64,000 nucleotides of DNA from IMG/VR virus record IMGVR_UViG_3300048999_000166, positions 1 through 64,000 of that record. The stretch is one strand, 5' to 3'. Below the pieces are notes generated by a model. It made no database searches and was not told the origin of the DNA. It saw only the letters and a list, made by a program, of their open reading frames with translations. The position numbers and the translations under genes were made by a program. Each line of letters starts with the position of its first letter. The first letter of the stretch is position 1. Below, in pieces: positions 1-64,000 of the stretch. This DNA is from a virus.

Positions 1-2
1 CC

Positions 3-143
3 GATGGCGACATCGAGCTGGCGGAACGCGCGCTGGCGAAGTTCGGCCGCAACGATGAAGGCGGCGCCGGCAAGACGAAGGCGAAGGTCACCACCAAGAA
101 GGCCGTGGCCGACGACGAGGACGAGGAAGAGCCCCCGTTCTGA
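3..143 (+). CDS. C-terminal part of an SSB-like protein (5' end outside window)
   Basis: Only the last 46 codons are in the window. They encode a lysine-rich stretch followed by an acidic tail ending DDEDEEEPPF, the kind of C-terminal tip by which single-stranded-DNA-binding proteins recruit replication partners. The OB-fold itself lies upstream and cannot be seen, so the assignment rests on the tail and on its place just before the DNA polymerase. Another acidic-tailed replication protein is possible. Confidence 0.55.
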   Translation, partial: DGDIELAERALAKFGRNDEGGAGKTKAKVTTKKAVADDEDEEEPPF

Positions 144-154
144 TCGTGAAATAA

Positions 155-203
155 CGAACGGCCAGCGCCTGGGTTGCTCGTCCCACTCGGCGCTGGCCGT
201 TCG
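155..203 (+). terminator. Long-loop inverted repeat after the SSB-like gene
   Basis: Perfect 15-bp arms (155-169 and 189-203) are separated by a 19-nt loop, 11 bases after the stop codon. There is no U-tract, so it may be an RNA-processing or 3'-stabilising hairpin rather than a classical intrinsic terminator. A similar GGCC-GTTC long-loop repeat lies at 24147-24200. Confidence 0.55.
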
Positions 204-266
204 AACCACTAGCTCTTCCCTACGCGCTGGAACGTGTAGGGCCACCTCACAGGAAGGAGAGGCCCT

Positions 267-662
267 ATGAGTATGCCACAGCTGTCTACGGGCATGCCGA
301 TGCTGCATCCACTCGTACCAGCCGGCGCGTTCGATCTCAAGGCGCTGCTGGAGCACGACCCTCCGACGCGCTGGCACCCCGAGGAGGGTGACCGCCTCTC
401 CGGTGAAGTAGTCAAGGTCGAGGACAAGCCCGCGTTCGGGACGACCGCTCCCGTGCTATTCGTGCTCGATGAGGGCCAGTACCGAACGCTGCGCTGCGGT
501 GGCGTCGTGCTGCGCGGCTGCTTGAAGACCCTCAACCCACAGCCCGGCGAGCGCGTGCTGGTCAAGTACGAGGGGAAGCGCAAGACCGTCGATGGGACGC
601 GCGAGTACGCGCTCTACCGCATGGCCGTGCAGCGCGACGGGAAATGGGTGGTCGGGCAGTGA
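267..662 (+). CDS. Conserved-type hypothetical protein upstream of DNA polymerase
   Basis: A 131-residue soluble protein with a strong Shine-Dalgarno (AGGAAGGAGAGG) just before the ATG. It is predicted to be beta-rich, with alternating hydrophobic stretches around residues 45-120 (LSGEVVKVED, VLFVLDEG, RVLVKYEGKRK). This could be a small OB- or SH3-like fold, but no family is recognised. Its stop overlaps the polymerase GTG start (GTGA), so the two are probably translationally coupled and it may act with the replisome; that role is inferred from context only. Confidence 0.75.
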   Translation: MSMPQLSTGMPMLHPLVPAGAFDLKALLEHDPPTRWHPEEGDRLSGEVVKVEDKPAFGTTAPVLFVLDEGQYRTLRCGGVVLRGCLKTLNPQPGERVLVKYEGKRKTVDGTREYALYRMAVQRDGKWVVGQ

Positions 663-2467
663 CCACCGAATCGCAGGTCAACTTCTACGCCCAGCACACC
701 GAGACCGACCCGACCCGGCGCAGCTACTCGATCGGGGATCAGGCCGCGGTCGAGGTGGTGCGGTTGGCCGCCAGCGCGGGCACGGTCGCGGTCGACATCG
801 AGACGGCTGGCCTCGGGGCGAAGGCCTTCCAGGTCAAGGTGGTCATCATCGCCACCCCGGCTCGGAGCTGTGTGCTGGATGCGAGCAATCCGGCCCACCG
901 AGCGGCGGCCTCCGACGCGCTCGCCGTAGCGAACACGCTGGTGTTTCACAACAGCGCCTTCGATGTACCGCCGCTGGTGACCGCCGGCATCATGGGGCTG
1001 GAGGACATCGAGAAGGTCGTCGACACGCTGGTGTACGCGCGAATGGCGCTGACCGGCGTACGCGATAGCCGCAAGCTCGGTGACCTGGAGAAGCGCTATC
1101 TCTCCGGTGCGCTGCGCACCCAGACCAAGGACAACCTCGCGGAGTGGGGCAAGGTCAACCGCCTTTCCAAGGCGAAGATCTTCGAGCAGGCCCAGTACAG
1201 CGACCCGATCTACGCCATGTACGCGGGCTGGGACGGGATCTTGACCTCGATGATCGTTCCGCACGTGAAGGACCACTGCCGGCGCCAGCTGACCGAGCAC
1301 CCCTTCGGGCGCTACGGCGCCGACGCCGTCGAGGCCGAATACCTGATGGAGCGCGAGCAGCGGGTCAACCGGGTGATGCTCAAGCGCTCCGCGCGCGGCC
1401 TGCGGATCGATGACGACGCGATCGCGGCCGAGGAGGAGCGCATCCGGGTTCGGATGGGCGAGCTAGCCGAGGAACTGACCACCTATGGCGTAGAGGACCC
1501 GAGCAACCGCAACCAGCTCGCGGCGTCCTTGGAGGCAGCGGAGGCTTTCCCGGAGGACTACCCGAGGACCGCGAAGACCAACAGGCCCTCCACCCAGGGC
1601 AAGCACCTGGAGGTGATCGACCATCCGATGGTGCGCGCCTTCACGGGCTACGACGATATCCGGCGGTTGTTCACCTACCTGGAGAACGCGCGCCTCGTCG
1701 CGGAGCGCACCGACGGCAAGATCCATCCGTCGGTCAACATCCTGCACGCCCGGACCGGCCGGATGAGCTACGGGAGCCCGGCGCTGCAGCAGTTCACCGG
1801 CGACGCCCGCCACGCGATCTTGGCTGATGAGGGCCGGGAGATGACGAGCCTCGACTGGAGCCAGATCGAGCCCGTGCTCGGCGCGAACCTGGCCGGCGAC
1901 GTCGATCCGATCAAGAAGTACGAAGCCGGCGGTGATCTCTACCAGGTGGCCGCGGACGCCGCGGGCGTCACCCGCAAGACCGCGAAGGTCGTGCTGTTGG
2001 CGATGCTCTACGGGCAAGGCATCAAGAGCCTCGCGGCCGGCGTCGGAGTCGAGGTCGCGGAGGCGAAGGTCATCCGCGCGAAGGTAGCCGCGGCCATGCC
2101 GCTCACCGACCGCTTCACCGGCTGGGCGGCGGAGTGGTCGGGGACGGTCGGGAAGACCTGGACACTGTCGGGACGGATCATCGACGTTGATCCGGAGTTT
2201 GGGTATAAGGGCACGAACTTCACCGTGCAGGGCTCCAGCTACGACGTGCTAGCGGAATCCGTCATCGGGTGCCAAGACGCTGGGCTGGAGGACGCGATTC
2301 TGATCGCGGTGCATGACGAGCTGGTGGTGGACACCGAGGCGGCGGCCGACATCGAGGCCATCATGCGGAAGCCACCACCGCGGCTGGTGGAGCTGGCGGG
2401 GCGCACCCCGATCTTCCGCTGCGATCGCGATGACCTCGGGCACGCGTGGCGGGGGGAGGAGAAGTGA
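659..2467 (+). CDS. polA: Family A DNA polymerase with 3'-5' exonuclease domain
   Basis: Replicative polymerase of the phage Pol I type, about 600 residues and without a 5'-3' exonuclease domain. In numbering from the ATG at 644 the proofreading motifs are visible: Exo I DIET at 51, Exo II HNSAFD at 102-107, Exo III Y...WD at 193-197. The polymerase motifs follow: motif A DWSQIE at 404-409, motif B RKTAKVVLLAMLYG at 444-457, motif C HDE at 557-559. Motif A has DWSQIE where DYSQIELR is common. I prefer the GTG at 659 because it overlaps the previous stop as GTGA; the ATG at 644 is the alternative. The next gene starts on the last base of the stop codon, so these replication genes form one operon. 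Confidence 0.97.
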   Translation: MTTESQVNFYAQHTETDPTRRSYSIGDQAAVEVVRLAASAGTVAVDIETAGLGAKAFQVKVVIIATPARSCVLDASNPAHRAAASDALAVANTLVFHNSAFDVPPLVTAGIMGLEDIEKVVDTLVYARMALTGVRDSRKLGDLEKRYLSGALRTQTKDNLAEWGKVNRLSKAKIFEQAQYSDPIYAMYAGWDGILTSMIVPHVKDHCRRQLTEHPFGRYGADAVEAEYLMEREQRVNRVMLKRSARGLRIDDDAIAAEEERIRVRMGELAEELTTYGVEDPSNRNQLAASLEAAEAFPEDYPRTAKTNRPSTQGKHLEVIDHPMVRAFTGYDDIRRLFTYLENARLVAERTDGKIHPSVNILHARTGRMSYGSPALQQFTGDARHAILADEGREMTSLDWSQIEPVLGANLAGDVDPIKKYEAGGDLYQVAADAAGVTRKTAKVVLLAMLYGQGIKSLAAGVGVEVAEAKVIRAKVAAAMPLTDRFTGWAAEWSGTVGKTWTLSGRIIDVDPEFGYKGTNFTVQGSSYDVLAESVIGCQDAGLEDAILIAVHDELVVDTEAAADIEAIMRKPPPRLVELAGRTPIFRCDRDDLGHAWRGEEK

Positions 2468-4752
2468 TGCCCGCCTCCGGTGGGGATCGCCGGTTCGTGC
2501 ACCTGTTCGGGGGTAGCCGCGAGAACAGCGACCTAGTCGGAATCGCTAAGGCGGCCTGCAAGGAGGGCTTCGCGGTACTGCCGGTCTACCCCGGCGAGAA
2601 GCGACCGCTGTGCACGCTCACCGACCGCGCTCGCAACGCCGCGGACCGGCTGGCGGCCAACACCGCCCGTGCGGAGGGTAAGCGCCGCTGGGAGCTGGCC
2701 AAGCACCCTTGCGGGCGGGTGCACGCGATCACCGACCCGATGGAGGCGGAGCGGGTATTCAAGCGGCTGCTGCTCAAGCACCCCGACCTCAACATCGGGC
2801 TGGAGGTCGGGGCGAGCCGGTTGCTGGTGGTCGATGCCGACACCGTCGCGGAGGTGGCGAGCTTCACCACCTACTGGGCGGAGCGCGAGGGTGTGCCGGA
2901 GCTGGTGAACGCGGCGCCCACCGTCCACTCGCCGGGCGTGCTCAAGGACAGCGCCAACCCCGAAGATGAAACTAGCTGGGCGCACAAGCACGGCGGACAC
3001 TTCTGGTTCCTGCTGCCGGAGGAGGTGAACTTCTCCGAGGTCGCGTATGCCACGGCGATGAAGATCGGCGCGCACGCCACGAAGGCGACGCTGATGTTCC
3101 ACGACCAGCTCGTGCTGGTGCCGCCCAGCGTGCGCCCGGAGGGCGCCTACACGATGGGCAGCGACATACAACCCGCCCCGGGTTGGATGATCGAGGAGTT
3201 GCTCGCGCACATCGCGGGCAACGCTCGGGTGACCGAGGAGCACCGCCGGACGGTGCTCGATGGCGACGACGACATCGAGGCGCACTTCGCTGACCGGGCG
3301 TGGGAGGAGATTCTCGCGCCCTACGGCTGGAACACCTCCGGGCGGCCCGATAGTTGCGGCTGCGAGATATGGACGCGCCCCGGGGACTGGAGCAGCCCAA
3401 AGTCGGCCACGGCTCACGACCTCGGGTGCCTCTCGTTCGAGGATCGCTGCTTCCTGCACCTGTGGACCGACAACCCGCCCGAGGAACTTGCGGGACGCAA
3501 AACATGGTCGAAGCTGCAGGTGATCGCGGCGTACGAGTACGGCGGGGATGCCGGCGCCGCCATGCGTGAGCTGGGCATTACCCGAGCGCACAGCGAACCG
3601 ACGGTGCTGGACAAGGACCGGCTGGCCGAGATTATGGGGAAGCCGGAGACCGCGCCCGAGCCGGCGCCCACGGTGGATGCGGCGGAGGACGAGGAAGACG
3701 ACGACGATCCGGCGCAAGACGATCAAGACCCGGTAGACGCCCTCCTCGCGGAGCTGATCCCAGCGTCGGAACTGGACTCGATCCCCGAACCCGTCCCGTT
3801 GGTGGAGGGGATCCTGGACTGCAATTCGCTTTCGCGTGTGATCGGTACGTCCGGGCACGGGAAGTCGTTCTTCATGATCGATGTGGCCGCGCATGTCGCG
3901 CTCGGGTTGCCCTGGCATGGCCGCGCGTGCACCCAGGGGAACGTGGTGTACATGGTGGCCGAGGGCGTGGGAGGTATCAAGGCCCGCGTCCGAGCGTGGG
4001 AATCGCATCACGACACAAAGCTCGATAAACAAGCCTTATTCTTGCCGCGTGCAGTGCAAGTAATGCACCAGACCGAGTGGTTGATCTGGGTGGCCGCCAT
4101 GGCAAAGCTCCGTCCTGCTCTCATCATCCTTGATACCCAAGCCAGGATTACGGTGGGAGCTAACGAGAACGAGGCCAAGGATATGGGCGTGATGGTCGAA
4201 CGAGCGGACCTATTGCGCACCCAGACCGGAGCGTGTGTGGTTCTTATTCACCACAAGGGGCGATCCGGTGACCACGGACGCGGTTCCACCGTGGTACCCG
4301 CGGCTCTGGACACCGAAATCAGCGTCACGAAGCAGGGCGTCAACCGGATCACCGTGCTGAGCGAGAAGCAGAAGGATCGGGAGGACTTCCGCCCGATCTC
4401 GCTGGATCTGATCACGGTCGGGAAGTCGGCTGTGTTGGTGGCGGCTGGCAGCGCTGAGACACCGTTTGAGCGCCCCAGGGTGGACGAGAACTCGCCGGCT
4501 CGGGACCGGATCGTCAAGTGGGTGCACGCGACCTTCGGACAGGGCCACGGAGCGACGAAGGCGGAGGCCTTCACGGCGGTCAAGGAGAACGACCGCGGCC
4601 CTAACGGGAAGCCGATGTCGAAGGGTCAGTTCTACAAGATGTGGGGCGCGCTGGAGGAGGACAACGTCCTGATCGTGACGGACACCGACGTCGGGAAGCG
4701 CTTCAGCGTTGACCTTGCGGAGGTAGTCCGACTGGGGCTGGCGGAGGGCTGA
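2467..4752 (+). CDS. Bifunctional primase/polymerase and RepA-like hexameric helicase
   Basis: A 761-residue replication protein. The N-terminal third has the Prim-Pol signature: VVDADT around residues 121-126 (acidic metal ligands) and the HKHGGHFWFLLP strand near 175-186. An acidic linker (EDEEDDDDPAQDDQD) then leads to a RecA-fold ATPase with Walker A GTSGHGKS at about 460-467, Walker B LIILD ending at D556, and a conserved IHHKGRSGDHGRGST loop. It should prime DNA synthesis and unwind the fork for the adjacent polymerase. ATG 2467 follows GGGGGGAGGAG and shares one base with the polymerase stop; the in-frame GTG at 2446 is less likely. A winged-helix-like C terminus is possible. Confidence 0.94.
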   Translation: MPASGGDRRFVHLFGGSRENSDLVGIAKAACKEGFAVLPVYPGEKRPLCTLTDRARNAADRLAANTARAEGKRRWELAKHPCGRVHAITDPMEAERVFKRLLLKHPDLNIGLEVGASRLLVVDADTVAEVASFTTYWAEREGVPELVNAAPTVHSPGVLKDSANPEDETSWAHKHGGHFWFLLPEEVNFSEVAYATAMKIGAHATKATLMFHDQLVLVPPSVRPEGAYTMGSDIQPAPGWMIEELLAHIAGNARVTEEHRRTVLDGDDDIEAHFADRAWEEILAPYGWNTSGRPDSCGCEIWTRPGDWSSPKSATAHDLGCLSFEDRCFLHLWTDNPPEELAGRKTWSKLQVIAAYEYGGDAGAAMRELGITRAHSEPTVLDKDRLAEIMGKPETAPEPAPTVDAAEDEEDDDDPAQDDQDPVDALLAELIPASELDSIPEPVPLVEGILDCNSLSRVIGTSGHGKSFFMIDVAAHVALGLPWHGRACTQGNVVYMVAEGVGGIKARVRAWESHHDTKLDKQALFLPRAVQVMHQTEWLIWVAAMAKLRPALIILDTQARITVGANENEAKDMGVMVERADLLRTQTGACVVLIHHKGRSGDHGRGSTVVPAALDTEISVTKQGVNRITVLSEKQKDREDFRPISLDLITVGKSAVLVAAGSAETPFERPRVDENSPARDRIVKWVHATFGQGHGATKAEAFTAVKENDRGPNGKPMSKGQFYKMWGALEEDNVLIVTDTDVGKRFSVDLAEVVRLGLAEG

Positions 4753-4760
4753 AAAGTGGA

Positions 4761-4973
4761 GTCTCATAACCCTCTTATGGAAGATCTTGAGCAGGGAGTC
4801 TCTTCATGGAGTCTCCTAGTCTCCTCGAAGAGATCGTCAGAGCATTTCAGCAGTTCACAGTATGTCTCGTCGGAGAGTCTCGTTGTCTCGTCTCGTCCGC
4901 GAGGCAATGGAAGTCTCGTGTCTCGTCTCCTCCTCCTCCCTTGGGAGGAGACGACGAGACTTTGCCTGGAGAC
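4761..4973. repeat. GTCTC-dense tract between helicase and nuclease genes
   Basis: Eleven GTCTC and three GAGAC pentamers fall within about 215 bp, several as adjoining GTCTCGTCTC pairs. The tract also holds a short CTCCTCCC-TT-GGGAGGAG inverted repeat. The density is far above chance, and the tract sits in the only sizeable gap of the replication operon. It could be an origin/iteron region, a binding array or a processing site. The reading frame through it is open, but its peptide is a low-complexity product of the repeat. Confidence 0.7.
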
Positions 4974-4995
4974 TTGGATCTTGAAAGGAAGTCCG

Positions 4996-5148
4996 ATGAC
5001 CTGGATCCCGTCCGAGGGCATGAGTGGAGAACGCATCGAACGCGAGCTTGCTCGACGAGCGAGAGCTGTGGCCGATACCGACGACCCGTACTACTGCCCG
5101 CACTGCGGTGTGAGCCCGTGCGCGCACTTGACCGAGGACTGCGGCTGA
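4996..5148 (+). CDS. Small zinc-ribbon protein
   Basis: A 50-residue protein starting at ATG 4996 behind GAAAGGAAG. Its C-terminal half contains YYCPHCGVSPCAH and a final C, a single zinc-knuckle-like cluster preceded by a basic helix (RIERELARRARAV). Its stop shares one base with the next ATG. The frame is open back to a GTG at 4756 with its own Shine-Dalgarno, so a 130-residue version running through the GTCTC repeat cannot be excluded. Function unknown; nucleic-acid binding is plausible. Confidence 0.65.
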   Translation: MTWIPSEGMSGERIERELARRARAVADTDDPYYCPHCGVSPCAHLTEDCG

Positions 5149-6221
5149 TGGCGCTCAAGGGGGTGCGGGAAGCCGCGGTGGTGGCGCCGGCTGACCCGGA
5201 GGCGCGGAGGCGGTGGGAGTTCGATCAGGCGATCGAGGGCAACCGCGATCAGTGGGGTCGACCGAAGATCATGCTTCCGGACAACTCGAAGGAGGTCGGC
5301 TACCGGAGGGCATCGAGCTACGGGGCTCCGCTGGAGGACGCCTCCGCGCTGGAGGCATGGAAGCTGCGGCAGGTGGCGCGCGGTGTTTCGCGTCGGAAAG
5401 ACCTGCAGATGGCGGTATCGCGCAGCGAAATGGGACTCGATTCTTCGGAATTCGATGAGCAGAAGGCGTCCAAGAAGGAATTGGATGCGCTGTGTAAGCA
5501 AGCGATGGATGCGGTCGGGTCCGGGGAAAAGGCGGTCATCGGTACCGGACTGCACCATGTATTCGAGCAGATCGATATGGGGAAGGATCCGGGGCACCTC
5601 GACGAGCAATGGCGTCCGGACCTTAAGGCCTACCAGGAATTGAGCCGGGGCTTCCGGTCGCTGTCGGTCGAGCTGTTCGTGGTGCAGGACGACCATGAGG
5701 TGGCGGGCACCCTCGATCGAGCGGTGGAGACGCTGCACGACATGGAGGCGCCCGACGGGTCGGTGCTGCCGGCGGGCACGGTGCTGATCGGGGACATCAA
5801 GACCGCCCAGCGGATGGAGTTCGCGGGGGCGAAGTTCTCCGTCCAGTGTTGGACGTATGCCACAGCGACTCCCTACGACCCGATCGAGAAGGTTCGGACT
5901 CCCTGGGCGCACACCCCACCGAATCAGGACTGGGCGGTGATCTTCCATGTGGCGAGCGGCAGCGGCCAGGCTCGCCTCTACTGGGTGGATCTTCAGGCTG
6001 CGGCAGCGGCCGCCGATCTCGTCCGGTCGGTCTACACCTGGCGCAATCGGCTCGGGAAGGCGATGGTGCGCCCCGCCGAGGAGAACTTCGTGGCGACCTG
6101 CGCGCTGGCGACGTCGGTGACCGACCTCGGGTTCGCCTACGAGCGAGCGAAGTCGGCGGGCGTCTGGTCGGACTCGCTGAAGGCGCTGTTCGGGGCGCGG
6201 AAGAAGGAGCTGGTCGGGTGA
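5148..6221 (+). CDS. Cas4/RecB-like PD-(D/E)XK exonuclease
   Basis: A 357-residue nuclease of the type often annotated in actinophages as a Cas4-family exonuclease. Visible motifs from ATG 5148: GTGLHHVFE at 132-140 with the conserved His, E175, VAGTLD ending at D190, and GDIKT with D216 and K218 (the D...(D/E)xK metal site). I do not see the four-cysteine iron-sulfur cluster of classical Cas4. It probably resects DNA ends for replication or recombination with the RuvC-like enzyme downstream. The longer frame from 4806 runs through the GTCTC repeat and is not supported. Confidence 0.85.
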   Translation: MALKGVREAAVVAPADPEARRRWEFDQAIEGNRDQWGRPKIMLPDNSKEVGYRRASSYGAPLEDASALEAWKLRQVARGVSRRKDLQMAVSRSEMGLDSSEFDEQKASKKELDALCKQAMDAVGSGEKAVIGTGLHHVFEQIDMGKDPGHLDEQWRPDLKAYQELSRGFRSLSVELFVVQDDHEVAGTLDRAVETLHDMEAPDGSVLPAGTVLIGDIKTAQRMEFAGAKFSVQCWTYATATPYDPIEKVRTPWAHTPPNQDWAVIFHVASGSGQARLYWVDLQAAAAAADLVRSVYTWRNRLGKAMVRPAEENFVATCALATSVTDLGFAYERAKSAGVWSDSLKALFGARKKELVG

Positions 6222-6499
6222 GCCGCGAGTGGAGCTACACCTCCGCCGGTACGGAGCTTCGGATCATGCGGCTCCCGGACCGCAACAATCTCTACCTGGT
6301 GCTGGTCGATGACGATGGGATGCACTGCGTGGCCCGGACGCTCGGTGACCGGGAGGCGGTCGCCCTGACGGGCTTCCTGGACTCGATTACGAGCCCTCAG
6401 AGCGAATTTGCGGTACGTCAGGACCCAGGGGGTGGGTCCGTCCACGTCGAGCGGGAGATGAAGCGTCGTCGAGGCGCTGAGGGCTCGGAATCGCCATGA
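6218..6499 (+). CDS. Hypothetical protein between nuclease and RuvC
   Basis: A 93-residue protein starting at GTG 6218 (GTGA overlap with the nuclease stop) and ending in an ATGA overlap with the RuvC-like gene. The middle is beta-rich (LRIMRLPDRNNLYLVLVDDDG) and the C terminus basic (EMKRRRGAEG). No family recognised; the double overlap says it is translated as part of the replication operon. Confidence 0.75.
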   Translation: MSREWSYTSAGTELRIMRLPDRNNLYLVLVDDDGMHCVARTLGDREAVALTGFLDSITSPQSEFAVRQDPGGGSVHVEREMKRRRGAEGSESP

Positions 6500-7053
6500 A
6501 GCGAGTGGTGGGGCTCGACCTCTCACTGACGAAGACGGGTATCGCGGTGATCGTGGCGGCCAGCCGCGGAACCAAACTGGTGACCGACACGATCAGCTCG
6601 ACCGGCAAGCGCGGTGACTCGTTGGTCGAACGGCACGCGCGCATCACCACGCTCAGCAAAGCGATCATGCACCATGCGTCGGTGTCGGACCTGGTGGTCA
6701 TCGAGGGGTTGTTCGTCGGGCCGAACGCCGGAAGTTTGATCGATCGCGCTGCCCTATTCTGGCACGTGGCGGGCGGTCTGATCAGGCGAGAGGTGCCGGT
6801 GGCGATCATTGCGCCGCAGGCGATGAAGAAGGGGATCGTGGGTCGAGCGGGATCAGTCAAGGACAAGGTCGACAAGGTCCATGTGGCGCTGGCGGTAGCG
6901 AAGCTCTACCCGGACGCCGACCTCGGTGGCAACGACTCGGCGGACGCCGCGGCGCTCGCGCACCTCGGGGCGGTCTGGTTGGGGCTCGATGTGCCTACCC
7001 TTGCCTATCACCGTGCTGTGGTCGCGGAGTGGCCGGAGATGATTTCATCATGA
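6496..7053 (+). CDS. ruvC: RuvC-like Holliday junction resolvase
   Basis: A 185-residue RNase H-fold endonuclease. The acidic metal ligands are in the expected places: D8 in VVGLDLSLTKTGIA, E70 in LVVIEGLF, and D147/D150 in GGNDSADAAALAH. It would resolve four-way junctions or branched replication intermediates before packaging. It overlaps both neighbours by ATGA junctions, tying it to the nuclease and polymerase genes. Confidence 0.9.
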   Translation: MKRVVGLDLSLTKTGIAVIVAASRGTKLVTDTISSTGKRGDSLVERHARITTLSKAIMHHASVSDLVVIEGLFVGPNAGSLIDRAALFWHVAGGLIRREVPVAIIAPQAMKKGIVGRAGSVKDKVDKVHVALAVAKLYPDADLGGNDSADAAALAHLGAVWLGLDVPTLAYHRAVVAEWPEMISS

Positions 7054-7541
7054 GCGATCTGACCGAGACCGAGATCGCGCTGGGTCGCGGACCCGATGAG
7101 TGGGCGCTCGCCCGGGTCGCCAGGTCGGTCGCGGGTGTCTGCGAGCGCCGCGGCTGGAACACCGAGACCGCCAGCGAGTTGCTGGCGATGCTGGGCGTGA
7201 CCGACAAGGACTCGATCAAGCGCGCTCGCGCTGGCCTCGTGCACAGTCGCGAGGCCCGCAAGCGCGCCGGCTACGACCGGGGGCCACGCGCGAGCGCTGC
7301 GGTGCACCGGGCGTTTCATTTGCGCGAGCGACCGATGCCCTCGCTCGTGCCCGAACCTGTCGAGCCTGAACTCCCCGCCGAGCCCTCGTTCTGCCGGGCC
7401 GGGCATGAGCTGGTGGGCGCGAACGTGATCACCCGTCCCGATAAACCGAATCTCGAATGTCGTACCTGTCGTAATGCTCGTAAGCGGAAGTATTACCACC
7501 GTGACGCACGCTGGGAATTGGAGGGTCGGAATGAGTCTTGA
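7050..7541 (+). CDS. Zinc-finger protein with N-terminal helical domain
   Basis: A 163-residue protein from ATG 7050 (ATGA overlap). The N-terminal 85 residues are helical and may contain an HTH (ETASELLAMLGVTDKDSIKRAR). The C terminus has FCRAGHELVGAN followed by CRTCRNARKRKYY, a C-H/C-C zinc-binding pattern seen in HNH-associated phage proteins, but no HNH catalytic triad is visible. A DNA-binding regulator or replication accessory factor is the best guess. Confidence 0.75.
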   Translation: MSDLTETEIALGRGPDEWALARVARSVAGVCERRGWNTETASELLAMLGVTDKDSIKRARAGLVHSREARKRAGYDRGPRASAAVHRAFHLRERPMPSLVPEPVEPELPAEPSFCRAGHELVGANVITRPDKPNLECRTCRNARKRKYYHRDARWELEGRNES

Positions 7542-8256
7542 AGCGGTATGCGAACGACCGGAGGCCGCGTGCGTCACGTGCCGCCCACCGAAGAATCGAG
7601 CCTGGCACCTGGCAATGTCCGGGCATCGAACGTGTGAGCGTTGCGCGGACCGGTTGCACGCGCAGCTGATCGAGGTGGCGGACCGCTACGAGGCGCTCAC
7701 GTCGGTGCCAGCACCGGCGGGAAGCTTCAATGACTTCCGGTGCTCGCCGGGATTCGTATCGCGCAGTCCCGCGTCCGATCACGTCATCGTCATGCGCGAT
7801 CACCGGAGTTCACCCGAGGCTAAGGTGTGGGTGGGCTCCGACGGACGGATTCACCAAGAATCTATTCGACCACCGCTCTCGGTCTATTCGACGCTCGTGA
7901 TCGAGGTTTATGACGTCGTCGAGCTGCGGGAGGTGGCGATGCCGGATCCGCGCGAGAACGTCCGCGACCTGACTGAGTTTCTCGATCGCCATCTCGATTG
8001 GCTGACACGGCAAGAGTCGGTGATCGAGTTCGCGGCGACCTTGCGCCGGCTGCGCAGCCAGCTCATGCCGCTCACCGGTTCGCCACGGGTGTTCCTCGGG
8101 ACGTGCCCGAACGAGGTAGACGAGCAGGTGTGCGGGCGGTCGCTCTACATCCCGACCGGATTCACCTACCGGGACACCGTCTCCTGCGGGAGCTGCGGCT
8201 GGGAGTGGCCTCCAGTCGATTGGATCGCGCTCGGCGACGTACTGGCCGCTAGTTGA
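7531..8256 (+). CDS. Double zinc-ribbon protein
   Basis: A 241-residue protein from ATG 7531, preceded by a GGAGGG Shine-Dalgarno and overlapping the previous gene by 11 bases. Cysteine pairs occur at both ends: CVTCRPP and CERCADRL near the N terminus, CPNEVDEQVCG and CGSCGWEWPP near the C terminus. The middle is a helical region rich in Arg and Asp. It resembles common actinophage zinc-ribbon proteins of unknown role, probably nucleic-acid binding. Confidence 0.75.
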   Translation: MSLEAVCERPEAACVTCRPPKNRAWHLAMSGHRTCERCADRLHAQLIEVADRYEALTSVPAPAGSFNDFRCSPGFVSRSPASDHVIVMRDHRSSPEAKVWVGSDGRIHQESIRPPLSVYSTLVIEVYDVVELREVAMPDPRENVRDLTEFLDRHLDWLTRQESVIEFAATLRRLRSQLMPLTGSPRVFLGTCPNEVDEQVCGRSLYIPTGFTYRDTVSCGSCGWEWPPVDWIALGDVLAAS

Positions 8257-8468
8257 TCAAGATGACTGACCCTCGGAAGGTGCTGGTGACCGCCGAGGAG
8301 GCCGCGCTCTATCTGCACCGGCTCGGAGTGAAGCGAATCAGTGCCGCGACGGTGCGCCAGTGGGCCCGTCGAGGGCACATCGCCACTCACCGCGAGGGAT
8401 GGCGACGCTACGACCTGCGAGAACTTCAGAATCACGCCCGTGAAAAAGGGCTACTTGACAGCGAGTAG
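8253..8468 (+). CDS. MerR/excisionase-type winged-helix DNA-binding protein
   Basis: A 71-residue protein with VLVTAEEAALYLHRLGV, then ISAATVRQWARRGHIATHREGWRRYDLRELQNHA: the helix-turn-helix plus wing of MerR-like, excisionase-like proteins. Two starts are possible, TTG 8253 (TTGA overlap with the previous stop) or ATG 8262. It closes the replication operon. It could be a recombination directionality factor for the recombinase at 19.1 kb or a simple regulator; the sequence does not decide. Confidence 0.8.
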   Translation: MIKMTDPRKVLVTAEEAALYLHRLGVKRISAATVRQWARRGHIATHREGWRRYDLRELQNHAREKGLLDSE

Positions 8469-8557
8469 ATCGAACTGTCACGCTTTTCCACCAGCGGGTG
8501 AGTTGTCTCCGCTTGCTGGATCGGCCGCGTGAGCTTCGGGCTTGTAGCGGTCGCCCT

Positions 8558-8630
8558 GGGTTCGTAGCTCAACTGGATGAGCGTCGGCTTGTCGAGCCGA
8601 AGGATGCGGGTTCGAGTCCCGTCGTTCCCG
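8558..8630 (+). tRNA. tRNA-Asp(GTC)
   Basis: Cloverleaf with D stem GCTC/GAGC, anticodon stem TCGGC/GCCGA, anticodon GTC at 8591-8593, T arm GCGGG-TTCGAGT-CCCGT and acceptor GGGTTCG/CGTTCCC. The acceptor has two adjacent T-T mismatches (positions 4-69 and 5-68), which is unusual. CCA is not encoded. Confidence 0.85.
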
Positions 8631-8632
8631 CG

Positions 8633-8650
8633 CTGGAGCAGCTGCTCCAG
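8633..8650. repeat. Perfect 18-bp palindrome after tRNA-Asp
   Basis: CTGGAGCAGCTGCTCCAG reads the same on both strands and begins three bases after the tRNA. It could form a hairpin that guides 3' processing of the tRNA, or be a dimeric protein-binding site. Confidence 0.6.
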
Positions 8651-8680
8651 TACCAACAGTTCCCCGCTGTTCCGTTGAAG

Positions 8681-8715
8681 AGCCCCGCTGGGCGAGCACC
8701 CCCAGCGGGGCTTTT
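8681..8715 (+). terminator. Strong intrinsic terminator
   Basis: An 11-bp GC-rich stem (AGCCCCGCTGG/CCAGCGGGGCT) followed by TTTTT. It ends the left rightward operon and the tRNA-Asp transcript before the 8745 gene. Confidence 0.92.
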
Positions 8716-8744
8716 TCGTGTCCGCTTCAAGGGGGTGTGTGCCC

Positions 8745-9035
8745 GTGGCACGAGCACTGCGAGCGCAGTCGGAGCCACCTGACGTGGCGACCACCGTCCA
8801 GGGCCACATCAGGCTCTATGACTGCCCGGACATCACCTCGGTCGATAACTATCTGTGCGAGCTGAGGGTGCGTGTCGCGCGCTCGGAAAAGCTCCCCAAG
8901 CTACAGGCCCAATACCGGGCCGACCAAGACAGTCTTCTTGATCGTCGTCTCTGGCTAGAGATGATAGGAGAAAACGCGAATGGCACTGCTGACTCGAAAG
9001 TCTCCCTCGAACCTGAAGCTCGGCCGCCAGCCTGA
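8745..9035 (+). CDS. Small hypothetical protein before the papain-like protease
   Basis: A 96-residue protein from GTG 8745 with AAGGGGG seven to eight bases upstream. It is helical and charged (ELRVRVARSEKLPKLQAQYRADQD). The last 56 bases overlap the next gene in another frame, yet both have good ribosome sites, so both seem real. Function unknown. Confidence 0.6.
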   Translation: MARALRAQSEPPDVATTVQGHIRLYDCPDITSVDNYLCELRVRVARSEKLPKLQAQYRADQDSLLDRRLWLEMIGENANGTADSKVSLEPEARPPA

Positions 9036-9915
9036 CGATAAGCGCCAGGCGCGCGTCTCGCTGAGCCCGCTCCCGGGCGTGACTCTGACCCCGCCGGCTA
9101 GCGCCGATTGGTCGGTGGCCGTGCCCGCGAGCGCGCTCGGGATGCTCGGTAACGACTCCGTCGGGGATTGCGTTGCGGCCGGTGCTTTCCACGCGCAGCA
9201 GGTGTGGGAGGGTACCGCTCAGGGAGTGCAGACTTCCTTTACCACCAGCGACGCTCTTGCTATGTACACCGCGATCTCGGGCTATAACCCGCGCAACGCG
9301 AACTCCGATGTGGGCGCGACGCTGATCTCGGGGTTGCAGTACTGGCAGAAGACCGGGCTCGATGGTTATAAGTTGGCCGCCTACGCGCAGATCGATGGCA
9401 CCAATAAGGCGCTGTTGCAGAATTGCATCGCGCTGTTCGGGGTGGTGTATGCGGGACTCAACGTGCCATCCAGCGCCATGACGCAGTTCGATGCTGGACA
9501 GCCCTGGTCGACGGTCGCGCGGAGCCGTATCGAGGGCGGACACTGCGTGCCGCTGATCGGCTACGACGCTTCGAGCTTCACCTGCGTGACCTGGTCGGCG
9601 TATCAGAAGATGACCGCCGACTTCGAGGCCCGCTACTTCGATGAGTGGTGGGTGCCGGTCGATGAGGAGTGGATGTCGAAGACCGGACTCACTCCGTCGG
9701 GGCTCGATGGCGCGACCGCTAACGCCGACTTCCAGGCGCTCACCGGATCGAGCGCCGCTCCCTTCCCCACCACGACTCCCACACCGGTGCCGACACCCAC
9801 CCCCACACCGACGCCGTCGACTTCAGACGATGCAACCTTGTGGGCAGCGGCACAGGCGTGGGCCCAATCGAAGGGCTTCGCTACCGACGCTCCGCCCCAT
9901 GTGCATGGGCACTAA
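8980..9915 (+). CDS. Papain-like cysteine peptidase with Pro/Thr linker
   Basis: A 311-residue protein with an AGGAGA Shine-Dalgarno. The catalytic pattern of papain-fold peptidases is visible: GNDSVGDCVAAGAF with C64, GGHCVPLIGYD with H188, then the TWSAYQK strand. After residue 250 comes a proline/threonine linker (PTTTPTPVPTPTPTPTP) and a short Ala/His-rich tail. There is no signal peptide. In actinophages peptidase domains of this kind can be the N-terminal module of an endolysin, but no peptidoglycan hydrolase or binding domain follows. It may be a cut-down lysin, a virion protease or an early anti-host protease. Confidence 0.7.
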   Translation: MALLTRKSPSNLKLGRQPDDKRQARVSLSPLPGVTLTPPASADWSVAVPASALGMLGNDSVGDCVAAGAFHAQQVWEGTAQGVQTSFTTSDALAMYTAISGYNPRNANSDVGATLISGLQYWQKTGLDGYKLAAYAQIDGTNKALLQNCIALFGVVYAGLNVPSSAMTQFDAGQPWSTVARSRIEGGHCVPLIGYDASSFTCVTWSAYQKMTADFEARYFDEWWVPVDEEWMSKTGLTPSGLDGATANADFQALTGSSAAPFPTTTPTPVPTPTPTPTPSTSDDATLWAAAQAWAQSKGFATDAPPHVHGH

Positions 9916-10087
9916 GCCCGTGCTGGCCAAGGCTGAGCTATACGAGGTGCTCAACGCGATGACAGAGCGGCTGGAGACGATGGACGTCACTCACTACGAG
10001 GACATCGTCACGGAGCGCAGTTCATCGGACCTCGATGACGCGGAGCTGATCGAGACGCTCACGATTCGGTGGCGTCGTCTTCCGTAG
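9905..10087 (+). CDS. Small acidic hypothetical protein
   Basis: A 60-residue acidic helical protein (ELYEVLNAMTERLETMDVTHYEDIV). Its ATG overlaps the end of the protease gene, and it converges with the leftward gene at 10059, overlapping it by 29 bp. A slightly longer form from ATG 9899 is possible. Function unknown. Confidence 0.5.
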   Translation: MGTKPVLAKAELYEVLNAMTERLETMDVTHYEDIVTERSSSDLDDAELIETLTIRWRRLP

Positions 10088-10373
10088 TGATGTTCGGGCG
10101 AGGGATCGCGGCCGTACCGTCTTCGCGATGCCGGACGAGCTGGAGTGATTTCTGGGATATCTCCAGCTCGTCCGCCATCTCCGCGACGGTGGGTGCTAGC
10201 TCCTTGCTGGTGACGCGCAGCGCGCGACGGTAGGCCCGTCGGACGGTGTCCTCCCACTCGACGCAGACCGCGAGGTAGGCCTCGGTGGCGTCGTTGCGCC
10301 GCCGGGTGACCTCCCGCAGCTCCGTCAAGATCGCGTCCACCTGGGCTTGGGTCGCTTCGTCGCGCTTGCGCAC
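10059..10373 (-). CDS. Helical protein with possible HTH
   Basis: A 104-residue protein with GTG start. A basic helical N-terminal half leads to APTVAEMADELEISQKSLQLVRHREDG, compatible with a helix-turn-helix of the sigma or transposase-like type. It is the last gene of the leftward early block. Function unknown beyond possible DNA binding. Confidence 0.65.
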   Translation of the reverse strand: MRKRDEATQAQVDAILTELREVTRRRNDATEAYLAVCVEWEDTVRRAYRRALRVTSKELAPTVAEMADELEISQKSLQLVRHREDGTAAIPRPNITTEDDATES

Positions 10374-10374
10374 T

Positions 10375-10590
10375 TCAGTCCTTTTGCTTGGCTTCGATGT
10401 CGAACTCGATGTTGATCGATTCGTCGCTCGGGACGAAGCGTAGCGTCGTACCGCCCTTCTCTCTGGTCTCAGTAGCCGCGGCTGTCGCGGCCTTCGTGAT
10501 CTCGTCGGGGTGGGCGCCGTAGGGCCTCGTCGCTGGTACGACGTAGCGCACGGTGGTGATCGTTACTTCCTCGCGGGAGTAGGTGGCCAT
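10375..10590 (-). CDS. Small hypothetical protein
   Basis: A 71-residue protein starting at ATG 10590, with an ATGA overlap with the upstream gene. Beta-strand segments (EEVTITTVRYVVPA, GGTTLRFVPSDESINIEFDIEA) flank a short helix. No family recognised. Confidence 0.65.
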   Translation of the reverse strand: MATYSREEVTITTVRYVVPATRPYGAHPDEITKAATAAATETREKGGTTLRFVPSDESINIEFDIEAKQKD

Positions 10591-10757
10591 CAACGTTCCT
10601 GTCCTGGAAATTTGCCGTCCCAGCCGCGGAGCTGCTGCTCCTGCGGGATCCCGAGGCGCTCGAAGAACGCCGCGTACGGGTCCTCCTTGCCTCGGGCCAC
10701 CCTGATCATCCAGGGGATGTCTTCGCACCACCCCTTGACCCAACGGAAGAACTTCAC
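10590..10757 (-). CDS. Small basic hypothetical protein
   Basis: A 55-residue protein from GTG 10757 (GTGA overlap with the previous stop). It is Trp/Phe-rich and amphipathic at the start (KFFRWVKGWCEDIPWMIRV). It might be a peripheral membrane peptide or a host-takeover protein; no family recognised. Confidence 0.6.
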   Translation of the reverse strand: MKFFRWVKGWCEDIPWMIRVARGKEDPYAAFFERLGIPQEQQLRGWDGKFPGQER

Positions 10758-10993
10758 TGGTGGTCGCGGTCTTCGAGCAAGACCTTCACTGCTTGCCACG
10801 GGACGGGCAGCTCGTTGTCGACGTGGAACTGTGCGGTGGTGACCGCGGCGTCGTGGGTGCGCTGGTGCTGGCGCCGCTGCTCCTTCGCCCACTCGTGACG
10901 CTGGTGCTCTTCCAACGCCCGCGCCTCATCGATGGTCGACTGACTGACGATGGGGCCGGTCTTCTCGATGGCGCGTTCGATGCGTCCGGGCAT
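10754..10993 (-). CDS. Small charged helical protein
   Basis: A 79-residue, mostly helical protein rich in Glu, Arg, Gln and His (EEHQRHEWAKEQRRQHQRTHD), starting at ATG 10993. It sits in a string of overlapping leftward genes. Function unknown. Confidence 0.6.
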   Translation of the reverse strand: MPGRIERAIEKTGPIVSQSTIDEARALEEHQRHEWAKEQRRQHQRTHDAAVTTAQFHVDNELPVPWQAVKVLLEDRDHQ

Positions 10994-11556
10994 CAGGCTT
11001 CCACTCCGAGTGCGGTCAGGGCGATGTCGAGGTCGAGTTCGGGTAGCTCATCGAAGCTGTAGCTGGCTACCAGCTGGATCGCGTGGTACTCGCGGTTGCC
11101 CGCCTCGCGCTGACCCTTCCAGCGACCGTCCGTGGTCGGCTCCGTGCGGAAGCCCTCGTAGACCTCGAACTGGCGCATATCGAGGTCGATGATGTAGGCC
11201 CACTCGCAGAACAGCGAGTCGAGCGGGAACTTCGAGCCATCCTCGAACAGTCCCGCTTCCAGCGTCGCGTCCATGTTGCCCTGCGTGTGGCGCAGCAGCG
11301 CATACCAGTCGCGTCCCGTACTGACCATCGAGTCCGAGTACTTGGCGAACCTGCGCTGCTCGGCGGGTGTTGGTTCGCGGTCCGGGACGACGGTCAGCTT
11401 CTCGACGCGCTCGCGCAGCGCGATCTCGTCGGTGATCTGCTCGCGCAGCCAGTCGAGCACGGTCTGCCCGAGCCCCCGAGGGTAGCTGTCGTAGTGGTTG
11501 TACATGATCTTTTCGCTCCCCGCGAGCACGAAGCCCCAGGCACCTCTGGTACCCAT
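10993..11556 (-). CDS. Conserved actinophage hypothetical protein
   Basis: A 187-residue protein beginning GTRGAWGFVLAGSEKIMYNHYDSYPRGLG, a start I associate with a widespread actinophage family of unknown function. The rest is mixed alpha/beta with an acidic helical middle and a C-terminal Tyr/Leu-rich part. It lies in a chain of one- to four-base overlaps. Confidence 0.8.
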   Translation of the reverse strand: MGTRGAWGFVLAGSEKIMYNHYDSYPRGLGQTVLDWLREQITDEIALRERVEKLTVVPDREPTPAEQRRFAKYSDSMVSTGRDWYALLRHTQGNMDATLEAGLFEDGSKFPLDSLFCEWAYIIDLDMRQFEVYEGFRTEPTTDGRWKGQREAGNREYHAIQLVASYSFDELPELDLDIALTALGVEA

Positions 11557-11864
11557 CAGTTTTCCTCTTTCTCGATCTCTAGCAGGTTGGCGGTCGATAC
11601 CCAGATCGTTTGATCGGGCAGGTATCCGTCCCAGTGGATCGGAACCTGCTCGATGGCCAGCTCGCTGGTGACGGTGCCGGTTCGGTTGTCGTACTTGTGC
11701 TGCACGCGGACGCCGGGGGCGAACTGGTCGAGGGCGTCGAGCAGCTCGGTGACCTTGCTGGTGAGCGCGATGTAGCCCGCGCTCGTGGACGTGTAGCCGA
11801 GCCCGTCGGGGCTTTGCCCGGTCTCGATCATGCGCCGGAGATCAGCGCGTAGCTGGTCGAGCAT
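11556..11864 (-). CDS. Hypothetical protein
   Basis: A 102-residue protein with a helical N-terminal half (DQLRADLRRMIETGQ, VTELLDALDQF) and a beta-rich C-terminal half (GVRVQHKYDNRTGTVTSELAIEQVPIHWDG). The second part shares a style with the 12248 gene (VTVHWDGNPPNH), suggesting a common small beta-barrel. Function unknown. Confidence 0.7.
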   Translation of the reverse strand: MLDQLRADLRRMIETGQSPDGLGYTSTSAGYIALTSKVTELLDALDQFAPGVRVQHKYDNRTGTVTSELAIEQVPIHWDGYLPDQTIWVSTANLLEIEKEEN

Positions 11865-12251
11865 CTAGAAGACCTCCCTCTCGATAGCGATGTGGCCGGG
11901 CACGGTGTGCACGATGAGCTTCCCGCCGGGACAACCTGGTACCGGGCAGGCCGTGGCGGTGGTGCCATCGATGCGCAGGTCGGGCATGCGCACCCCGCAC
12001 CGACCGCAGTAGCAGACATAGAAGTTGGGGGTATGGCCGGCGGACAGCGCGAGCAGCGCCTCCACAGCTTCCACGGCCTCCTCCTTCGGCCACGCGAAGC
12101 TCTCGCACGGGCAGAACGTGGTGTCGCCGTCGGACTCGTACAGCGCGCGCCGGTAGGTGCCGCGCACCACCGCGACGTTGCACTCCTCTCCCTGTTCGTG
12201 GTGGTGGCGGGCGTGTCCGCAGGTCGCGCACTCGACCATGAGACTGGTCAA
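11865..12251 (-). CDS. Cysteine/histidine-rich zinc-binding protein
   Basis: A 128-residue protein with CATCGHARHHHEQGEEC near the N terminus, CPCESF in the middle, and YCGRCG plus CPVPGCPGG near the C terminus: at least two zinc-binding sites. The start is TTG 12251 (TTGA overlap) or ATG 12239. It is probably a nucleic-acid or protein-binding zinc ribbon of unknown role. Confidence 0.7.
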   Translation of the reverse strand: MTSLMVECATCGHARHHHEQGEECNVAVVRGTYRRALYESDGDTTFCPCESFAWPKEEAVEAVEALLALSAGHTPNFYVCYCGRCGVRMPDLRIDGTTATACPVPGCPGGKLIVHTVPGHIAIEREVF

Positions 12252-12661
12252 TGGATCTTCTCCAGGTTCTCGGGCGGGATCGAGGCGGTGTGGTTGGGCG
12301 GGTTACCGTCCCAGTGCACTGTCACGTAGCGCTCGGGCGCGGTGTCGCTCACCCAGGGCCGCGGCACGACCTCGCCCTCGCGCCCGACCGAGATCAGCCG
12401 AACGCGATCGCCCTCGGAGAAGATCATCTCCGAGTAGAGCACCTCGGCGATCTCGCGGCCGGTTGCGTCGGTCTTGATCACCTTGGCCGTGACGGTGTTG
12501 AGCTTGCTCGCCAGGTGGTGAGCGTCGAGACCCGAGAGGTTGTCGGCGACGCGCAGCCAGCCGAGCGTGTCGAAGTCGTCGGTGGTATCGACCCAGACCG
12601 ACCAGCCACCGGGGGTGGTCGCCTCGGCGGCCGCGATCTGTTCACGTTGGTCGTGGGTCAT
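12248..12661 (-). CDS. Hypothetical protein with C-terminal beta domain
   Basis: A 137-residue protein from ATG 12661, overlapping the lipoprotein stop by four bases. The C terminus reads GDRVRLISVGREGEVVPRPWV...RYVTVHWDGN, like an SH3- or KOW-like small barrel, similar to the end of the 11556 product. Function unknown. Confidence 0.7.
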   Translation of the reverse strand: MTHDQREQIAAAEATTPGGWSVWVDTTDDFDTLGWLRVADNLSGLDAHHLASKLNTVTAKVIKTDATGREIAEVLYSEMIFSEGDRVRLISVGREGEVVPRPWVSDTAPERYVTVHWDGNPPNHTASIPPENLEKIH

Positions 12662-13065
12662 TTCGACCCCGGTGCCGGTCGTTGGATGTCCGGGACCAGC
12701 ACCTCGGGCTTGAAGATGACCTGGTACTCCAGCGTGCTCACGTTGACCCCGGTCAGCTGCTGAGAGAACCAGGTCACGTTGTCGGACAGCCCCTCCGAGT
12801 GCCGGATGAAGGTGGCGTCGGGCAGCTTGCACGTGACGTCGACCTGACGCGGTGCGGGGGCGAGCGAGCAGTTGCCCTCGATCGACAAGATGTACTTGTC
12901 GGTGATGCCGTTGTAGAACACCACGCGTCGCGGTACCTGGAACTGATCGGCCGCGGTCGTGAGGTTCTGGTTGGCGACGTCGGCGTCGGACGAGCAGCCC
13001 GCGAACACCGGAACGGCGATCATCAACAACAGCAAGAAGATCACGGTCTTGCGGAATTCGGTCAC
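12658..13065 (-). CDS. Phage lipoprotein
   Basis: A 135-residue protein with a lipoprotein signal: charged start TEFRK, hydrophobic core FLLLLMIAVPV, and lipobox VFAGC with the lipidated Cys at 24. The mature part contains QFQVPRRVVFYNGITDKYIL and two more cysteines that may pair. It should be exported and anchored outside the cytoplasmic membrane. Lipoproteins of this size in temperate phages can exclude superinfecting phages; here that is an inference. GTG start with GTGA overlap. Confidence 0.8.
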   Translation of the reverse strand: MTEFRKTVIFLLLLMIAVPVFAGCSSDADVANQNLTTAADQFQVPRRVVFYNGITDKYILSIEGNCSLAPAPRQVDVTCKLPDATFIRHSEGLSDNVTWFSQQLTGVNVSTLEYQVIFKPEVLVPDIQRPAPGSK

Positions 13066-13289
13066 GCGGTAGCTCCTTCGGCTGGGTGCTTCTTCATCAT
13101 CAACTTGCGGTTGCGGATGCGCTCGACCGCTTGGTCGAGCGTCGAGCTGGGTACGTCCTTGATGTGCTCCCTACACACCGTCATGCCGCTGATCATGGTG
13201 ACCGCGCGCTCCGGGAACTCGGGGCGAGAGCGACCGAGGCGAAGACAGACCGCGCAGAAGAACACGGTCGAGACGGGTACACCGGTCAC
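13062..13289 (-). CDS. Small Cys/His protein, zinc-ribbon-like
   Basis: A 75-residue protein with FFCAVCLRLG followed by CREH about 25 residues later, a CxxC...CxxH zinc pattern, and a basic tail (RIRNRKLMMKKH). The same pattern occurs in the 13286 product (LLCAVCIEANR ... CHEHYD), so the two are probably paralogous and arose by duplication. GTG start. Confidence 0.7.
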   Translation of the reverse strand: MTGVPVSTVFFCAVCLRLGRSRPEFPERAVTMISGMTVCREHIKDVPSSTLDQAVERIRNRKLMMKKHPAEGATA

Positions 13290-13690
13290 TGCCCCTGCTC
13301 CTTCATCCGCTGGTACAGCTCGGACTGCAGCTCCTCGTACTTCTCGCGCCGCTCCGAACGGCGACGTTCAGCACCGTCCTGGGCGATCTTCTCGATCGCG
13401 TTGGGCAGTGTCATCACATCGGCCATCAGGTCGTAGTGCTCGTGACAGACCATCGATCCATAGACGATCGTCATAGCCTCGTGGATGTGGGTGGTCTCCG
13501 CTTGGCGGTTCGCCTCGATGCAGACCGCGCACAGCAGACGTCGCGGTGGTGGGGGTGGAGGGGGCGTTTCCGCCGCCGCGTGGTCGGCGAGGACGAGGGC
13601 TACCTCACGGAAGCCCGCGTCGTTGGGCCCAACCTGATCAGGTCGAAGCCGGTGAGCAGCCGCGTAGACGCGACGGGCGAGGCTGGTCAC
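13286..13690 (-). CDS. CxxC/CxxH zinc-binding protein, paralogue of the 13062 product
   Basis: A 134-residue protein from GTG 13690 (GTGA overlap). A helical N terminus, a run of eight prolines and one more proline-rich bend lead into LLCAVCIEANR ... MVCHEHYDLM, then a basic coiled-coil-like C terminus (RRRSERREKYEELQSELYQRMKE). The zinc module matches that of the next gene. Function unknown. Confidence 0.7.
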   Translation of the reverse strand: MTSLARRVYAAAHRLRPDQVGPNDAGFREVALVLADHAAAETPPPPPPPRRLLCAVCIEANRQAETTHIHEAMTIVYGSMVCHEHYDLMADVMTLPNAIEKIAQDGAERRRSERREKYEELQSELYQRMKEQGQ

Positions 13691-13920
13691 TTCTCGATCA
13701 CCTCCGCGAACTCGTTCATGGCCTCGATCAGTGCATCGAGATCTTCCAGCCAGCCGAGGGCGGCGTTGCCCTCCTCGGACTCTCGCCATGCTCGCGGCTG
13801 TCGGTCGAGGCGCCGGGAGAGCAGCTCACCGTGGCCGTTGAGGTCGGCCGCGAGCGTGAGCAGCCGTTGGTTGAGCGGGCCCGGGAGCTTGAACTCGGGG
13901 ATGGGCTGGCGGCTAGTCAT
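13687..13920 (-). CDS. Small helical hypothetical protein
   Basis: A 77-residue helical protein (LNQRLLTLAADLNGHGELL ... WLEDLDALIEAMNEFAEVIEK) with overlapping start and stop codons on both sides. No family recognised. Confidence 0.65.
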   Translation of the reverse strand: MTSRQPIPEFKLPGPLNQRLLTLAADLNGHGELLSRRLDRQPRAWRESEEGNAALGWLEDLDALIEAMNEFAEVIEK

Positions 13921-14162
13921 GGCTGGGTGATCTCCTTCTCCCGGAACGGGGTGTTCAGGTCGTCGCGCTTGACCTGCTCGATGAGCGCCTCCAGCTCCGG
14001 GATCCGCTCGCGCGGGATCATGATGGCGGCGGACTCGTGGCCGCGGCCGGTGATGATCAGCCCGATGCCCTCTTCGAGTTGCGAGGCCCAGGCTCCGATG
14101 TACTGCTGGCCGCGAGCGTTGGCGACCGTGAAGCCCGCGCTCGCGGGGGTGAAGCGGATCAT
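13917..14162 (-). CDS. Phd/YefM-like protein
   Basis: An 81-residue protein whose middle, GIGLIITGRGHESAAIMIPRERIPELEALI, resembles the beta-hairpin and helix of Phd/YefM antitoxins (typically 'vIitrrGkpvAvlvp...yerl'). No toxin partner is adjacent; its neighbours are unrelated small ORFs. It might act as an anti-toxin decoy or as a DNA-binding regulator. The family call is tentative. Confidence 0.5.
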   Translation of the reverse strand: MIRFTPASAGFTVANARGQQYIGAWASQLEEGIGLIITGRGHESAAIMIPRERIPELEALIEQVKRDDLNTPFREKEITQP

Positions 14163-14443
14163 CAGTTATTCCTTCGGGCGTAGACCTTGGCGGCGTGGCC
14201 GTCGGTGGTCAGGTGGTAGTGGCCGTGCAGCGAACGCGGGCAGGCATACGCACGCAGCCGTGGTGCACCGGGCAGCTTCTCTAACTCATCGCGGGCCGCG
14301 AGCGCCTTTTCCTGGTCGTCGTAGATGATCTTCCGCTGAGCGTCGGGGCGGTCCTCGATCAGCGCCGCCTGGCACTTCATCGGGAAGCCGTTCGGGAACA
14401 ACCGGGCGTGGCGCTGGACGATGGCGAGAACTTCGGATTGCAT
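14162..14443 (-). CDS. Hypothetical protein
   Basis: A 93-residue protein from ATG 14443 behind AAGGAAA and a two-hairpin leader. It contains helices with Arg/Glu pairs and a Cys/His-containing C-terminal half (YACPRSLHGHYHLTTDGH). Function unknown. Confidence 0.65.
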   Translation of the reverse strand: MQSEVLAIVQRHARLFPNGFPMKCQAALIEDRPDAQRKIIYDDQEKALAARDELEKLPGAPRLRAYACPRSLHGHYHLTTDGHAAKVYARRNN

Positions 14444-14466
14444 GATCGTTTCCTTCCGTGTCGATC

Positions 14467-14509
14467 GGGCTGAGTTGCCCGGGGCTGACCGAGTAGCGAG
14501 TACTCGGTC
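14467..14509 (-). promoter_or_regulatory. Two-hairpin leader (copy 1)
   Basis: Read on the minus strand: hairpin 1 (9-bp stem, 14487-14509) is followed by hairpin 2, GGGC-AACTCA-GCCC (14467-14480), then the Shine-Dalgarno and ATG 14443. One of eleven copies of the same layout. Confidence 0.75.
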
Positions 14510-14522
14510 ACCCCCTGGATAC

Positions 14523-14819
14523 TCAGGACTTGAGGATCTTGTAGGCCAACGCTGCGCTGAACGCGTACTGGAACACGCACGCGATGGCGAGCAGTGGCCA
14601 GTCAATCGGGGTGCCGTCGACTCGATAGACGATCAGTCCGAGCACGGCGAGCACGGCCACGAACGGGAGCGGGAGTAGCAGGATCTTGCGCCAGACGCTC
14701 CGCTCTTGTTCCTTCCTCATCAGGGCTTCTACCACCTCCTTCTCGTTGGCTACGTAGCCGTAGACAGGCTCTAGGGCGTTGAGGAGCTGGTTGCGACTCA
14801 TGCGGTCGTAGTCGTTCAC
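14523..14819 (-). CDS. Two-TM membrane protein
   Basis: A 98-residue protein from GTG 14819 (GTGA overlap). A charged N-terminal half is followed by two hydrophobic segments, ILLLPLPFVAVLAVLGLIVY and LLAIACVFQYAFSAALAY, separated by a short loop. It should sit in the cytoplasmic membrane with the N-terminal domain probably inside. Function unknown. Confidence 0.75.
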   Translation of the reverse strand: MNDYDRMSRNQLLNALEPVYGYVANEKEVVEALMRKEQERSVWRKILLLPLPFVAVLAVLGLIVYRVDGTPIDWPLLAIACVFQYAFSAALAYKILKS

Positions 14820-15010
14820 CTCGCGTCCTTCGTCTGCCCGTACCACTCCGCGTGGCATAGGCGGCAGAAGAACTCCAGGCACTCCGGGCGCGATCGCCAG
14901 CGGCTCTCGGCCTTGAACCTGACCGAGATCGACATAGTGCCCGCTCCGCACTTGACGCACCGGTGGTCGACGGGTGCCCGGAACGGTTGTAGGGCGTACT
15001 TGGTACTCAA
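14816..15010 (-). CDS. Small zinc-ribbon protein
   Basis: A 64-residue protein from TTG 15010 with an AAGGAGGG Shine-Dalgarno. CVKCGAG and FCRLCHAEW form a four-cysteine zinc ribbon. It follows a two-hairpin leader. Function unknown. Confidence 0.7.
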   Translation of the reverse strand: MSTKYALQPFRAPVDHRCVKCGAGTMSISVRFKAESRWRSRPECLEFFCRLCHAEWYGQTKDAR

Positions 15011-15027
15011 CTGCCCTCCTTGATCGT

Positions 15028-15077
15028 TGAGCTGAGTTGCTCACCCACGGGCCGGAGCTGTGGAAGCCTCCGACCCG
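15028..15077 (-). promoter_or_regulatory. Two-hairpin leader (copy 2)
   Basis: Hairpin 1 spans 15048-15077. Hairpin 2 is TGAGC-AACTCA-GCTCA type (15028-15043): the same loop as copy 1 on a different stem. It lies between the DUF932 gene and the 14816 gene. Confidence 0.75.
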
Positions 15078-15088
15078 TCGAGTACGAC

Positions 15089-16138
15089 TCAGATCAGCTG
15101 CAGCCCGTGCAGCGCTTCGAGCACTCCGGCGTCGGTCTTCTCGACCTTGCCCGACAGCGTGTCGAACATGTTCCGCTCGACCCGCTGCGTCTCACCGCGC
15201 ACCGGGCGCTCGTGCTGGTCCCAGGTGTTGAACAGCTGCAGCACCCCGAACGCGTTGTCCTTCCAGGGCGCGACGCGCGGGTCGGTGTGCAGCATCGAGG
15301 TGAGCGCGTTGCGCTTGTTGTGCGCGGCGTTCTGGGCCAGCGGCGAGGACTCCTCGTCGACCGGAACCAGTACGCTGAGCACCTCCTTGAACTGCAGGTT
15401 CCCGATCTTTGCGCTGGTCAGCTGCCGCACCGCCGCCTCGAAGTTCTTCGAGGTCGACTCGATGATCTTCAGCGCATCGCGGGTCTGAGCGACCTTGTAG
15501 CCGGAGTTCGCGGTGTGCTTGAACTTCAGCGTGGTGCCCTCCTCGGTCAGAGCTGCGGACAGCGTGTTGTCGCAGACCGTCGCACCGATCGTGCGCTTGT
15601 AGGTCGTGGCGAGCGTTCCGTCGAACGAGGTGGCCGAGAGCAGGTTGGGCCGGTAGAGCACATCGTTGATGCTCTTGGTCTCCGGAACGCTGACCTCGGT
15701 CCACATCACCGCGCGGTTGCGCAGCAGACCCGCCGAAGAGATGATCAGATCGTCTGACAGCAGGCCCTGGATGTTCTCCAGCAGCCACTCCTTGAACTGG
15801 TGGGGCTTGTACCCCGCCTTGAACAGCCCGAGGGTCTCGTGTGTGTCGGACGTATCGATCGCCTGACGATCACGCTGCACCGCCCAGCGCAGCGGCTCAC
15901 CGCTCTCACCGAGATGGGTCATGTTCTCGTACGTCGCGGGCTTCTCGACCGCGACGCGCCGGGAGACGGCCTCCCAGTCGATCAAGCGACGCTCGACGTC
16001 GGCGTAGGGGATCGGGCCCGTGTAGTGGTTGGGCTCCGCGCCCTGGCTCGACTTGCGGTAGTGCCAGGCGTTGCCGCGCTCGGCAGTCATGCCGACCAGC
16101 ACGTTCTGGTTCAGCCACTGAGAGGTTTCCTTCGACAT
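15089..16138 (-). CDS. DUF932 (phage/plasmid-like) protein
   Basis: A 349-residue protein with features of the DUF932/TIGR03299 family found on phages and plasmids: an N-terminal Trp-rich region (LNQNVLVGMTAERGNAWHY), the central VCDNTLSAAL motif, FKHTANSGYKV and a late LLQLFNTWDQHERPV stretch. The biochemical role of the family is not known. It is the largest gene of this leftward block and has its own promoter region (16201-16230), so it may be strongly expressed early. Confidence 0.85.
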   Translation of the reverse strand: MSKETSQWLNQNVLVGMTAERGNAWHYRKSSQGAEPNHYTGPIPYADVERRLIDWEAVSRRVAVEKPATYENMTHLGESGEPLRWAVQRDRQAIDTSDTHETLGLFKAGYKPHQFKEWLLENIQGLLSDDLIISSAGLLRNRAVMWTEVSVPETKSINDVLYRPNLLSATSFDGTLATTYKRTIGATVCDNTLSAALTEEGTTLKFKHTANSGYKVAQTRDALKIIESTSKNFEAAVRQLTSAKIGNLQFKEVLSVLVPVDEESSPLAQNAAHNKRNALTSMLHTDPRVAPWKDNAFGVLQLFNTWDQHERPVRGETQRVERNMFDTLSGKVEKTDAGVLEALHGLQLI

Positions 16139-16200
16139 GGTCTGTGTCCTTTTGATCTAGTGAGTGTGGGTGTTAGTGCTGGTCGGGCCTTATGGAACCT

Positions 16201-16230
16201 ATCTTACCGGACTACGGGCGACTTCGCCAA
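16201..16230 (-). promoter_or_regulatory. Promoter for the DUF932 gene
   Basis: Minus strand: -35 TTGGCG (16225-16230), 18-bp spacer, -10 TAAGAT (16201-16206). The leader downstream contains CGACCAGC, shared with the leaders at 18.5 and 19.7 kb. Confidence 0.6.
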
Positions 16231-16243
16231 CTTGGTTTGAACT

Positions 16244-16492
16244 TCAGTCGACGTGGTTGTCGCGGTAGTCGTCCGGGTCCTGGTAGTACTCCGGGTCGTT
16301 GCGGTCGAGCTGCGGCACGGACACTTCGCCGGCCTCGATCAGGTCGCGGGCGGTGCGCCCGTAACTTCCTTGTAGGGACCAGGCGAGGCCAGTATCGACC
16401 AGCTCCTGGAACAACTCGACGGTCTCCTCGTCGGTGAGCATCGCGTGCTCGTAGTCGAGCAACCGGTTGTTGACGTCAACCATGTTCGACAT
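16244..16492 (-). CDS. Small acidic hypothetical protein
   Basis: An 82-residue acidic protein from ATG 16492 behind GAGAGGA. It reads LLDYEHAMLTDEETVELFQELVDTGLAWSLQGSYGRTARDLIEAGEV, a pattern common in short actinophage proteins of unknown function. An in-frame upstream ATG at 16510 has no better ribosome site. Confidence 0.75.
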   Translation of the reverse strand: MSNMVDVNNRLLDYEHAMLTDEETVELFQELVDTGLAWSLQGSYGRTARDLIEAGEVSVPQLDRNDPEYYQDPDDYRDNHVD

Positions 16493-16625
16493 CTCGGTTC
16501 TTCCTCTCAAGTTCTTTGATCTTGGTTTGCTGGAGTCGGACCAGCATGGTCAGTGCGAAGACCCAGAAGGTCAGCAGGTAGTTGACTCCTACCTGCGACC
16601 ACTCGGCCAGCTCGTGCAGGGTCAT
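16476..16625 (-). CDS. Single-TM miniprotein
   Basis: A 49-residue protein from ATG 16625 with an ATGA overlap with the upstream stop. A transmembrane segment (VNYLLTFWVFALTMLVRL) is followed by a charged cytoplasmic-type tail (KIKELERKNRDVEHG). The stop overlaps the next gene by 17 bases. Its position in an unbroken chain of overlapping genes supports it. Confidence 0.65.
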   Translation of the reverse strand: MTLHELAEWSQVGVNYLLTFWVFALTMLVRLQQTKIKELERKNRDVEHG

Positions 16626-16864
16626 GTCTTGTCTCCGTCCCGGTACCACTTCTCTCGCTCGTCCGCCCAGGCGATCAGCGATTCACCGAGCTGGCGAGCA
16701 GTCCGGGTGCCGTCGATGTTGATCTGGACGATGCGCCCGATGTGAACGTCGGGCCCATCGATGATGCGGGCTTGGAGGCTGAACGTGCGCGGTGACGGTC
16801 CGAGGGTGCGTAGCGCCATGTTGGTGAACGCACCCACTCGGGCGTAGAACGGCTTCTTGCTCAC
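16622..16864 (-). CDS. Hypothetical protein
   Basis: An 80-residue protein from GTG 16864 (GTGA overlap). Its beta-rich centre (RTFSLQARIIDGPDVHIGRIVQINIDG) is followed by a helix with Trp and charged residues. No family recognised. Confidence 0.65.
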   Translation of the reverse strand: MSKKPFYARVGAFTNMALRTLGPSPRTFSLQARIIDGPDVHIGRIVQINIDGTRTARQLGESLIAWADEREKWYRDGDKT

Positions 16865-17076
16865 TTCCTGGTCAACTCCCTCAGTACTTGATCCTTCTTG
16901 CCGGTGCCGGTGAAGCGCCGGCTCTCGCTGTTGGCGTAGGTGACGCCGCCCCGTACTGAGAACTCGATGAACACCCACCGCTTACCCTTGCGGGCGTTGA
17001 TCGTTCCCATGCCGGTCGTCACCTCCCACCCGTGCAGCCGGGCGACACCGAGGATCTCATCAGCCGCGCGTGCCAT
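16861..17076 (-). CDS. Hypothetical protein
   Basis: A 71-residue protein from ATG 17076, chosen for the GGAG seven bases upstream; ATG 17088 is an alternative that would overlap the preceding gene. It has a helix then beta strands (HGWEVTTGMGTINARKGKRWVFIEFSVRGGVTYA) and a basic end. It resembles small RNA- or DNA-binding folds only in general terms. Confidence 0.6.
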   Translation of the reverse strand: MARAADEILGVARLHGWEVTTGMGTINARKGKRWVFIEFSVRGGVTYANSESRRFTGTGKKDQVLRELTRK

Positions 17077-17078
17077 GG

Positions 17079-17372
17079 TCAGCTCCATCGATGTAGTGGG
17101 GCCAGATCGGGCGGGTGTTCGGAGTATCCGTCGGGGTACATCACGCTCGGTCCCATTAGCCAGTTGTCGAGCGTCGGCGGGCCAGCGGGCACCGGGTAGT
17201 CGATCGTGCTGAAACCGTCGAGCCACTCGGAGTGCGACATGTCGCTGCCCCAGTCGTTGAGGCCAGGCAGCTCGAACACCTCGCGGTACTCAGCCGCGGC
17301 CACCGCGTTGAGCGCGACGGCGTAGCGGGCCTGGATGTCACGGACGCGTTCGCTGTTGAGGTAGTAAGCCAT
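17079..17372 (-). CDS. Hypothetical protein
   Basis: A 97-residue protein behind a two-hairpin leader and an AAGGAG site. A helical N terminus (RVRDIQARYAVALNAVAAAEYREV) leads to a Pro/Trp/Tyr-rich C terminus. No family recognised. Confidence 0.65.
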   Translation of the reverse strand: MAYYLNSERVRDIQARYAVALNAVAAAEYREVFELPGLNDWGSDMSHSEWLDGFSTIDYPVPAGPPTLDNWLMGPSVMYPDGYSEHPPDLAPLHRWS

Positions 17373-17402
17373 GATCTTGTTCTCCTTGGCTGGGTTGCGA
17401 TC

Positions 17403-17441
17403 GGGCTGAACCGCCCGCGCCGCGCCCGGTCACACTCCGGG
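17403..17441 (-). promoter_or_regulatory. Two-hairpin leader (copy 3)
   Basis: Hairpin 1 CCCGG/CCGGG (17425-17441); hairpin 2 GGGC-GGTTCA-GCCC (17403-17416); then the Shine-Dalgarno and ATG 17372. Confidence 0.7.
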
Positions 17442-17464
17442 GGCGACGCTAGTGGTTCACCTCC

Positions 17465-17707
17465 TTACTTGATCAGCTCCTTCAGCTCTTCCTTGACCCG
17501 CTTGGCGACCGGGCCGCGCCAGTTGCGGGCGTTCGACAGGAAGTAGATGACGATCTCCTTCGCGTCGTCCTCCCCGAACTTGTCGTCGATCGCGGTCAGG
17601 TACTGCATCGCGTCGAGGTAGGGCACCGCTCCGAAGTAGACGTTGAGCCACTCGCGGGCGATCTCGTCGGCGATCTCGTGGATCGGGCGGACGTCGACTG
17701 CACTCAT
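17465..17707 (-). CDS. Hypothetical protein
   Basis: An 80-residue helical protein (IHEIADEIAREWLNVYFGAVPYLDAMQYL ... RVKEELKELIK) starting at ATG 17707 behind a two-hairpin leader. Repeats of similar length and style across this block suggest small host-interaction proteins. No family recognised. Confidence 0.65.
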   Translation of the reverse strand: MSAVDVRPIHEIADEIAREWLNVYFGAVPYLDAMQYLTAIDDKFGEDDAKEIVIYFLSNARNWRGPVAKRVKEELKELIK

Positions 17708-17728
17708 GATCTTGCCTCTCTGTTCGGT

Positions 17729-17769
17729 AGTCCCTGAGTGGACTATCGGCCGGGCGTGTCACTCGCCCG
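17729..17769 (-). promoter_or_regulatory. Two-hairpin leader (copy 4)
   Basis: Hairpin 1 CGGGCG/CGCCCG (17751-17769); hairpin 2 AGTCC-ACTCAG-GGACT (17729-17744), where the stem has changed on both sides compared with the GGGC/GCCC copies. Confidence 0.75.
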
Positions 17770-17783
17770 ACCTCCTAGATCAC

Positions 17784-18146
17784 TCAGGCCCACGGTCGCA
17801 GTTGCCTCGGTGCGAACGGGGTCATCACATCGTTCACGATCACTTCGTAGGTCACTCCCCGCTGCGGGTAGGCCGAGGCGATGTAGCGGGTCTCGGTGGC
17901 GATCTGCTCACGGTCGGTCGAGCTGACCGGGACCGCGCGGTAGAGGGTGCCCTTGTGACGGAGTCCGGTGGTGTAGTCGACAGTCAGTCGCCGCGTACGT
18001 TCGCGCTTGAGTCGCGTCACTCGACCGATCTGCGCGTTGATCGAGTCGTCGCTCAAGTAGCGGATCAGGTCCCCTTCGAGCGATCGCTCAGTGGTGCGGA
18101 TCGCCTCGTCAAGCTCGAAGTCGCTCCAGTCATCGAAAGCAGTCAT
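17784..18146 (-). CDS. Hypothetical protein
   Basis: A 120-residue protein with an acidic helical N terminus (FDDWSDFELDEAIRTTERSLEGDLIRYL), a basic middle (RLKRERTRRL) and a beta-rich C terminus ending GVTYEVIVNDV. It starts at ATG 18146 after a two-hairpin leader. No family recognised. Confidence 0.65.
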   Translation of the reverse strand: MTAFDDWSDFELDEAIRTTERSLEGDLIRYLSDDSINAQIGRVTRLKRERTRRLTVDYTTGLRHKGTLYRAVPVSSTDREQIATETRYIASAYPQRGVTYEVIVNDVMTPFAPRQLRPWA

Positions 18147-18167
18147 GATCTTTACCTCTCTTGATCC

Positions 18168-18216
18168 AGTCCTGAGTTGGACTACAGACCTACCGGGCTG
18201 GCAGTACCGGTAGGTC
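18168..18216 (-). promoter_or_regulatory. Two-hairpin leader (copy 5)
   Basis: Hairpin 1 is a 10-bp stem (18187-18216). Hairpin 2 is AGTCC-AACTCA-GGACT (18168-18183). Confidence 0.75.
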
Positions 18217-18227
18217 GACTAGCTCAC

Positions 18228-18464
18228 TCAGAGCAGGCGGCTCAGCTCTCGCTCGCCGGGGTTGTCATCGCGCGGGGCGACAACGGTGGTGTCCTCGGGA
18301 TTGCGGAACACGAATTGTCCGCGACCATTGATCACTCCGTGGGCGGAAACGACGGGCTTTCGAGTCTCGGTGGTGAGGGTCAAACCACTCACTCGCCAGT
18401 ACCCGGGCAACTCGGTAAAGGTCACGAGATCGCCGGTGCGGGGAAGAGATTCGATCTTGCTCAT
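18228..18464 (-). CDS. Small beta-rich hypothetical protein
   Basis: A 78-residue protein (TGDLVTFTELPGYWRVSGLTLTTETRKPVVSAHG), probably a small beta-barrel. It is the first gene after a predicted promoter and the GACCAGC leader. Function unknown. Confidence 0.65.
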   Translation of the reverse strand: MSKIESLPRTGDLVTFTELPGYWRVSGLTLTTETRKPVVSAHGVINGRGQFVFRNPEDTTVVAPRDDNPGERELSRLL

Positions 18465-18517
18465 CTTCTTGGTCCTTTTCGGCTGGGTGTTTGGGCTGGT
18501 CAGGCCCTATCGGAACT

Positions 18518-18547
18518 ATCATACCGTACAACCGACAAGCACGTCGG
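18518..18547 (-). promoter_or_regulatory. Promoter with GACCAGC leader
   Basis: Minus strand: CCGACG (18542-18547), 18-bp spacer, -10 TATGAT (18518-18523). Downstream comes a leader with TGACCAGCCC, matching the layout upstream of the DUF932 gene. Confidence 0.5.
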
Positions 18548-18602
18548 ATTGTTCCTGAAATGATCTAGCACTCAGTCAACTTGACGTAGGAGGTGTTGAC
18601 CT

Positions 18603-19058
18603 ATGGCGAAGACGCTCCCGATCGAGACCGCCGAGCGGGAAGATCTCATCATCGATCTTCACGGCCAACATCTCCCGTGGCGAGAGATCTCTCGGCGGGT
18701 GGGGCTGAGCCATGAGCGCTGCCGCCAGATCTTCCAAGCCGCTCGTGACCGCATTCCGGCCGAGCGGCTGAACGATCTGCGCGTCGATCACCATGAGCTG
18801 GCGTACCGCGCAATTCACGATCTGCTCCAGATGGCGGAGAACCCGCAGATCTCGCCGCGCACTCGGGCCGAGTGTTGGAACGCGATCCGCGGCTGGAGCG
18901 AGTCCGACCGCAAGCTCTACGGGGTAGACGCGCCGACGCGCCGCGAGATCACCGTGATCTCCGACGACGCGATCAGCAACGCCATCACCGAACTCAACCG
19001 CGAGATGTCCGCGCTCGACGCTCAGGCCCGCGAACTCGGCATCTCGGTCGACGCTTAG
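18603..19058 (+). CDS. HTH DNA-binding protein, small-terminase-like
   Basis: A 151-residue protein with a perfect TAGGAGG site, the only rightward gene in the 10-24 kb block. The N-terminal HTH reads LIIDLHGQHLPWREISRRVGLSHERCRQIF. The C-terminal half, RTRAECWNAIRGWSESDRKLYGVDAPTRREITV followed by an amphipathic helix, is the style seen in small terminase subunits (the '..RkLyGlDAPtr' segment). No other TerS candidate lies beside the large terminase at 26.5 kb. It could equally be a transcription regulator for the divergent leftward operon. Confidence 0.7.
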   Translation: MAKTLPIETAEREDLIIDLHGQHLPWREISRRVGLSHERCRQIFQAARDRIPAERLNDLRVDHHELAYRAIHDLLQMAENPQISPRTRAECWNAIRGWSESDRKLYGVDAPTRREITVISDDAISNAITELNREMSALDAQARELGISVDA

Positions 19059-19630
19059 ATCTCAGTCCGGCGGTTGCGGATCCGTTCGATCCGCGCCGTT
19101 GGGCTGACGTGGTTGAGGTAGGTCGCGGTCGTGTCCAGGTGGGTGTGCCCGAGCTGGTCTCGGATCTCCATCACCGGCACGCCCTCCTGTGCCCACTCGA
19201 CAGCCGCGGTGTGCCGCAGTCCGTGAGCGTGCACCCGCTTGTCCACGCCCGCCCGCGCCGCTACTCGTTTCATCATGGCGCGGACGTAGCTGGTCGAGAC
19301 GGGGCCGCCCTTGAGGGTGCAGAACAGGTGGCGACCGCGTAGCCCGTGGGCGCGCCGCACTTCGATCCAGCGCACGACGTGCACGAGTGCGCCGAGATCG
19401 ATGCCGACCGTCCGGGACTTGTCACCCTTACCGTGCAGCACCCGGACGCTGGCCGCGTCAGTGTCCACATCGGACACTTTCAGCGCCAGCGCCTCGGACA
19501 CCCGCAGCCCCGCTCCGTACATCACGGCGATCAGGGCTCGGTTGCGGACACCAGTCGGTGCTCGATCCGATGGAGCGAGCAGAATTGATCTTGCCTCTTC
19601 CCGGGTCAAGATCTCTACCGGGTACCTCAT
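19055..19630 (-). CDS. Minimal tyrosine recombinase (catalytic domain only)
   Basis: A 191-residue integrase/Xer-family enzyme. The catalytic residues are all visible: R43 in GAGLRVSEAL, K68 in HGKGDK, H136 and R139 in HAHGLRHT, H162 in LGHTHLDTT, nucleophile Y171 in ATYLNHV. The protein begins directly at the catalytic domain; the arm-binding and core-binding N-terminal domains of phage integrases (usually 100-180 residues more) are absent, and an SD and hairpin precede the ATG, so this is not an obvious truncation. It may be a dimer resolvase or an integrase relying on another DNA-binding factor. Its stop overlaps the convergent HTH gene. Confidence 0.9.
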   Translation of the reverse strand: MRYPVEILTREEARSILLAPSDRAPTGVRNRALIAVMYGAGLRVSEALALKVSDVDTDAASVRVLHGKGDKSRTVGIDLGALVHVVRWIEVRRAHGLRGRHLFCTLKGGPVSTSYVRAMMKRVAARAGVDKRVHAHGLRHTAAVEWAQEGVPVMEIRDQLGHTHLDTTATYLNHVSPTARIERIRNRRTEI

Positions 19631-19650
19631 GTTGATCTCCTTCGACGCCT

Positions 19651-19682
19651 AGAGTGTCGGATCCTCAGGGAACCGACACTCT
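19651..19682 (-). terminator. Hairpin in the recombinase leader
   Basis: A perfect 10-bp stem, AGAGTGTCGG/CCGACACTCT, with a 12-nt loop, about 20 bases upstream of the recombinase ATG. Without a U-tract it looks more like a 5'-UTR hairpin (control of translation or RNA stability) than a terminator. It replaces the hairpin 1/hairpin 2 pair of the neighbouring leaders. Confidence 0.55.
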
Positions 19683-19714
19683 ATTGGCGTCTTGGCTGGT
19701 CAGTGGCTGGGTGG

Positions 19715-19720
19715 ATCTTA
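19715..19720 (-). promoter_or_regulatory. Possible -10 element upstream of the recombinase
   Basis: Minus-strand TAAGAT is followed about 20 bases later by CTGACCAGCC, the layout of the promoters at 16.2 and 18.5 kb. The best -35 is TTGATC with a 19-bp spacer, so the assignment is weak. Confidence 0.4.
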
Positions 19721-19741
19721 GAAACGATACTCTATCCGTGA

Positions 19742-20362
19742 TCAACTGTCCTCGGCGTAGCGCCGTGCGGACCGGTGCGGCAGCGAGTCGGTAAGATCAA
19801 CTTGCACCGTCCAGGTCACCGCTTGGACCACCTGAGGCAGCTCGTCCAGTCGACGAGCGGCCTCACGGTACGCGTGCGCCAGCGTCGCGTACCGACGCTT
19901 GGTGGACAGTCCCCGATCGCGGTTGCCGTAGATCTCCCCGACCGCGATGTCATGCGCGTGCCGGTCGATCACTACCGCCTCAGCGTCCGTCGGATCGATG
20001 ATCGCCCGGAAGAAATTCCAGGTCTTCGAGTCGTCCGGCAGCACATCGAGCGGGTCCGCTCCGAGCATGATCCGCTCGGCCTTCCCGACCGCGTCGCGCA
20101 CCTGGCCGCGAACCTCGCCGGTAGCGAATGCTTCCCGAGCTAGTTTCACGTTGAAGGCCCAAGCTTTCTGGGGCGACAGAGCCGCGATCACTCCGGCCGC
20201 CGCCCGCGTGTTGCCCTCAGACATGAGGGTCGCCAGCTCGTTAGCGTGCGGGTACCACTGCCGGCCGCGGTCGATCTGCTCCGGGGTGGCCAGGTTCCAC
20301 GTGCTGATGATGTTTCGGACGTAGGTCTCGTGCTGTTCGTCGGTGGCGGTCGTCGGGATCAT
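19742..20362 (-). CDS. Helical protein with conserved VIDRHA motif, unknown function
   Basis: A 206-residue, mostly helical protein. Notable segments: VIAALSPQKAWAFNVKLAREAF, a KAERIMLG stretch, KTWNFFRAI, and AEAVVIDRHAHDIAVG. The order 'AALSP..N...A ... K...F...I ... VIDRHA' is reminiscent of helix-hairpin-helix DNA-glycosylase-like folds, with D as the possible key acid, but I cannot confirm the relation. It follows a two-hairpin leader and the CAAGACAACC iterons. Confidence 0.6.
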   Translation of the reverse strand: MIPTTATDEQHETYVRNIISTWNLATPEQIDRGRQWYPHANELATLMSEGNTRAAAGVIAALSPQKAWAFNVKLAREAFATGEVRGQVRDAVGKAERIMLGADPLDVLPDDSKTWNFFRAIIDPTDAEAVVIDRHAHDIAVGEIYGNRDRGLSTKRRYATLAHAYREAARRLDELPQVVQAVTWTVQVDLTDSLPHRSARRYAEDS

Positions 20363-20384
20363 GGTCTGTCTCCTCTGTACTCAC

Positions 20385-20428
20385 GGGCTGAACCGCCCGA
20401 GCGGTGCACCGACCAGGGCCGGTGCACC
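20385..20428 (-). promoter_or_regulatory. Two-hairpin leader (copy 6)
   Basis: Hairpin 1 GGTGCACCG/CGGTGCACC (20403-20428); hairpin 2 GGGC-GGTTCA-GCCC (20385-20398). Confidence 0.75.
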
Positions 20429-20457
20429 ACTCTCCGATGGTTCAGACAGCTTGCAAA

Positions 20458-20513
20458 GGTTGTCTTGTTGTGCAGAGGTTGTCTTGCTTGCAAAGGTTGT
20501 CTTGGTTGTCTTG
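20458..20513 (-). repeat. CAAGACAACC direct repeats (iteron-like)
   Basis: Four perfect copies of CAAGACAACC (plus-strand GGTTGTCTTG) at 20458, 20477, 20495 and 20504, spaced 19, 18 and 9 bp. The first and third are flanked by TTTGCAAG, giving an 18-bp unit. They lie just downstream of the AAA+ ATPase gene. Candidate binding array for a replication or regulatory protein. Confidence 0.75.
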
Positions 20514-20526
20514 CTAGATCAACAAC

Positions 20527-21648
20527 CTAGGCGGCCAGCGGTGGCGGGTCCAAGCCCACCGCGTCGCGGGAGTAGCCGCGTACCTGAGTGCCCTTCCAGT
20601 ACTGCCGTTCGGCATGCGCCTCGAACACGGCCAGTCCGTTAGCGAGCCCCATATCAGCGGACCGATCCGACTGCCACTCATCCATGATCGACGTACGCTG
20701 AGGCAGCGCCTCCAGCCTGACCAGGATCTCGGCGGTCGGCAGGAAGTCATCACCGTCAGTGAACGTCGCCTGAACGTTGGCGAGCAACTCTTCGAACGGG
20801 TCCAAGATCGCCTCGTCCTCAGGCGCCCACTTGCCTAGCGCGAACGTGTTCGCGGCCTTCTCGACACGCTCCGGCCACGCGTCACCCAGGTATCGGGCGA
20901 TCCGGAATAGGACCGTCCAGATCTCCTCTGCTCGGTTGGCGATGTCCTCTGACATCAATCCTTCGATCGGAATCGAGAGGATCGAGCTAGCGGCATTGCC
21001 ACCCCAACGGGTGAGACGCTCCCGGAGTGCCATGACTCGATCGTCATGCAACTCCGGGTTATACCGGGCGAGCCGAACGTCACGCGGCTTAGGTTCGAGG
21101 ATGATCGAAATCGACCTCGAACGGAGCGTATCGAACGGACCGTCGGGCATAAACCAGACACTCGCGTTCTTGCCATTGAGCACCATCGGCCCGAACGGGT
21201 CGAGCCGCTCGGCGACGCCACCGCGTACCTGAGTTACCTTCGCTCCACCGCGCCGGTATCCCATATTCAGGATGCCCTTCATGCGCAGCTTAGAGTTCGC
21301 GCCGCGCCCGAAGTGGGTGTCGATTTCATCGAACCCGAGCGTTGCGTGATCTTCGTTCATCATCGCCACGATGGACGGCGGACTAGGATCGCCGATCATC
21401 TCGCCGTTGAAGCTCAGCGCGATGGTCAACTCGGTGGCCAGGGACTTACCGGCGCCCGGTTGCTTCGATCCGAAGTACAGCCGCGGCGTGACGCGGGGCA
21501 GCAATCGCCCATCGTTGTCGCGTAGGTGGGTGTGCATAGCCCACAGAGTCGACACCACATAGGCCGAATCATTCGGCATGTGCATAAACTCGCGGTACAC
21601 CCGCTCTACCTGATTGGCCAGGAGTTGATCCTGGGTGAACTTTCTCAT
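20527..21648 (-). CDS. AAA+ ATPase, DUF3631-like
   Basis: A 373-residue protein from ATG 21648. Walker A is GSKQPGAGKS (60-69) and the Walker B region is LGFDEIDTHFG (105-113). A conserved DTLRSRSISIILEPK segment follows, typical of DUF3631-type ATPases found in mycobacterial and phage primase-helicase-like proteins. It may load or act as a helicase at a secondary origin; the iterons just downstream fit such a role. It is preceded by a leader and a good promoter (21738-21766). Confidence 0.8.
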   Translation of the reverse strand: MRKFTQDQLLANQVERVYREFMHMPNDSAYVVSTLWAMHTHLRDNDGRLLPRVTPRLYFGSKQPGAGKSLATELTIALSFNGEMIGDPSPPSIVAMMNEDHATLGFDEIDTHFGRGANSKLRMKGILNMGYRRGGAKVTQVRGGVAERLDPFGPMVLNGKNASVWFMPDGPFDTLRSRSISIILEPKPRDVRLARYNPELHDDRVMALRERLTRWGGNAASSILSIPIEGLMSEDIANRAEEIWTVLFRIARYLGDAWPERVEKAANTFALGKWAPEDEAILDPFEELLANVQATFTDGDDFLPTAEILVRLEALPQRTSIMDEWQSDRSADMGLANGLAVFEAHAERQYWKGTQVRGYSRDAVGLDPPPLAA

Positions 21649-21675
21649 GATCGATTTCCTCTTGGCTGGAGCATT

Positions 21676-21717
21676 GGGCTGTACCGCCCGAGCACGGCAG
21701 GGTCGCATTCCCTGCCG
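21676..21717 (-). promoter_or_regulatory. Two-hairpin leader (copy 7)
   Basis: Hairpin 1 CGGCAGGG/CCCTGCCG (21695-21717); hairpin 2 GGGC-GGTACA-GCCC (21676-21689). Confidence 0.75.
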
Positions 21718-21737
21718 CACTCCCTAGGCACAGTTCA

Positions 21738-21766
21738 ATTGTAGCCTATTACTGACTCACAGTCGA
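21738..21766 (-). promoter_or_regulatory. Promoter for the AAA+ ATPase gene
   Basis: Minus strand: TCGACT (21761-21766), 17-bp spacer, TACAAT (21738-21743; five of six match to TATAAT). The transcript would start just before hairpin 1 of the leader. Confidence 0.65.
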
Positions 21767-21840
21767 CCGGTCGCTTGCAAGAAGCCACCGACCAGGCCGA
21801 CCATCCAGAATGACGCCACGTAAGCGATATCCCACCTCAT
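21757..21840 (-). CDS. 27-residue membrane miniprotein
   Basis: ATG 21840 lies two bases after the upstream stop. The product RWDIAYVASFWMVGLVGGFL plus a short polar tail is a single membrane-spanning helix. The ribosome site is weak (GGAACGG is distant) and it overlaps the promoter region of the next gene, so it could be spurious. Confidence 0.35.
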   Translation of the reverse strand: MRWDIAYVASFWMVGLVGGFLQATGRL

Positions 21841-21842
21841 GA

Positions 21843-22127
21843 TCAAACCGCCGTTCCGGGGTACTGAACGGCGCTGGTCACGTAAGCGGGCGCGCTCTCC
21901 ATCACGAATTCCTTGCCAACGTCACCTACTGGGTGCAGCAGGCTGGACAACAGGTGGACTTTGAGCATTCCCATTCCGACGCTCACCTTGAGAAAGGTGC
22001 GGACGCCGTCGTGGTAGGTATCCACCCAGAACCGCTTCATATCGGTCTCAGCGTGGTGCAGCTTGCCGTGTGCGGGGTGCGCCGGGTGAAGATTGGCGCG
22101 CTGCATACGGGCAACGGTGCGGTTCAT
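21843..22127 (-). CDS. Hypothetical protein
   Basis: A 94-residue His-rich protein from ATG 22127 behind GAGGAG (GTG 22136 is too close to that site). It has NRTVARMQRANLHPAHPAHGKLHHAETDMKRF, then a beta-rich part. No family recognised. Confidence 0.65.
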   Translation of the reverse strand: MNRTVARMQRANLHPAHPAHGKLHHAETDMKRFWVDTYHDGVRTFLKVSVGMGMLKVHLLSSLLHPVGDVGKEFVMESAPAYVTSAVQYPGTAV

Positions 22128-22149
22128 CTGGATCACTCCTCATCGGTAC

Positions 22150-22193
22150 GGGCTGAATCGCCCGGCAGACGCTCCGGAGCTAGCTCCGGAGCG
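22150..22193 (-). promoter_or_regulatory. Two-hairpin leader (copy 8)
   Basis: Hairpin 1 is a perfect palindrome (22170-22193); hairpin 2 GGGC-GATTCA-GCCC (22150-22163). Confidence 0.75.
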
Positions 22194-22204
22194 ACCCGCA
22201 CGGT

Positions 22205-22633
22205 TCAGTAACTAGCCACCGATTGCCCGGCCGCAAAGTCGAACACGGCCAACTGATCATGCTCACGCGCTAGGGCTAGTGCGCGGTCGCGGTCGGTGAC
22301 CAGCGTCGAGACGTCGAGGTAGATACGTCCGTCGGCAGGGTCGCGCCAACCACCAAACACGGCGCCGTCGCGCGCTAGCGCGTCCGCGTGCCGTACTACG
22401 TACTCGATCAAGTCACCAGGGGTGACCGAACCGAGCACCACACCCTCTCCGGGGTAGACGCTGACCGCATAACCTCCGGTCACGTCCGCGCCCGTGTGCG
22501 GGTCGATCGTGAAACCATCATCGGGGCGGGTGAGCCGCTCGGCCAGTTCGACCAGCCGCGGCTGTACCGCCGTGAGCGCGTCCCTATCCTCGCGTGCCCA
22601 CTCGGCCACGCGCGGATCGTAGGCAGCAGTCAT
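22205..22633 (-). CDS. Hypothetical protein
   Basis: A 142-residue acidic protein from ATG 22633 behind AAGGACAAGATC. Helical N terminus, then GYAVSVYPGEGVVLGSVTPGDLIEYVVRHADAL and a C-terminal helix-strand. No family recognised. It is one of the longer genes of the short-gene cassette array. Confidence 0.7.
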   Translation of the reverse strand: MTAAYDPRVAEWAREDRDALTAVQPRLVELAERLTRPDDGFTIDPHTGADVTGGYAVSVYPGEGVVLGSVTPGDLIEYVVRHADALARDGAVFGGWRDPADGRIYLDVSTLVTDRDRALALAREHDQLAVFDFAAGQSVASY

Positions 22634-22658
22634 GATCTTGTCCTTAGCTCGACGTGCC

Positions 22659-22704
22659 GGGCTGACTTGCCCGAGCGTCGGCACCGGAGCGAACTCCGGT
22701 GCCG
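22659..22704 (-). promoter_or_regulatory. Two-hairpin leader (copy 9)
   Basis: Hairpin 1 has an 11-bp stem closing a TTCG tetraloop (22679-22704), the very stable UUCG type in RNA. Hairpin 2 is GGGC-AAGTCA-GCCC (22659-22672). Confidence 0.8.
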
Positions 22705-22716
22705 CACTCTGTGCGG

Positions 22717-22899
22717 TCAGGCCACCTGTTCGAACGTGACGTTCAGCGGGAATCCGAACGTGTCGTGCCAGCGCTTGTCCACCGCGGCTACGTGCTGCTT
22801 CAACTGCGGGAACGTCCCCGTGTAGGCGGTCCGCGAGTTCACCTGACCGTTGATCTTGGTGGTCACGGTGTACTTATGGATCTTCTCTGCGTAATTCAT
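22717..22899 (-). CDS. Small hypothetical protein
   Basis: A 60-residue protein from ATG 22899 with GAGGAG five bases upstream. Beta-rich start (KYTVTTKINGQVNSRTAYTG) then a helix with Lys/His/Trp. No family recognised. Confidence 0.65.
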   Translation of the reverse strand: MNYAEKIHKYTVTTKINGQVNSRTAYTGTFPQLKQHVAAVDKRWHDTFGFPLNVTFEQVA

Positions 22900-22916
22900 G
22901 ATCACTCCTCAGTGAA

Positions 22917-22963
22917 GGGCTGACTTGCCCGCGCAGGGCACCGGAGCCGAACTCCGATGCCCT
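22917..22963 (-). promoter_or_regulatory. Two-hairpin leader (copy 10)
   Basis: Hairpin 1 is a 12-bp stem with one G-T wobble and a TTCGG loop (22935-22963); hairpin 2 GGGC-AAGTCA-GCCC (22917-22930). Confidence 0.8.
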
Positions 22964-22973
22964 CCGCATGCAC

Positions 22974-23180
22974 TCAGGCCAGATGACGCCGCTTGGCTTC
23001 TCGCCTCACCGCGCGCCCACCTAGGATCGTGTGAATATCAGGCACTACAACATCATCGTGCATCTTGATCAAGTGCCGTAGCGCGCCGTCGGTCACAACG
23101 GCCCGGTTGGCTGTCAGATCCCGCAGCGCCCGAACACGGGCGCGGAGGTCGGCTGACGTCAGAATCTGTACGTCACTCAT
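22974..23180 (-). CDS. Small basic hypothetical protein
   Basis: A 68-residue helical basic protein (DLRARVRALRDLTANRAVV ... GGRAVRREAKRRHLA) behind AGGACAAGATC and a leader. Possibly nucleic-acid binding; no family recognised. Confidence 0.6.
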   Translation of the reverse strand: MSDVQILTSADLRARVRALRDLTANRAVVTDGALRHLIKMHDDVVVPDIHTILGGRAVRREAKRRHLA

Positions 23181-23198
23181 GATCTTGTCCTCTCACTA

Positions 23199-23246
23199 GG
23201 GCTGACTTGCCCGCGCAGAGCACCGGCCCGTGTGGGCCGATGCTCT
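23199..23246 (-). promoter_or_regulatory. Two-hairpin leader (copy 11)
   Basis: Hairpin 1 is a 13-bp stem with one G-T wobble and an ACAC loop (23217-23246); hairpin 2 GGGC-AAGTCA-GCCC (23199-23212). Confidence 0.8.
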
Positions 23247-23256
23247 CCGCATGCGG

Positions 23257-23463
23257 TCAGAACTCCTCGTGATCCACTACGTCCCGGAACACCCGCCGTA
23301 CGCGGTCGGCCCGCTCGGTGAGCGGTCCGTACGCGGGCGGCCACTCCAGCTGCTCTAGCGTTGCCGCTACTTGCTGGACGATCACCTCTCGTCCACTGGT
23401 CATCCGCTCCGCCCGCAGGCGGTAGGTGGCGGACCGGCTGGACATGAGCGGTACTGCAGTCAT
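23257..23463 (-). CDS. Small basic helical protein
   Basis: A 68-residue protein (MSSRSATYRLRAERMTSGREVIVQQVAATLEQLEWPP ... RVRRVFRDVV) behind a CGGAG site. Its upstream region carries the parS palindrome where other genes in this row have hairpin 1. No family recognised. Confidence 0.6.
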   Translation of the reverse strand: MTAVPLMSSRSATYRLRAERMTSGREVIVQQVAATLEQLEWPPAYGPLTERADRVRRVFRDVVDHEEF

Positions 23464-23510
23464 GATCTACTCCGTGGCTGGGTGAGGCTGGATCAAGTGA
23501 TCCACACTGC

Positions 23511-23532
23511 GCATGTTTCACGTGAAACATGC
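23511..23532. promoter_or_regulatory. parS: Perfect parS (ParB-binding) site
   Basis: Positions 23514-23529 read TGTTTCACGTGAAACA, identical to the chromosomal ParB-binding consensus of most bacteria including Actinobacteria. The palindrome extends three bases further on each side. Host ParB would be expected to bind and spread from here. No ParB or ParA gene was recognised in the window. As RNA it would also form the first hairpin of the leader of the 23257 gene. Confidence 0.85.
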
Positions 23533-23555
23533 GTACGGCGCATCTCTTGATCAAC

Positions 23556-23777
23556 TCATTTTCCACCACCCTTCACAGGCGACCAGTGGGACGCAACTAG
23601 GCGGGTCGCTTCATAGGGCTTAGCTACCTGTTGACGCCACGGCTCCCAAGGTCTGCCGTCGACTATGACTACGCGCGTGAGCGCGGGTGATCTATCAAAG
23701 ATCAACTGCACCGGTGGCTCGCGCGCGATCCGCGCGCGATCCGGCCGGGCCCTTCCTTCCGCCCCCTTGCGGGGCAT
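23556..23777 (-). CDS. Small basic hypothetical protein
   Basis: A 73-residue protein with a strongly basic, Arg-rich start (PRKGAEGRARPDRARIAREPP) and a mixed C terminus. It is the first gene after the regulatory region at 23.8 kb. No clear Shine-Dalgarno. Function unknown; early DNA- or RNA-binding is a guess. Confidence 0.5.
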   Translation of the reverse strand: MPRKGAEGRARPDRARIAREPPVQLIFDRSPALTRVVIVDGRPWEPWRQQVAKPYEATRLVASHWSPVKGGGK

Positions 23778-23831
23778 GCCCTAAGCCTACTCACGATACC
23801 ATGATCAAGATGTAGGCCATATGGGTGATGT

Positions 23832-23945
23832 TCTATACGTCCAATGATCTACACTGATCAACAATGTTGATCATCATTGTTGATGATGTCCACACATGGA
23901 CATGATCAACAAGACCCCCCTATACTGTATACACTAGTTGATCAA
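23832..23945 (-). promoter_or_regulatory. AT-rich control region with nested palindromes and a promoter
   Basis: Consecutive inverted repeats: GATCAACA-A-TGTTGATC (23856-23872), ATCATCA-TTGT-TGATGAT (23870-23887), TGTCCA-CACA-TGGACA (23887-23902), plus GTATAC (23927-23932) and TTGATCAA (23938-23945). A minus-strand promoter TTGATC-18 bp-TATAGA has its -35 inside the first palindrome and its -10 at 23832-23837, so a protein bound there would control the leftward early genes. The stretch is much more AT-rich than its surroundings. An origin function is also possible. Confidence 0.7.
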
Positions 23946-24017
23946 GGCAAGGGTTATTACAGCGTCGGTATTTTTTCTGGATTTTCGGAATGACAATTAC
24001 AAGATCCACTTAAGCAC

Positions 24018-24056
24018 AAAAAAGAACGCGCCCCCGCTCCAAGAGGGCGCGTTCTT
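24018..24056 (-). terminator. Intrinsic terminator for the 24.2-26.4 kb leftward operon
   Basis: A 12-bp stem AAGAACGCGCCC/GGGCGCGTTCTT, followed on the minus strand by TTTTTT. It separates the upstream leftward operon from the control region at 23.8 kb. Confidence 0.9.
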
Positions 24057-24065
24057 CGTACTACC

Positions 24066-24200
24066 GTCAGCGCTGCTGACCCTACCATTGCCCGCGTCCG
24101 CGGGCGAGCTGCTAGTCTCGCCCGCGTAGTGCACTCCACAGGGTGAGAACGGCCCGCGTCTTGCCAGCCCTTCCTAGTCGAGGGGTAACGCGGGCCGTTC
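24066..24200. repeat. Cluster of inverted repeats
   Basis: Three inverted repeats: GTCAGC/GCTGAC (24066-24080), GCCCGCG/CGCGGGC (24090-24105), and a 13-bp perfect repeat GAACGGCCCGCGT/ACGCGGGCCGTTC with a 28-nt loop (24147-24200) enclosing the stop codon of the 24174 gene. The last resembles the repeat at 155-203. These and the preceding terminator account for most of the 23946-24173 gap, which has no convincing gene. Confidence 0.6.
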
Positions 24201-24503
24201 GCCGTTCCGGCGCCCGTCCCAGGACTTCACCCACCCCACCGGCTCGCTGTCCGGCGCACCATCCCACGCGTGCGCGGCCAGCATCGCGGCCACGAAGGTG
24301 AGACGGTTGCGTCCGGCGTAGCACCAGTAGCGCTCCGACCAGGCGTACTTGCCGCCATCGACGCGCACGGTGTGGATCCGGTAGTTCACGGCCATCGGCA
24401 CTACCTCGATGTGGTACTTGCCCACGGTCTTGACCCGGTAGCGCTCGATGATGACGTCGCCGTCGCGCTCGACGATCGCCTCGTAGTGCGGCAGCTCGCT
24501 CAA
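24174..24503 (-). CDS. Hypothetical protein
   Basis: A 109-residue protein from TTG 24503 (TTGA overlap with the upstream stop). Antiparallel-strand-like start (YEAIVERDGDVIIERYRVKTVGKYHIEVVPMAVNYRIHTVRVDGG) followed by Trp-rich segments. No family recognised. Last gene of this leftward operon. Confidence 0.65.
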   Translation of the reverse strand: MSELPHYEAIVERDGDVIIERYRVKTVGKYHIEVVPMAVNYRIHTVRVDGGKYAWSERYWCYAGRNRLTFVAAMLAAHAWDGAPDSEPVGWVKSWDGRRNGERPALPLD

Positions 24504-24805
24504 TCCAAGCTCCCGCCGTTACGCCGCACCTTCGACCCCGACCGGCGCACCGGCGGTCGGGGTAGCGGTGCGGGCCGCATCGCGGGCTCGATCGGCGGAG
24601 GCGGAAGCCCCGGCCGTGAACCTTTCGGTGGCGTGATCGCCCACGCCCACCCGCCCGCGATCGCCACCATCACGAACGGCACGAGCACGAAGAGCCCGAT
24701 TCGCCACAGCAACGCCATGATCAGAAACGCCCCGATGACGCACACGATCGCGCCCGTGAGTTCGCCCGGTGTCCAATAGGCACTGCGGCGCATGTACCGG
24801 CTCAT
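24500..24805 (-). CDS. Membrane protein with proline-rich tail
   Basis: A 101-residue protein with two adjoining hydrophobic helices (LTGAIVCVIGAFLIMALLW and IGLFVLVPFVMVAIAGGWAW) and a basic proline-rich C terminus (PPKGSRPGLPPPPIEP). Probably an inner-membrane hairpin with a cytoplasmic tail. It lies between a lipoprotein gene and a small soluble gene. A holin is conceivable but unsupported. Confidence 0.7.
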   Translation of the reverse strand: MSRYMRRSAYWTPGELTGAIVCVIGAFLIMALLWRIGLFVLVPFVMVAIAGGWAWAITPPKGSRPGLPPPPIEPAMRPAPLPRPPVRRSGSKVRRNGGSLD

Positions 24806-24807
24806 AG

Positions 24808-25491
24808 CTACTTACCCTTCTTCGTGGACGAACTGGACGAGGACGAGAGCCCGCGCGACGAACCGAACGAACCGCCCGACGAGCGGGGCGCGTACTTAGG
24901 AGCAGCCGCGGGAGCCCGTGGCGTGGCAGCAGGAGCCGCGGAGGGAGCTACGCGCGGAGGCGCCGGAGGCAACGTCGCGGGAGCCGCGAAGGCGCGCCCG
25001 GCCGGGGTGGGCAGCGGAGTGCCGGTGGCCGGTATGCCGAACCCGCCCCGCGTCACGTTCGATGAACCGGTGCGCTGCACGGTAGGCAGCGACGACACCC
25101 GCACCGACGAAGAGCGAACACCGACGGGCGGCGAGGCAGGGAACCTGCCCCTATCGATGTGCAAGGTCGAGACCCGCGCCGGTCGGGTAGTGACGTAGCT
25201 GGTGCCGACCGGGTATCCGACGTACACGACGTCCTGGTACGGGTCGCTGGCCAGGTAGGAGTGGTAGCGCCACCCGTAGCCCCCCGACCCCATCACGCCA
25301 TCGTCGATCGGGCAGTAGTTGTCCGGCACGCGATCGCCCTGTTGATCAACGCACAGCGCGGAGGCGTAGGCGGCGTTGTCGTAGCTCACCGGCGCGGCCA
25401 CTCGGTGGTAGTCGCTGCCGCAGCCGGACAGCGTGAACGCGAGCAGAGCGAGTAGCGGTAGTAGGTAGCGAAATGGCTGGGACTTGGTCAT
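24808..25491 (-). CDS. Secreted lipoprotein with low-complexity tail
   Basis: A 227-residue protein with a lipoprotein signal: KSQPFRY, a Leu/Ala-rich core, and lipobox LSGC with Cys 24. The mature part has two more Cys, a Gly/Tyr segment (SGGYGWRYHSYLASDPY), and a long Ala/Pro then Ser-rich tail ending in lysines. It should be tethered outside the membrane with a flexible extension into the wall. A role in superinfection exclusion or surface change is possible. Confidence 0.75.
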   Translation of the reverse strand: MTKSQPFRYLLPLLALLAFTLSGCGSDYHRVAAPVSYDNAAYASALCVDQQGDRVPDNYCPIDDGVMGSGGYGWRYHSYLASDPYQDVVYVGYPVGTSYVTTRPARVSTLHIDRGRFPASPPVGVRSSSVRVSSLPTVQRTGSSNVTRGGFGIPATGTPLPTPAGRAFAAPATLPPAPPRVAPSAAPAATPRAPAAAPKYAPRSSGGSFGSSRGLSSSSSSSTKKGK

Positions 25492-25655
25492 CAGATCTCT
25501 TTCTGAGGTTGCGGAGGTCGCGCTCGCAGTATGTCGCGGACGCGGTAGTGCCGAACTGGTCTAATCCCGTGGCGGGTGCACCAGACCTCGGTTGAGCCGA
25601 CGTGGGTGTGGCCGAGGTAGTCCTTCAGCTCCTCGAACGTCCACCAGGTCTTCAC
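25491..25655 (-). CDS. Small HTH-like protein
   Basis: A 54-residue protein from GTG 25655 (GTGA overlap). KTWWTFEELKDYLGHTHVGSTEVWCTRHGIRPVRHYRVRDILRAR has the length and layout of a short winged or phage AlpA-like HTH. Probably a DNA-binding regulator; no exact family. Confidence 0.6.
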   Translation of the reverse strand: MKTWWTFEELKDYLGHTHVGSTEVWCTRHGIRPVRHYRVRDILRARPPQPQKEI

Positions 25656-25768
25656 AACGTCACCACCCAGATCAAGGCCATGAAGGCCGCGAACACCAGG
25701 AAGAACAGCGCCCAGAACTTGACCATCCACCACACATTCGCCCAGAACGTGTGCTTGGTGTCAGTCAC
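25652..25768 (-). CDS. Single-TM miniprotein
   Basis: A 38-residue protein from GTG 25768. Nearly all of it is one membrane helix (VWWMVKFWALFFLVFAAFMA). It overlaps both neighbours by short junctions, which supports it as a real gene. Function unknown. Confidence 0.6.
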   Translation of the reverse strand: MTDTKHTFWANVWWMVKFWALFFLVFAAFMALIWVVTL

Positions 25769-26453
25769 CGGAGCGCGCTCCCTCGAACTGTGTCGGGGCG
25801 AAGGTGCCGGTGCGCCACTTGGCCGCGCACCCGCATGACTTCGTCTCACCCAGGCGGAGCCGGCGGGTATTTACCCGGCGCTGGCGACCGCAGCGGCACT
25901 GGCACAGCGTCGTCCCGTTCGCGTGCGGCGCGTCGATCACCTTCCACCACTCGAACAGATCGCCGACCTCCGGCTCGACCACTCTCGGGTGGCCGGAGTA
26001 CTCGCACTCACCACACGAGGTGGTGGTGCCGCGCCGCAGGTTCTGGGTCTTCACCCGGCGCTCGGTACCGCAGTCGCAGCGGCACAGCATCGTCGAGTAG
26101 TTGTCGGCGCGCTCGGTGACGGTCGACATCAGCGTCCAGTGCCCGTAGCGGTTCCCCTCCTTCATCTCGGTGCGCGGCGCGCGGGTACCCGAGCGCGTCT
26201 CGTTCAACGGCCCGAGTTCGTGTTCGACCTCGGACAGCGAGAGGCCTTCTCCGCGCGCGAACGCTGACACCGCGGCCTGCCCGCCGTAGCGGGAGGTGCG
26301 GTTGCCCGCCTTATCGGCGATCAGCAGGTAGAGCCCGTACCCGATCGCCTGCGGGTCGCGGCGCCGGCACTTGATCAGCAGGTAGCCCTGCCGCAGCGCG
26401 GCACGCCTCAGCAGGTTCTCGTAGGTCTTGTCCTTAGTACTAAGTGTTGCCAT
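25761..26453 (-). CDS. Tandem zinc-finger DNA-binding protein
   Basis: A 230-residue protein from ATG 26453. Two similar modules near the C terminus, CRCDCGTERRVKTQNLRRGTT-SCGEC and CQCRCGRQRRVNTRRLRLGET-KSCGC, are the Cys-rich finger often found beside HNH nucleases in phages, but no HNH motif is present. The N-terminal part is basic and helical. The promoter sits so close that the mRNA would be leaderless. It heads the 24.2-26.4 kb operon and may be its regulator. Confidence 0.75.
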   Translation of the reverse strand: MATLSTKDKTYENLLRRAALRQGYLLIKCRRRDPQAIGYGLYLLIADKAGNRTSRYGGQAAVSAFARGEGLSLSEVEHELGPLNETRSGTRAPRTEMKEGNRYGHWTLMSTVTERADNYSTMLCRCDCGTERRVKTQNLRRGTTTSCGECEYSGHPRVVEPEVGDLFEWWKVIDAPHANGTTLCQCRCGRQRRVNTRRLRLGETKSCGCAAKWRTGTFAPTQFEGARSGD

Positions 26454-26460
26454 GCCCGTA

Positions 26461-26489
26461 ACTATACCCGTACGTGAACTCAGACGCAA
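26461..26489 (-). promoter_or_regulatory. Leftward promoter giving a leaderless mRNA
   Basis: Minus strand: TTGCGT (26484-26489), 17-bp spacer, TATAGT (26461-26466). The ATG at 26453 begins only seven bases after the -10, so transcription should start at or next to the start codon. It overlaps the region just upstream of the rightward terminase gene. Confidence 0.7.
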
Positions 26490-26498
26490 GGAGGGGCC

Positions 26499-27908
26499 GT
26501 GCCTGAGCCGCCCGTGATCGAAGCACCCCTGGACAAGCTCACCGAGTTGTCCGAGCTGCGGGAGAAGTACGCGAAGCTGCAGAAGCTGCTCGCGCGCCAC
26601 GCCGCCCCTCGTCCGCGTCCGTGGCACACCTCCGCTCGCGAAGACCAGAAGATCCCCACCGAAGGTGAAGCGAGCGTGCACCTCTACCTCGCCGGTCGTG
26701 GCTGGGGCAAGTCGGCGACCGGCAGTAACTGGTTGGCCGAGCAGGCCGCGACCAACCCCGACACGGAGTGGGCGGTGGTAGCTCCGACCTGGCGTGACTG
26801 TCGCAAGGTGTGTATCGAGGGTCAGTCGGGCATCTTGCGGGCGCTACTGCCCGGAGAACTCGATTCGTGCAACGCCTCCGACCTGACGGTGCGGCTCACC
26901 AACGGCAGCAAGATCTATGGCTACTCCGCCGACCGTCCCGACCGCCTGCGTGGCGCGAACCTGTCCGGGGCCTGGATCGACGAACTCGCCTCGATGGTGC
27001 ACGCCGACGACCTCTGGGGTGAGAGCCTCATGCCGGCGCTGCGGATCGGTAAGCGTCCGCAGGTGGTAGTCACCACCACCCCGCGTCCGGTGCCGCTGCT
27101 GCGCGAGCTGCTGGCCCGTACCGACGGTTCCGTGCGCGTCGTGCGAGGTAAGACTTGGGATAACGCCGAGAACCTCTCGAAGGTGGCCCTGGCGGAGCTG
27201 AAGGCGCGCTACGAGGGCACCCGGATGGGGCGTCAAGAGCTAGAGGGGGAGCTTCTCGATGACGTCGAGGGCGCTCTCTGGAATCGCGACCTGCTCGATG
27301 ACACGCGGGTGGATCAGGTTCCGCCGCTCGTTCGCATCGTGGTTGGCGTCGACCCCGCGACCACCTCAGGGGAGAAGAGCGACTTCACCGGCATCGTGGT
27401 TGCTGGGCGTAGCGCCGACGGCCATCTGTACGTGCTCCAGGACGCGACCATGAAGGGCTCTCCGCGCTCCTGCATGGCGAAGGCCGTATCTCTGTACAAC
27501 CAGTGGCATGCCGACCGCATTGTTGGGGAAACCAACAACGGTGGCGACTACATCGAGAACCTGCTGCGCACCGTCGACCCGAACGTGCCCTACCGCTCGG
27601 TGCGCGCGACGCGCGGCAAGATCGTGCGTGCGGAGCCGATCAGCTCGCTGTGGGAGCAGCACCGCGCCCACATCGTGGGGTGCCTGCCGCAGCTGGAAGA
27701 TCAGATGTGCGCGTTCACCCCCGACTCCACGGAGAGTCCGGACAACCTCGATGCGCTGGTGTGGGCGGCCACGGAGCTGACCGTCGGTACGTCGGCGTTG
27801 ATCTATCTGAACGCGATCTCGGTCGAGTGCCTCAAGTGCGAACACGTGAACCCGAAGAAGGCGACGCACTGCCGCAACTGCGGCGCTGTGCTGTCTGAAG
27901 TCGCATAG
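26499..27908 (+). CDS. terL: Terminase large subunit with C-terminal zinc ribbon
   Basis: A 469-residue packaging motor. ATPase: Walker A LAGRGWGKS (64-72), Walker B WIDE (159-162), coupling motif TTTPRP (192-197). RNase H-like nuclease: D285 in VGVDPA, E344 in IVGETNNG, D418 in DNLDAL. The last 30 residues contain CLKCEHVN...CRNCG (C444, C447, C458, C461), a zinc ribbon not usual in phage terminases. GTG start behind AAGGAGGGG. No small subunit lies next to it; the HTH protein at 18.6 kb is a candidate. Confidence 0.95.
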   Translation: MPEPPVIEAPLDKLTELSELREKYAKLQKLLARHAAPRPRPWHTSAREDQKIPTEGEASVHLYLAGRGWGKSATGSNWLAEQAATNPDTEWAVVAPTWRDCRKVCIEGQSGILRALLPGELDSCNASDLTVRLTNGSKIYGYSADRPDRLRGANLSGAWIDELASMVHADDLWGESLMPALRIGKRPQVVVTTTPRPVPLLRELLARTDGSVRVVRGKTWDNAENLSKVALAELKARYEGTRMGRQELEGELLDDVEGALWNRDLLDDTRVDQVPPLVRIVVGVDPATTSGEKSDFTGIVVAGRSADGHLYVLQDATMKGSPRSCMAKAVSLYNQWHADRIVGETNNGGDYIENLLRTVDPNVPYRSVRATRGKIVRAEPISSLWEQHRAHIVGCLPQLEDQMCAFTPDSTESPDNLDALVWAATELTVGTSALIYLNAISVECLKCEHVNPKKATHCRNCGAVLSEVA

Positions 27909-27920
27909 GAAGGGAATCCT

Positions 27921-28073
27921 ATGATCGTTCTCGGCGTGATCCTGCTGTTGATCGGATGGCTGACCGGGATCTCGATCCTCTACACGATCGGCGTGATTCT
28001 GCTGGTCATCGGGCTGGTACTGCTGCTGCTCGGCGGTATTGGTCACCCAGTCGGTGGCCGGAGATGGTATTAA
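27921..28073 (+). CDS. DUF6131-like two-TM miniprotein
   Basis: A 50-residue protein behind AGGAAGGG. Two hydrophobic helices (IVLGVILLLIGWLTGI and ILYTIGVILLVIGLVLLLLG) and the GGIGHPVGGRRWY end match a small actinobacterial membrane family (DUF6131 type). It sits between the terminase and the tRNAs. Role unknown. Confidence 0.75.
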   Translation: MIVLGVILLLIGWLTGISILYTIGVILLVIGLVLLLLGGIGHPVGGRRWY

Positions 28074-28085
28074 GTAACCCACGAC

Positions 28086-28168
28086 GCGCGTCGTGGGCGG
28101 AGCGGCCGCCCAGCGGCCTGTAAAGCCGCCGACCTTGGTCATGCCTGGTTCGAACCCAGGGACGCGCA
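28086..28168 (+). tRNA. tRNA-Tyr(GTA)
   Basis: Perfect 7-bp acceptor GCGCGTC/GACGCGC, D stem GGGC/GCCC, anticodon arm GCGGC-CTGTAAA-GCCGC with GTA at 28120-28122, a long variable arm (GACC/GGTC) as expected for bacterial tRNA-Tyr, and T arm CCTGG/CCAGG. Discriminator A; CCA not encoded. Confidence 0.93.
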
Positions 28169-28169
28169 C

Positions 28170-28245
28170 CGACGTGTAGCTCAGACGGCAGAGCACCGGC
28201 CTGAAGTGCCGGGGGTCGCAGGTTCAACTCCTGCCGCGTCGGCCA
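28170..28245 (+). tRNA. tRNA-Phe(GAA) with encoded CCA
   Basis: Acceptor CGACGTG/CGCGTCG (one G-T), D arm GCTC/GAGC, anticodon arm CCGGC-CTGAAGT-GCCGG with GAA at 28203-28205, T arm GCAGG/CCTGC, discriminator G, then CCA. It starts one base after tRNA-Tyr, so both are cut from one precursor. Confidence 0.93.
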
Positions 28246-28246
28246 T

Positions 28247-28288
28247 GTGCTTCAAGCTGTCCAGTCTGGACAGCTTGAAGCACTTTCT
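28247..28288 (+). terminator. Strong terminator after tRNA-Phe
   Basis: A 17-bp perfect stem with a GTC loop, followed by TTTCTTGTT. It separates the terminase-tRNA transcript from the portal gene, so the portal operon needs its own promoter or antitermination. Confidence 0.85.
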
Positions 28289-28319
28289 TGTTCCCACACA
28301 ACTACAGAAGGGGTGACCC

Positions 28320-30344
28320 GTGGCCAAGCGACGTCGGCGCCCGATGCAGGCGCAGCCCCACCCGCTGCCTCCGGCTGGCGATGACATGCGTCGTGTGATC
28401 GCGGAAGAGCTGAAGAAGGCGCTCGCGTTGCCGGCGGGGGCGACCGCGACCAGTGTCACGCAGGGCTACCTGGCCGCGCTGCAGCAGCGCAACGGACTCG
28501 CCTACGGCCAACCCGAGGCTTCGCTGACCCGCGACCCCTACGAGGACGTGAACTTCGGTCCGGGCACTCCGCTCTACCCGTCGCCGCTCGATCCCTCACT
28601 GCAGTCTGGCCGCCCCGCACCCCGGCGCTGGGAATACCCGGTCACCTGGAACCTGCAGACCTCGACCACCCGCTCGACGCCGTGGTCGATTCTGCGCGAT
28701 GCCGCCGACAACGTCAGCATCATGCGGGCCTGCATCGAGGTCAACAAGGCCGCGATGACGGGGCTGGAGTGGTCCTTCGGCATCAACACCGCCCGCGCGC
28801 GCAACCTCGCGCAGCGCGAGGGCAGCTCCGACCGCGCGGTGACCGCCGATCTCACCGACAAGTACTCGGCCGACATCGAGCGGCTGCACAACTGGTGGAC
28901 GAAGCCCGACCGGATCAACAACTGGACCTTCTCTGAGTGGATGGGGGCGTTGCTAGAGGACCAGCTCGTCCTCGATGCGGTCGCCCTCTACCCGCACCTG
29001 CAGCTCAACGGAGACCTCCATTCGCTGGAACTACTGGATGCCACGACCATCAAGCCGCTACAGGACTACCGAGGCGCGACCCCACAGCCTCCGTACGCGG
29101 CTTTCCAGCAGATCCTCTGGGGCTTCCCCCGGGGCGAGTTCAACCAAAGCCCGCCTGACCAGGTCGATGCTGAATTCATCTCCGCCGTCTACGGGCGCAC
29201 CGAGGGCATCGAGGCACCGACCGACTCCCTGATCTACAAGGTGCGCAACCGCCGCACGCGCGGCCCCTACGGGTTCTCGAACGTCGAACAGGCACTGCTG
29301 GACATCGATCTCTGGAACCGACGCTTCGACTGGCTGCGCAGCGAGTACACAGCGGGAGTTACTCCCGAGATGCTGGTAATGGTCGATACGACCATGACTC
29401 CGGAGCAGCTGCGGCAATACGAGAGCGTGTTCAACGATGAGCTGAGCGGGCGCACCAACGAGCGCCACCGGGCGCGGTTCTTGCCGGCGGGGTTCAACGC
29501 GGAGTATCCGCATCAGCACGACTCGAAGTACACCTCCGACTTCGACCTGCACCTGGTCCGATTGATCTGCGCGGCCTTCGAGGTACTGCCTACCTCGATC
29601 GGCTTCACCCCAAACCACGGAATGGGCGGAATGGGCGGGCAGGGGCACCAGCAAGGCGAGCAGGACAGCCAGCTGCGCCGCGGCACGAAGCCCACCGCTC
29701 AGTGGATCATCGACCTAATCAACGAGGTCTCGTTGAACTACTTGGATATGCCGCCGGAGGTGACATTCCGGTTCCACGGCCTCGATGACGAGAACGAGGA
29801 GCGCGAGCAGACCCTGCTCACCGGCTACATCGGGAACGGCCTGCAGACCCTCAATGAGGGCCGCGACACGCTCAACCTGCCGCGTTACGACTTCCCGGAA
29901 GCGAACCAGCCCTTCCTTAACACCCCGACCGGACCCGCGTTCCTGAACGTGAAGGTGCAGCCTACGCAGCTGCCCGGCAATATGCCGGGCGCTCAGCCGC
30001 AGGGGCGTACCCAGGGTCAGGGTGCGCCCGCACCGGTGCCCTCGCCGGCCAAGCCCTCGCTGACCCAGCGGACAGATAGTTCGCCAGCATCTACCGACTC
30101 CGGCAAGCGGGCCATCGTTTCTGACGACGACCCCCAGGCTGCAGCCGGTGGCCGCGACCCCGCCCGTTCAGTCGAGCGCAAGAAGTTCCTCACCTTCGCC
30201 CGCAAGGCCGGCGATCGCTGGCGGGACTTCACGTTCGATTACTACCCGCCGGACATCGCCAAGGCCGCTAACCGGCTCGGGGCGGCGGGCGACATCGAGG
30301 CTTGCAAGGCGCTGTTCGCCATGCAAGACGATGACGACGAGTGA
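28320..30344 (+). CDS. Portal protein
   Basis: A 674-residue protein in the expected slot between terminase and MuF-like protein. It shows portal-type features: an N-terminal region leading to TPWSILRDAADNVSIMRACIEVNKAAMTGLEW, a central YGFSNVEQALLDIDLWNRRFDWLRSEY helix, and a C-terminal Pro/Gln-rich tail ending in an acidic MQDDDDE. It should form the dodecameric portal ring. GTG start with AAGGGG upstream. Confidence 0.92.
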   Translation: MAKRRRRPMQAQPHPLPPAGDDMRRVIAEELKKALALPAGATATSVTQGYLAALQQRNGLAYGQPEASLTRDPYEDVNFGPGTPLYPSPLDPSLQSGRPAPRRWEYPVTWNLQTSTTRSTPWSILRDAADNVSIMRACIEVNKAAMTGLEWSFGINTARARNLAQREGSSDRAVTADLTDKYSADIERLHNWWTKPDRINNWTFSEWMGALLEDQLVLDAVALYPHLQLNGDLHSLELLDATTIKPLQDYRGATPQPPYAAFQQILWGFPRGEFNQSPPDQVDAEFISAVYGRTEGIEAPTDSLIYKVRNRRTRGPYGFSNVEQALLDIDLWNRRFDWLRSEYTAGVTPEMLVMVDTTMTPEQLRQYESVFNDELSGRTNERHRARFLPAGFNAEYPHQHDSKYTSDFDLHLVRLICAAFEVLPTSIGFTPNHGMGGMGGQGHQQGEQDSQLRRGTKPTAQWIIDLINEVSLNYLDMPPEVTFRFHGLDDENEEREQTLLTGYIGNGLQTLNEGRDTLNLPRYDFPEANQPFLNTPTGPAFLNVKVQPTQLPGNMPGAQPQGRTQGQGAPAPVPSPAKPSLTQRTDSSPASTDSGKRAIVSDDDPQAAAGGRDPARSVERKKFLTFARKAGDRWRDFTFDYYPPDIAKAANRLGAAGDIEACKALFAMQDDDDE

Positions 30345-31026
30345 GGCGCGCGTCCGGGCTCTGATGGCACTCGCACGCGCTCACGTATCGAGCGTGACGG
30401 CGGAGCTGGCGAAGTTCGATACCGCCTCTCCCCTGAACGACCAGTCGGTAGCGATGTACGTGCTCACCAGCTGGTTTGCCAGCAAGGACGCGATATCGGC
30501 TACGCAGCTGCCCGAGGACGTACTGGAGGTGCTCGTCTCGGTCGGGGTGGACCGACAGGCGGCTGCCGAGATCGGGAAACTGATCCTGGACAAGCCATTG
30601 TCCGGGCGCTCCCGCTACGGGACTCCTTCGGCCTTCACCGGCATGGGGGCGCTGCGGCGGGTGGCGACCGAGGAGCCCGAGTATCGGGCGGCCTACCTGT
30701 TGGCTGCCGCTCGCCGGCTGACCGAGGCCGTGGCCTCGGACGACTACGCGCACGCCCTGGACAAGGAGCGTCGCTATCTCGACATGCATGTGAGCGCCGG
30801 ACGCGGACGTCGTGCGGCGGCTCGCAAGGTCGATGACGTCTCAGAGTCCGACGGACCACTCCTGGTGTGGCAGACCCAGCAAGACAGCCGGGTCGATCCA
30901 CGCTGCTCGATGTTGGAGGGCCGGTTGTTCACCGCCGACAACCCGCCCGACGGCGTCTACCCGGGGGCGGTGCATCCGCGCTGTCGCTGCTACGCCATCG
31001 GCTGGGGCGGCCAGCTGTTCACCTAG
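30331..31026 (+). CDS. MuF-like head morphogenesis protein
   Basis: A 231-residue protein from ATG 30331, overlapping the portal end by 14 bases. The C terminus has the Mu gpF/SPP1 gp7 signature: LVWQTQQDSRVDPRCSMLEG, then PDGVYPGAVHPRCRCYAIGW, with Cys/His likely to bind metal. The N-terminal two thirds are helical. It is thought to act in procapsid assembly and may be carried in the head. Confidence 0.85.
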   Translation: MTTSEARVRALMALARAHVSSVTAELAKFDTASPLNDQSVAMYVLTSWFASKDAISATQLPEDVLEVLVSVGVDRQAAAEIGKLILDKPLSGRSRYGTPSAFTGMGALRRVATEEPEYRAAYLLAAARRLTEAVASDDYAHALDKERRYLDMHVSAGRGRRAAARKVDDVSESDGPLLVWQTQQDSRVDPRCSMLEGRLFTADNPPDGVYPGAVHPRCRCYAIGWGGQLFT

Positions 31027-31049
31027 AACTCACAAGGGGAGCCCCTTCG

Positions 31050-33047
31050 ATGGATCTCACTTCGACCTTTGCACCAATTACCAAGACAGTTGATCAAGAC
31101 GACGGAAGCCTGCTCGTCTACGGGAAGGCCACCGACGACTCGCTCGATCTCGACGACCAGCGCTGCGATGCCGCATGGCTGAAGACCGCGATGCCGGAGT
31201 GGTTTCAGTGGGGCAACATCCGCGAGCAACACCGCGCCGATAGCGCCATCGGGAAGGCGATCGAGCACGAGGCGATCGAGGGGGACGGCCACTACATCAC
31301 CGCCCGGATCGTGGATCCGCTGGCGGTAGCGAAGACCAAGGCCGGCATCTTCACCGGCTTCTCGATCGGCATCAATAAGCCGAAGATCGTGCGCAGCCCG
31401 CGGGCCCCGAAGGGGTTGATCAATGGCGGCATGATCACCGAGGTCAGCCTGGTCGATCGGCCCGCGAACTCGAACGCGATACTCACCCTCTGCAAGGCCG
31501 CCCAGAGCGGCTGGGAGGGCTCCGGCGCCGACCTCGATCTCGATCGCGGACTCGTCCGCTGCGAGGAGCTACTGGTCGACGAGGAGGCGATCGCCAAGGA
31601 GCTGCGGGTCACCGTCACGAAGGGCGTCGAGCCGGTCCTCGACGTCCACCTCGACGGTCGTCCGTTCAAGTCCATGGCCGTCATCGACGAAGACACCGTT
31701 GACGCCAAGATCAGCAAGGCGATCGCGGAGGCCAACGAGGCGCTCGCGGACGCGATCTCCCGGCAGCCGGGCGAGGCGCTCAAGAACGCGATCTCCCCGG
31801 AGCCCTTCGATCGCGATAAGGCGATCGCGCTGGTCAAGGCGCTGGGCGACAACGAGTCCCCGGACATCACCGGTGCTGAGTCCGCGATTTCCACGATCGC
31901 GCGGCTGATCATCTCCGAGGCGCAGGACATGGCCAAGATGCCCAGCCAGGACTGCGACATCCACCTGCTCATGGGCGCGGTCGATGCGCTGCGGTGCTTC
32001 GTGCGCCGCGAGCGGATGGAACAGTCCGACGTCGACCCGGACGGCCCCGTCCAGATGGCGATCGATCCAGACATCGCCAAGGGCAAGTACTCCGCCGAGC
32101 AGCTCCGTTCGATGCTCAGCGCCGGCAAGGCGATGAAGAACCCGCAGGGGGAGCCCAGCTACCCCATCGGGGACAAGGAAGACCTCTCCAACGCGATCCA
32201 TGCGGTTGGCCGCGGCAGCGGCAGCCACGACTCGATCCGTGCCTACATCAAGCGTCGAGCGAAGGCTCTCGGCGCGAGCGACATGATCCCGGACAGCTGG
32301 TCCGGGTCCAGCAAGGCTGCCGATACCGACGTGGCCAAGGAAGGAAATCAGACGATGACCGTTGACGCCGCCGAGGCCCCCGACGTGGAGAAGACCATCG
32401 ACACCGACGTGACCCCCGAGGCCCCGGAGGCTGACGCTCCCGAGAGCGATATCGCTCCGGAGACCGAGAACAAGACCGTCGAACCCGATGAGGCGCCGGC
32501 CGAGGACGCCCCCGAGGGTGACGCCGCGCCGGACGTCGATAAGTCGGCTGGCGCTGACGTGGAGTCGCCCGATGTGATCACCAAGGGCGCAGCCCAAGAC
32601 GTTCTCGTTCAGATGTTCAAGGCTCTGACCGAGGAGGGATCGGAGGTTCTCAAGGCGTTGAGCACCGCTCTTCGCCAGGAAGACTCTCCGCTCCGCAAGG
32701 TGTTCCATGACGATCTGCTTGTCAAGTCCATCAAGGACGATCTTGACAACAAGGAGTCTGATCTGCGTAATATGATCGTGGACATCACGGAGGCATCGAC
32801 GAAGTCCACCGCGAAGGCGCTTGGCGACGAACTGGGCGCGCGGTTGGAAAAGGTCGAGGCGATGGCCACTCCCGGCGGACCGTCCCTGCGGCGGACCGAG
32901 GTTGAGCGTGTCAATGCACGCAAGTCCGATCTGTCCCGCGAGGTCATGCGCTACAAGGCGCTGGCGAACGCGTCGGAGGACCCGGATCTGCGCAAGGGCT
33001 ACACGCAGAAGGCCCTGCAGGTTGACGCTGAGTTGAAGGCTCTGTAA
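31050..33047 (+). CDS. Capsid maturation protease fused to scaffold
   Basis: A 665-residue protein from ATG 31050 behind AAGGGGA. The N-terminal 150 residues match HK97/XkdF-type prohead proteases: H61 in NIREQHRADS, S105 in FTGFSIGINK, and the EVSLVDRPANSNA segment (131-143). The middle has the PSYPIGDKEDLSNAIHAVGRG motif typical of actinophage proteases, then an acidic Asp/Glu/Pro/Ala-rich stretch (about 440-510) and a long helical C terminus that probably acts as scaffold and is cut away. Fusion replaces a separate scaffold gene. Confidence 0.88.
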   Translation: MDLTSTFAPITKTVDQDDGSLLVYGKATDDSLDLDDQRCDAAWLKTAMPEWFQWGNIREQHRADSAIGKAIEHEAIEGDGHYITARIVDPLAVAKTKAGIFTGFSIGINKPKIVRSPRAPKGLINGGMITEVSLVDRPANSNAILTLCKAAQSGWEGSGADLDLDRGLVRCEELLVDEEAIAKELRVTVTKGVEPVLDVHLDGRPFKSMAVIDEDTVDAKISKAIAEANEALADAISRQPGEALKNAISPEPFDRDKAIALVKALGDNESPDITGAESAISTIARLIISEAQDMAKMPSQDCDIHLLMGAVDALRCFVRRERMEQSDVDPDGPVQMAIDPDIAKGKYSAEQLRSMLSAGKAMKNPQGEPSYPIGDKEDLSNAIHAVGRGSGSHDSIRAYIKRRAKALGASDMIPDSWSGSSKAADTDVAKEGNQTMTVDAAEAPDVEKTIDTDVTPEAPEADAPESDIAPETENKTVEPDEAPAEDAPEGDAAPDVDKSAGADVESPDVITKGAAQDVLVQMFKALTEEGSEVLKALSTALRQEDSPLRKVFHDDLLVKSIKDDLDNKESDLRNMIVDITEASTKSTAKALGDELGARLEKVEAMATPGGPSLRRTEVERVNARKSDLSREVMRYKALANASEDPDLRKGYTQKALQVDAELKAL

Positions 33048-33083
33048 CTCCTCCATTGATGTTCAATTAAGCAAAGGACAGAC

Positions 33084-34793
33084 ATGATTCCCAAGACTGG
33101 GGATATGTTCGGCGATGCGGATAACCCGCTTGAGATCGCCGAGCGTTTTGAAGGCTATAAGGCCGCGCTGACTAAGTCCGCGCATAACCCGCTCCCGACT
33201 CCGGGTGTTCCGACCCTTGAGGGTCAGGCATCCAACCCGATGCTGGAGCTGCAGAAGTCTCTGGGCTCTGACATCGTCCAGAAGGCGCTCTCGGCTGAGC
33301 TGCTGGAGTCGGTGCGCAATTCGCTGGCTAGCGCTGACATCCAGAAGGACCTGCTGGTCGGTACCGGTGGCGCGCTGGGTGGTACTGGTGGTCTGAACGC
33401 TTACGACCTCGAAGCTCCCGCGAAGCTTCTGGCCCCTCGTCCGACGCCGCTGCGTAACCGCATCGCGCGCCGTAAGGGCGTCGGTACGGCTCACCAGTAC
33501 AAGCGGATCACCGGCTTTACTGGTACCGGTACCGGCGGTCTTTCTCTGTTGCGGCCCGGCATTACTGAGTCCACGCAAACCGCGTTCGGTGGAGTCAGTT
33601 ACCTGCGCGGTCCGAAGATCTCGTACGCTGGCGACCAGGCGTCCGTTCCTTACATGCAGTTCGGCGTGTCGGACCAGGTCTCCTGGGCCGCGCAGTTCTC
33701 CGGCCAGGGTTACCAGGACATTCGTCAGCTCTCGCAGACGTCCGTCCTGTACTCCTCGATGCTGCTCGAAGAGCGCATGCTGCTCGGTGGTCGTGGTACT
33801 GGCTCCGGCTTCGCTGGTGCGCTCGCCGCCCCGACTCCGGTCGCATTCGGTACGCCCGCTTCGGCGGCCGCCGGCCAGACCGGTATCACCGGCCTGACCA
33901 CCAACCTCTACGCGCTGGTGACCGCTGAGTCGGTCTGGGGCGAGTCGGTGCTGTCGAGCGTGGCGAACGTGGCCATCACCAACGGCCAGGTCGTCACGTT
34001 GTCCGCGACGTTGCCCGCTGGTGCGACCGGCATGAAGGTTTATCTTGCCACTGCCGCATCTTTGCCCGGCGCCAATACCGCGTATCACTTCTACGGTCGC
34101 TTCAGCGGCGGCAGTACGGTGATCCAGGGCGCGGTACCGACCACTACCGCCACTGCCGCCGTGGTGTCCACCAACGGCGACACCTCGGGCTCAGCGCTGG
34201 ACTACGACGGCATCTTGACGTACTGCACCGGGCCGAACTCCGGCTACGTGCAGAACATCAGTGCCATCTCCAACGGCGCCTCCTCGGGCGCGGTCAATGG
34301 TGGCCTGAACGTCAACAACCCGGGTGCTGAGTTCTTCTCGGCCTTCGCGGCGCTGTACGACAGCGTGAAGGCGGACCCGGACGAGGTGCTGGCGAATGGT
34401 AACGACCGCAAGCAGCTGTCGGACCTGCTGAAGACGTCGTCCAGCTCGAACTACCAGATCAGCCTGATTAACGCGCCTGGTACTGAAGGCGTGCACGATG
34501 CTCACCTGGGCTCGTTGGTGACCGGCCTTCAGAACGAGGTCACCGGCAAGATGGTGAATGTCACCGTGCACCCCTGGCTGCCTCAGGGCAATATGCCGAT
34601 CATTTCCTGGACGCTTCCTCTGCCGGACTCGAACATTTCCGATGTGTTCGCGGTCTACAATGTTCAGGATTACATGGCCATCGAATGGCCGGTCACGCAG
34701 TTCGCCTATGAGACCAGCTCGTACTGGTACGGAACAATGGTTTGTTACGCTCCGGCGTGGCAGGGTGCAATCACAGGAATCACCAAGATCTAA
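33084..34793 (+). CDS. Major capsid protein with inserted beta domain
   Basis: A 569-residue protein directly after the protease-scaffold, behind AAAGGAC, with its own strong terminator: the usual setting of a major capsid gene. The fold should be HK97-like. It is longer than most because of an Ala/Thr/Gly-rich segment (about residues 255-375: ITGLTTNLYALVTAES ... LPAGATGMKVYLATA), which looks like a fibronectin/Ig-like surface domain. The C terminus (VYNVQDYMAIEWPVTQFAYETSSYWYGTMVCYAP) fits the axial domain. Confidence 0.88.
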   Translation: MIPKTGDMFGDADNPLEIAERFEGYKAALTKSAHNPLPTPGVPTLEGQASNPMLELQKSLGSDIVQKALSAELLESVRNSLASADIQKDLLVGTGGALGGTGGLNAYDLEAPAKLLAPRPTPLRNRIARRKGVGTAHQYKRITGFTGTGTGGLSLLRPGITESTQTAFGGVSYLRGPKISYAGDQASVPYMQFGVSDQVSWAAQFSGQGYQDIRQLSQTSVLYSSMLLEERMLLGGRGTGSGFAGALAAPTPVAFGTPASAAAGQTGITGLTTNLYALVTAESVWGESVLSSVANVAITNGQVVTLSATLPAGATGMKVYLATAASLPGANTAYHFYGRFSGGSTVIQGAVPTTTATAAVVSTNGDTSGSALDYDGILTYCTGPNSGYVQNISAISNGASSGAVNGGLNVNNPGAEFFSAFAALYDSVKADPDEVLANGNDRKQLSDLLKTSSSSNYQISLINAPGTEGVHDAHLGSLVTGLQNEVTGKMVNVTVHPWLPQGNMPIISWTLPLPDSNISDVFAVYNVQDYMAIEWPVTQFAYETSSYWYGTMVCYAPAWQGAITGITKI

Positions 34794-34801
34794 GTATTAC
34801 C

Positions 34802-34838
34802 CAGAAAGGGCGTCTCTCACGTAGAGGCGCCCTTTCTG
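34802..34838 (+). terminator. Terminator after the capsid gene
   Basis: A 15-bp stem with one G-T pair (34802-34816 and 34824-34838) and a 7-nt loop. Only a weak T-run follows, so it may be leaky and set capsid mRNA levels. Confidence 0.75.
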
Positions 34839-34868
34839 CTGTTCATCCACAATTTGAAAGGCTTCTTC

Positions 34869-35132
34869 ATGCCCGAGGACGACAAGAGCACACCAGTAAG
34901 ACGTGGGCCTGGTCGGCCCCGGAAAGTGCAGGAGCCACCGAAGCCTGAGGTCAAGGTGGAGGTCCCGGAGAATACAGAGGTGGCGGTCGAGGTCAGGTCG
35001 GAGCCGACGCACGATCCGGAAGACCCCCGCATCGGTCAGTCGTGTGATCCGGACTGGTCCGTAGTCGCGTTCAGCGACACCGACCGCATGTACCGCTGTG
35101 AGAACGGTGTGATTGTCGAAAGGGTTCGATAA
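34869..35132 (+). CDS. Small protein with AT-hook-like motif
   Basis: An 87-residue protein from ATG 34869 with GAAAGG upstream. Near the N terminus it has RRGPGRPRK, the GRP core of an AT-hook, followed by an acidic Val/Glu/Pro segment. In this slot phages often have a minor head protein; the hook may touch packaged DNA or be coincidental. The end contains CDPDWSVVAFSDTDRMYRC. Confidence 0.65.
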   Translation: MPEDDKSTPVRRGPGRPRKVQEPPKPEVKVEVPENTEVAVEVRSEPTHDPEDPRIGQSCDPDWSVVAFSDTDRMYRCENGVIVERVR

Positions 35133-35507
35133 ATGGCTAAGTATATATGTGAGAGTTCATCTGGTCAGCTAACTGTTGTTCCTTCGTCGACTCTGCAACT
35201 GCTCCGAGTTGAGCCATTTATCGCTACTGTTGGCGCTCGTCTGACACTGGCGCGGGTGACCAGCCCCACCTTTTCAGGAGGTAGCGCAGGGCAGGACGCG
35301 CCGCTTCTCGATGGAGGTCGCGCTTCCGGGTGTGCACTGACTACCTCCGTTCAGCCCAGTGGCACGTTTGAGTGGCTCCAGAGTTGGGATGCAAGCAGGG
35401 GACCAATCAATTTTTCTGACTTGACGATAACCGTCGGAGCTGGTGTTGGGCTTTACTTTCAGTCCCTATTCCCCAGCTTCGATTTTGGTGTTATTTACTC
35501 GGTTTAG
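35133..35507 (+). CDS. Beta-rich hypothetical virion protein, lower GC
   Basis: A 124-residue protein whose ATG follows the previous stop directly. Its codon use is more AT-rich than the neighbours. The segment SGGSAGQDAPLLDGGRASG resembles SGGSALDVVPLRQGAPAA in the tail-region protein at 47880, and both end in a beta-rich LTI-containing stretch, so it is a likely distant paralogue. Possibly a capsid decoration or accessory protein. Confidence 0.55.
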   Translation: MAKYICESSSGQLTVVPSSTLQLLRVEPFIATVGARLTLARVTSPTFSGGSAGQDAPLLDGGRASGCALTTSVQPSGTFEWLQSWDASRGPINFSDLTITVGAGVGLYFQSLFPSFDFGVIYSV

Positions 35508-35516
35508 GAGTTCCTG

Positions 35517-35771
35517 ATGCCCCGTCTACTCTCCCCTGATGACGCCTGCATCTCCGTCAAGGTGCCGACCGCTCGCGGTGAACGCCAATACGACGGCCGG
35601 ACCATTAACGTCACGGATCCGACGCACATTCGAATGCTCAAGAGCCAGGGCTACGTTCTGGCCGATGCCTCTGGCGGTCCGTCGCGCGTGCGTGGGTTCG
35701 ACTGCGAGTGCGGATTTAGTTCGTTTTTCCGTAAGTGCGGCCGATGCGGTCGCACGAATGATAAGGAGTGA
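35517..35771 (+). CDS. Zinc-ribbon protein of the head region
   Basis: An 84-residue protein with AGGAG upstream. The C terminus CECGFSSFFRKCGRCG is a four-Cys zinc ribbon; the N-terminal part is beta-rich (CISVKVPTARGERQYDGRTINV). Probably a minor head or connector protein. Function unknown. Confidence 0.7.
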   Translation: MPRLLSPDDACISVKVPTARGERQYDGRTINVTDPTHIRMLKSQGYVLADASGGPSRVRGFDCECGFSSFFRKCGRCGRTNDKE

Positions 35772-35776
35772 CTGTC

Positions 35777-36001
35777 ATGGCTGACACCGAGAAGCAGGAC
35801 GCCGCGAAGGAAGAGACCACTCGCAAGGAGGCCGCCAAGGCAGCCGAGGAGCAGGCCAAGCAGAACGAGGCCGACCTCGACACCTTCGCGTCCTTCCACC
35901 GCGGTGAGGCGCTCGCGCGTGGCGAGGGCGGGTCCCTCGACCTCCCGGCTTTCCTGGCGGCTCGCGAGGCCGAGAAGGACGCAGCCAAGGACAAGGACTA
36001 G
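35777..36001 (+). CDS. Small highly charged helical protein
   Basis: A 74-residue protein, Lys/Glu/Ala-rich coiled coil (KQDAAKEETTRKEAAKAAEEQAKQ), from ATG 35777 with AAGGAG. GTG 35768 is in frame but too close to the ribosome site. Possibly a head accessory protein. Confidence 0.65.
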   Translation: MADTEKQDAAKEETTRKEAAKAAEEQAKQNEADLDTFASFHRGEALARGEGGSLDLPAFLAAREAEKDAAKDKD

Positions 36002-36027
36002 CTCCCCGTCGGCCGAAGGAGTAATCC

Positions 36028-36324
36028 GTGGCGACCTATCTACCGACCGTCAACTTGGCCCCGCTGTTCAACTTCGTCCAGTTCACGACCGGTGGTGGGG
36101 CCTCGGCCCTGCAGACCGCGCTGAACGCGATGTCGGGCGTGACCAACGTGCAGTGTTTCGCCGACGCTCAGACCTCGGGGAACGCGCTCGTGGTGCACAA
36201 CGAGACCACCGTGTTCTCGGTGCCCCCGAACAACTACGTCGGATTCAACCAAGGGCAGTGGACGCAGTACCCAGCCGCGAAGCTGGCCGGCGGCGCGAAC
36301 AGCACCTTCACCGCATACCCCTAA
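36028..36324 (+). CDS. Hypothetical head/neck protein
   Basis: A 98-residue protein with GTG start behind GAAGGAG. Beta-rich, with TSGNALVVHNETTVFSVPPNNYVGFNQGQW. Its place between the capsid and the adaptor suggests a decoration or stopper role; no family recognised. Confidence 0.65.
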   Translation: MATYLPTVNLAPLFNFVQFTTGGGASALQTALNAMSGVTNVQCFADAQTSGNALVVHNETTVFSVPPNNYVGFNQGQWTQYPAAKLAGGANSTFTAYP

Positions 36325-36342
36325 CTGAACAGGAGGCACGCC

Positions 36343-37194
36343 ATGACCGCGCCCACCATCGCCTCCGTCTCCACCATGGGGCAGACCGTCCCGTACATCA
36401 CGGTGGCGGAGCTGAAGCGCTCCCCGATCTCCACCCAGCTGCGCAAGCTGGTGCCCGGCTCCTCGGACGCCGATCGGGACGCTGAGCTAGCTCGGATCAT
36501 CATGCGTGTCTCCGCGATGATGAATTCGGAGGTCACCCAGAACCTGGCCGCCACGGTGGATACCGAGGTCGGCCGGGTTCGGGTGTCCGACGACGGGGAT
36601 CTGCGCATCCATTGCCGCAGCAACCCGATCATCGAGGTGCGCTCGATCTCGATCGGCACCGAGGTGCGGTCGCTGACCGAGTTCTCTGACCCCGCCAACC
36701 AGGTCGTGCTCGATCCGTGGCGCATCACCATCCCGCGCTGTGTGGGCGGGAACTGGCGCGCGGGCACCCGGCTCTGGGCCAAGTGGACCTACGTCAACGG
36801 TTACCCGGTCACCACGCTGGCGCAGCCCGTGGCCGCCGGTGACACCCAGATCGTTGTCAGCAATCCACTCGGCATCGAGCCGGGCATCACCGACCTCACC
36901 ATCGAGGACGGGAAGTGGATCGAGGAACACATCGTCCCGACGGCGGTAACCGGCAACGTCCTCACCGTCGAGCCCCTGATGTTCCCGCACGAGGTAGGGG
37001 TGGGGTGCACCGCGCTCCCGAACGACCTCAAGGAAGCGACGCTGCTGCTCATCTCGCGGCTGCACGACACCTGGAGCTTGTCGATGGGCGCGATCACCCA
37101 TGACGGGACGGGCGCCAGCGTTCCGGGCGCGCGGGTGAAGCGCGCGATGTGCGACGCGGCGGTCATGTTGTCTCCGTATCGGCGGATGTGGTGA
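36343..37194 (+). CDS. Head-to-tail adaptor
   Basis: A 283-residue protein in the connector slot. The N terminus (YITVAELKRSPISTQLRKL) and the C-terminal helix (LPNDLKEATLLLISRLHDTW ... ARVKRAMCDAAVMLSPYRRMW) match phage connector (gp6/gp15-like) layout, with a beta insertion between (DTQIVVSNPLGIEPGITDLTIEDGKW). It should sit under the portal. Confidence 0.75.
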   Translation: MTAPTIASVSTMGQTVPYITVAELKRSPISTQLRKLVPGSSDADRDAELARIIMRVSAMMNSEVTQNLAATVDTEVGRVRVSDDGDLRIHCRSNPIIEVRSISIGTEVRSLTEFSDPANQVVLDPWRITIPRCVGGNWRAGTRLWAKWTYVNGYPVTTLAQPVAAGDTQIVVSNPLGIEPGITDLTIEDGKWIEEHIVPTAVTGNVLTVEPLMFPHEVGVGCTALPNDLKEATLLLISRLHDTWSLSMGAITHDGTGASVPGARVKRAMCDAAVMLSPYRRMW

Positions 37195-37604
37195 GCCGGT
37201 ACAACGACGTCCGCAAGAGCCTCGGTGGGGCCGCGCAACAATGGCTCGGCTCCATCGGGGTGGAGCAGCCGGCCATGAACGTATACAACTACGTTCCGCG
37301 CACCCTGATCCCGCCCTCGGTGATTATCCAGCCGGTCGCGCAGCGGACGCTCAGCTATCTGGATGTGCTGGGCCAGGGCAACCTGGCCGACTGGTACTTC
37401 CATGTACTGATCGTCGTGGGGCTCGTCGATGAAGAAGCCGCCCAGGAACTGATGGGCGACATCATCTCCCCCGGGTCATCGCTGATATACGCCTTGCAGG
37501 AATGTATGCGATTCGTGCAGGTAGTCGATGGATCCGTCGCCGAGATGATGTTCGATGGCGCGCTCCACGCTTACGCGAGAATTAACGTCAAGATTAAGGC
37601 GTAG
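37191..37604 (+). CDS. Tail terminator / head-tail joining protein
   Basis: A 137-residue protein from GTG 37191 (GTGA overlap with the adaptor). Its mixed alpha/beta pattern, with a final FDGALHAYARINVKIKA strand, fits tail-completion proteins of siphoviruses. It lies just before the tail-tube gene. Assigned from size and order. Confidence 0.65.
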   Translation: MSRYNDVRKSLGGAAQQWLGSIGVEQPAMNVYNYVPRTLIPPSVIIQPVAQRTLSYLDVLGQGNLADWYFHVLIVVGLVDEEAAQELMGDIISPGSSLIYALQECMRFVQVVDGSVAEMMFDGALHAYARINVKIKA

Positions 37605-37619
37605 TTCTCTTTACGCTCG

Positions 37620-37641
37620 GCCCCCTTCTGGGGGCTTTTTT
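37620..37641 (+). terminator. Intrinsic terminator before the tail-tube genes
   Basis: GCCCCC-TTCT-GGGGGC followed by six T residues. Confidence 0.9.
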
Positions 37642-37667
37642 ATTGCCCTCACACAGGAAGGTGGCTC

Positions 37668-37898
37668 GTGGCAGGAAAGAGTTACCCCGTGCTTCGACCG
37701 TTCCGGTGGGCAGATCCGAAGTCGGGAACTGACACCCATTACGACCCTGAAGGGGATAACAGCACCTTCTCTGGACCGGTCACGGACGACATGACCAGCC
37801 CGGAGGGTCCCGATGGTCGGGGCCCCCTGCTCGGGGATGAGACATCCGATAAGGCGAGTACTTCTACCGCCGCGGCCAGCACCTCCAAGGAGAAGTAA
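37668..37898 (+). CDS. Small acidic protein before the tail tube
   Basis: A 76-residue protein with GTG start behind AGGAAGG. Mostly disordered, rich in Ser, Thr, Asp and Gly (DTHYDPEGDNSTFSGPVTDD). It may be a minor tail or head-tail protein. Function unknown. Confidence 0.6.
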   Translation: MAGKSYPVLRPFRWADPKSGTDTHYDPEGDNSTFSGPVTDDMTSPEGPDGRGPLLGDETSDKASTSTAAASTSKEK

Positions 37899-37900
37899 CA

Positions 37901-38680
37901 ATGGCCATCGACCTTAACCAGGTGACCGATGTCTACCCCGCGTACAAGACGCAGTGGGGCATCGAGCAGTACCTGTTCGGCGCACAGGGTAACGATCTGG
38001 AGCACAGCCGCAAGGCGGACAAGATTGACGGCTCCGGTTTCGGTACGCGGGTGCGCAACTCGCTGCCCGGTCTTCAGGATGGCTCTCTGAAGATCAAGGG
38101 CCTGGCCGCCATGGAAAAGGGCGCGCTGAACTGGCAAGTCAACCAGTGGTTCGGGCGCAAGTCCCCGATCAATGCTTGGTACGCCACTCAGGGGCTGACC
38201 GCGCTTTCCCCGATCACCATGCAGCCCAGCTCGATCATCGATGCCTCCATCAGCGCAAAGCTGAAGGACGCTGTTGATTTTAGCTTGGAGTTGGACGCGC
38301 GCGGCGCCTACAACGACGGTGTCATCCTGCTGTCGCCGAGTACCCCGCTCACCACCGCTTCGGGCACCGGCTCGCTGGATGACAACACCCTCTTCGGTGG
38401 CGCCACCCAGACCGGAGCCGCGGCTCAGCTGCACGTGTGGGCGATCGATGGCGGCACCAGCCCCGCGTCCGCGATCAAGATCCAGCACTCCACCGACGGC
38501 ACCACCTGGGTTGACCTGATCACCTTCAGCTCGGTGACCGCGATCGGGAGCCAGCGGGTCACGCTGCCCTCGACCACGGTGGTCAACGCGAAGGTGCAGG
38601 CGATCTGGACGAACACCGGCAGCCCGACCGGCGTGCAGGTGCTGCTCGGGTTCGCTCGCGGCGTCAACCTCGACGTCTAA
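37901..38680 (+). CDS. Major tail (tube) protein
   Basis: A 259-residue protein in the standard position before the assembly chaperones. The beta-rich N-terminal two thirds (KIDGSGFGTRVRNSLPGLQDGSLKIKGLA ... ISAKLKDAVDFSLELDARG) fit the tail-tube fold. The C terminus (IKIQHSTDGTTWVDLITFSSVTAIGSQRVTL) looks like an added beta domain exposed on the tail surface. Confidence 0.85.
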   Translation: MAIDLNQVTDVYPAYKTQWGIEQYLFGAQGNDLEHSRKADKIDGSGFGTRVRNSLPGLQDGSLKIKGLAAMEKGALNWQVNQWFGRKSPINAWYATQGLTALSPITMQPSSIIDASISAKLKDAVDFSLELDARGAYNDGVILLSPSTPLTTASGTGSLDDNTLFGGATQTGAAAQLHVWAIDGGTSPASAIKIQHSTDGTTWVDLITFSSVTAIGSQRVTLPSTTVVNAKVQAIWTNTGSPTGVQVLLGFARGVNLDV

Positions 38681-38684
38681 ACCC

Positions 38685-38942
38685 GTGCCGGAGTTCAACT
38701 CCGAGGCGGAATGGCGCGACTGGGTAAAGGCGGTCTGTACCAGCACTACACAGTTCGCCAGCGACGGGATCGCGGCAGTCAAGAGAATGCTCGATCCGCA
38801 CAATGCCATGGAAATGGATTGTCGGGTCAAGAAACACCCTGACTGCTGCGTTCTCTGCCGCCTCAACGATGACTGCGACAAAATCCCCCTGCATGTGCGG
38901 TGCCGTTGCACCCCAGAAATGTATTTCAAATTTGAAGACTAA
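38685..38942 (+). CDS. Small MuF-motif-like protein
   Basis: An 85-residue protein with GTG start. A helical N terminus is followed by CCVLCRLNDDCDKIPLHVRCRCTPEM, which repeats the Cys..Cys ... HxxCRC pattern at the end of MuF-like proteins. Here the motif stands alone, after the tail tube. It may bind metal and serve in assembly; its role is unknown. Confidence 0.65.
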   Translation: MPEFNSEAEWRDWVKAVCTSTTQFASDGIAAVKRMLDPHNAMEMDCRVKKHPDCCVLCRLNDDCDKIPLHVRCRCTPEMYFKFED

Positions 38943-38973
38943 CCGTAGATCGAGGAGGGGGAGGATACCCCGA

Positions 38974-39438
38974 ATGCCTGACACTGATGTCGCTGATGTC
39001 CCGGAGCTAGAAGTGGTCGACGCGGAAGTACCAGAGGAGGACGAGGAGGAGTTTGAACTCGTCACCAGCGCTCGTCAGCTCGCTCCCCCTCCGAAGCTGC
39101 GGACCGAAAAGGTCACCCTCAAGGACTGGCCGACCGTCTCCGGGAAGCCCGCTCGGTTCATCCTGTGGGAGATGACCGCGTCCGACTACGAGGACTTCTT
39201 CGACGCGGGCCGCATCTACAAGGATGGCGCCTTCGTCCGTTACAGCTCCAAGTTCGAGGATCTCCGCTTCCTGGCGTGGACCGTGCGCGACCAGTACGGG
39301 AACCGCCTGTGGTCGACCGTTGACATCGCCAAGGCCCAGCTCGGAGGGGTGGGTCGGGCCACCCTGAACCAGCTGCTGAACGCGGCCAACCGGGTCAACA
39401 GCGCGAAGGTGGCTAGCTCCTCGGGAAACTCCGACTAA
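38974..39438 (+). CDS. Tail assembly chaperone (upstream frame)
   Basis: A 154-residue protein behind GAGGAGGGGGAGG, in the gpG position just before the tape measure. The acidic N terminus (EVVDAEVPEEDEEEFELV) and the FILWEMTASDYEDFFDAGRIY segment are typical. A slippery site lies four codons before the stop and directs part of the ribosomes into the downstream frame. Confidence 0.85.
   Translation: MPDTDVADVPELEVVDAEVPEEDEEEFELVTSARQLAPPPKLRTEKVTLKDWPTVSGKPARFILWEMTASDYEDFFDAGRIYKDGAFVRYSSKFEDLRFLAWTVRDQYGNRLWSTVDIAKAQLGGVGRATLNQLLNAANRVNSAKVASSSGNSD
39423..39429 (+). other. Programmed -1 frameshift site GGGAAAC
   Basis: G-GGA-AAC is in the correct phase of the upstream frame (Ser-Gly-Asn before the stop). 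After a -1 slip, reading continues through LRLNPDELVAYDLAWALGF and on to the stop at 39701. This gives the gpG-T fusion found in most siphoviruses. Confidence 0.88.
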
Positions 39439-39701
39439 ACCCAGACGAGTTGGTTGCCTACGACCTAGCGTGGGCACTGGGTTTTGCACACCCCGACATT
39501 CTGCGTGAACAATTGTCTAGGTCGCAGTGGTTGGGGTGGCTGCAATGGATGGTCGTCAGAGGTCCTATCGGCCCACAGCGTATCGATTACTACACCTCCT
39601 TCTTGGCGCGGTATTCCGGCGGTACTTACCCGGCGGAGATCACCGTTGAAGAATTCGCTATGCCGTGGGACGAGTCCAATCCGGACAAATACAGGAAGTA
39701 G
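39429..39701 (+). CDS. Tail assembly chaperone extension (gpT-like, made by frameshift)
   Basis: The downstream part of the gpG-T fusion, 90 codons after the slip. It begins LRLNPDELVAYDLAWALGFAHP and contains SQWLGWLQWMVVRGPIGPQRIDYYTSFL, conserved in form among actinophage chaperones. The frame has no convincing independent start codon with a ribosome site. The fusion binds the tape measure during tail assembly. Confidence 0.85.
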   Translation, partial: LRLNPDELVAYDLAWALGFAHPDILREQLSRSQWLGWLQWMVVRGPIGPQRIDYYTSFLARYSGGTYPAEITVEEFAMPWDESNPDKYRK

Positions 39702-39716
39702 CGGGGGGAGTGCATC

Positions 39717-42700
39717 GTGGCCGTCATTCATCTTGACGTGACCGGTGACTGTACTGGCGCGGTCGATGCACTCAACAACACCTCGGCGGCGGTCGATGGC
39801 CTGCACGGCAAGACCGCCACCGTCGGGGTGATGGTCACGGGCGGCTCGGAGGCGGAGTCTGGCCTTCGGGGGGTCACCGCCGCCGGTCGCGAACTGAGCG
39901 GCACCACCATCTCGGTCGTCCTGGACTCCAGCGCGATCGCTATGGCCAGCAGCGATCTGGGCGGTCTGCGAGGCCAGGTTCGGGGCGCCGCCAGTGACCT
40001 CGACGCGATGGCCGGCAGCCGCGCGTTCAGCATCACCGACGGTGGCTCGATCAGCGGGATGTCGCGCGAGCTGGTGTCCGCGAACGCCGCGGCGAGCGGC
40101 CTGGCCCAGACGATGGGCCAGGCCGGCCACGCCGCGGGAGCCGCGGCGTCCGGCATCGACACCACCACCGCCTCGCTCGGCGGACTCTCCGCCACCGGCG
40201 CCGACGCGAGCGCCGGCCTCGACTCGATGACCAACTCCGCTCAGGAGCTGGAGAAGCGTCTCGGGTCGACCTCGCAGGTGGCCAAGGACGCTCGAACGGA
40301 GCTGAACGCGCTCGCGGGCGCGGGCGGTGGAGGCGGTGGTGGGGGAGCGCTGTCCGGCGGATTCGGGAGTTCATCTCCCGCGGTTCGAGCGGCCGCCGCC
40401 AACTACGCGCACTCCGGTTACGTCGCCCAGTACGGTCAGCCGACGCCTCCGGGCGGCGGTGGAGGCGGGGGCGGCGGTGGAGGCGGGGGCGGAGGAGGCG
40501 GAAGCGCGGGCGCTGGAGGGGCCCGCGACGATGAGGGCGGTGGCATGCGTGGCATGCACGGCCTGCTCCAAGGCGCCCAGATGGTTGGCCTCGTCGCTCT
40601 CGGTTCGGAGGCGGTTGCCGCCGCGGCCGGCGTCATGTCGGTCAACGCGGTCGTCAAGGACACTCCCGCGTTGGCACGCGCCGCCAACCAGTCGATGCTG
40701 GAGTTCGCCAAGGGGGTGCGCTCCGGTTCCGCTGGTGCCGCCGCCGAAGGGGTGCCCGCGATCCATGCGCTGGGTGCTGAGCTAGGCGCGCTCGGCAACG
40801 AGGTCGGGAAGATCGGTGGTGCGCAACTCGGCAATGTGTTGTCGAGCGTGGGCCAGCTGGCCGGCGGCGCCACGAGCGCACTGCAGGCTCTAGAGCCCGC
40901 GATCGGTCCGGCCATCTCTGGTCTGACCAACGTCGGGATGGGGCTGCTGGACGGTATCGCCAACCCGCAGGTTGCAGCAGCGGTGGGCGGGCTGGGCGAT
41001 GCGCTCTCCCAGCCCGGCATTCGCGCCGCGACCGCGGACATCGCTGCCGGCGTCGTGACTGACAGCGCGATCATCACCAGCGCCGCTGGCGACATCCTCA
41101 ACACGGTCGGGAACGTGTTGGAGGGAGTCACCGGCAGTCCCGAGGGCGCTCAGGACGTCAGTGGCGCCCTCATGGGCGGTGGTGGAGCCGCGTGGGCGGC
41201 CAGCAAGTTCGGTGTCAAGGGAGCCGGGCTGGGCATTGCTGGCGCGCTGGGTACCGCCGCCTTCGCTCAGGCTCAGATGGAGCAGTCGGCGGGCCGCGAA
41301 GACATGGTCGCGCCCGGAATGATCGGCGGCGGACTGGGCGCCATGATCGGCGGCATGGTCGGTGGTCCCGGCGGAGCTGTCGCCGGCTACATGGCTGGCG
41401 ACGCCCTCATGGAGGGCGCGCAGAACCTGCCCACCGCCGCTACGGATCCCTTCGATTCGAGCAAGACCGATAACTGGCAGAGCGCGGCCCTGGGCGTGGG
41501 CGGTGGCGCCCTAGCCGGTGGCGCCATCGGTGGCCTGATCGGTGGTGTGCTCCTGCCAGGCATCGGGGCGATCCCGGGTGCCATGATCGGAGCCACCCTC
41601 GGTGGTGGTGGCGGAGCCGCCTACGCGGCCTACGGCCCAGGCTCGGGCGGTGGAGGTGGTTGGGAGCAACATCTGGCCAGTGGCCAGAGCGTCCAGCCCA
41701 GTACCGCCGCTGGCAAGTACGGCTGGAGCGAGGACGCTCAGGGCAATCTGACGCCCAACAATGTCGCTCCTACCGCGGCTCAGCAGGCTGCCGCTACCGC
41801 GCAAGGCGGTACCGACCAGTCCATCATCCAGGCGGGCGGAAAGCTTACTTCCCCGGATGACATCCCGGACTCGATGAAGCCCGACCAGCCGAAAATCCCA
41901 GTGGGCGGGGGTTCTGGCTCGAAGGGGCTACAGGGCGACTCGGGGGCGCAGGTCTCCCAGCGCCAGCTCCAAGAGCTGGGAGTGACAAGCTCGTCCACTG
42001 CCGGTGGTCTTAACCAGACCGCTGCGAGCGCCCAGAACACCACAGCTGCGATGAATCGGCTGAGCAGCAGCGGGAGCAGTGTCAGCGCTCCGATGGAGCA
42101 GGTTTCGTCGGCCAGTACCCGGATGAATTCCGCGCTTAGCTTGACGGGCCAAAGTGCTGGTCAGACCACCCAGTCGCTCAACCGGACCGCTCAGGCTACG
42201 ACCTCGGTGGCGCAGGCGGTCACGCAGACCGCCTCCGCCGCACAGCCCGCGATGCAGTCCATCGCCAAACTGCCGGAACAGGCGTCGACCGCGATGTCCT
42301 CGGCCAGCTCGTCGGTGTCGTCCGGTGGTTCGAAGATGGGCGGGGAGATCCCAACCTCGATGGCCTCGGGAGTCAGGCAGCAGACCAGCCAGGTCTGTGA
42401 CGCGACAGCTGAAATGGCGGCGGCTGCCGCAAACTGCGGTAAGGCAGGCCTGAACGCGCACTCTCCGTCGCAGATCTTCGTCGACCTCGGTGTCGGTATC
42501 GGCGATGGTTTGGCGATCGGTGTTCGTGACAGCACTCCTACCGCAACCGCCGCAGTAGGCAGTGCGATGAAGCAGGTGGTGGCCGCGGGGCAAGCGGGCC
42601 TCGCGGCGGCGTCCCCCTCCGGGGAGTTCCGCGCGATGGGCCAGCAGGCTGTGGCCAACATGGCCAGCGGTACGCAAGGTTCCGGTCAGGCCGCCGCTGC

Positions 42701-43964
42701 TCGGGCGCAGCAGCCCAGCGTGTCGAACACGGCTCAGCTTCAGGCTCAATCGCAGATGCGGGACGCCTCCGACGTCAAGGCGCGCGAGGAGGCGAACAAG
42801 GCCGAGAAGGACAAGCGCGAACAGGACAAGAAGGATCAGGAAGCGATCCGGACGGGACAGCTCGACAAGCACGACATCGAGCGCCGCGACGAGGAGCAGC
42901 GGATCCTCAAGAAGGACCCGAAAGACCGCACGCCTGCGGAGCAGGAGAGGCTTAAGCGCGACAATGCCTTCGACGCGAACAAGCAGGGGCTGCTCGATCG
43001 CGGCATGACGCGAGACTCGGCCGAGCGCAAGGCGGGCTTGGAGGACATTCACAACAAGCACGCCGACGACCTACGACAAGGACGCAGCGATGCCGCGGAC
43101 GATGCGCGTGCACGTTCCTTGTTCGGACAAGGGTCGACGGGCGACCAGTTCCGCAACTCACCGTTCGCCACATCACAGTGGAACAAGCACATGGACGCCC
43201 AGCACAAGGCCCAGTTCGGTGCTCAGCACGGGATCACCCCCGGGCAGGCAGCTGGTGTTATGGGCGGCAACCAGTCGTTGTTCGACGCCCAGCACGATGC
43301 TCGAAGTAAGGGCGAGGGCGACGGCAAGGACTATGGCGGAGGGCTTTCCTCCGGTCTTGACAAGACCGGTGGCGATGTCGGTGATTCGGCCGGAAAGATC
43401 GGTCAGGCCGCTATCGATGCCGCCAAGCACAAGACCAAGACACACTCCCCGTCGATGGAGTTCTACGACATCGGAACCGGACTGGGCCAGGGCATGTACC
43501 TGGGCATGTCCGAGTCCACCACGGCCGCGTTCTCCGGCTACGACCCAGCGCCCGCCATCACGGGGTCGTTGAGCGGAGGACTCGGAGCCGCGGTTCAGAA
43601 CGCCTCCTCGGGCATTACGGGGATCGCCTCCAACGCTGGGCTCGCCGTGGGGTACGTGTGGTCGAGCAGCATGATGTCCGGGGTCAACTCCGTGCTGAAG
43701 TCGGCCGACTACCAGTCGATCTCGCTTCCGCAGATCGGTAGCGCTCTGGCGAAGACCGCACTCGGCACCGATGGCCTGCTAGGCCCAGCCGGTACGGGCG
43801 GTTCTATCCCGATTAACCAGGCGGTCTCGGTTCCGGCCGCACCAGCGGCTCCGATCGTCCTGAATGTGATGCTCGACGGCACGCCGTTCAAGCAGCTGAC
43901 CGTGCAAACGGTGTCGGATGCCCTTAACGCGCTGGCTGACTCTATTCCGCAGCAGGTCGGATGA
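39717..43964 (+). CDS. Tape measure protein
   Basis: A 1415-residue protein, the longest gene of the window, right after the chaperones. Mostly helical and Ala/Gly/Ser/Gln-rich. A run of glycines (about residues 241-263) and hydrophobic Ala/Gly segments (about 480-660: GGMVGGPGGAVAGYMAG) may insert into the host membrane on injection. A charged helix with a KDKREQDKKDQE run lies near 1020-1120. KAGLNAHSPSQIF and KTHSPSMEFYDIG are two HSPS motifs typical of phage tape measures. Tail length should be roughly 200 nm if 1.5 A per residue applies. Confidence 0.95.
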   Translation: MAVIHLDVTGDCTGAVDALNNTSAAVDGLHGKTATVGVMVTGGSEAESGLRGVTAAGRELSGTTISVVLDSSAIAMASSDLGGLRGQVRGAASDLDAMAGSRAFSITDGGSISGMSRELVSANAAASGLAQTMGQAGHAAGAAASGIDTTTASLGGLSATGADASAGLDSMTNSAQELEKRLGSTSQVAKDARTELNALAGAGGGGGGGGALSGGFGSSSPAVRAAAANYAHSGYVAQYGQPTPPGGGGGGGGGGGGGGGGGSAGAGGARDDEGGGMRGMHGLLQGAQMVGLVALGSEAVAAAAGVMSVNAVVKDTPALARAANQSMLEFAKGVRSGSAGAAAEGVPAIHALGAELGALGNEVGKIGGAQLGNVLSSVGQLAGGATSALQALEPAIGPAISGLTNVGMGLLDGIANPQVAAAVGGLGDALSQPGIRAATADIAAGVVTDSAIITSAAGDILNTVGNVLEGVTGSPEGAQDVSGALMGGGGAAWAASKFGVKGAGLGIAGALGTAAFAQAQMEQSAGREDMVAPGMIGGGLGAMIGGMVGGPGGAVAGYMAGDALMEGAQNLPTAATDPFDSSKTDNWQSAALGVGGGALAGGAIGGLIGGVLLPGIGAIPGAMIGATLGGGGGAAYAAYGPGSGGGGGWEQHLASGQSVQPSTAAGKYGWSEDAQGNLTPNNVAPTAAQQAAATAQGGTDQSIIQAGGKLTSPDDIPDSMKPDQPKIPVGGGSGSKGLQGDSGAQVSQRQLQELGVTSSSTAGGLNQTAASAQNTTAAMNRLSSSGSSVSAPMEQVSSASTRMNSALSLTGQSAGQTTQSLNRTAQATTSVAQAVTQTASAAQPAMQSIAKLPEQASTAMSSASSSVSSGGSKMGGEIPTSMASGVRQQTSQVCDATAEMAAAAANCGKAGLNAHSPSQIFVDLGVGIGDGLAIGVRDSTPTATAAVGSAMKQVVAAGQAGLAAASPSGEFRAMGQQAVANMASGTQGSGQAAAARAQQPSVSNTAQLQAQSQMRDASDVKAREEANKAEKDKREQDKKDQEAIRTGQLDKHDIERRDEEQRILKKDPKDRTPAEQERLKRDNAFDANKQGLLDRGMTRDSAERKAGLEDIHNKHADDLRQGRSDAADDARARSLFGQGSTGDQFRNSPFATSQWNKHMDAQHKAQFGAQHGITPGQAAGVMGGNQSLFDAQHDARSKGEGDGKDYGGGLSSGLDKTGGDVGDSAGKIGQAAIDAAKHKTKTHSPSMEFYDIGTGLGQGMYLGMSESTTAAFSGYDPAPAITGSLSGGLGAAVQNASSGITGIASNAGLAVGYVWSSSMMSGVNSVLKSADYQSISLPQIGSALAKTALGTDGLLGPAGTGGSIPINQAVSVPAAPAAPIVLNVMLDGTPFKQLTVQTVSDALNALADSIPQQVG

Positions 43965-43966
43965 TA

Positions 43967-44000
43967 GGTGCGGCACCCCGTTAGAGCCGGGTGCCGCACC
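43967..44000 (+). terminator. Hairpin after the tape measure
   Basis: A perfect 12-bp stem, GGTGCGGCACCC/GGGTGCCGCACC, with a 10-nt loop. No T-tract, so probably partial termination or RNA processing. Confidence 0.7.
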
Positions 44001-44025
44001 GCTCTATTAGCGTAAAGGGGGCTTG

Positions 44026-45696
44026 ATGGCTAGCTTGACGACCCAGGTTATCCGGCCGAATAGCACGCCTCAAGCGGGCACGGGTATTACCATCACCGGG
44101 ACCGGGCCGGCCAGTACTGTGTTGGCGGACAACCTGGATACCACTTTTATCTCCATTAATGGACTCTGCCGGCTGGATAACCAGGTTCTGCGGGTCGGGT
44201 TCCCCACCCCCACTATTCCAACGGGGGCGAAGGTTTATTCAGTAGGTCTTCGCCGCCGCACCTTTACTCAGATCGCCTCCACTCCAGCTCCCACTATTCC
44301 GGTGTGCAACCACTGGCTCCGGTCAGTGACCGGTTCGATCTCTATCGCCGGCCAGATTCAAGCTATTCAGAAGTACTTCTTCAACAGCAACTGCCCGACC
44401 TCTCCCCCGACCGCCCCGACCGTTCCGGTGTGGATCGAGGAGAACCTTGGGACGTTCCTCACCGGCCCTGGTGGGCAGCCGTGGGACCCCACCACCAACC
44501 TGGTCGGGTTGACCTACGACATCGGTCGCGACGATGCGAGCACCACCACCACGTTGAGCGTGAGCGCGGTCTACCTGGACGTCACCTACCAGCAGGCCAG
44601 CTCGATCACCGTCACCGGTCCGACTGGCACCGTCAGCTCGACGCGCCCGACGGTCACCTGGACCTACGCGAGCCCGGACTCGCAGCCGCAGGCCGCCTAC
44701 AACATCGCCATCTATACGGCGGCTCAGGTGGCCAGCCTCGGCTTCTCCCCGTTCGTCACGGTGCCGGTGCAGACCTCCGGGGTGACCCTGGGCGAAGATC
44801 TGTCCTGGACGCTCACCAGCGACGTCACGGACGGCACCTACTCCGCCTACGTCCAGGCGTTCTCGCAGTGGTCGGGACCGGGCACTTTCCCGACGGCGGT
44901 CGCTTCGACGACCTGGACGCGCGTCGCTACGCCGGCTAGCCCCCCGCCAGCGGCAGTGCTGAACACCGCGGTCTTCGACGTCACCAACAACCGTGTGCAG
45001 CTCGCGTTCCAACCGGGCGGCACCACTCCCGCGACGACCGCCTTCTTGGTGCAGGCCTCGCGCGACAACGGGACGAGTTGGACCGCCATCCCGAGCTTGT
45101 CCTACCTGCCCGCGAACGGGATGACCCCGCTCTCGGTCTACGAGTACACCGCTCCTCTGAATGTGCTCAGCCAGTACCGGGTGATCGCCTACAGCGGCTC
45201 GGTGTTGGTGGCGGCCCAGTCTCCCTCGAACGTCTTGTCGGTGACCCCGTTCGGGGACAAGCACTGGTTGAAGAATCCGAACAATCCGCTGCTCAACACG
45301 GTGCTGCCGGTCGCGGTCTCGAAGAGCGACACCGGCATCAAGGTGACCAAGCGCCGCACGATGGGCACCTTCTTCCCGCTCAGCGCCGATGGCTCGGAGG
45401 CGCTGCCGTTCATCGTCGGTGGTCCGACGCACGGCGACGAATACGAGATCGAGCTGTTCTTCGAACTCGATGACCTGCTCAACGTCTGGCCCGTCGTCGA
45501 TGAGCTGGACCGTACCGGCGGGACGCTGCTGCTGCAGAAGCCCGACGGCTCGCAGGTCTGGGTCGCGCTCGGCCCCGGAGCGAGTGGCCAGGACACCACG
45601 GAGAACTACAACGCGCTGCCCGGCGTCCCCACCCGAGTTCAGTGGCGGCGGCGGAAATTGGTCATGACCCAGACGCGCGTACCGGACTACTACTGA
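44026..45696 (+). CDS. Distal tail / minor tail protein with Fn3-like domains
   Basis: A 556-residue protein from ATG 44026 behind AAAGGGGG, first after the tape measure, where the distal tail protein is expected. It has two fibronectin-III-like segments (VTGPTGTVSSTRPTVTWTYASP near 200-300 and AAVLNTAVFDVTNNRVQLAFQPGG near 310-400). A final domain (DKHWLKNPNNPLLNTVLPV ... DTTENYNALPGVPTRVQWRRRKLVM) is common in actinophage minor tail proteins. Likely part of the tail tip with host-surface contacts. Confidence 0.8.
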   Translation: MASLTTQVIRPNSTPQAGTGITITGTGPASTVLADNLDTTFISINGLCRLDNQVLRVGFPTPTIPTGAKVYSVGLRRRTFTQIASTPAPTIPVCNHWLRSVTGSISIAGQIQAIQKYFFNSNCPTSPPTAPTVPVWIEENLGTFLTGPGGQPWDPTTNLVGLTYDIGRDDASTTTTLSVSAVYLDVTYQQASSITVTGPTGTVSSTRPTVTWTYASPDSQPQAAYNIAIYTAAQVASLGFSPFVTVPVQTSGVTLGEDLSWTLTSDVTDGTYSAYVQAFSQWSGPGTFPTAVASTTWTRVATPASPPPAAVLNTAVFDVTNNRVQLAFQPGGTTPATTAFLVQASRDNGTSWTAIPSLSYLPANGMTPLSVYEYTAPLNVLSQYRVIAYSGSVLVAAQSPSNVLSVTPFGDKHWLKNPNNPLLNTVLPVAVSKSDTGIKVTKRRTMGTFFPLSADGSEALPFIVGGPTHGDEYEIELFFELDDLLNVWPVVDELDRTGGTLLLQKPDGSQVWVALGPGASGQDTTENYNALPGVPTRVQWRRRKLVMTQTRVPDYY

Positions 45697-45709
45697 GGAG
45701 GAGCTGTCG

Positions 45710-46096
45710 ATGCAAGGTCGTACTCCTGATTTTGACGCCACCGCGCGGAAACCGCACACCGCTGTTTCTCGCGTTGATGTCATCCAGAAGGACGCCGTAG
45801 TCAACTACCTCCAGGTGCACGCGGGCGTGGTGACAGCGGATCGAGCAGCCGCTCTGATGCGGACTATCCAGGTGGAGGTGAGCGACCCAAATGGGGTGCT
45901 CACCCCGTTGGGAATGACGTCGCAGCTTGCTCCGTTCGGTACTCGAATGCAGGTATGGCGAGGAGTGCGCATCAAGAGTACCGAGGTTGTGACCGCGTTC
46001 TATAATGCGGCCAATCCTTGGACGCCGCTCACCCCGACCGGGGTGATGAATGGTGTCAAGATGGACACTGATGGCGGACTCGTCCTGGGACCGTGA
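45710..46096 (+). CDS. N-terminal part of a DUF5047-type tail protein (split gene)
   Basis: A 128-residue protein matching only the start of DUF5047 tail proteins: PHTAVSRVDVIQKDAVV, TIQVEVSDPNGVLTPLGMTSQLAPFGTRMQVWRGV. In intact members the chain continues through 'VPLG..ID.VTV'; that continuation occurs at 49300 in the 48881 gene, after about 2.8 kb of other genes. A short tail (FYNAANPWTPLTPTGVMNG) ends this half. The two halves may reassemble as separate chains. Behind GAGGAG. Confidence 0.75.
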   Translation: MQGRTPDFDATARKPHTAVSRVDVIQKDAVVNYLQVHAGVVTADRAAALMRTIQVEVSDPNGVLTPLGMTSQLAPFGTRMQVWRGVRIKSTEVVTAFYNAANPWTPLTPTGVMNGVKMDTDGGLVLGP

Positions 46097-46614
46097 CGAT
46101 GTTTGAAGCGTTGGCGGAGCATCCTAAGATTCTGGTGACCGGGCCAGGTCGTTCCGGAACGACTATCGCGGGGAAAATGATCGCGCAAGACACCGGCCAT
46201 CGATACGAAGATGAAGGAGGATTCAGAGGTAATCGCATAGACTTGTTTCGTGACCTGGTCGCCCGTGAGAGCGACGTAGTCGTACAGTGCCCGCTCATGT
46301 TTCGAGTTATTATCGACAACCCTCCGCCTGATGTGTTCGTCGTTGTTATGCGGAGGAACGTGGACGATATTAGAAATAGCTTCAACCAAGTATTGCGGTT
46401 GATGAACACCGCTAGCAACGTTGATGCTGGTGTGGTTGCCCAGGAGTATTACGATTACTGGGATGGACATGCTAAGCCATTTCCATTCCTTGAACTTAAC
46501 TACGACGCAATAACGGATCATTCGTTGTATGTGCCGCCGGAGCGCCGCGTCAACTTCGGGATTAAGCAGACCGAGGAAGGGGGTGCGGAATGGCCCAACA
46601 GCTACAATTCCTAG
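46093..46614 (+). CDS. Sulfotransferase-like P-loop protein
   Basis: A 173-residue protein with the sulfotransferase nucleotide-binding pattern: KILVTGPGRSGTTIAGKM (PAPS 5'-phosphosulfate loop, residues 12-29) and VVVMRRNVDDIRNSFNQ (the 3'-phosphate-binding 'RNP.D...S' region, 83-99). It is short for the family (usually 250 or more) and a clear catalytic base cannot be assigned, so a related kinase-like or minimal enzyme is possible. AT-richer than its neighbours. Placed between the two halves of a tail gene, it looks like acquired cargo. GTG start overlaps the previous stop. Confidence 0.7.
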   Translation: MTMFEALAEHPKILVTGPGRSGTTIAGKMIAQDTGHRYEDEGGFRGNRIDLFRDLVARESDVVVQCPLMFRVIIDNPPPDVFVVVMRRNVDDIRNSFNQVLRLMNTASNVDAGVVAQEYYDYWDGHAKPFPFLELNYDAITDHSLYVPPERRVNFGIKQTEEGGAEWPNSYNS

Positions 46615-47342
46615 ATATGAGCGTTTCGCTCACTCCTCCCGCTGGGTATTTGCAACCGCAGCCGATCCCATTGGGGCCGAACAGATTGCCCAATGATATC
46701 AGGCTAGCGTTTATTACCGCATCAGGCGTCACCGGCGGTTCGATGCTAGAGATGCAATTGCAGCCTGATCCCCCAACTGGGTTTACCGCCGCATACTCGA
46801 TCAATCCTGGACTTGAGACTCACGGGGTCTACTACCGCCGGATTACAGCCACTGACACCGACAACGTAAACGTAACCTGGGCCAAACCCACAAACTGGCA
46901 GCATTTCATGTTCGCCACCATGACCGTGCGTGGCGTGAGCCCCACCTCCACTCCTACGGGGGGCTGGTTGAGGCTCAGCCAGACCAGCGGTGACACAGCT
47001 GCGGTAGCGGCATCAGTGACCGTCCCCGGTCCCGGCGTCATGGTCTTCATGGCGGGCACTGTTCCTGACCCGTGGGCCAGCAGCGGTGTCGCGCCGTCCT
47101 GGGCGGTGGCCTTGGGAGCCCCCACTGGGTGGACGAACCTGGTGGCTACCGATAAATCCGGAGCGACCTTCTTTCAGTACGGTACGGATCCTAGTTTGAT
47201 CCTAGTGGCAAAGACATTCTCCGCTTCCGGAACAACGGGCGCTGTCTCATTCCCCAGTGCGCGAGGCGCTCCCGCTATGACGGGTCTGTACGTGTTCTTG
47301 ACGGCATCGTCGGATGTTTCAGTCGGCATAGGTGCGGCTTGA
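46590..47342 (+). CDS. Beta-rich virion protein
   Basis: A 250-residue protein starting inside the end of the previous gene. Its pattern (APAMTGLYVFLTASSDVSVGIGAA end; FMFATMTVRGVSPTSTPTGG middle; PGPGVMVFMAGTVPDPW) resembles the 51854 and 59053 proteins in having Gly/Thr/Ser-rich strands. Probably a tail-surface or fibre-associated domain. No enzyme motif. Confidence 0.65.
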   Translation: MAQQLQFLDMSVSLTPPAGYLQPQPIPLGPNRLPNDIRLAFITASGVTGGSMLEMQLQPDPPTGFTAAYSINPGLETHGVYYRRITATDTDNVNVTWAKPTNWQHFMFATMTVRGVSPTSTPTGGWLRLSQTSGDTAAVAASVTVPGPGVMVFMAGTVPDPWASSGVAPSWAVALGAPTGWTNLVATDKSGATFFQYGTDPSLILVAKTFSASGTTGAVSFPSARGAPAMTGLYVFLTASSDVSVGIGAA

Positions 47343-47363
47343 TCATTCCAGGAAGGGCGCTCC

Positions 47364-47864
47364 ATGACTGCTTACTTGTGTAGAAATGATCAGAGCAACA
47401 TAGTGGGTGGCAGTATCGCCATTCGTGCGGTTAACTACGAAATTCGTCTTAATATCGTTAATATTTGGACGTGGACCGGTGCCGGAGTGTGTAAAATTTA
47501 CCGGCACGAGAATTCCACCATAACTGGTGGGACCACGATACCAATTGCGGCTCTTCGTCACGGGGCCCCGGCTGCGTCAGCCACCGCAAAACTCGGCGTT
47601 GTCGGGTCGGGCCTGACGCTGACGGGCACCCAGAGGGTGCTTGGTTCTACATATGTGGCGACTGGTGAGACGTCGAGCATTGTGGGCACCTCGGTGATCA
47701 ATACCTACCCGGGACAGACCGGGCAGCTTCAGTCTCCGTTGACGCTTACGATAACCCCCGGAAGTGTCCTTCGCATTGGTCCGCCTGCCGGTGGACCGAT
47801 CATCGACTACGCCAATGGCGTCGAGATTTACTTCGAGGAGCTGCGGCTCACGGGCAGTTCTTGA
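47364..47864 (+). CDS. Beta-sandwich-like virion protein, paralogue A
   Basis: A 166-residue protein sharing SIAIRAVNYEIRLN, ALRHGAPAASATA, VLGSTYVATGETSS, LTLTITPGSVLRI and IYFEELRLTGSS with the next gene; the two are clear tandem duplicates. Lower GC than the core tail genes. Likely trimeric fibre tip or decoration; function unknown. Confidence 0.7.
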   Translation: MTAYLCRNDQSNIVGGSIAIRAVNYEIRLNIVNIWTWTGAGVCKIYRHENSTITGGTTIPIAALRHGAPAASATAKLGVVGSGLTLTGTQRVLGSTYVATGETSSIVGTSVINTYPGQTGQLQSPLTLTITPGSVLRIGPPAGGPIIDYANGVEIYFEELRLTGSS

Positions 47865-47879
47865 GGCGGCAATGTCAAT

Positions 47880-48395
47880 ATGACTGGATATTACGTAGGA
47901 TTTGACCAATCGGTAGACGGCGCTTCCATGGCTATCAGAGCGGTTACCTATGAATTACGCATCGCTCAAATCACTTTCTGGAACGTTAGCTCAGGCGGCT
48001 TCGTACTAAACATAAATAGACGCACCGGCTCGTCATTAAGCGGCGGTAGTGCTCTCGACGTTGTTCCTCTTAGACAGGGCGCGCCAGCCGCGACGTGTAC
48101 GGCTCGGGTTGGTACTTCCTTGACCGTATCCGGCACCAATACCGTAGTTGGTAGCACATACGTACCTCCCGGAGAGACGTCATCTTTGTACGTATCAGGG
48201 CCGGTTGTTTCCGTTCTCCACACCTATCCTGGGTCGACCGCAAACGCCAATTCTCCGCTGCCACTGACGATCTCTCCCGGCAGCGTCCTGCAGATCGCTG
48301 GTGGATTCTCACAAACAACCCAGTACGGGGGTCTGTATACCGCCATGGGTTGCAACATCTACTTCGACGAGCTGCGCCTACCGGGAAGTTACTAA
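47880..48395 (+). CDS. Beta-sandwich-like virion protein, paralogue B
   Basis: A 171-residue duplicate of the previous gene: SMAIRAVTYELRIA, PLRQGAPAATCTA, VVGSTYVPPGETSS, LPLTISPGSVLQI, IYFDELRLPGSY. Divergence between the copies is large outside these blocks, so the duplication is old or under diversifying selection, as expected for surface-exposed parts. Confidence 0.7.
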   Translation: MTGYYVGFDQSVDGASMAIRAVTYELRIAQITFWNVSSGGFVLNINRRTGSSLSGGSALDVVPLRQGAPAATCTARVGTSLTVSGTNTVVGSTYVPPGETSSLYVSGPVVSVLHTYPGSTANANSPLPLTISPGSVLQIAGGFSQTTQYGGLYTAMGCNIYFDELRLPGSY

Positions 48396-48427
48396 ATGTC
48401 CATTAGCGAAGATTGGGGGCAAATGCT

Positions 48428-48877
48428 TTGGCTAACTTTGTATTCCCATGCGCGAAGGGCCGCTTTGTAGAGAAGTACTCTTTATTGACCGGTAGCGACA
48501 ACATCGTCGTGGTGCTTCTCCAGTCCACCGGCCTCCAGGCGGACGCCACGCTCGCCGGCTACACGAACCTCGGGGCTCTCCTGGCGGCCACATCGGACGA
48601 GGCGACGTTCACGAACTACGCACGCATCATCCTGGCCAGCGGCAACATCACTATCACGACCACGACCACCGTCACAGTTTCTCTGACCGGCAACCTGGTG
48701 TGGAACTCCGCCGGTGGGGCGCTGAACAACGTCCTCGGGGCAGCTTTGACCTGCTATCGCCCGACGTCGGGCTCGGCGGACTCCGCGATCATCCCGCTGA
48801 CCAAGCACGACTTCAGCACCACGACGGCGGGCGGCAACCTGACGGGCACGGTCACCACGATCGCTACGGCGGTGTGA
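48428..48877 (+). CDS. Conserved virion protein of the tail region
   Basis: A 149-residue protein starting at TTG 48428 after GGGGG, giving MANFVFPCAKGRFVEKY, a start I know from many actinophage minor tail proteins. The body (GLQADATLAGYTNLGALLAATSDEATFTNYAR ... VWNSAGGALNNVLGAALTCY) matches that group, usually annotated as hypothetical. TTG 48413 is the alternative. Confidence 0.7.
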   Translation: MANFVFPCAKGRFVEKYSLLTGSDNIVVVLLQSTGLQADATLAGYTNLGALLAATSDEATFTNYARIILASGNITITTTTTVTVSLTGNLVWNSAGGALNNVLGAALTCYRPTSGSADSAIIPLTKHDFSTTTAGGNLTGTVTTIATAV

Positions 48878-48880
48878 ACC

Positions 48881-50209
48881 ATGGCCGAGACCGATACCGC
48901 CTCGACGATCACCCCGAGTCTCTCGACGGCCAGCACCTTCGCCATCGGTGCCGCCCGCGAGACCGACACCGCCGGCCCGGCCTACAACACGCTGTTCGGG
49001 TTCTGGGTCAGCGACCCGCTGCTGCTGCCCGGCACCCCGGTCACCGCGTCGGTGGTCCGCTGGAGCGCGACCGTACCCGCCGGCACCACGCTCACGGTCG
49101 AGACCAGTATCAACAACGGGGCGAGCTGGGACCTCGCGGCCAACAACGCTCCCATCCCGCGGCTGCACGAGGGTGATACTACGACCCGGTTCGTGCTGGC
49201 ACGGGTCACCTTGACCCGTGCGACCGCAGGGACTACCTCCCCGAAGGTCACTTCCTTCGAAATGGACGTCTCGCTGGACGCGAGCACGGACGAGATTGTC
49301 CCGTTGGGACACGGAATGATCGACAAAGTTACGGTCAGATCCGTCGCTGGGTCGACCGGAGCCGGTAGCTCGACGAGCGCTCCTTCATCTAGTGCGGTCA
49401 CCGCCAAAGGCGGCGGTCAGATGGGGGCGAGCACCTCTCTACTGGTGCATGTCACTGATCTAGGCCGGGCCATTAAGCGAAACGTGTGGCAAGAGCCCTA
49501 CACCGTGGCGGCCGGAATTAATTACGCCGACGCCGCGAAAGCGATGGTGCTGGACAGGCTCCCTTCTCAGAAAGACTTCTCCCTTTCGTCGACCACTCGT
49601 GTGTTGCCGGATGTCGTTGTCTATGGCATGAACCAGGGCGGCGACCCCTGGCAGGACATCATGGAGCTGGCGACCGCGATCGGGTTCGAAGCTTATTTCG
49701 ACCCATCGGGAGTCTTCGTGTTCCGTCCAGTTCCTGACCCCTCTACCGGCGATCCGGTATGGGTGTTCGATGAGGACTCGAACCCGCTGGTGTCGGAGTC
49801 TTCCCGGGAACTGAGCGACGATCAGACGTTCAATCATATCGTCGTCATCGGTCAATCAACGTCCTCGCAGAATGCGGTTAACGCGGAAGCGTTCGACAAC
49901 AACCCGAACTCACCGACATATATTCTCGGACCGTACGGATCGGTATCGGAGCGATTGACATTCTCGCTCATCACTACCGCCGATCAAGCACAGGCCGCCG
50001 CCAACGCCATTCTCAGCAACTCGATTGGCGCTTCTGACCAGGTCACGATCACCTGCGTGCCTCACCCGGCGTTGGAGCCGGGAGACATCGTCAAGATCAA
50101 AATTGGTGACGCCAACGTCGATGGTAACTACATGATCAATTCCATGACGACGTCGTTGTCCTCCGCTGACCCACAGCAGCTCGTGTGCTTCCGCCAGTCC
50201 ACCAAGTGA
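48881..50209 (+). CDS. C-terminal part of the split DUF5047-type tail protein
   Basis: A 442-residue protein. The first 140 residues form a beta domain with sugar-binding-like features (TVETSINNGASWDLAANNAPIPRL). From EIVPLGHGMIDKVTVRS onward it continues the DUF5047-type chain begun at 45710: GRAIKRNVWQEPYTVAAGINYADAAKAM, QGGDPWQDIMELATAIGFEAYFDPSGVFVFRPVP, EPGDIVKIKIGDANVDGNYMI. Probably a baseplate hub-like component. Confidence 0.75.
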   Translation: MAETDTASTITPSLSTASTFAIGAARETDTAGPAYNTLFGFWVSDPLLLPGTPVTASVVRWSATVPAGTTLTVETSINNGASWDLAANNAPIPRLHEGDTTTRFVLARVTLTRATAGTTSPKVTSFEMDVSLDASTDEIVPLGHGMIDKVTVRSVAGSTGAGSSTSAPSSSAVTAKGGGQMGASTSLLVHVTDLGRAIKRNVWQEPYTVAAGINYADAAKAMVLDRLPSQKDFSLSSTTRVLPDVVVYGMNQGGDPWQDIMELATAIGFEAYFDPSGVFVFRPVPDPSTGDPVWVFDEDSNPLVSESSRELSDDQTFNHIVVIGQSTSSQNAVNAEAFDNNPNSPTYILGPYGSVSERLTFSLITTADQAQAAANAILSNSIGASDQVTITCVPHPALEPGDIVKIKIGDANVDGNYMINSMTTSLSSADPQQLVCFRQSTK

Positions 50210-50218
50210 GGAGTGACC

Positions 50219-50530
50219 ATGGACGCTGCTATCGCCCGGCTGGCTCGCAACATCAAGCGCGGCGGGAACTCTACGGCGTGGGTGCCGCGCGATCAGCGCG
50301 TCTCGATGCATCTCGGGTCGATCGGGAACGTCGATCTGTTCAACGGGATCGTCGACTTCGAGTACAACGACCCGAGCGGGCTGGTAATCCCCGGGGTGAC
50401 CTTCCTGCAGACCTACTCGGCCTCGAACCCCCCAGCCCAGGGGCACACCGTCTGGCTGCAGCACTTCGGTACTGACGTCATGGTGATGGGCCAGCAGGTG
50501 AACCCGACGAACATCGTTATTCCATCATGA
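50219..50530 (+). CDS. Minor tail protein
   Basis: A 103-residue protein from ATG 50219 behind GAGGAG. TAWVPRDQRVSMHLGSIGNVDLFNGIVDFEYNDPS is beta-rich; it follows the hub-like gene as in other actinophages. Precise role unknown. Confidence 0.65.
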   Translation: MDAAIARLARNIKRGGNSTAWVPRDQRVSMHLGSIGNVDLFNGIVDFEYNDPSGLVIPGVTFLQTYSASNPPAQGHTVWLQHFGTDVMVMGQQVNPTNIVIPS

Positions 50531-50925
50531 TGACGGAGTGTTCCGATTCCAAGCTCGCCGTCCTGGTCTTCAATCTGTTCATCCCGCAGGGCGCCGACTG
50601 GCCGGGCATCAACTACCCGATCATCGGGCCCGACGGTGAGCCCTACGACCTGACCGGGTGCACCGCCAAGGCACAGATCCGGGCGCACCCAACGTCGGAT
50701 GAAATCTTCTTCACCTGGTCGACCAGTCCTACCACTGGCCAGGGGCTGATCACGCTCACCGGCACCACCTTGAATATCCGCCTGCTGGCCACGGAATCAG
50801 CTCCGTGGTTCTTTACTCAAGGCGCCTACGACATATTGCTCACCAATCCGGCTGCGCCGGTGGGGTTGCGCGTGTCGCGGGTGGCCATGGGTTCCGTCAC
50901 CGTCTCCCCCGAGGTTACTCAATGA
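50527..50925 (+). CDS. Minor tail / baseplate wedge-like protein
   Basis: A 132-residue protein (ATGA overlap). PQGADWPGINYPIIGPDGEPYDLTGCTAKAQIRAHPTSDEIFFTW fits the small tail-protein type in which Pro/Asp-rich loops precede a beta domain resembling phage BppU or fibre-anchor N termini. Role inferred from position. Confidence 0.65.
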   Translation: MMTECSDSKLAVLVFNLFIPQGADWPGINYPIIGPDGEPYDLTGCTAKAQIRAHPTSDEIFFTWSTSPTTGQGLITLTGTTLNIRLLATESAPWFFTQGAYDILLTNPAAPVGLRVSRVAMGSVTVSPEVTQ

Positions 50926-51131
50926 GTGTTAAGCGTACGTGCATTTACTGCAACCAGGAAGATGACCACCCCAAGCACGAACGAATTCTTCCTGGGTTCG
51001 TTTCGGTGTACGGGCACATGGATTGCTGCGCGACGGCCACTGATTGTGAGTTGTGCGGTCCCGTAGTGAAGTCCGCTAACGGAAAGCGCGGAGAAGACCT
51101 TCGCGCGCACATCATGAATGGGGAGGGCTAA
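50922..51131 (+). CDS. Small zinc-finger protein in the tail operon
   Basis: A 69-residue protein (ATGA overlap). CIYCNQEDDHPKHERILPG, then HMDCCATATDCELCG, gives several Cys/His pairs for one or two zinc sites. It is unusual among tail genes. AT-richer than its neighbours. Function unknown. Confidence 0.65.
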   Translation: MSVKRTCIYCNQEDDHPKHERILPGFVSVYGHMDCCATATDCELCGPVVKSANGKRGEDLRAHIMNGEG

Positions 51132-51134
51132 CTC

Positions 51135-51449
51135 GTGCCCCGTGACGTGAACACGTTTACCATCGGTCCCGCCGGAGCCGTACTGGAACTAGGGTCACAG
51201 ATCCCGCAAGACGGTCTAGTGCATCTAAAAAACCTTGGACCGAATGTGGTGTGGCTGCACGATACCTTTGCGGGATCCGGCGTCACGGTTTCCGATGGTC
51301 ATGAGGGGGACAATTCTTATCCAATGTGCCCTGGGGATTCGGTAAAGGTTCGTGTCCCGGAATACCCAGTTCCGGCTGAGACCCTAGTCCCAGCAGTGAC
51401 GTCTATTACCACTGGATCAACTGTCGTATTTATCGTGGAAGGTAGCTAA
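51135..51449 (+). CDS. Hypothetical tail protein
   Basis: A 104-residue protein with GTG start behind GGGAGG. Beta-rich (VLELGSQIPQDGLVHLKNLGPNVVWLHD ... VKVRVPEYPVPAE). Probably a small structural or assembly protein. No family recognised. Confidence 0.65.
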   Translation: MPRDVNTFTIGPAGAVLELGSQIPQDGLVHLKNLGPNVVWLHDTFAGSGVTVSDGHEGDNSYPMCPGDSVKVRVPEYPVPAETLVPAVTSITTGSTVVFIVEGS

Positions 51450-51453
51450 CCTC

Positions 51454-51849
51454 ATGGGAAACGTTGTCATTGTCGAGGCGAACAAGCTCCTGACCTCTAG
51501 CGTGACGGGGGCGGCGTACACCGCCGCGACCACCCCGGTCAATCTGGCGCTAACGACCGGCACCGTGGGTGACGGCACCACGGCTGGCACAGAGGTGACC
51601 GGCGGCTCCTACGCGCGCGTGACCACGGCTAGCGGCTGGGGGACCGCATCCGCCGGATCTATCACCAACACCGGAACATTCAGCTTCACCAACATGCCTG
51701 GGCCTATCACTATCACGGGAATCGAGCTGTGGGACTCGGCCGGCACTCCGATTCGGAGGTGGTTCGGGGCGTTGACCGCCAGCAAGACCGTGAACTCGGG
51801 CGATACGGTGACCTTCGCCGCGTCCAGCATCGTGATCTCGCTGACGTAG
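51454..51849 (+). CDS. Beta-rich tail protein
   Basis: A 131-residue protein (TITGIELWDSAGTPIRRWFGALTASKTVNSGDTVTFAASSIVISLT) of the kind seen in phage tail accessory proteins with an 'IelwD..gt..rrwfg...a..v..GdtvtfaagsivislT' ending. Probably a virion surface component. Confidence 0.7.
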   Translation: MGNVVIVEANKLLTSSVTGAAYTAATTPVNLALTTGTVGDGTTAGTEVTGGSYARVTTASGWGTASAGSITNTGTFSFTNMPGPITITGIELWDSAGTPIRRWFGALTASKTVNSGDTVTFAASSIVISLT

Positions 51850-51853
51850 GTCA

Positions 51854-52687
51854 GTGGCTATTTCGAACATCAGGTGGGGCGCCGCCGCGATAGGGGCCAA
51901 CACGGGCGCGGACGGCGTCACCCCGCAAACGCGTACGGCGGCGTTTCCTACGGCCGGAAACGCCCCAGTTCAGGGGGACCTGCTGGTCGTGGTGGCCAGG
52001 TCTTGGCGCATTGGCGCTAACCCGACCACTTCGTATCCGTCCACAGTGCTAGCCGACACGGCCACCAACTCGGCGGGTTGGCAAAACACAACTACTGATG
52101 GTGTCGGCAATCCCAGCACTACCCCCACTGGAACATTGGTGACGCACGCCATTCGTCACCGCCTCTACTACAACTGGTATACGGCGGATATGGCCGAGCC
52201 GGTATTTACCTACCTGGCCGGTACGGCCACTGACTATTGGACAGTTCAACTGGTGGCCATGAGCGGGGCATTCATTGGGGGCAGCCCGTTTGATCAGTAC
52301 GGCGTCTTAACGGCAGCAGCGGCGAACAATACGACCACGATCGGTCCGGCTCCCGCGCTGCCCAACCCAGTGCCGGCCGGCGGGGTTGTCGTTGTGCTGA
52401 TGGACAAGGAGTTTCCACTCTCAACCGGATCAGTGCCCACCGTGACCGGTGATGGTCTGACCTGGAACGAGGGGTCCGAGAGCGGCGTGGTGGCGGCAGG
52501 TTTCGGGTGGGCAAATGACTGGGCGCTAGTGCCGGCCGCGACCACCGTGACCGCGAAGCAGGCCACCATCACTACCGCCACGACCGGCAAGGGTCTGGGA
52601 CACATGTTTTCGATTCTCCCGGCCAGCCCGCTCCGCTCATCCTCCACCAACCTCAATGTGCCCGTCCGCCGCGCTAGCGTCATCTGA
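51854..52687 (+). CDS. Virion protein sharing a domain with the 59053 lyase
   Basis: A 277-residue protein with GTG start. The half containing GDGLTWNEGSESG ... NDWALVPAATTVTAKQATITT parallels SDGLTWAAGGVSN ... HDWAIVPSNAGQAIPAKQAAATIS in the PL7 lyase protein, so both carry a common attachment or oligomer domain. It ends in a basic RRAS segment. No enzyme motif here. Confidence 0.7.
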   Translation: MAISNIRWGAAAIGANTGADGVTPQTRTAAFPTAGNAPVQGDLLVVVARSWRIGANPTTSYPSTVLADTATNSAGWQNTTTDGVGNPSTTPTGTLVTHAIRHRLYYNWYTADMAEPVFTYLAGTATDYWTVQLVAMSGAFIGGSPFDQYGVLTAAAANNTTTIGPAPALPNPVPAGGVVVVLMDKEFPLSTGSVPTVTGDGLTWNEGSESGVVAAGFGWANDWALVPAATTVTAKQATITTATTGKGLGHMFSILPASPLRSSSTNLNVPVRRASVI

Positions 52688-52699
52688 GAGGCGGGGCCG

Positions 52700-53398
52700 G
52701 TGGCTAACGACCTGATCACCGTCAACGCAACGGCGCTATGGAATGCCGGTGGGACCGGTCTCAAGACACTGTCGGTGACGCCCAGTGCGGTCGGTGCCCT
52801 GATGATCCTGGCGACATCCGCGGGCAGCAATACCGCCAACAGTGCGGTGTCGGGCGGCGGCTGCCCGGCCAGCGGGTCCGGGACGGCCGGTGCGTGGCAT
52901 CTCATCGCGGGTCCGGTCAGCAGCACCACTCCGTGGCTGACCGAACTATGGATGGGTGTCGTCACCACGGCGGGAGCGGCGACCATCACCATCACCAACA
53001 CCTCGTCCGGCACAAACCGGCTCAACTGCAAGGAGTTCACCGCGGGGGGCGGGGCTGGCACTCGCTGGACCCAGGACGGCGCGGGCGGCACCAAGACGAA
53101 CACCACCGCGACCGTGGTCACGTTCCCGACGCTGACTCCGTCCGGGCCGAACCGGCTCTACGTCGGGTTCGGCCTCAACGGCACCGGCCAGACCACCGGT
53201 GCGACCGCGGGATATACGGTCGAGCTGGACCCCGGCACGAACCCGTACATCCGTAACCCGAGCGTGGCGTCGGCGCAGACCCCGACCACGGTCACCTCGT
53301 CGAGCCCGTCTGTCGCGGTGGCGGCTCTGATCAAGGCGGATAACCCGTTCACGCCGCAATACAGCAACGTCGGCATTCGACGTTCGAGCCTTTACTGA
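52700..53398 (+). CDS. Gly/Thr-rich virion protein
   Basis: A 232-residue protein with GTG start. Repetitive short strands (LMILATSAGSNTANSAVSGGG ... TTAGAATITITNTSSGTNRL ... RLYVGFGLNGTGQTTGATAGY) and a final VGIRRSSLY like the ends of the neighbouring virion proteins. Similar in layout to the previous gene. Probably a tail fibre or surface protein. Confidence 0.65.
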   Translation: MANDLITVNATALWNAGGTGLKTLSVTPSAVGALMILATSAGSNTANSAVSGGGCPASGSGTAGAWHLIAGPVSSTTPWLTELWMGVVTTAGAATITITNTSSGTNRLNCKEFTAGGGAGTRWTQDGAGGTKTNTTATVVTFPTLTPSGPNRLYVGFGLNGTGQTTGATAGYTVELDPGTNPYIRNPSVASAQTPTTVTSSSPSVAVAALIKADNPFTPQYSNVGIRRSSLY

Positions 53399-53415
53399 AC
53401 TGTGAGGTCGACATA

Positions 53416-53763
53416 GTGTTTGACGTGGAACGAATTTTGACTGCGACGTTGTCTTTCGCGCCAGCAGCTCCTGGCGGATCTGATGCTTATGTGGTAATTA
53501 ACTTACCTGCGGGAGAAACCAGAGATCCAGATCCTATCTTCTCAACGGTAGTCCCCGTCGATCCAGCCGACATTCACTTCTTTACCTTTCGATTCGTAGG
53601 TGGCGTCCCTGGCGTCGACGTGCCGCCATGGGCAGCGTATACCAACACGCGGTCGGTGGCTCTGCAGTATTACTCTACCGCGCCAGGGCCGATCGACTGC
53701 AACGTTCGTCTGTTCTTTGGGGATAGCGACTACATTGTCACTACCTACTGGGAGACCTCCTAA
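53416..53763 (+). CDS. Hypothetical virion protein, lower GC
   Basis: A 115-residue protein with GTG start. Beta-rich with many Pro and Tyr (FDVERILTATLSFAPAAPGG ... AYTNTRSVALQYYSTAPGPIDCNVRLFFGDSDY). More AT-rich codons than the neighbours suggest separate acquisition with the next gene. No family recognised. Confidence 0.6.
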   Translation: MFDVERILTATLSFAPAAPGGSDAYVVINLPAGETRDPDPIFSTVVPVDPADIHFFTFRFVGGVPGVDVPPWAAYTNTRSVALQYYSTAPGPIDCNVRLFFGDSDYIVTTYWETS

Positions 53764-54278
53764 TGGCCGCTCCTTGTTACATCATGTGGAATGGGACTAC
53801 CACTGCCCTAACCGCAGCCATTTCCGGACAAACCACCGGTACTGCATTTAAGACCATGATGCAGCTAAAGCCTGGCACCCCCAAGGTGCGCATTGTCGAG
53901 TGGGGGTATTCCTTCGAGACCGTACCTACCGCGATGGTCCGCGTGGAGCTGGTTGAGACCGGCACGGTCGGGGCCACCCTTACGGGAACCGGTGGAGCTG
54001 CGGGAACTCCACAGAATTACAACGACGTGACGGGGCCCGCATCTCAAGCCGCTACGGGGACGTCCGCCTCGGGCTTCTCGGGTTCCGCAATAAATACCTC
54101 TGAGGGTACCGTTGCTGCATCTCGCTTGCTAGCGTATCAAGAGGAGTGGGGTTCTCAATTTAAGCAACAGTTTCCGCTGGGTCGGGAACCGGAGGTTAAC
54201 GGCGCCAACTTCCTGCGCATTAGGGCGACCACTACAGCTGCGGTGAATATGACGTGCTACATCATCTGGGAAGAGTGA
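53763..54278 (+). CDS. Hypothetical virion protein
   Basis: A 171-residue protein overlapping the previous stop. YIMWNGTTTALTAAISGQTTGTAFKTMMQLKPGTPKVRIVEWGYSF, followed by FPLGREPEVNGANFLRIRATTTAAVNMTCYIIWEE, is a pattern I associate with actinophage proteins of unknown function near tail fibres. It is likely a beta-sandwich virion protein. Confidence 0.65.
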   Translation: MAAPCYIMWNGTTTALTAAISGQTTGTAFKTMMQLKPGTPKVRIVEWGYSFETVPTAMVRVELVETGTVGATLTGTGGAAGTPQNYNDVTGPASQAATGTSASGFSGSAINTSEGTVAASRLLAYQEEWGSQFKQQFPLGREPEVNGANFLRIRATTTAAVNMTCYIIWEE

Positions 54279-54307
54279 GCCCAACCGTCGTAAGGGGGTA
54301 ATGGTCG

Positions 54308-57232
54308 ATGGCAAGGCTCGGTCGCGGTTACCCCATTACCCGGTGGATCCACTACAAGGGCATCGCCATCTACAACGCGGCGACGACCCTATCGGCGACC
54401 GCTGGCCTGACCAGCGCCACCTCGGTCACAGAACGTTCGGCGGCGGCGCTCAGCGCTACCGCCGGGCTGACCGCCGCCGCGAAGCTGACGAAGCTCCCGG
54501 CGGCGACCCTGTCGGCGACCACTGGACTCACCAGCGCGACTTCGATCACCGAACGCCCAGCGGCGACGCTGGCGGCGGTCACCTCCCTGACCGCCGCCAC
54601 GAAGCTGACAAAGCTCCCGGGCGCCACCCTGGCGGCGACCGCTGGTCTGACGTCGGTCGCGCACGACACTCAGCGCCCGGTCGCCGCTCTGAGCGCCTCC
54701 ATGGGGCTCACCGCAGCTGCGGTGGTTGGCGTCCCCGCCTTCGCCACCCTATCGGCGCACGGTGGACTGACCAGCGCGGCAGCAATCACCGAACGTCCGG
54801 CGACGGCACTGTCGGGTGCCACCGGTCTGACCGCTGCCGCGAAGCTGACAAAGCTCCCGGCGGCAACGTTGCCGGGCATCACCAGCCTATCCGCGACCGC
54901 GCACGACCTCATCGGAGCTGCCACCAGTCTGTCCGCGTCCGCCGGGCTTACCGCCGGTGCCACGATCATCGTTCGGCCTTCGGTCGTTCCGCTAGCCGCA
55001 ATCACACAGCTGTTCGTGTCGCTGGTGCCGACGCGGCTCGCCGCCGCGGTGCTGTCGGCGAGCACAAGTCTGACCGCTGCCGCGAAGCTGACGGAGTTCC
55101 CGTCGGCCGCATTGCCCGCGGTCACCGCCATGTCGCTGGTGCCGACGGACTTCGGAGCCGCGGCACTGTCGGGTGCCACCGGTCTGACCGCTGCCGCGAA
55201 GCTGACGAAGCTTCCGGCCGCAACGCTCAGCGCTGCTGGAGGACTGTCTTCCGGTGCTCTAGTCGTCGAGCGGTCCGACGGCACGTTGTCGGCCACCACC
55301 GCCCTGTCCGCCGCCGCGGTCACCGCCCGTAACGCCGGTACCGCCACGTTGTCGGCCACTGCAGGGCTGACCTCAGCGGCCCTCTCGGGGCCGAAGGGTA
55401 GCGCGACCCTCACCGCACAGTCGCAAATCAACGTTGGCCCTTACCCGCTGTTCCCGTCCACGTTCCTCTTCCCGAGTGCTTCGCGCTACCCGTCCACTGG
55501 ACCTTGGGACCATGTCTTCCCGACGGCGGCCCTCTCTGCTACCGCGGGATTGACCGCGGCGGCGGCCGGCGGCCATATCAACCTCTCCGCCACCCTGAGC
55601 GCCTCCACGACGCTCACAGCGACCGCGACCCGCGCTCGCCCGGCGAACGCGGTGCTGACCGCTTCCTCGGGGCTGACCTCCACCGCGACAATCAGCTACC
55701 TGCCGAGTGCGACGCTGCACGCGACGGCCGGGCTGACCGTCGCTGCTCGGGACACAACCTTCCCGAGCGCGACCCTGGCCGCCGCTACCACTACCTTGAC
55801 GGCGGCAGCAAAGGTCAACCACTTGCCGGTGACGGCCTTGTCGGCGACGACAGGCTTGACCGCTAGTGCGGCGCGCACCGCGTTGCCCACCGCGATCCTT
55901 GCTGCCCATGGCGGGTTGACTTCGAACGCCTTTGACGTTGTCGAGGCGGCCGCACCGCTGGCCGCGGCCACGCATCTGACCGCACAGGCGCGCGGCACTA
56001 TTCCGGCAGCAGCGGCAGCGATGTCGGCTACCTCGGCGCTCACGGTCTCCGTTCTGGTTGTTCACCGGCCAGCCGCGACCCTGTCCGCCACCGCCGGACT
56101 CGTCTCGGCCGCGCTGGTTGTTGAGCGGCCGTCGGCCACTCTGGCGGCCAGCACGGGGCTCACGTCACAGGTCCACGACACGGAGCTGCCGGCGGCGGCG
56201 CTGCACGCGGTCGGTGGACTGACCGCAGCTGCACGCGACACTCAGCGTCCGTCCGCCACCCTGGCGGCCAACGCTGGGCTGACAGCTCAACGTCCGCGGG
56301 GCACCCTGTTCGTCGCGTCCACGATGACGGCGCACGGCGGCCTCACAGCGGCGGCATTCCTCACTCAGCATCCGTCCGCCGCCTTGACGGTCACCGCCGG
56401 ACTCACCTCGGCGGCGAAGGTTACCCAACGTCCGTCCGCCACCCTGGCGGCGGCCACCGGGCTGACTTCCGCTGCTCACGTCGATGTGCGTCCGATAGCG
56501 ACCCTGGCGGCGAGCACAGCCATCTCGGCCGTTCCTCCCGTTCTCTCTCGGCCGGGAGCCGCGGCGCTGGCGGTGACCGGTGGACTGACGGCGACTCCGG
56601 TGCTTACTAAGCGCCCCTCGGCGGTGCTGTCCGCTACGGCGGGGATGACCTCGGCGGCGCGTGTCACCGAGCTTCCGTCGGCGGTGTTGTCCGCTACCAC
56701 CGGTATGACCTCGGCGGCGTTCGTCACTCAGCGACCCAACGCCACCTTCGCCGCACACACCACGATGGCGACGTCGGCGCGCAACACAGTGCTGCCCTCC
56801 GCTCACTTGGCGGAGAACACCACCTTGACGGCGAGCTGCACGCTCGGCTACCACGTCACGGCCGCCCTCGCGGCCCTCGCGGCGCTACACGCGCAGGCCA
56901 CTCCGGAAACGTTCGTTCGCGCGACGTTCTCGGCTAGCACGAGCCTGAGTGCCACCGAGCACATCACGGTGGTCGTCAGGGCGACCCTGTCCGCGCATAC
57001 GGCCCTATCGGCCGCCGGCAAAGACACCGTCTACTCAGCAGCGGTGCTGCACGCACTCACGGTGCTCGTGGCCACCGCGAGACTGCGTCCCTGGGAGGCC
57101 TTCTCCGGTAGGCCCACTCTCGAAGCGGGAGTGCGGGCCGCACAGGCGATCGCGCTTGGTGCGACTACGGCCGCGCGAGCGGCACCGGTGGCAGGCGTCC
57201 ATTCCGCCGTTCCCACTCCCGTCAGGCGTTAA
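54308..57232 (+). CDS. Giant Ala/Thr-rich repeat protein (tail fibre)
   Basis: A 974-residue protein made almost wholly of short repeats of about 22-24 residues with the pattern 'LSAtaGLTaAakvterPaATL', about 38 copies from residue 20 to 940. The array is broken near 370-400 by a non-repeat patch with aromatic residues (FPSTFLFPSASRYPSTGPWDHV). The regular repeat suggests a stacked beta or alpha/beta solenoid forming a long thin fibre. ATG 54308 behind AAGGGGG. Confidence 0.75.
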   Translation: MARLGRGYPITRWIHYKGIAIYNAATTLSATAGLTSATSVTERSAAALSATAGLTAAAKLTKLPAATLSATTGLTSATSITERPAATLAAVTSLTAATKLTKLPGATLAATAGLTSVAHDTQRPVAALSASMGLTAAAVVGVPAFATLSAHGGLTSAAAITERPATALSGATGLTAAAKLTKLPAATLPGITSLSATAHDLIGAATSLSASAGLTAGATIIVRPSVVPLAAITQLFVSLVPTRLAAAVLSASTSLTAAAKLTEFPSAALPAVTAMSLVPTDFGAAALSGATGLTAAAKLTKLPAATLSAAGGLSSGALVVERSDGTLSATTALSAAAVTARNAGTATLSATAGLTSAALSGPKGSATLTAQSQINVGPYPLFPSTFLFPSASRYPSTGPWDHVFPTAALSATAGLTAAAAGGHINLSATLSASTTLTATATRARPANAVLTASSGLTSTATISYLPSATLHATAGLTVAARDTTFPSATLAAATTTLTAAAKVNHLPVTALSATTGLTASAARTALPTAILAAHGGLTSNAFDVVEAAAPLAAATHLTAQARGTIPAAAAAMSATSALTVSVLVVHRPAATLSATAGLVSAALVVERPSATLAASTGLTSQVHDTELPAAALHAVGGLTAAARDTQRPSATLAANAGLTAQRPRGTLFVASTMTAHGGLTAAAFLTQHPSAALTVTAGLTSAAKVTQRPSATLAAATGLTSAAHVDVRPIATLAASTAISAVPPVLSRPGAAALAVTGGLTATPVLTKRPSAVLSATAGMTSAARVTELPSAVLSATTGMTSAAFVTQRPNATFAAHTTMATSARNTVLPSAHLAENTTLTASCTLGYHVTAALAALAALHAQATPETFVRATFSASTSLSATEHITVVVRATLSAHTALSAAGKDTVYSAAVLHALTVLVATARLRPWEAFSGRPTLEAGVRAAQAIALGATTAARAAPVAGVHSAVPTPVRR

Positions 57233-57244
57233 GGAGAGCCCCGA

Positions 57245-59041
57245 ATGACCTACCCGTTGCCCTCCTGGACGGACGACCCGACGACCTCCGACCCGATCGA
57301 CGCGGAGAATCTCGATCTCTACAACACCGCGATCGATGACCTCGATAGCCGAACGTCGACCATCGAGGCGTCCGGTGCCGTCAACGCGCTGGCCACCGCC
57401 AAGGGCGACATGATCGCGGCGCACGGTGTCAACGACATGGAAACGCTGGCCGTGGGCACCAATGGACAGGTGCTCACCGCCGCGTCGTCCGCGACGCTGG
57501 GCGTGCACTGGGCGGACCCCGCGCCCGGCGGAGTGTCGTCGGTAACCGCCGCTGACACCACGATCCACGTCGACAACACCGACCCGATCAATCCGACGGT
57601 AAAGGTCAATCCGGGGAACCTGACCATCGCGGAGTCGCAGGTCACCAGCCTGACGACCGACCTGGCCGGCAAGCAGGGGCTGAACTCGAACCTCACGACC
57701 ATCGGTGGCCTGACGCCGGGCGCCGGCAACGTGATGGCGGCCGACGGCAGTGGTTGGATTTCGAAGACCTACGCCGCTCTTAAAACAGCGTTGGGGCTGG
57801 TCAAGGCCGACGTTGGACTATCCAACGTCGATAACACCTCCGACGCCACCAAGAACTCGGCCGTCGCCACCCTCACCAACAAAACGCTCACCAGCCCAGT
57901 GATCAACACCCCGACCGGCATCGTCGCCAGCGACGTCGGTGCGCAGCCGGTGGATTCCGACCTCACCGCGATCGCGGCGCTGACTCCCAGCAACGACGAC
58001 ATCGTCCAGCGCAAGGCCGGTGCTTGGACCAACCGCACGATGGCGCAGCTGTCTTCGGATCTGGGCCTAGCGGCGAACTACCAGCCGCTCGACAGCGACC
58101 TGACCGCCCTCGCGGCACTCACTCCCACGAACGATGACATTGTTCAACGTAAGGCGGGAGCGTGGGTCAACCGGAGCATCGCACAGCTGTCCACTGACCT
58201 GGCGTTGTCCACCACCTACCAACCGCTGGACTCCGACCTCACCACCATTGCGGCGCTGACGCCGGGCTCCGGTAACGTGCTGGCGGCGGACGGCGGCGGC
58301 TGGATCAGCAAAACCTATGCTTCACTCAAGACGGCGTTGGTGTTGGTCAAGGCGGACGTCGGGTTGTCCAACGTCGATAACACTTCTGACGCCACGAAGA
58401 ATTCCGCAACCGCCACACTTACCGGCAAGACCCTCACCAGTCCGGTAATCAATAGTCCAACCGGAATAGTGAAGGGCGACGTTGGTCTCGGGAATGTTGA
58501 TAACACTTCTGACGCCACCAAGAATTCCGCAACCGCCACACTCACTAACAAGACCCTCACCAGTCCGGTAATCAATAGTCCAACCGGAATCGTGGCGAGT
58601 GACGTCGGAGCGCAACCGCTCGATGGCGATCTCACCGCGATCGCGGCATTAACTCAGACTTCCGGGTATGTTATCACCAGTAATGGCACGACGTGGACGG
58701 CGGCTGCGCCCACCGCATCGTGGTCCACTTTCGTTGAGACGCTAGCGGACGGTTCCACCCTCTCTCCCGACTGCCAGAATGGCTTGATTAGGGTGGGTTC
58801 ATGCTCTTCATTGAGCCAGAACACTACGCTGAACGCCCCCGCGAACGGATCGGTAGGAGCGACCTATCGGGCGCAAATCACTGCATTCAGCGGTAACTGG
58901 GTCGTTACGTTTTCGGGTTGGTTGGGCACCACGGATAACGCAACATCCTCCATCACCGTCCCGACGGGGAAGACGGCCAGCATCCTCGGGGAGTACTGCG
59001 CGGCCGGGTGGATGTATGGCGGCTATACCTTGCAAGCCTAG
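57245..59041 (+). CDS. Tail fibre with classic phage fibre repeats
   Basis: A 598-residue protein. After an N-terminal domain (YPLPSWTDDPTTSDPIDAENLDLYNTAIDDL) come repeats of two kinds: 'LDSDLTAIAALTPTNDDIVQRKAGAW' and 'GLSNVDNTSDATKNSATATLTNKTLTSPVINSPTG', both widespread in phage and prophage fibre shafts. A C-terminal knob (NTTLNAPANGSVGATYRAQITAFSGNWVVTFSGW) probably trimerises or binds the receptor. Two repeats are nearly identical at DNA level (58376-58468 and 58499-58591). Confidence 0.85.
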   Translation: MTYPLPSWTDDPTTSDPIDAENLDLYNTAIDDLDSRTSTIEASGAVNALATAKGDMIAAHGVNDMETLAVGTNGQVLTAASSATLGVHWADPAPGGVSSVTAADTTIHVDNTDPINPTVKVNPGNLTIAESQVTSLTTDLAGKQGLNSNLTTIGGLTPGAGNVMAADGSGWISKTYAALKTALGLVKADVGLSNVDNTSDATKNSAVATLTNKTLTSPVINTPTGIVASDVGAQPVDSDLTAIAALTPSNDDIVQRKAGAWTNRTMAQLSSDLGLAANYQPLDSDLTALAALTPTNDDIVQRKAGAWVNRSIAQLSTDLALSTTYQPLDSDLTTIAALTPGSGNVLAADGGGWISKTYASLKTALVLVKADVGLSNVDNTSDATKNSATATLTGKTLTSPVINSPTGIVKGDVGLGNVDNTSDATKNSATATLTNKTLTSPVINSPTGIVASDVGAQPLDGDLTAIAALTQTSGYVITSNGTTWTAAAPTASWSTFVETLADGSTLSPDCQNGLIRVGSCSSLSQNTTLNAPANGSVGATYRAQITAFSGNWVVTFSGWLGTTDNATSSITVPTGKTASILGEYCAAGWMYGGYTLQA

Positions 59042-59052
59042 GGGGATCAGTT

Positions 59053-60888
59053 ATGGCAACTCCAGCCGCGACCTTCTGCAATATTGGAGTCGGAGCCGGG
59101 AAGTCTAACTATCAGCTGGACTACAGCACGGCCACTGGCGCTGGGATTACCACCGCGACTCCCTCCACGCTGGCCAGCTCCACCGGTATCAGTAGCATTA
59201 TGTATTCCTCTACTGACGGCAGCGCGATGATGCTGCGCTCGGACGTGGACGTCGATGTGATCGCCACCAACGGCTACCCGCGTTCGGAGTTCCGGGAGCG
59301 TCAGCAGGATGGTTCAACGCTGCGCGCGTTCACCCCGACCAGCGGAGATCACTGGGCCGAGGTGTGGGAGTGTCCCACGCACCTGCCTCCGATCAAGCCC
59401 TCCTACGTCATGCTGCAGATGCACGACAACAACGACGACATCATCGAGATCGCGTTGCAGCGGCGGACGGACTTCGCCACCACCGGCCTGTTGGAAATCG
59501 TCGCTCGGGTTAATGGCTCCAGTCAGGTCCAGATCGGCGTGGATGGCGGCGGTAACCCGGTCTACTACACCTGGCCGAAGCTGGTGACCACACACGTGTG
59601 GGGCACCTGGTACCGACTCAAGATCTACGTGGGAGCCATCCACTCGGGATCCACGGGATATGAGATCAGCTGTAATTCAGTGACCGTCAAGAATACTGAC
59701 AACGTGAACATGCCAGCTATGAACACTTCGGGGGCGAACAGTTACTTCAAATGTGGTATGTATTTGCAAACGAAGTGGACTGGGAGTGGTACCCTAGGTC
59801 TAGAGACAGATCGAAATGAATACGGAGAGGCCGCGTTCCGCGATTTCCGTACTCATCACAATGGAGAAACCGACACTTCGATACAGACACGCGGAACAGA
59901 TACGCCCGATACGGTCTCTAGCGTGGTGTGGGGAGCTAAGGCATCTGGTCACCAGACTACCCCACTGTCGTCGGGAGGTACCGGAATTACGCTTACTCCC
60001 GCGCTCCCCACTGGACTTGTCCTCGGAGATATGGTGTTCTGCATTACTAGGACTAGTCGAGGTATCAATACCACTAGCGCTACGGCTGCCACCTCGGAAG
60101 CTCCCGGGCCACCTACCGCTCCATCGACGCCGAGCATCACCACTGGGTGGACAAAGCTGATCAGCACTCATATGCCTTTTGCGGCGGGGGACACCAATAG
60201 TGCGTATCCTGGTAGCCCCAATCTCCAAGCTCATACGATTCGGTGGCTACTGTTCGGTAAGCCCTGGGTATCGGGGGATACCGCTCCCACTGTGACATAC
60301 GCGGCTGGTAATACTCTTACGGACACCATGACCGCGCACGTGTTTAAGTGTTCCGGGTCTAAATACTCTACAGTGTTCGCGGAGGTAATTGATCAACCAC
60401 CCAATGGCCTCGATCTGTCCAATCCGGCGGACAACAACAACACGATCACCGGCATCAACTATGCAGCCGCGACTAGCACGACCGTGCTCGGCCCCACTGC
60501 TGCCCTGGCCAGTAACGCCGAGGCAGGCTCGCTGGCCATCGCATGTGTCTACCACGAGACCAACACGACCAACACGACTATTGGCGTGGTGACCGGTGGA
60601 TCGGATGGCCTAACGTGGGCCGCGGGGGGCGTCTCGAACACTACTACGGTGACACCGGCTAGCGGGTCCGGGGCGGAGTGCGATGAACCGGCCTTCGCGC
60701 ACGACTGGGCTATCGTCCCCTCCAACGCTGGACAGGCCATCCCGGCCAAGCAGGCCGCAGCGACGATCAGTGGTGACGCGAACAAGCCCTCTACATCGCT
60801 CACCACCCCAGGCAGTGGGTGGGGCGTCCTGTTCACGATCGCGGCAGCTAGGAACCGCCGTAAGTGGATGCGGGCGGCGAGTTACTAG
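59053..60888 (+). CDS. Tail-associated PL7 alginate-lyase-like protein
   Basis: A 611-residue protein from ATG 59053 behind GGGGGATCAG. Residues about 8-285 carry the three PL7 signatures: RSEFRE (77-82), QMH (122-124) and YFKCGMYLQ (231-239), including the expected catalytic His124 and Tyr237 with Gln122 and Arg77. It should cleave uronate-type polysaccharide by beta-elimination at the cell surface. The C-terminal half (about 330-611) shares a domain with the 51854 protein and ends in a basic RRKW tail; it probably attaches the enzyme to the tail. Its stop overlaps that of the convergent gene. Confidence 0.82.
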   Translation: MATPAATFCNIGVGAGKSNYQLDYSTATGAGITTATPSTLASSTGISSIMYSSTDGSAMMLRSDVDVDVIATNGYPRSEFRERQQDGSTLRAFTPTSGDHWAEVWECPTHLPPIKPSYVMLQMHDNNDDIIEIALQRRTDFATTGLLEIVARVNGSSQVQIGVDGGGNPVYYTWPKLVTTHVWGTWYRLKIYVGAIHSGSTGYEISCNSVTVKNTDNVNMPAMNTSGANSYFKCGMYLQTKWTGSGTLGLETDRNEYGEAAFRDFRTHHNGETDTSIQTRGTDTPDTVSSVVWGAKASGHQTTPLSSGGTGITLTPALPTGLVLGDMVFCITRTSRGINTTSATAATSEAPGPPTAPSTPSITTGWTKLISTHMPFAAGDTNSAYPGSPNLQAHTIRWLLFGKPWVSGDTAPTVTYAAGNTLTDTMTAHVFKCSGSKYSTVFAEVIDQPPNGLDLSNPADNNNTITGINYAAATSTTVLGPTAALASNAEAGSLAIACVYHETNTTNTTIGVVTGGSDGLTWAAGGVSNTTTVTPASGSGAECDEPAFAHDWAIVPSNAGQAIPAKQAAATISGDANKPSTSLTTPGSGWGVLFTIAAARNRRKWMRAASY

Positions 60889-61571
60889 TCCGACTCTATC
60901 CACGTGGCCTGTCGTGCGTTCGGGAACATCGATTCGCTCAAGGGTTCCGTCACGAAGAACCCCGCGATAGAGATCCGGTTGGCCCCCTCTACCTTCGTCA
61001 CGAAGTGCAACGCGTCCGCCGCCATGAACACCAGCCGATTGGGCTTGGGGAAGATGAACAACCCATGCCCCGGTGACAACGCGCGCCGCGCCTCCTCTCG
61101 ATCGTCGAGCCACGGAAGGATGTCTCCGCAGGACGGGGTATCGCGATCGAGGACGCAGAGGATGCCTCCCCAGTGCGGGCGCCACTCCGGGTGCGCGAAG
61201 TAGATGTACGACCCGGCCCCGCCTGGCTCGTCCGCGTGCAGGGAGAGACCGCTACCTGGCGGGTACACCCACGGAGCGAAGTTGACGAACTCATGATCGT
61301 CCACCACCGTCTTGAGTAGCTCGTGTTCGTGGGCGGACCCGACAAGCGTGCAGAACCGATCGAGCACGCGCGGTCCGGGCATCGGAGCGCGTTGTCCCGT
61401 CAAGGGGAAGCCATCGTGCGGACGCCACACCTTCGACACGGTCGTCACATGGACATTCTGGAAGGTGCTGGAGCTGATCCAGTTGAACAGCTGGGAAGCG
61501 TAGTCGGCGTCGAACACGTCGTCGAAGACCGCGACCTTGTCGGTGAGCAGCGCGGGCTTATCGAAGTCCAT
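60885..61571 (-). CDS. 2OG-Fe(II) dioxygenase
   Basis: A 228-residue oxygenase of the prolyl-4-hydroxylase type. The iron ligands and 2-oxoglutarate contact are visible: LSLHADEPG with H112 and D114, ADALHFV with H189, and NRISIAGFF with R199. It should hydroxylate a protein, nucleotide or small molecule using 2-oxoglutarate, oxygen and Fe(II). It lies just right of the tail genes on the opposite strand and may modify a virion protein, tRNA or DNA; nothing in the sequence picks one. Confidence 0.88.
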   Translation of the reverse strand: MDFDKPALLTDKVAVFDDVFDADYASQLFNWISSSTFQNVHVTTVSKVWRPHDGFPLTGQRAPMPGPRVLDRFCTLVGSAHEHELLKTVVDDHEFVNFAPWVYPPGSGLSLHADEPGGAGSYIYFAHPEWRPHWGGILCVLDRDTPSCGDILPWLDDREEARRALSPGHGLFIFPKPNRLVFMAADALHFVTKVEGANRISIAGFFVTEPLSESMFPNARQATWIESD

Positions 61572-61580
61572 GTGCTCACT

Positions 61581-61844
61581 CTATCGGCGCTGACCGCAGC
61601 TGCGGCAGCCCTCGAAGTCAGCGGGCCGATGCTTCCACGGCCGGCGCTCCTCGGGGCGCCCCTCCCACACTTCGGCCCAGCGGTGGCGACCGACTCTGCA
61701 CAGGGTCGCGGCCAGGAGCTGATCCTTGCGCCGGTAGGACCACGTCATCTGCAGGTGGTTGCGCGTCCCGCCGTAGAGGCCGCGGCAGTACGCGGACCCG
61801 GGCCAGTGATCGAGCGGGTGGAACTGGGAGAAGTCGAGCTTCAT
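61581..61844 (-). CDS. Hypothetical protein upstream of the dioxygenase
   Basis: An 87-residue basic protein with His, Trp and a final CRSCGQRR. KLDFSQFHPLDHWPGSAYCRGLYGGTRNHLQMTWSYRRKDQ is unlike families I know. It ends 9 bp before the dioxygenase start, so the two are probably co-translated. A partial zinc site may be formed by the Cys residues. Confidence 0.6.
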   Translation of the reverse strand: MKLDFSQFHPLDHWPGSAYCRGLYGGTRNHLQMTWSYRRKDQLLAATLCRVGRHRWAEVWEGRPEERRPWKHRPADFEGCRSCGQRR

Positions 61845-61965
61845 GTGGTTACCCCGTGACGTGGGTCAGCCGGTGAGGTAGTAGTCCAGCCGGGTCCGGA
61901 GATCAGCCCTTCGCCATCGTGGGTGCACCCAGAGAATGACCGCGCAGAGGCGCGCCCGGCTAGCG

Positions 61966-62033
61966 CACGGGCGGAAGGAATCGAACCCTCGCCTGGCGGT
62001 TTTGGAGACCGCCGGCTCGCCATGAGCGCCCAT
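61966..62033 (-). tRNA. tRNA-Trp(CCA), compact D arm
   Basis: Acceptor ATGGGCG/CGCCCGT (one T-G pair), anticodon arm GCGGT-CTCCAAA-ACCGC with anticodon CCA (plus-strand 62003-62005), T arm GAGGG-TTCGATT-CCTTC, discriminator G. Only 14 nt separate the acceptor from the anticodon stem, so the D arm is reduced to CTC/GAG and the usual U8-A9 linker seems missing. Whether it works as a tRNA is uncertain. Confidence 0.65.
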
Positions 62034-62097
62034 CTGGTGACGACAGGGCCCCGACCAGAAGGAGTTTGGGACGCCCCGGTTCGAGGCCCTGTCATCG
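62034..62097 (-). ncRNA. Y-RNA-like bulged hairpin between two tRNAs
   Basis: On the minus strand the ends pair in a 12-bp stem (GATGACAGGGCC with GGCCCTGTCGTC), continue with four pairs, a single bulged A, four more pairs, and a 17-nt loop containing GTCCCAAACTCCTT. The G-U wobbles exist only on the minus strand; on the plus strand they would be A-C mismatches, which favours the minus strand as the transcribed RNA. It lies exactly between tRNA-Met and tRNA-Trp in the same direction as the Ro60-like gene. Ro proteins bind Y RNAs, long stems with a single-base bulge and pyrimidine-rich loop, and bacterial Y RNAs carry tRNA-like parts. The call is an inference from structure and context. Confidence 0.5.
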
Positions 62098-62173
62098 TAG
62101 CGGTTCCGAGATTCGAACTCGGGATCTCAAGGTTATGAGCCTTGCGGGGACGGCCGAACTCCCCTAAACCGCT
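62098..62173 (-). tRNA. tRNA-Met(CAT) or CAU-reading tRNA
   Basis: Perfect acceptor AGCGGTT/AACCGCT, D stem GGGG/CCCC, anticodon arm CAAGG-CTCATAA-CCTTG, T arm CCGAG-TTCGAAT-CTCGG, discriminator A. CCA not encoded. It lacks the GGG/CCC anticodon stem and the 1-72 mismatch of initiator tRNA, so it is elongator Met or a CAU-reading Ile tRNA. Confidence 0.92.
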
Positions 62174-62182
62174 CTGTGCGAC

Positions 62183-62237
62183 ACCCCCGCCAGCTAGCTG
62201 TTCAGCAGGGCCCAGGGGCCCTTTCGCCAGCGGGGGT
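62183..62237 (-). other. Structured spacer downstream of the Ro operon
   Basis: Arms ACCCCCGC (62183-62190) and GCGGGGGT (62230-62237) enclose AGGGCC/GGCCCT and CTG/CAG inner hairpins, a branched fold between the 62256 gene and tRNA-Met. It may be a processing structure or terminator for the Ro transcript. No T-tract follows in the minus direction. Confidence 0.5.
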
Positions 62238-62255
62238 CGCGTCGGTGAGCTTAGC

Positions 62256-62531
62256 TCAAAAGCCGCGCTCGCGCTTCATATCAGCGGTGAGATCGTCGAG
62301 CTTCCGGATGAACTCACCGAGGTCGATGTTGTGCAGGATGTGCGTGGTCCGGGCGGTGGTCTCGTCCTCGTAGACGATGTGCACCTCGATGTCGGAGTAG
62401 GAGCACGTCTCGCAGTAGCCGCCCCAGGTGGTCTCCTGGTCGACGGACAGGACGCGGTCGATGCGCGTGACACCCTGGCGCTCCAGGTAGCGCTTGACTA
62501 CCTCGTAGAACCCCAGGGTGCCCTCGCTCAT
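62256..62531 (-). CDS. Acidic protein encoded right behind the Ro60-like gene
   Basis: A 91-residue protein whose ATG follows the Ro stop with no spacer (TAG ATG). Helix-strand pattern with YCETCSYSDIEVHIVYEDETTARTTHILHNIDLGEFIRKLDD; a CxxC is present. Its direct coupling suggests it works with the Ro-like protein or its RNA. No family recognised. Confidence 0.7.
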   Translation of the reverse strand: MSEGTLGFYEVVKRYLERQGVTRIDRVLSVDQETTWGGYCETCSYSDIEVHIVYEDETTARTTHILHNIDLGEFIRKLDDLTADMKRERGF

Positions 62532-64000
62532 CTAGATCGCTCCTCGTGCGAAGTCGGCCAGCAGGTTCGGGACGTTCGAGTCGAAGCCCGAGACATCCAG
62601 CGTTCCCTCGTCGGCCGGGTCCGCGATCGTGAACTCAGTCGGCGTCAGCGCGACCACCGCCAGCCGGGTGTTGATGCCGGAGGTCTCGCGGTAGCGCTTC
62701 AGAGCCTGCTGCGGGTGGATCGCCCCCGCCCACGTCTCGTTGTCGGTCAGCACCTCGATGACGTCGTACTCCTTCTTCAGCGCGCCCGCCCACAGCATGG
62801 GCAGCGCACAATCAGTGGAGCCGAACGGGAGCCGCTCGATGGTGCGTACCGCATCGTCGAGCCGCTGACGCGGGCTGAGCGCCAGCTCGCTCACGTCGGT
62901 GAACTGCTGGCTCCGACCCCAACCGCCACCGGTGAAGCCGATGACGTCGCACGCGGGCTCCGTCGCCATCGTGAACAGCGCCAGCGCCGCCGTGACCTCC
63001 CGGCAGGTGATCGCCGAGTAGTTCGGCTGGCGGTAGCCGCCGCGACCCTTGCGGGGCGCGCCCTGAGCCGGGCTACCCATCGAGCCGGACACGTCCAGCG
63101 CGAGCAGGTGCCGCTTGTTCGAGGGCTCGAAGGTCCCGAAGGTCCGGTAGAACGCGGAGTCGAGCGCGTCCACGATCTGACGCTTCGGGCTCCAGGTGTT
63201 CTCCCCCATCATCGACTGGCCGCGGCTGTAGGTACGCAGCGCGACCAGCGCGTTGATCGGGTGGATCCGGGCCTTGCGCAGCTTGTCGGTGTCCTGCAGC
63301 TGCGCGGTCACCGTCGCCAGCGACTGCGCCGAGTTGAACACCCCCAGGTTCGTCAGCCGCGGCAGCTGCCGGATCAGCGCGGTCATCGGGACACCAGCGG
63401 CGATCAGGGCGTGCCACACCTCCGCCTGAGTCACCGCGGCGTCGGGCAGCGCCTCCCAGGGCAGCCGGAAATTAGTGACCAGCTCGACCCACTGCGCGAC
63501 GGTGGTCGCCTCCTGCGCCTTCTCGAACGCATCCACCAGCGCGGGCTTGACCTTCGGGTCGCTGTCCTTGCCCTCGTGCTTGACCATCCAGTCGAACAGC
63601 GCCTTGCGCTCCGGCTCGTCGGTCTGCGGGTGGGACAGGCGCAGCAGATCGCGGTGGCTCCAGCCCTCGCGCTGCCGGTACTTGATCGCCTGGTAGGCCA
63701 CGGACTCGACCGGCTTATCGAGGTACCAGTTGCGCACCGCCCGACGCAGCCCACCGCCCCAGCCGCGGAACTGCTCCGCGTAGCGGGTGAACAGGTAGAG
63801 GTGCGTGCCGGTGCGGCACACCTTCGAGACCGCATCGTTGGCCGCCCGCCGGGCCGCCTCTGTGCCGCCCAGCGCCGACACAGCGGCGAGCGCGAAGATG
63901 GCCGGGTTCTGTCGCGGCGCTCGACCCGCGACCGAGATCTCGACGATGCGCTCGACCAGCCACTCACCTCGGTCACGCGCGGCGGCCAGGATGACCTGCG
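62532..64000 (-). CDS. rsr: Ro60-like TROVE/vWA RNA-binding protein (N terminus outside window)
   Basis: At least 489 codons; the frame is open to the window edge. The TROVE domain is recognisable from the edge inward (ERIVEISVAGRAPRQNPAIFALAAVSALGG ... VCRTGTHLYLF ... RRAVRNWYLDKP). A vWA domain follows, with the MIDAS motif LALDVSGSMGS near 63075-63105. Ro60/Rsr proteins form a HEAT-repeat ring that binds Y RNAs and the 3' ends of misfolded RNAs, and in Deinococcus assist rRNA maturation and RNA decay. In a phage it may scavenge or protect RNA. GTG 63881 is an internal codon, not the start. Confidence 0.92.
   Translation of the reverse strand, partial: QVILAAARDRGEWLVERIVEISVAGRAPRQNPAIFALAAVSALGGTEAARRAANDAVSKVCRTGTHLYLFTRYAEQFRGWGGGLRRAVRNWYLDKPVESVAYQAIKYRQREGWSHRDLLRLSHPQTDEPERKALFDWMVKHEGKDSDPKVKPALVDAFEKAQEATTVAQWVELVTNFRLPWEALPDAAVTQAEVWHALIAAGVPMTALIRQLPRLTNLGVFNSAQSLATVTAQLQDTDKLRKARIHPINALVALRTYSRGQSMMGENTWSPKRQIVDALDSAFYRTFGTFEPSNKRHLLALDVSGSMGSPAQGAPRKGRGGYRQPNYSAITCREVTAALALFTMATEPACDVIGFTGGGWGRSQQFTDVSELALSPRQRLDDAVRTIERLPFGSTDCALPMLWAGALKKEYDVIEVLTDNETWAGAIHPQQALKRYRETSGINTRLAVVALTPTEFTIADPADEGTLDVSGFDSNVPNLLADFARGAI

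Follow-up and report, generated by a model that had tools for sequence, protein, structure and literature searches.

The window (the whole 64,000-nucleotide stretch of DNA that was analysed, taken from a 122,429-base phage record) contains eleven minus-strand genes that each carry a structured leader of 57-64 nt 5' of the start, and the order of pairing strands in these leaders is that of an H-type pseudoknot with an inserted hairpin. The block occupies 14467 to 23259 on the minus strand. Each element runs from the helix A 5' strand (A5) through hairpin P1, B5, a six-base loop (A3) and B3 to the ribosome site and start. The loop of hairpin 2 (B) is the 3' strand of the pseudoknot; in most copies the bases it pairs with contain the stop codon of the gene before, which is why the loop ends in TCA. 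A5 lies at the stop codon or, depending on the leader, beyond the stop and a short spacer. As in an H-type RNA pseudoknot, a hairpin loop pairs outside its own hairpin with covariation in support, and the fold itself is close to certain. A sequence-only reading had described eleven leftward leaders in the order stop codon, hairpin 1, hairpin 2, Shine-Dalgarno and start, and all were present on the minus strand. Its coordinates, 14467-23246, gave the right location, but the end should be 23259, because the first copy's 5' strand extends that far. The loop that it described as kept had six bases in all eleven copies; however, it is not an unpaired recognition sequence, since it pairs at or near the stop codon. 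The selection on RNA structure that it proposed was strongly supported by covariation, although for a pseudoknot and not for two independent hairpins.

Helix A was 5-7 bp long in seven window copies, 4 bp in three (W1, W3 and W4) and 3 bp in one (W2). Hairpin 2 was closed by the three stems already reported from the sequence: GGGC/GCCC in eight copies (W1 through W6, W9 and W11), AGTCC/GGACT in two (W7 and W8) and TGAGC/GCTCA in one (W10). All copies are on the minus strand. W1 (23199..23259, start 23180) has A5 TGACCG at 23254-23259, overlapping the stop, and the loop AAGTCA at 23203-23208; W3 (22659..22719, start 22633) has the same A5, a UUCG loop in P1 and the loop AAGTCA at 22663-22668, and both form TGAC/GTCA. 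W2 (22917..22976, start 22899), with A5 TGAGTG and the loop AAGTCA at 22921-22926, is a near-copy of W1 and the weakest copy, with only 3 contiguous A pairs. In W4 (22150..22207, start 22127), A5 TGAACC and the loop GATTCA (22154-22159) form TGAA/TTCA and one further pair past a mismatch. W5 (21676..21733, start 21648) has its A5, CTGTGCC, off the stop codon, about 20 nt past the upstream stop, and its loop GGTACA (21680-21685) departs from TCA together with the change in its 5' strand, so that TGTGCC/GGTACA gives 6-7 bp with one G-U. The pairing TGAACC/GGTTCA (6 bp) was found in W6 (20385..20444, loop 20389-20394, start 20362), where A5 is about 85 nt past the upstream stop TAG, and in W9 (17403..17459, loop 17407-17412, start 17372), where it is 6 nt past the stop TAA. 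The remaining four copies pair TGAGT with ACTCA. W7 (18168..18230, start 18146), W10 (15028..15091, TTG start at 15010) and W11 (14467..14525, start 14443) each have A5 TGAGT, which in W10 is at the stop of the DUF932 gene, and the loop AACTCA (18173-18178, 15033-15038 and 14471-14476, respectively), giving 5 bp. W8 (17729..17787, start 17707) has A5 CTGAGT and the loop ACTCAG (17734-17739), giving 6 bp with the loop register shifted by one.

Hairpin 1 (P1) is a long hairpin of free sequence inserted between A5 and B. RNAfold z-scores against dinucleotide shuffles were -2.85 to -6.85 in 11 of 11 copies, at most 3 of 200 shuffles folded as well in any copy, and one or two copies had a UUCG loop; these results bear out the earlier description of a gene-specific hairpin that keeps its pairing. 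P1 abuts B directly in most window copies, at a distance of 0-1 base in nine and three bases in W7 and W8, and this close abutment suggests that P1 and B stack on each other. Just past B comes the ribosome site for the following gene; B itself ends 17-30 nt before the start codon. The base preceding A5 was C in 37 of 39 elements, a count partly forced by the search pattern, and could add a pair to helix A, with the first base of B3 as its partner. The closing pair of B was always C-G in an alignment of 28 strings.

No Rfam family matched the window leaders. The whole pseudoknot does not fit a covariance model, and custom scans and pair counting were therefore used. A pseudoknot was scored in 22 of 33 intergenic gaps of the window and of phages Volt and Bongo compared to 3.35 expected from dinucleotide shuffles, in a scan whose window matches at W2 and W4 were alternative foldings and not the element, and which missed W1, W3 and W6. 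When the loops were permuted, P was 0.0005 in the window by itself and < 0.0001 overall. We excised 28 distinct A5-B5-A3-B3 strings and put them in register by eye; registers were set by hand for W5, W8 and three Volt/Bongo copies. In these strings, 89.6% of cells were paired compared to 69.9% after shuffling, a level reached by 0 of 500 shuffles, and the covariation score was 0.467 compared to 0.108 for shuffled strings and 0.02-0.10 for slid structures. Covariation beyond chance, on which the sequence-only reading had staked its claim, was thus found. Double-sided compensatory changes were seen in 9 of the 10 A and B pairs. Many of the contigs had been picked by patterns with fixed CTGA, TCA and GGGC/GCCC. 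Because of this selection and of the registers set by eye, the claim of covariation in helix A rests on positions 4-6, two of which (4 and 5) one contig-selecting pattern scan had left entirely free, together with the sets from the window, Volt and Bongo. At helix A positions 4-5, 55 of 68 cells were paired where chance would give 30.8 (P < 0.0001). When these positions were left free in the pattern, both paired in 13 of 23 leader-context matches compared to 4.0 after shuffling. Related Volt and Keelan leaders differ in their A and B sequences and keep the pairing. The prediction for TAG stops was also tested: two leaders, both with a perfect helix, had CTA in the loop (TAGGT/ACCTA and TAGACC/GGTCTA), and a mismatched TAG/TCA control pattern gave one leader-context match, which was unpaired. 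A scan for GGTC stems found few leaders, and its result taken alone was only borderline significant (P = 0.058).

Other IMG/VR contigs carry several copies of the element, as an exact-pattern scan showed, and with those added by further scans it is present in many metagenomic phage contigs. The same kind of scan of genome contigs gave mostly isolated chance matches. Of two viral contigs, L005 shows synteny with the window and L007 has genes in common with it, at the DUF7178 gene. Repeated copies were present in intergenic gaps of the Gordonia phages Volt and Keelan and of Mycobacterium phage Bongo, and single leaders in Mycobacterium phages Cuke and Fowlmouth, Microbacterium phage OneinaGillian and Gordonia phage Lilbeanie. 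The fold occurs between many adjacent genes in the phage of the window and in a range of actinobacterial phages. The repeats of the cluster EC type in Microbacterium phage RobsFeet were rejected as a different motif. A variant pseudoknot with kept UGAAUCAAC...GAUGGAUUCAA was seen in two different phages, at about 2183-2125 (minus strand) of contig L036 and in gaps 1753, 2139 and 2555 of Gordonia phage Orchid (L112), and is possibly a separate RNA class.

Several other features lie near the window leaders. Just upstream of the leftward leader block, at 23514-23529, is the exact palindrome TGTTTCACGTGAAACA, which is the parS centromere consensus; the same 16-mer is found in Orchid inside a leader hairpin (L112, gap 2139-2250). 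The genome of the window (G000) has a weak ParB_N domain at 101508-101675. Several direct repeats of AAGACAACC are present at 20446-20527, between the DUF3631 gene and leader W6. A protein pattern search for DUF3631 returned no relatives in viral or genome contigs, although the homologue in L005 is 56% identical. A short tyrosine recombinase of 191 aa, consisting of the catalytic domain only, is encoded at 19055-19630; it is 92% identical to its L005 counterpart, and several adjacent genes are 54-78% identical.

A second kind of RNA was found in the equivalent slot of two contigs. Between successive leftward genes, contig L036 carries three pseudoknots, two of the standard form and one a variant whose loop has 11 bases, and also a type II hammerhead ribozyme (Hammerhead_II, RF02276, 45.1 bits). 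All four RNAs follow a stop codon, and the hammerhead and 2 of the 3 pseudoknots precede a nearly identical region around the ribosome site; the stem II strand of the hammerhead begins at the stop codon. Contig L127 has a hammerhead about 0.9 kb from a pseudoknot leader on the same strand, which scored 32.2 bits, below the family cut-off, with a full CUGAUGA/GAAA core and stem II overlapping the stop TAG. A hammerhead was present in only these 2 of 28 contigs or genomes that carried, or had been selected for, the pseudoknot, all of them searched for hammerheads. The slot equivalence is thus based on few cases, one of which is below the Rfam cut-off. Streptomyces phages Spernnie and Alvy (L010 and L011) have about nine type II hammerheads per genome (nine in Spernnie), mostly in early intergenic gaps, and these may form a phage-wide intercistronic ribozyme system. 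Type II hammerheads are known in bacteria, and haloviruses HF1 and HF2 have a hammerhead variant 13 nt upstream of the helicase start codon (PMC3088659).

We infer that RNA is bounded or processed at the leaders, and also which agent would be responsible. The module has about an even chance of being an intercistronic RNA boundary or processing element that separates adjacent messages. The equivalent slots favor message separation because a hammerhead only cuts, and an RNase or termination module, as the sequence-only reading had offered, is the better fit given the type II hammerheads in two contigs. The module would mark the RNA boundary between adjacent translation units and do the job of a type II hammerhead in the equivalent slot of relatives. 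The pseudoknot would fold on the nascent message as a compact block and part the end of the upstream message from the downstream ribosome site, probably permitting the cell to cut or trim there, so that the mRNA of every gene could have a separate end and nothing would obstruct its start. The agent would most likely be a host nuclease, for example RNase III, for which the stacked P1/B helix would be the substrate; or else the block may stop an exonuclease.

Processing does not require the usual overlap with the stop codon, which could instead be a sign of translational coupling, the main rival to the message-boundary reading. A terminating ribosome would open helix A, and otherwise the pseudoknot, lying just upstream of the next ribosome site, would hinder 30S loading or re-initiation there. 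A5 overlaps or adjoins the stop codon in most copies and tracks its identity (TGA with TCA, TAG with CTA), and the end of B, 17-30 nt before the start, coincides with the upstream limit of the 30S footprint. However, the Shine-Dalgarno sequence is outside the fold, copies that are off the stop (W5, W6, W9 and several in Volt) still pair, and the overlap may reflect compactness, as the hammerheads of both contigs overlap the stop too. Such a switch is unlikely.

Quite unlikely is a new class of self-cleaving ribozyme that cuts between genes as the hammerheads do, or a ribosome-gated cleavage element; the pseudoknot would then be interchangeable with hammerheads and cut polycistronic mRNA at stop codons. 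The slot shared with type II hammerheads speaks for it, as does the pistol ribozyme, which likewise has a 6-base loop wholly paired in a pseudoknot and for which Orchid has a match (L112:9561-9634, 34.2-36.9 bits, about the gathering score). That match lies after gene 99, upstream of tRNA/tmRNA genes. However, the information content of the four junction positions that follow A5 is 0.01-0.30 bits across 39 elements, the only invariant columns are the closing pair of B, and no Rfam ribozyme matched. Without a conserved unpaired core, a new ribozyme becomes less likely and a structure recognised by its shape more so, either a nuclease substrate or an exonuclease barrier. Covariance-model searches for hammerhead and pistol (RF02276 and RF02679) gave no match in the genome of the window, and the CUGAUGA/GAAA hammerhead core is absent from the eleven window copies. 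A circularly permuted pistol was rejected, having no linker and no P2. The genome record contains no RtcB RNA ligase, an enzyme that would suit ribozyme ends.

About as improbable is that a phage or host translational regulator binds the pseudoknot shape, in the way that T4 gp32 recognises a pseudoknot on its own mRNA. The element is repeated before many non-structural genes with a constant shape and a near-constant 57-64 nt in total, but it has no constant unpaired sequence, one phage contains many different A and B sequences, and no candidate regulator was identified. Transcription terminators, antiterminators or put-like polymerase-modifying RNAs would account for stable hairpins within an operon, between its genes, but are very improbable, as neither hairpin is followed by a U-run, the 17-30 nt from B to the start are too few for a promoter, and polymerase-modifying RNAs normally occur once per operon.

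Among known systems, T7 early-region RNase III sites and the T4 gene 32 leader pseudoknot are, respectively, structured intercistronic RNAs that set message ends and a translational pseudoknot; neither is usually anchored to a stop codon or repeated with free sequence before many genes. The likeness to cluster K start-associated sequences (SAS) suggested by the sequence-only reading held for position only, as repeats before the starts of a subset of non-structural genes. No copy of the 13-bp SAS, GGGATAGGAGCCC, which lies near start codons, was found in the window at up to 2 mismatches; SAS overlaps the ribosome site, unlike the window element. The extended repeats (ESAS) are 17-bp imperfect inverted repeats with a shared consensus and a 4-13 bp spacer, whereas hairpin 1 is wholly different in each copy, and in the cluster K study itself there was little to support RNA hairpins in ESAS (PMC3203893). 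In cluster M mycobacteriophages, the available part of the literature text describes a stem-loop upstream of the conserved repeats CR3/CR4, between many right-end genes, and for CR3/CR4 it speaks of stem-loops only (PMC7953290). To the extent of that text, part of the phenomenon is already published for one cluster, and its member Bongo carries the same pseudoknot in intergenic gaps; the window is without a constant ribosome-site repeat like that of Bongo. The fold appears to be undescribed, as a literature search, whose reach did not include the original cluster M report, found no description of the pseudoknot. With no Rfam match here, the element could become a new family. The type II hammerhead (RF02276) resembles it in the equivalent slot between stop and ribosome site, a 5' strand on the stop (in two contigs), two hairpins and a final pairing to the 5' strand, but the window element is without the CUGAUGA/GAAA core. 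The pistol ribozyme (RF02679) also has a 6-base hairpin loop fully engaged in a pseudoknot, but in another strand order and with an AUAAAUA linker that the window element does not have. One compact fold, tied to the preceding stop codon, explains a class of intergenic hairpin leaders in actinobacteriophages and links them to ribozymes in equivalent slots. Its function is directly testable in cultured M. smegmatis and Gordonia phages. If messages are separated at these leaders, the element would be a natural counterpart of synthetic ribozyme insulators, and translation units would be predictable in these phages.
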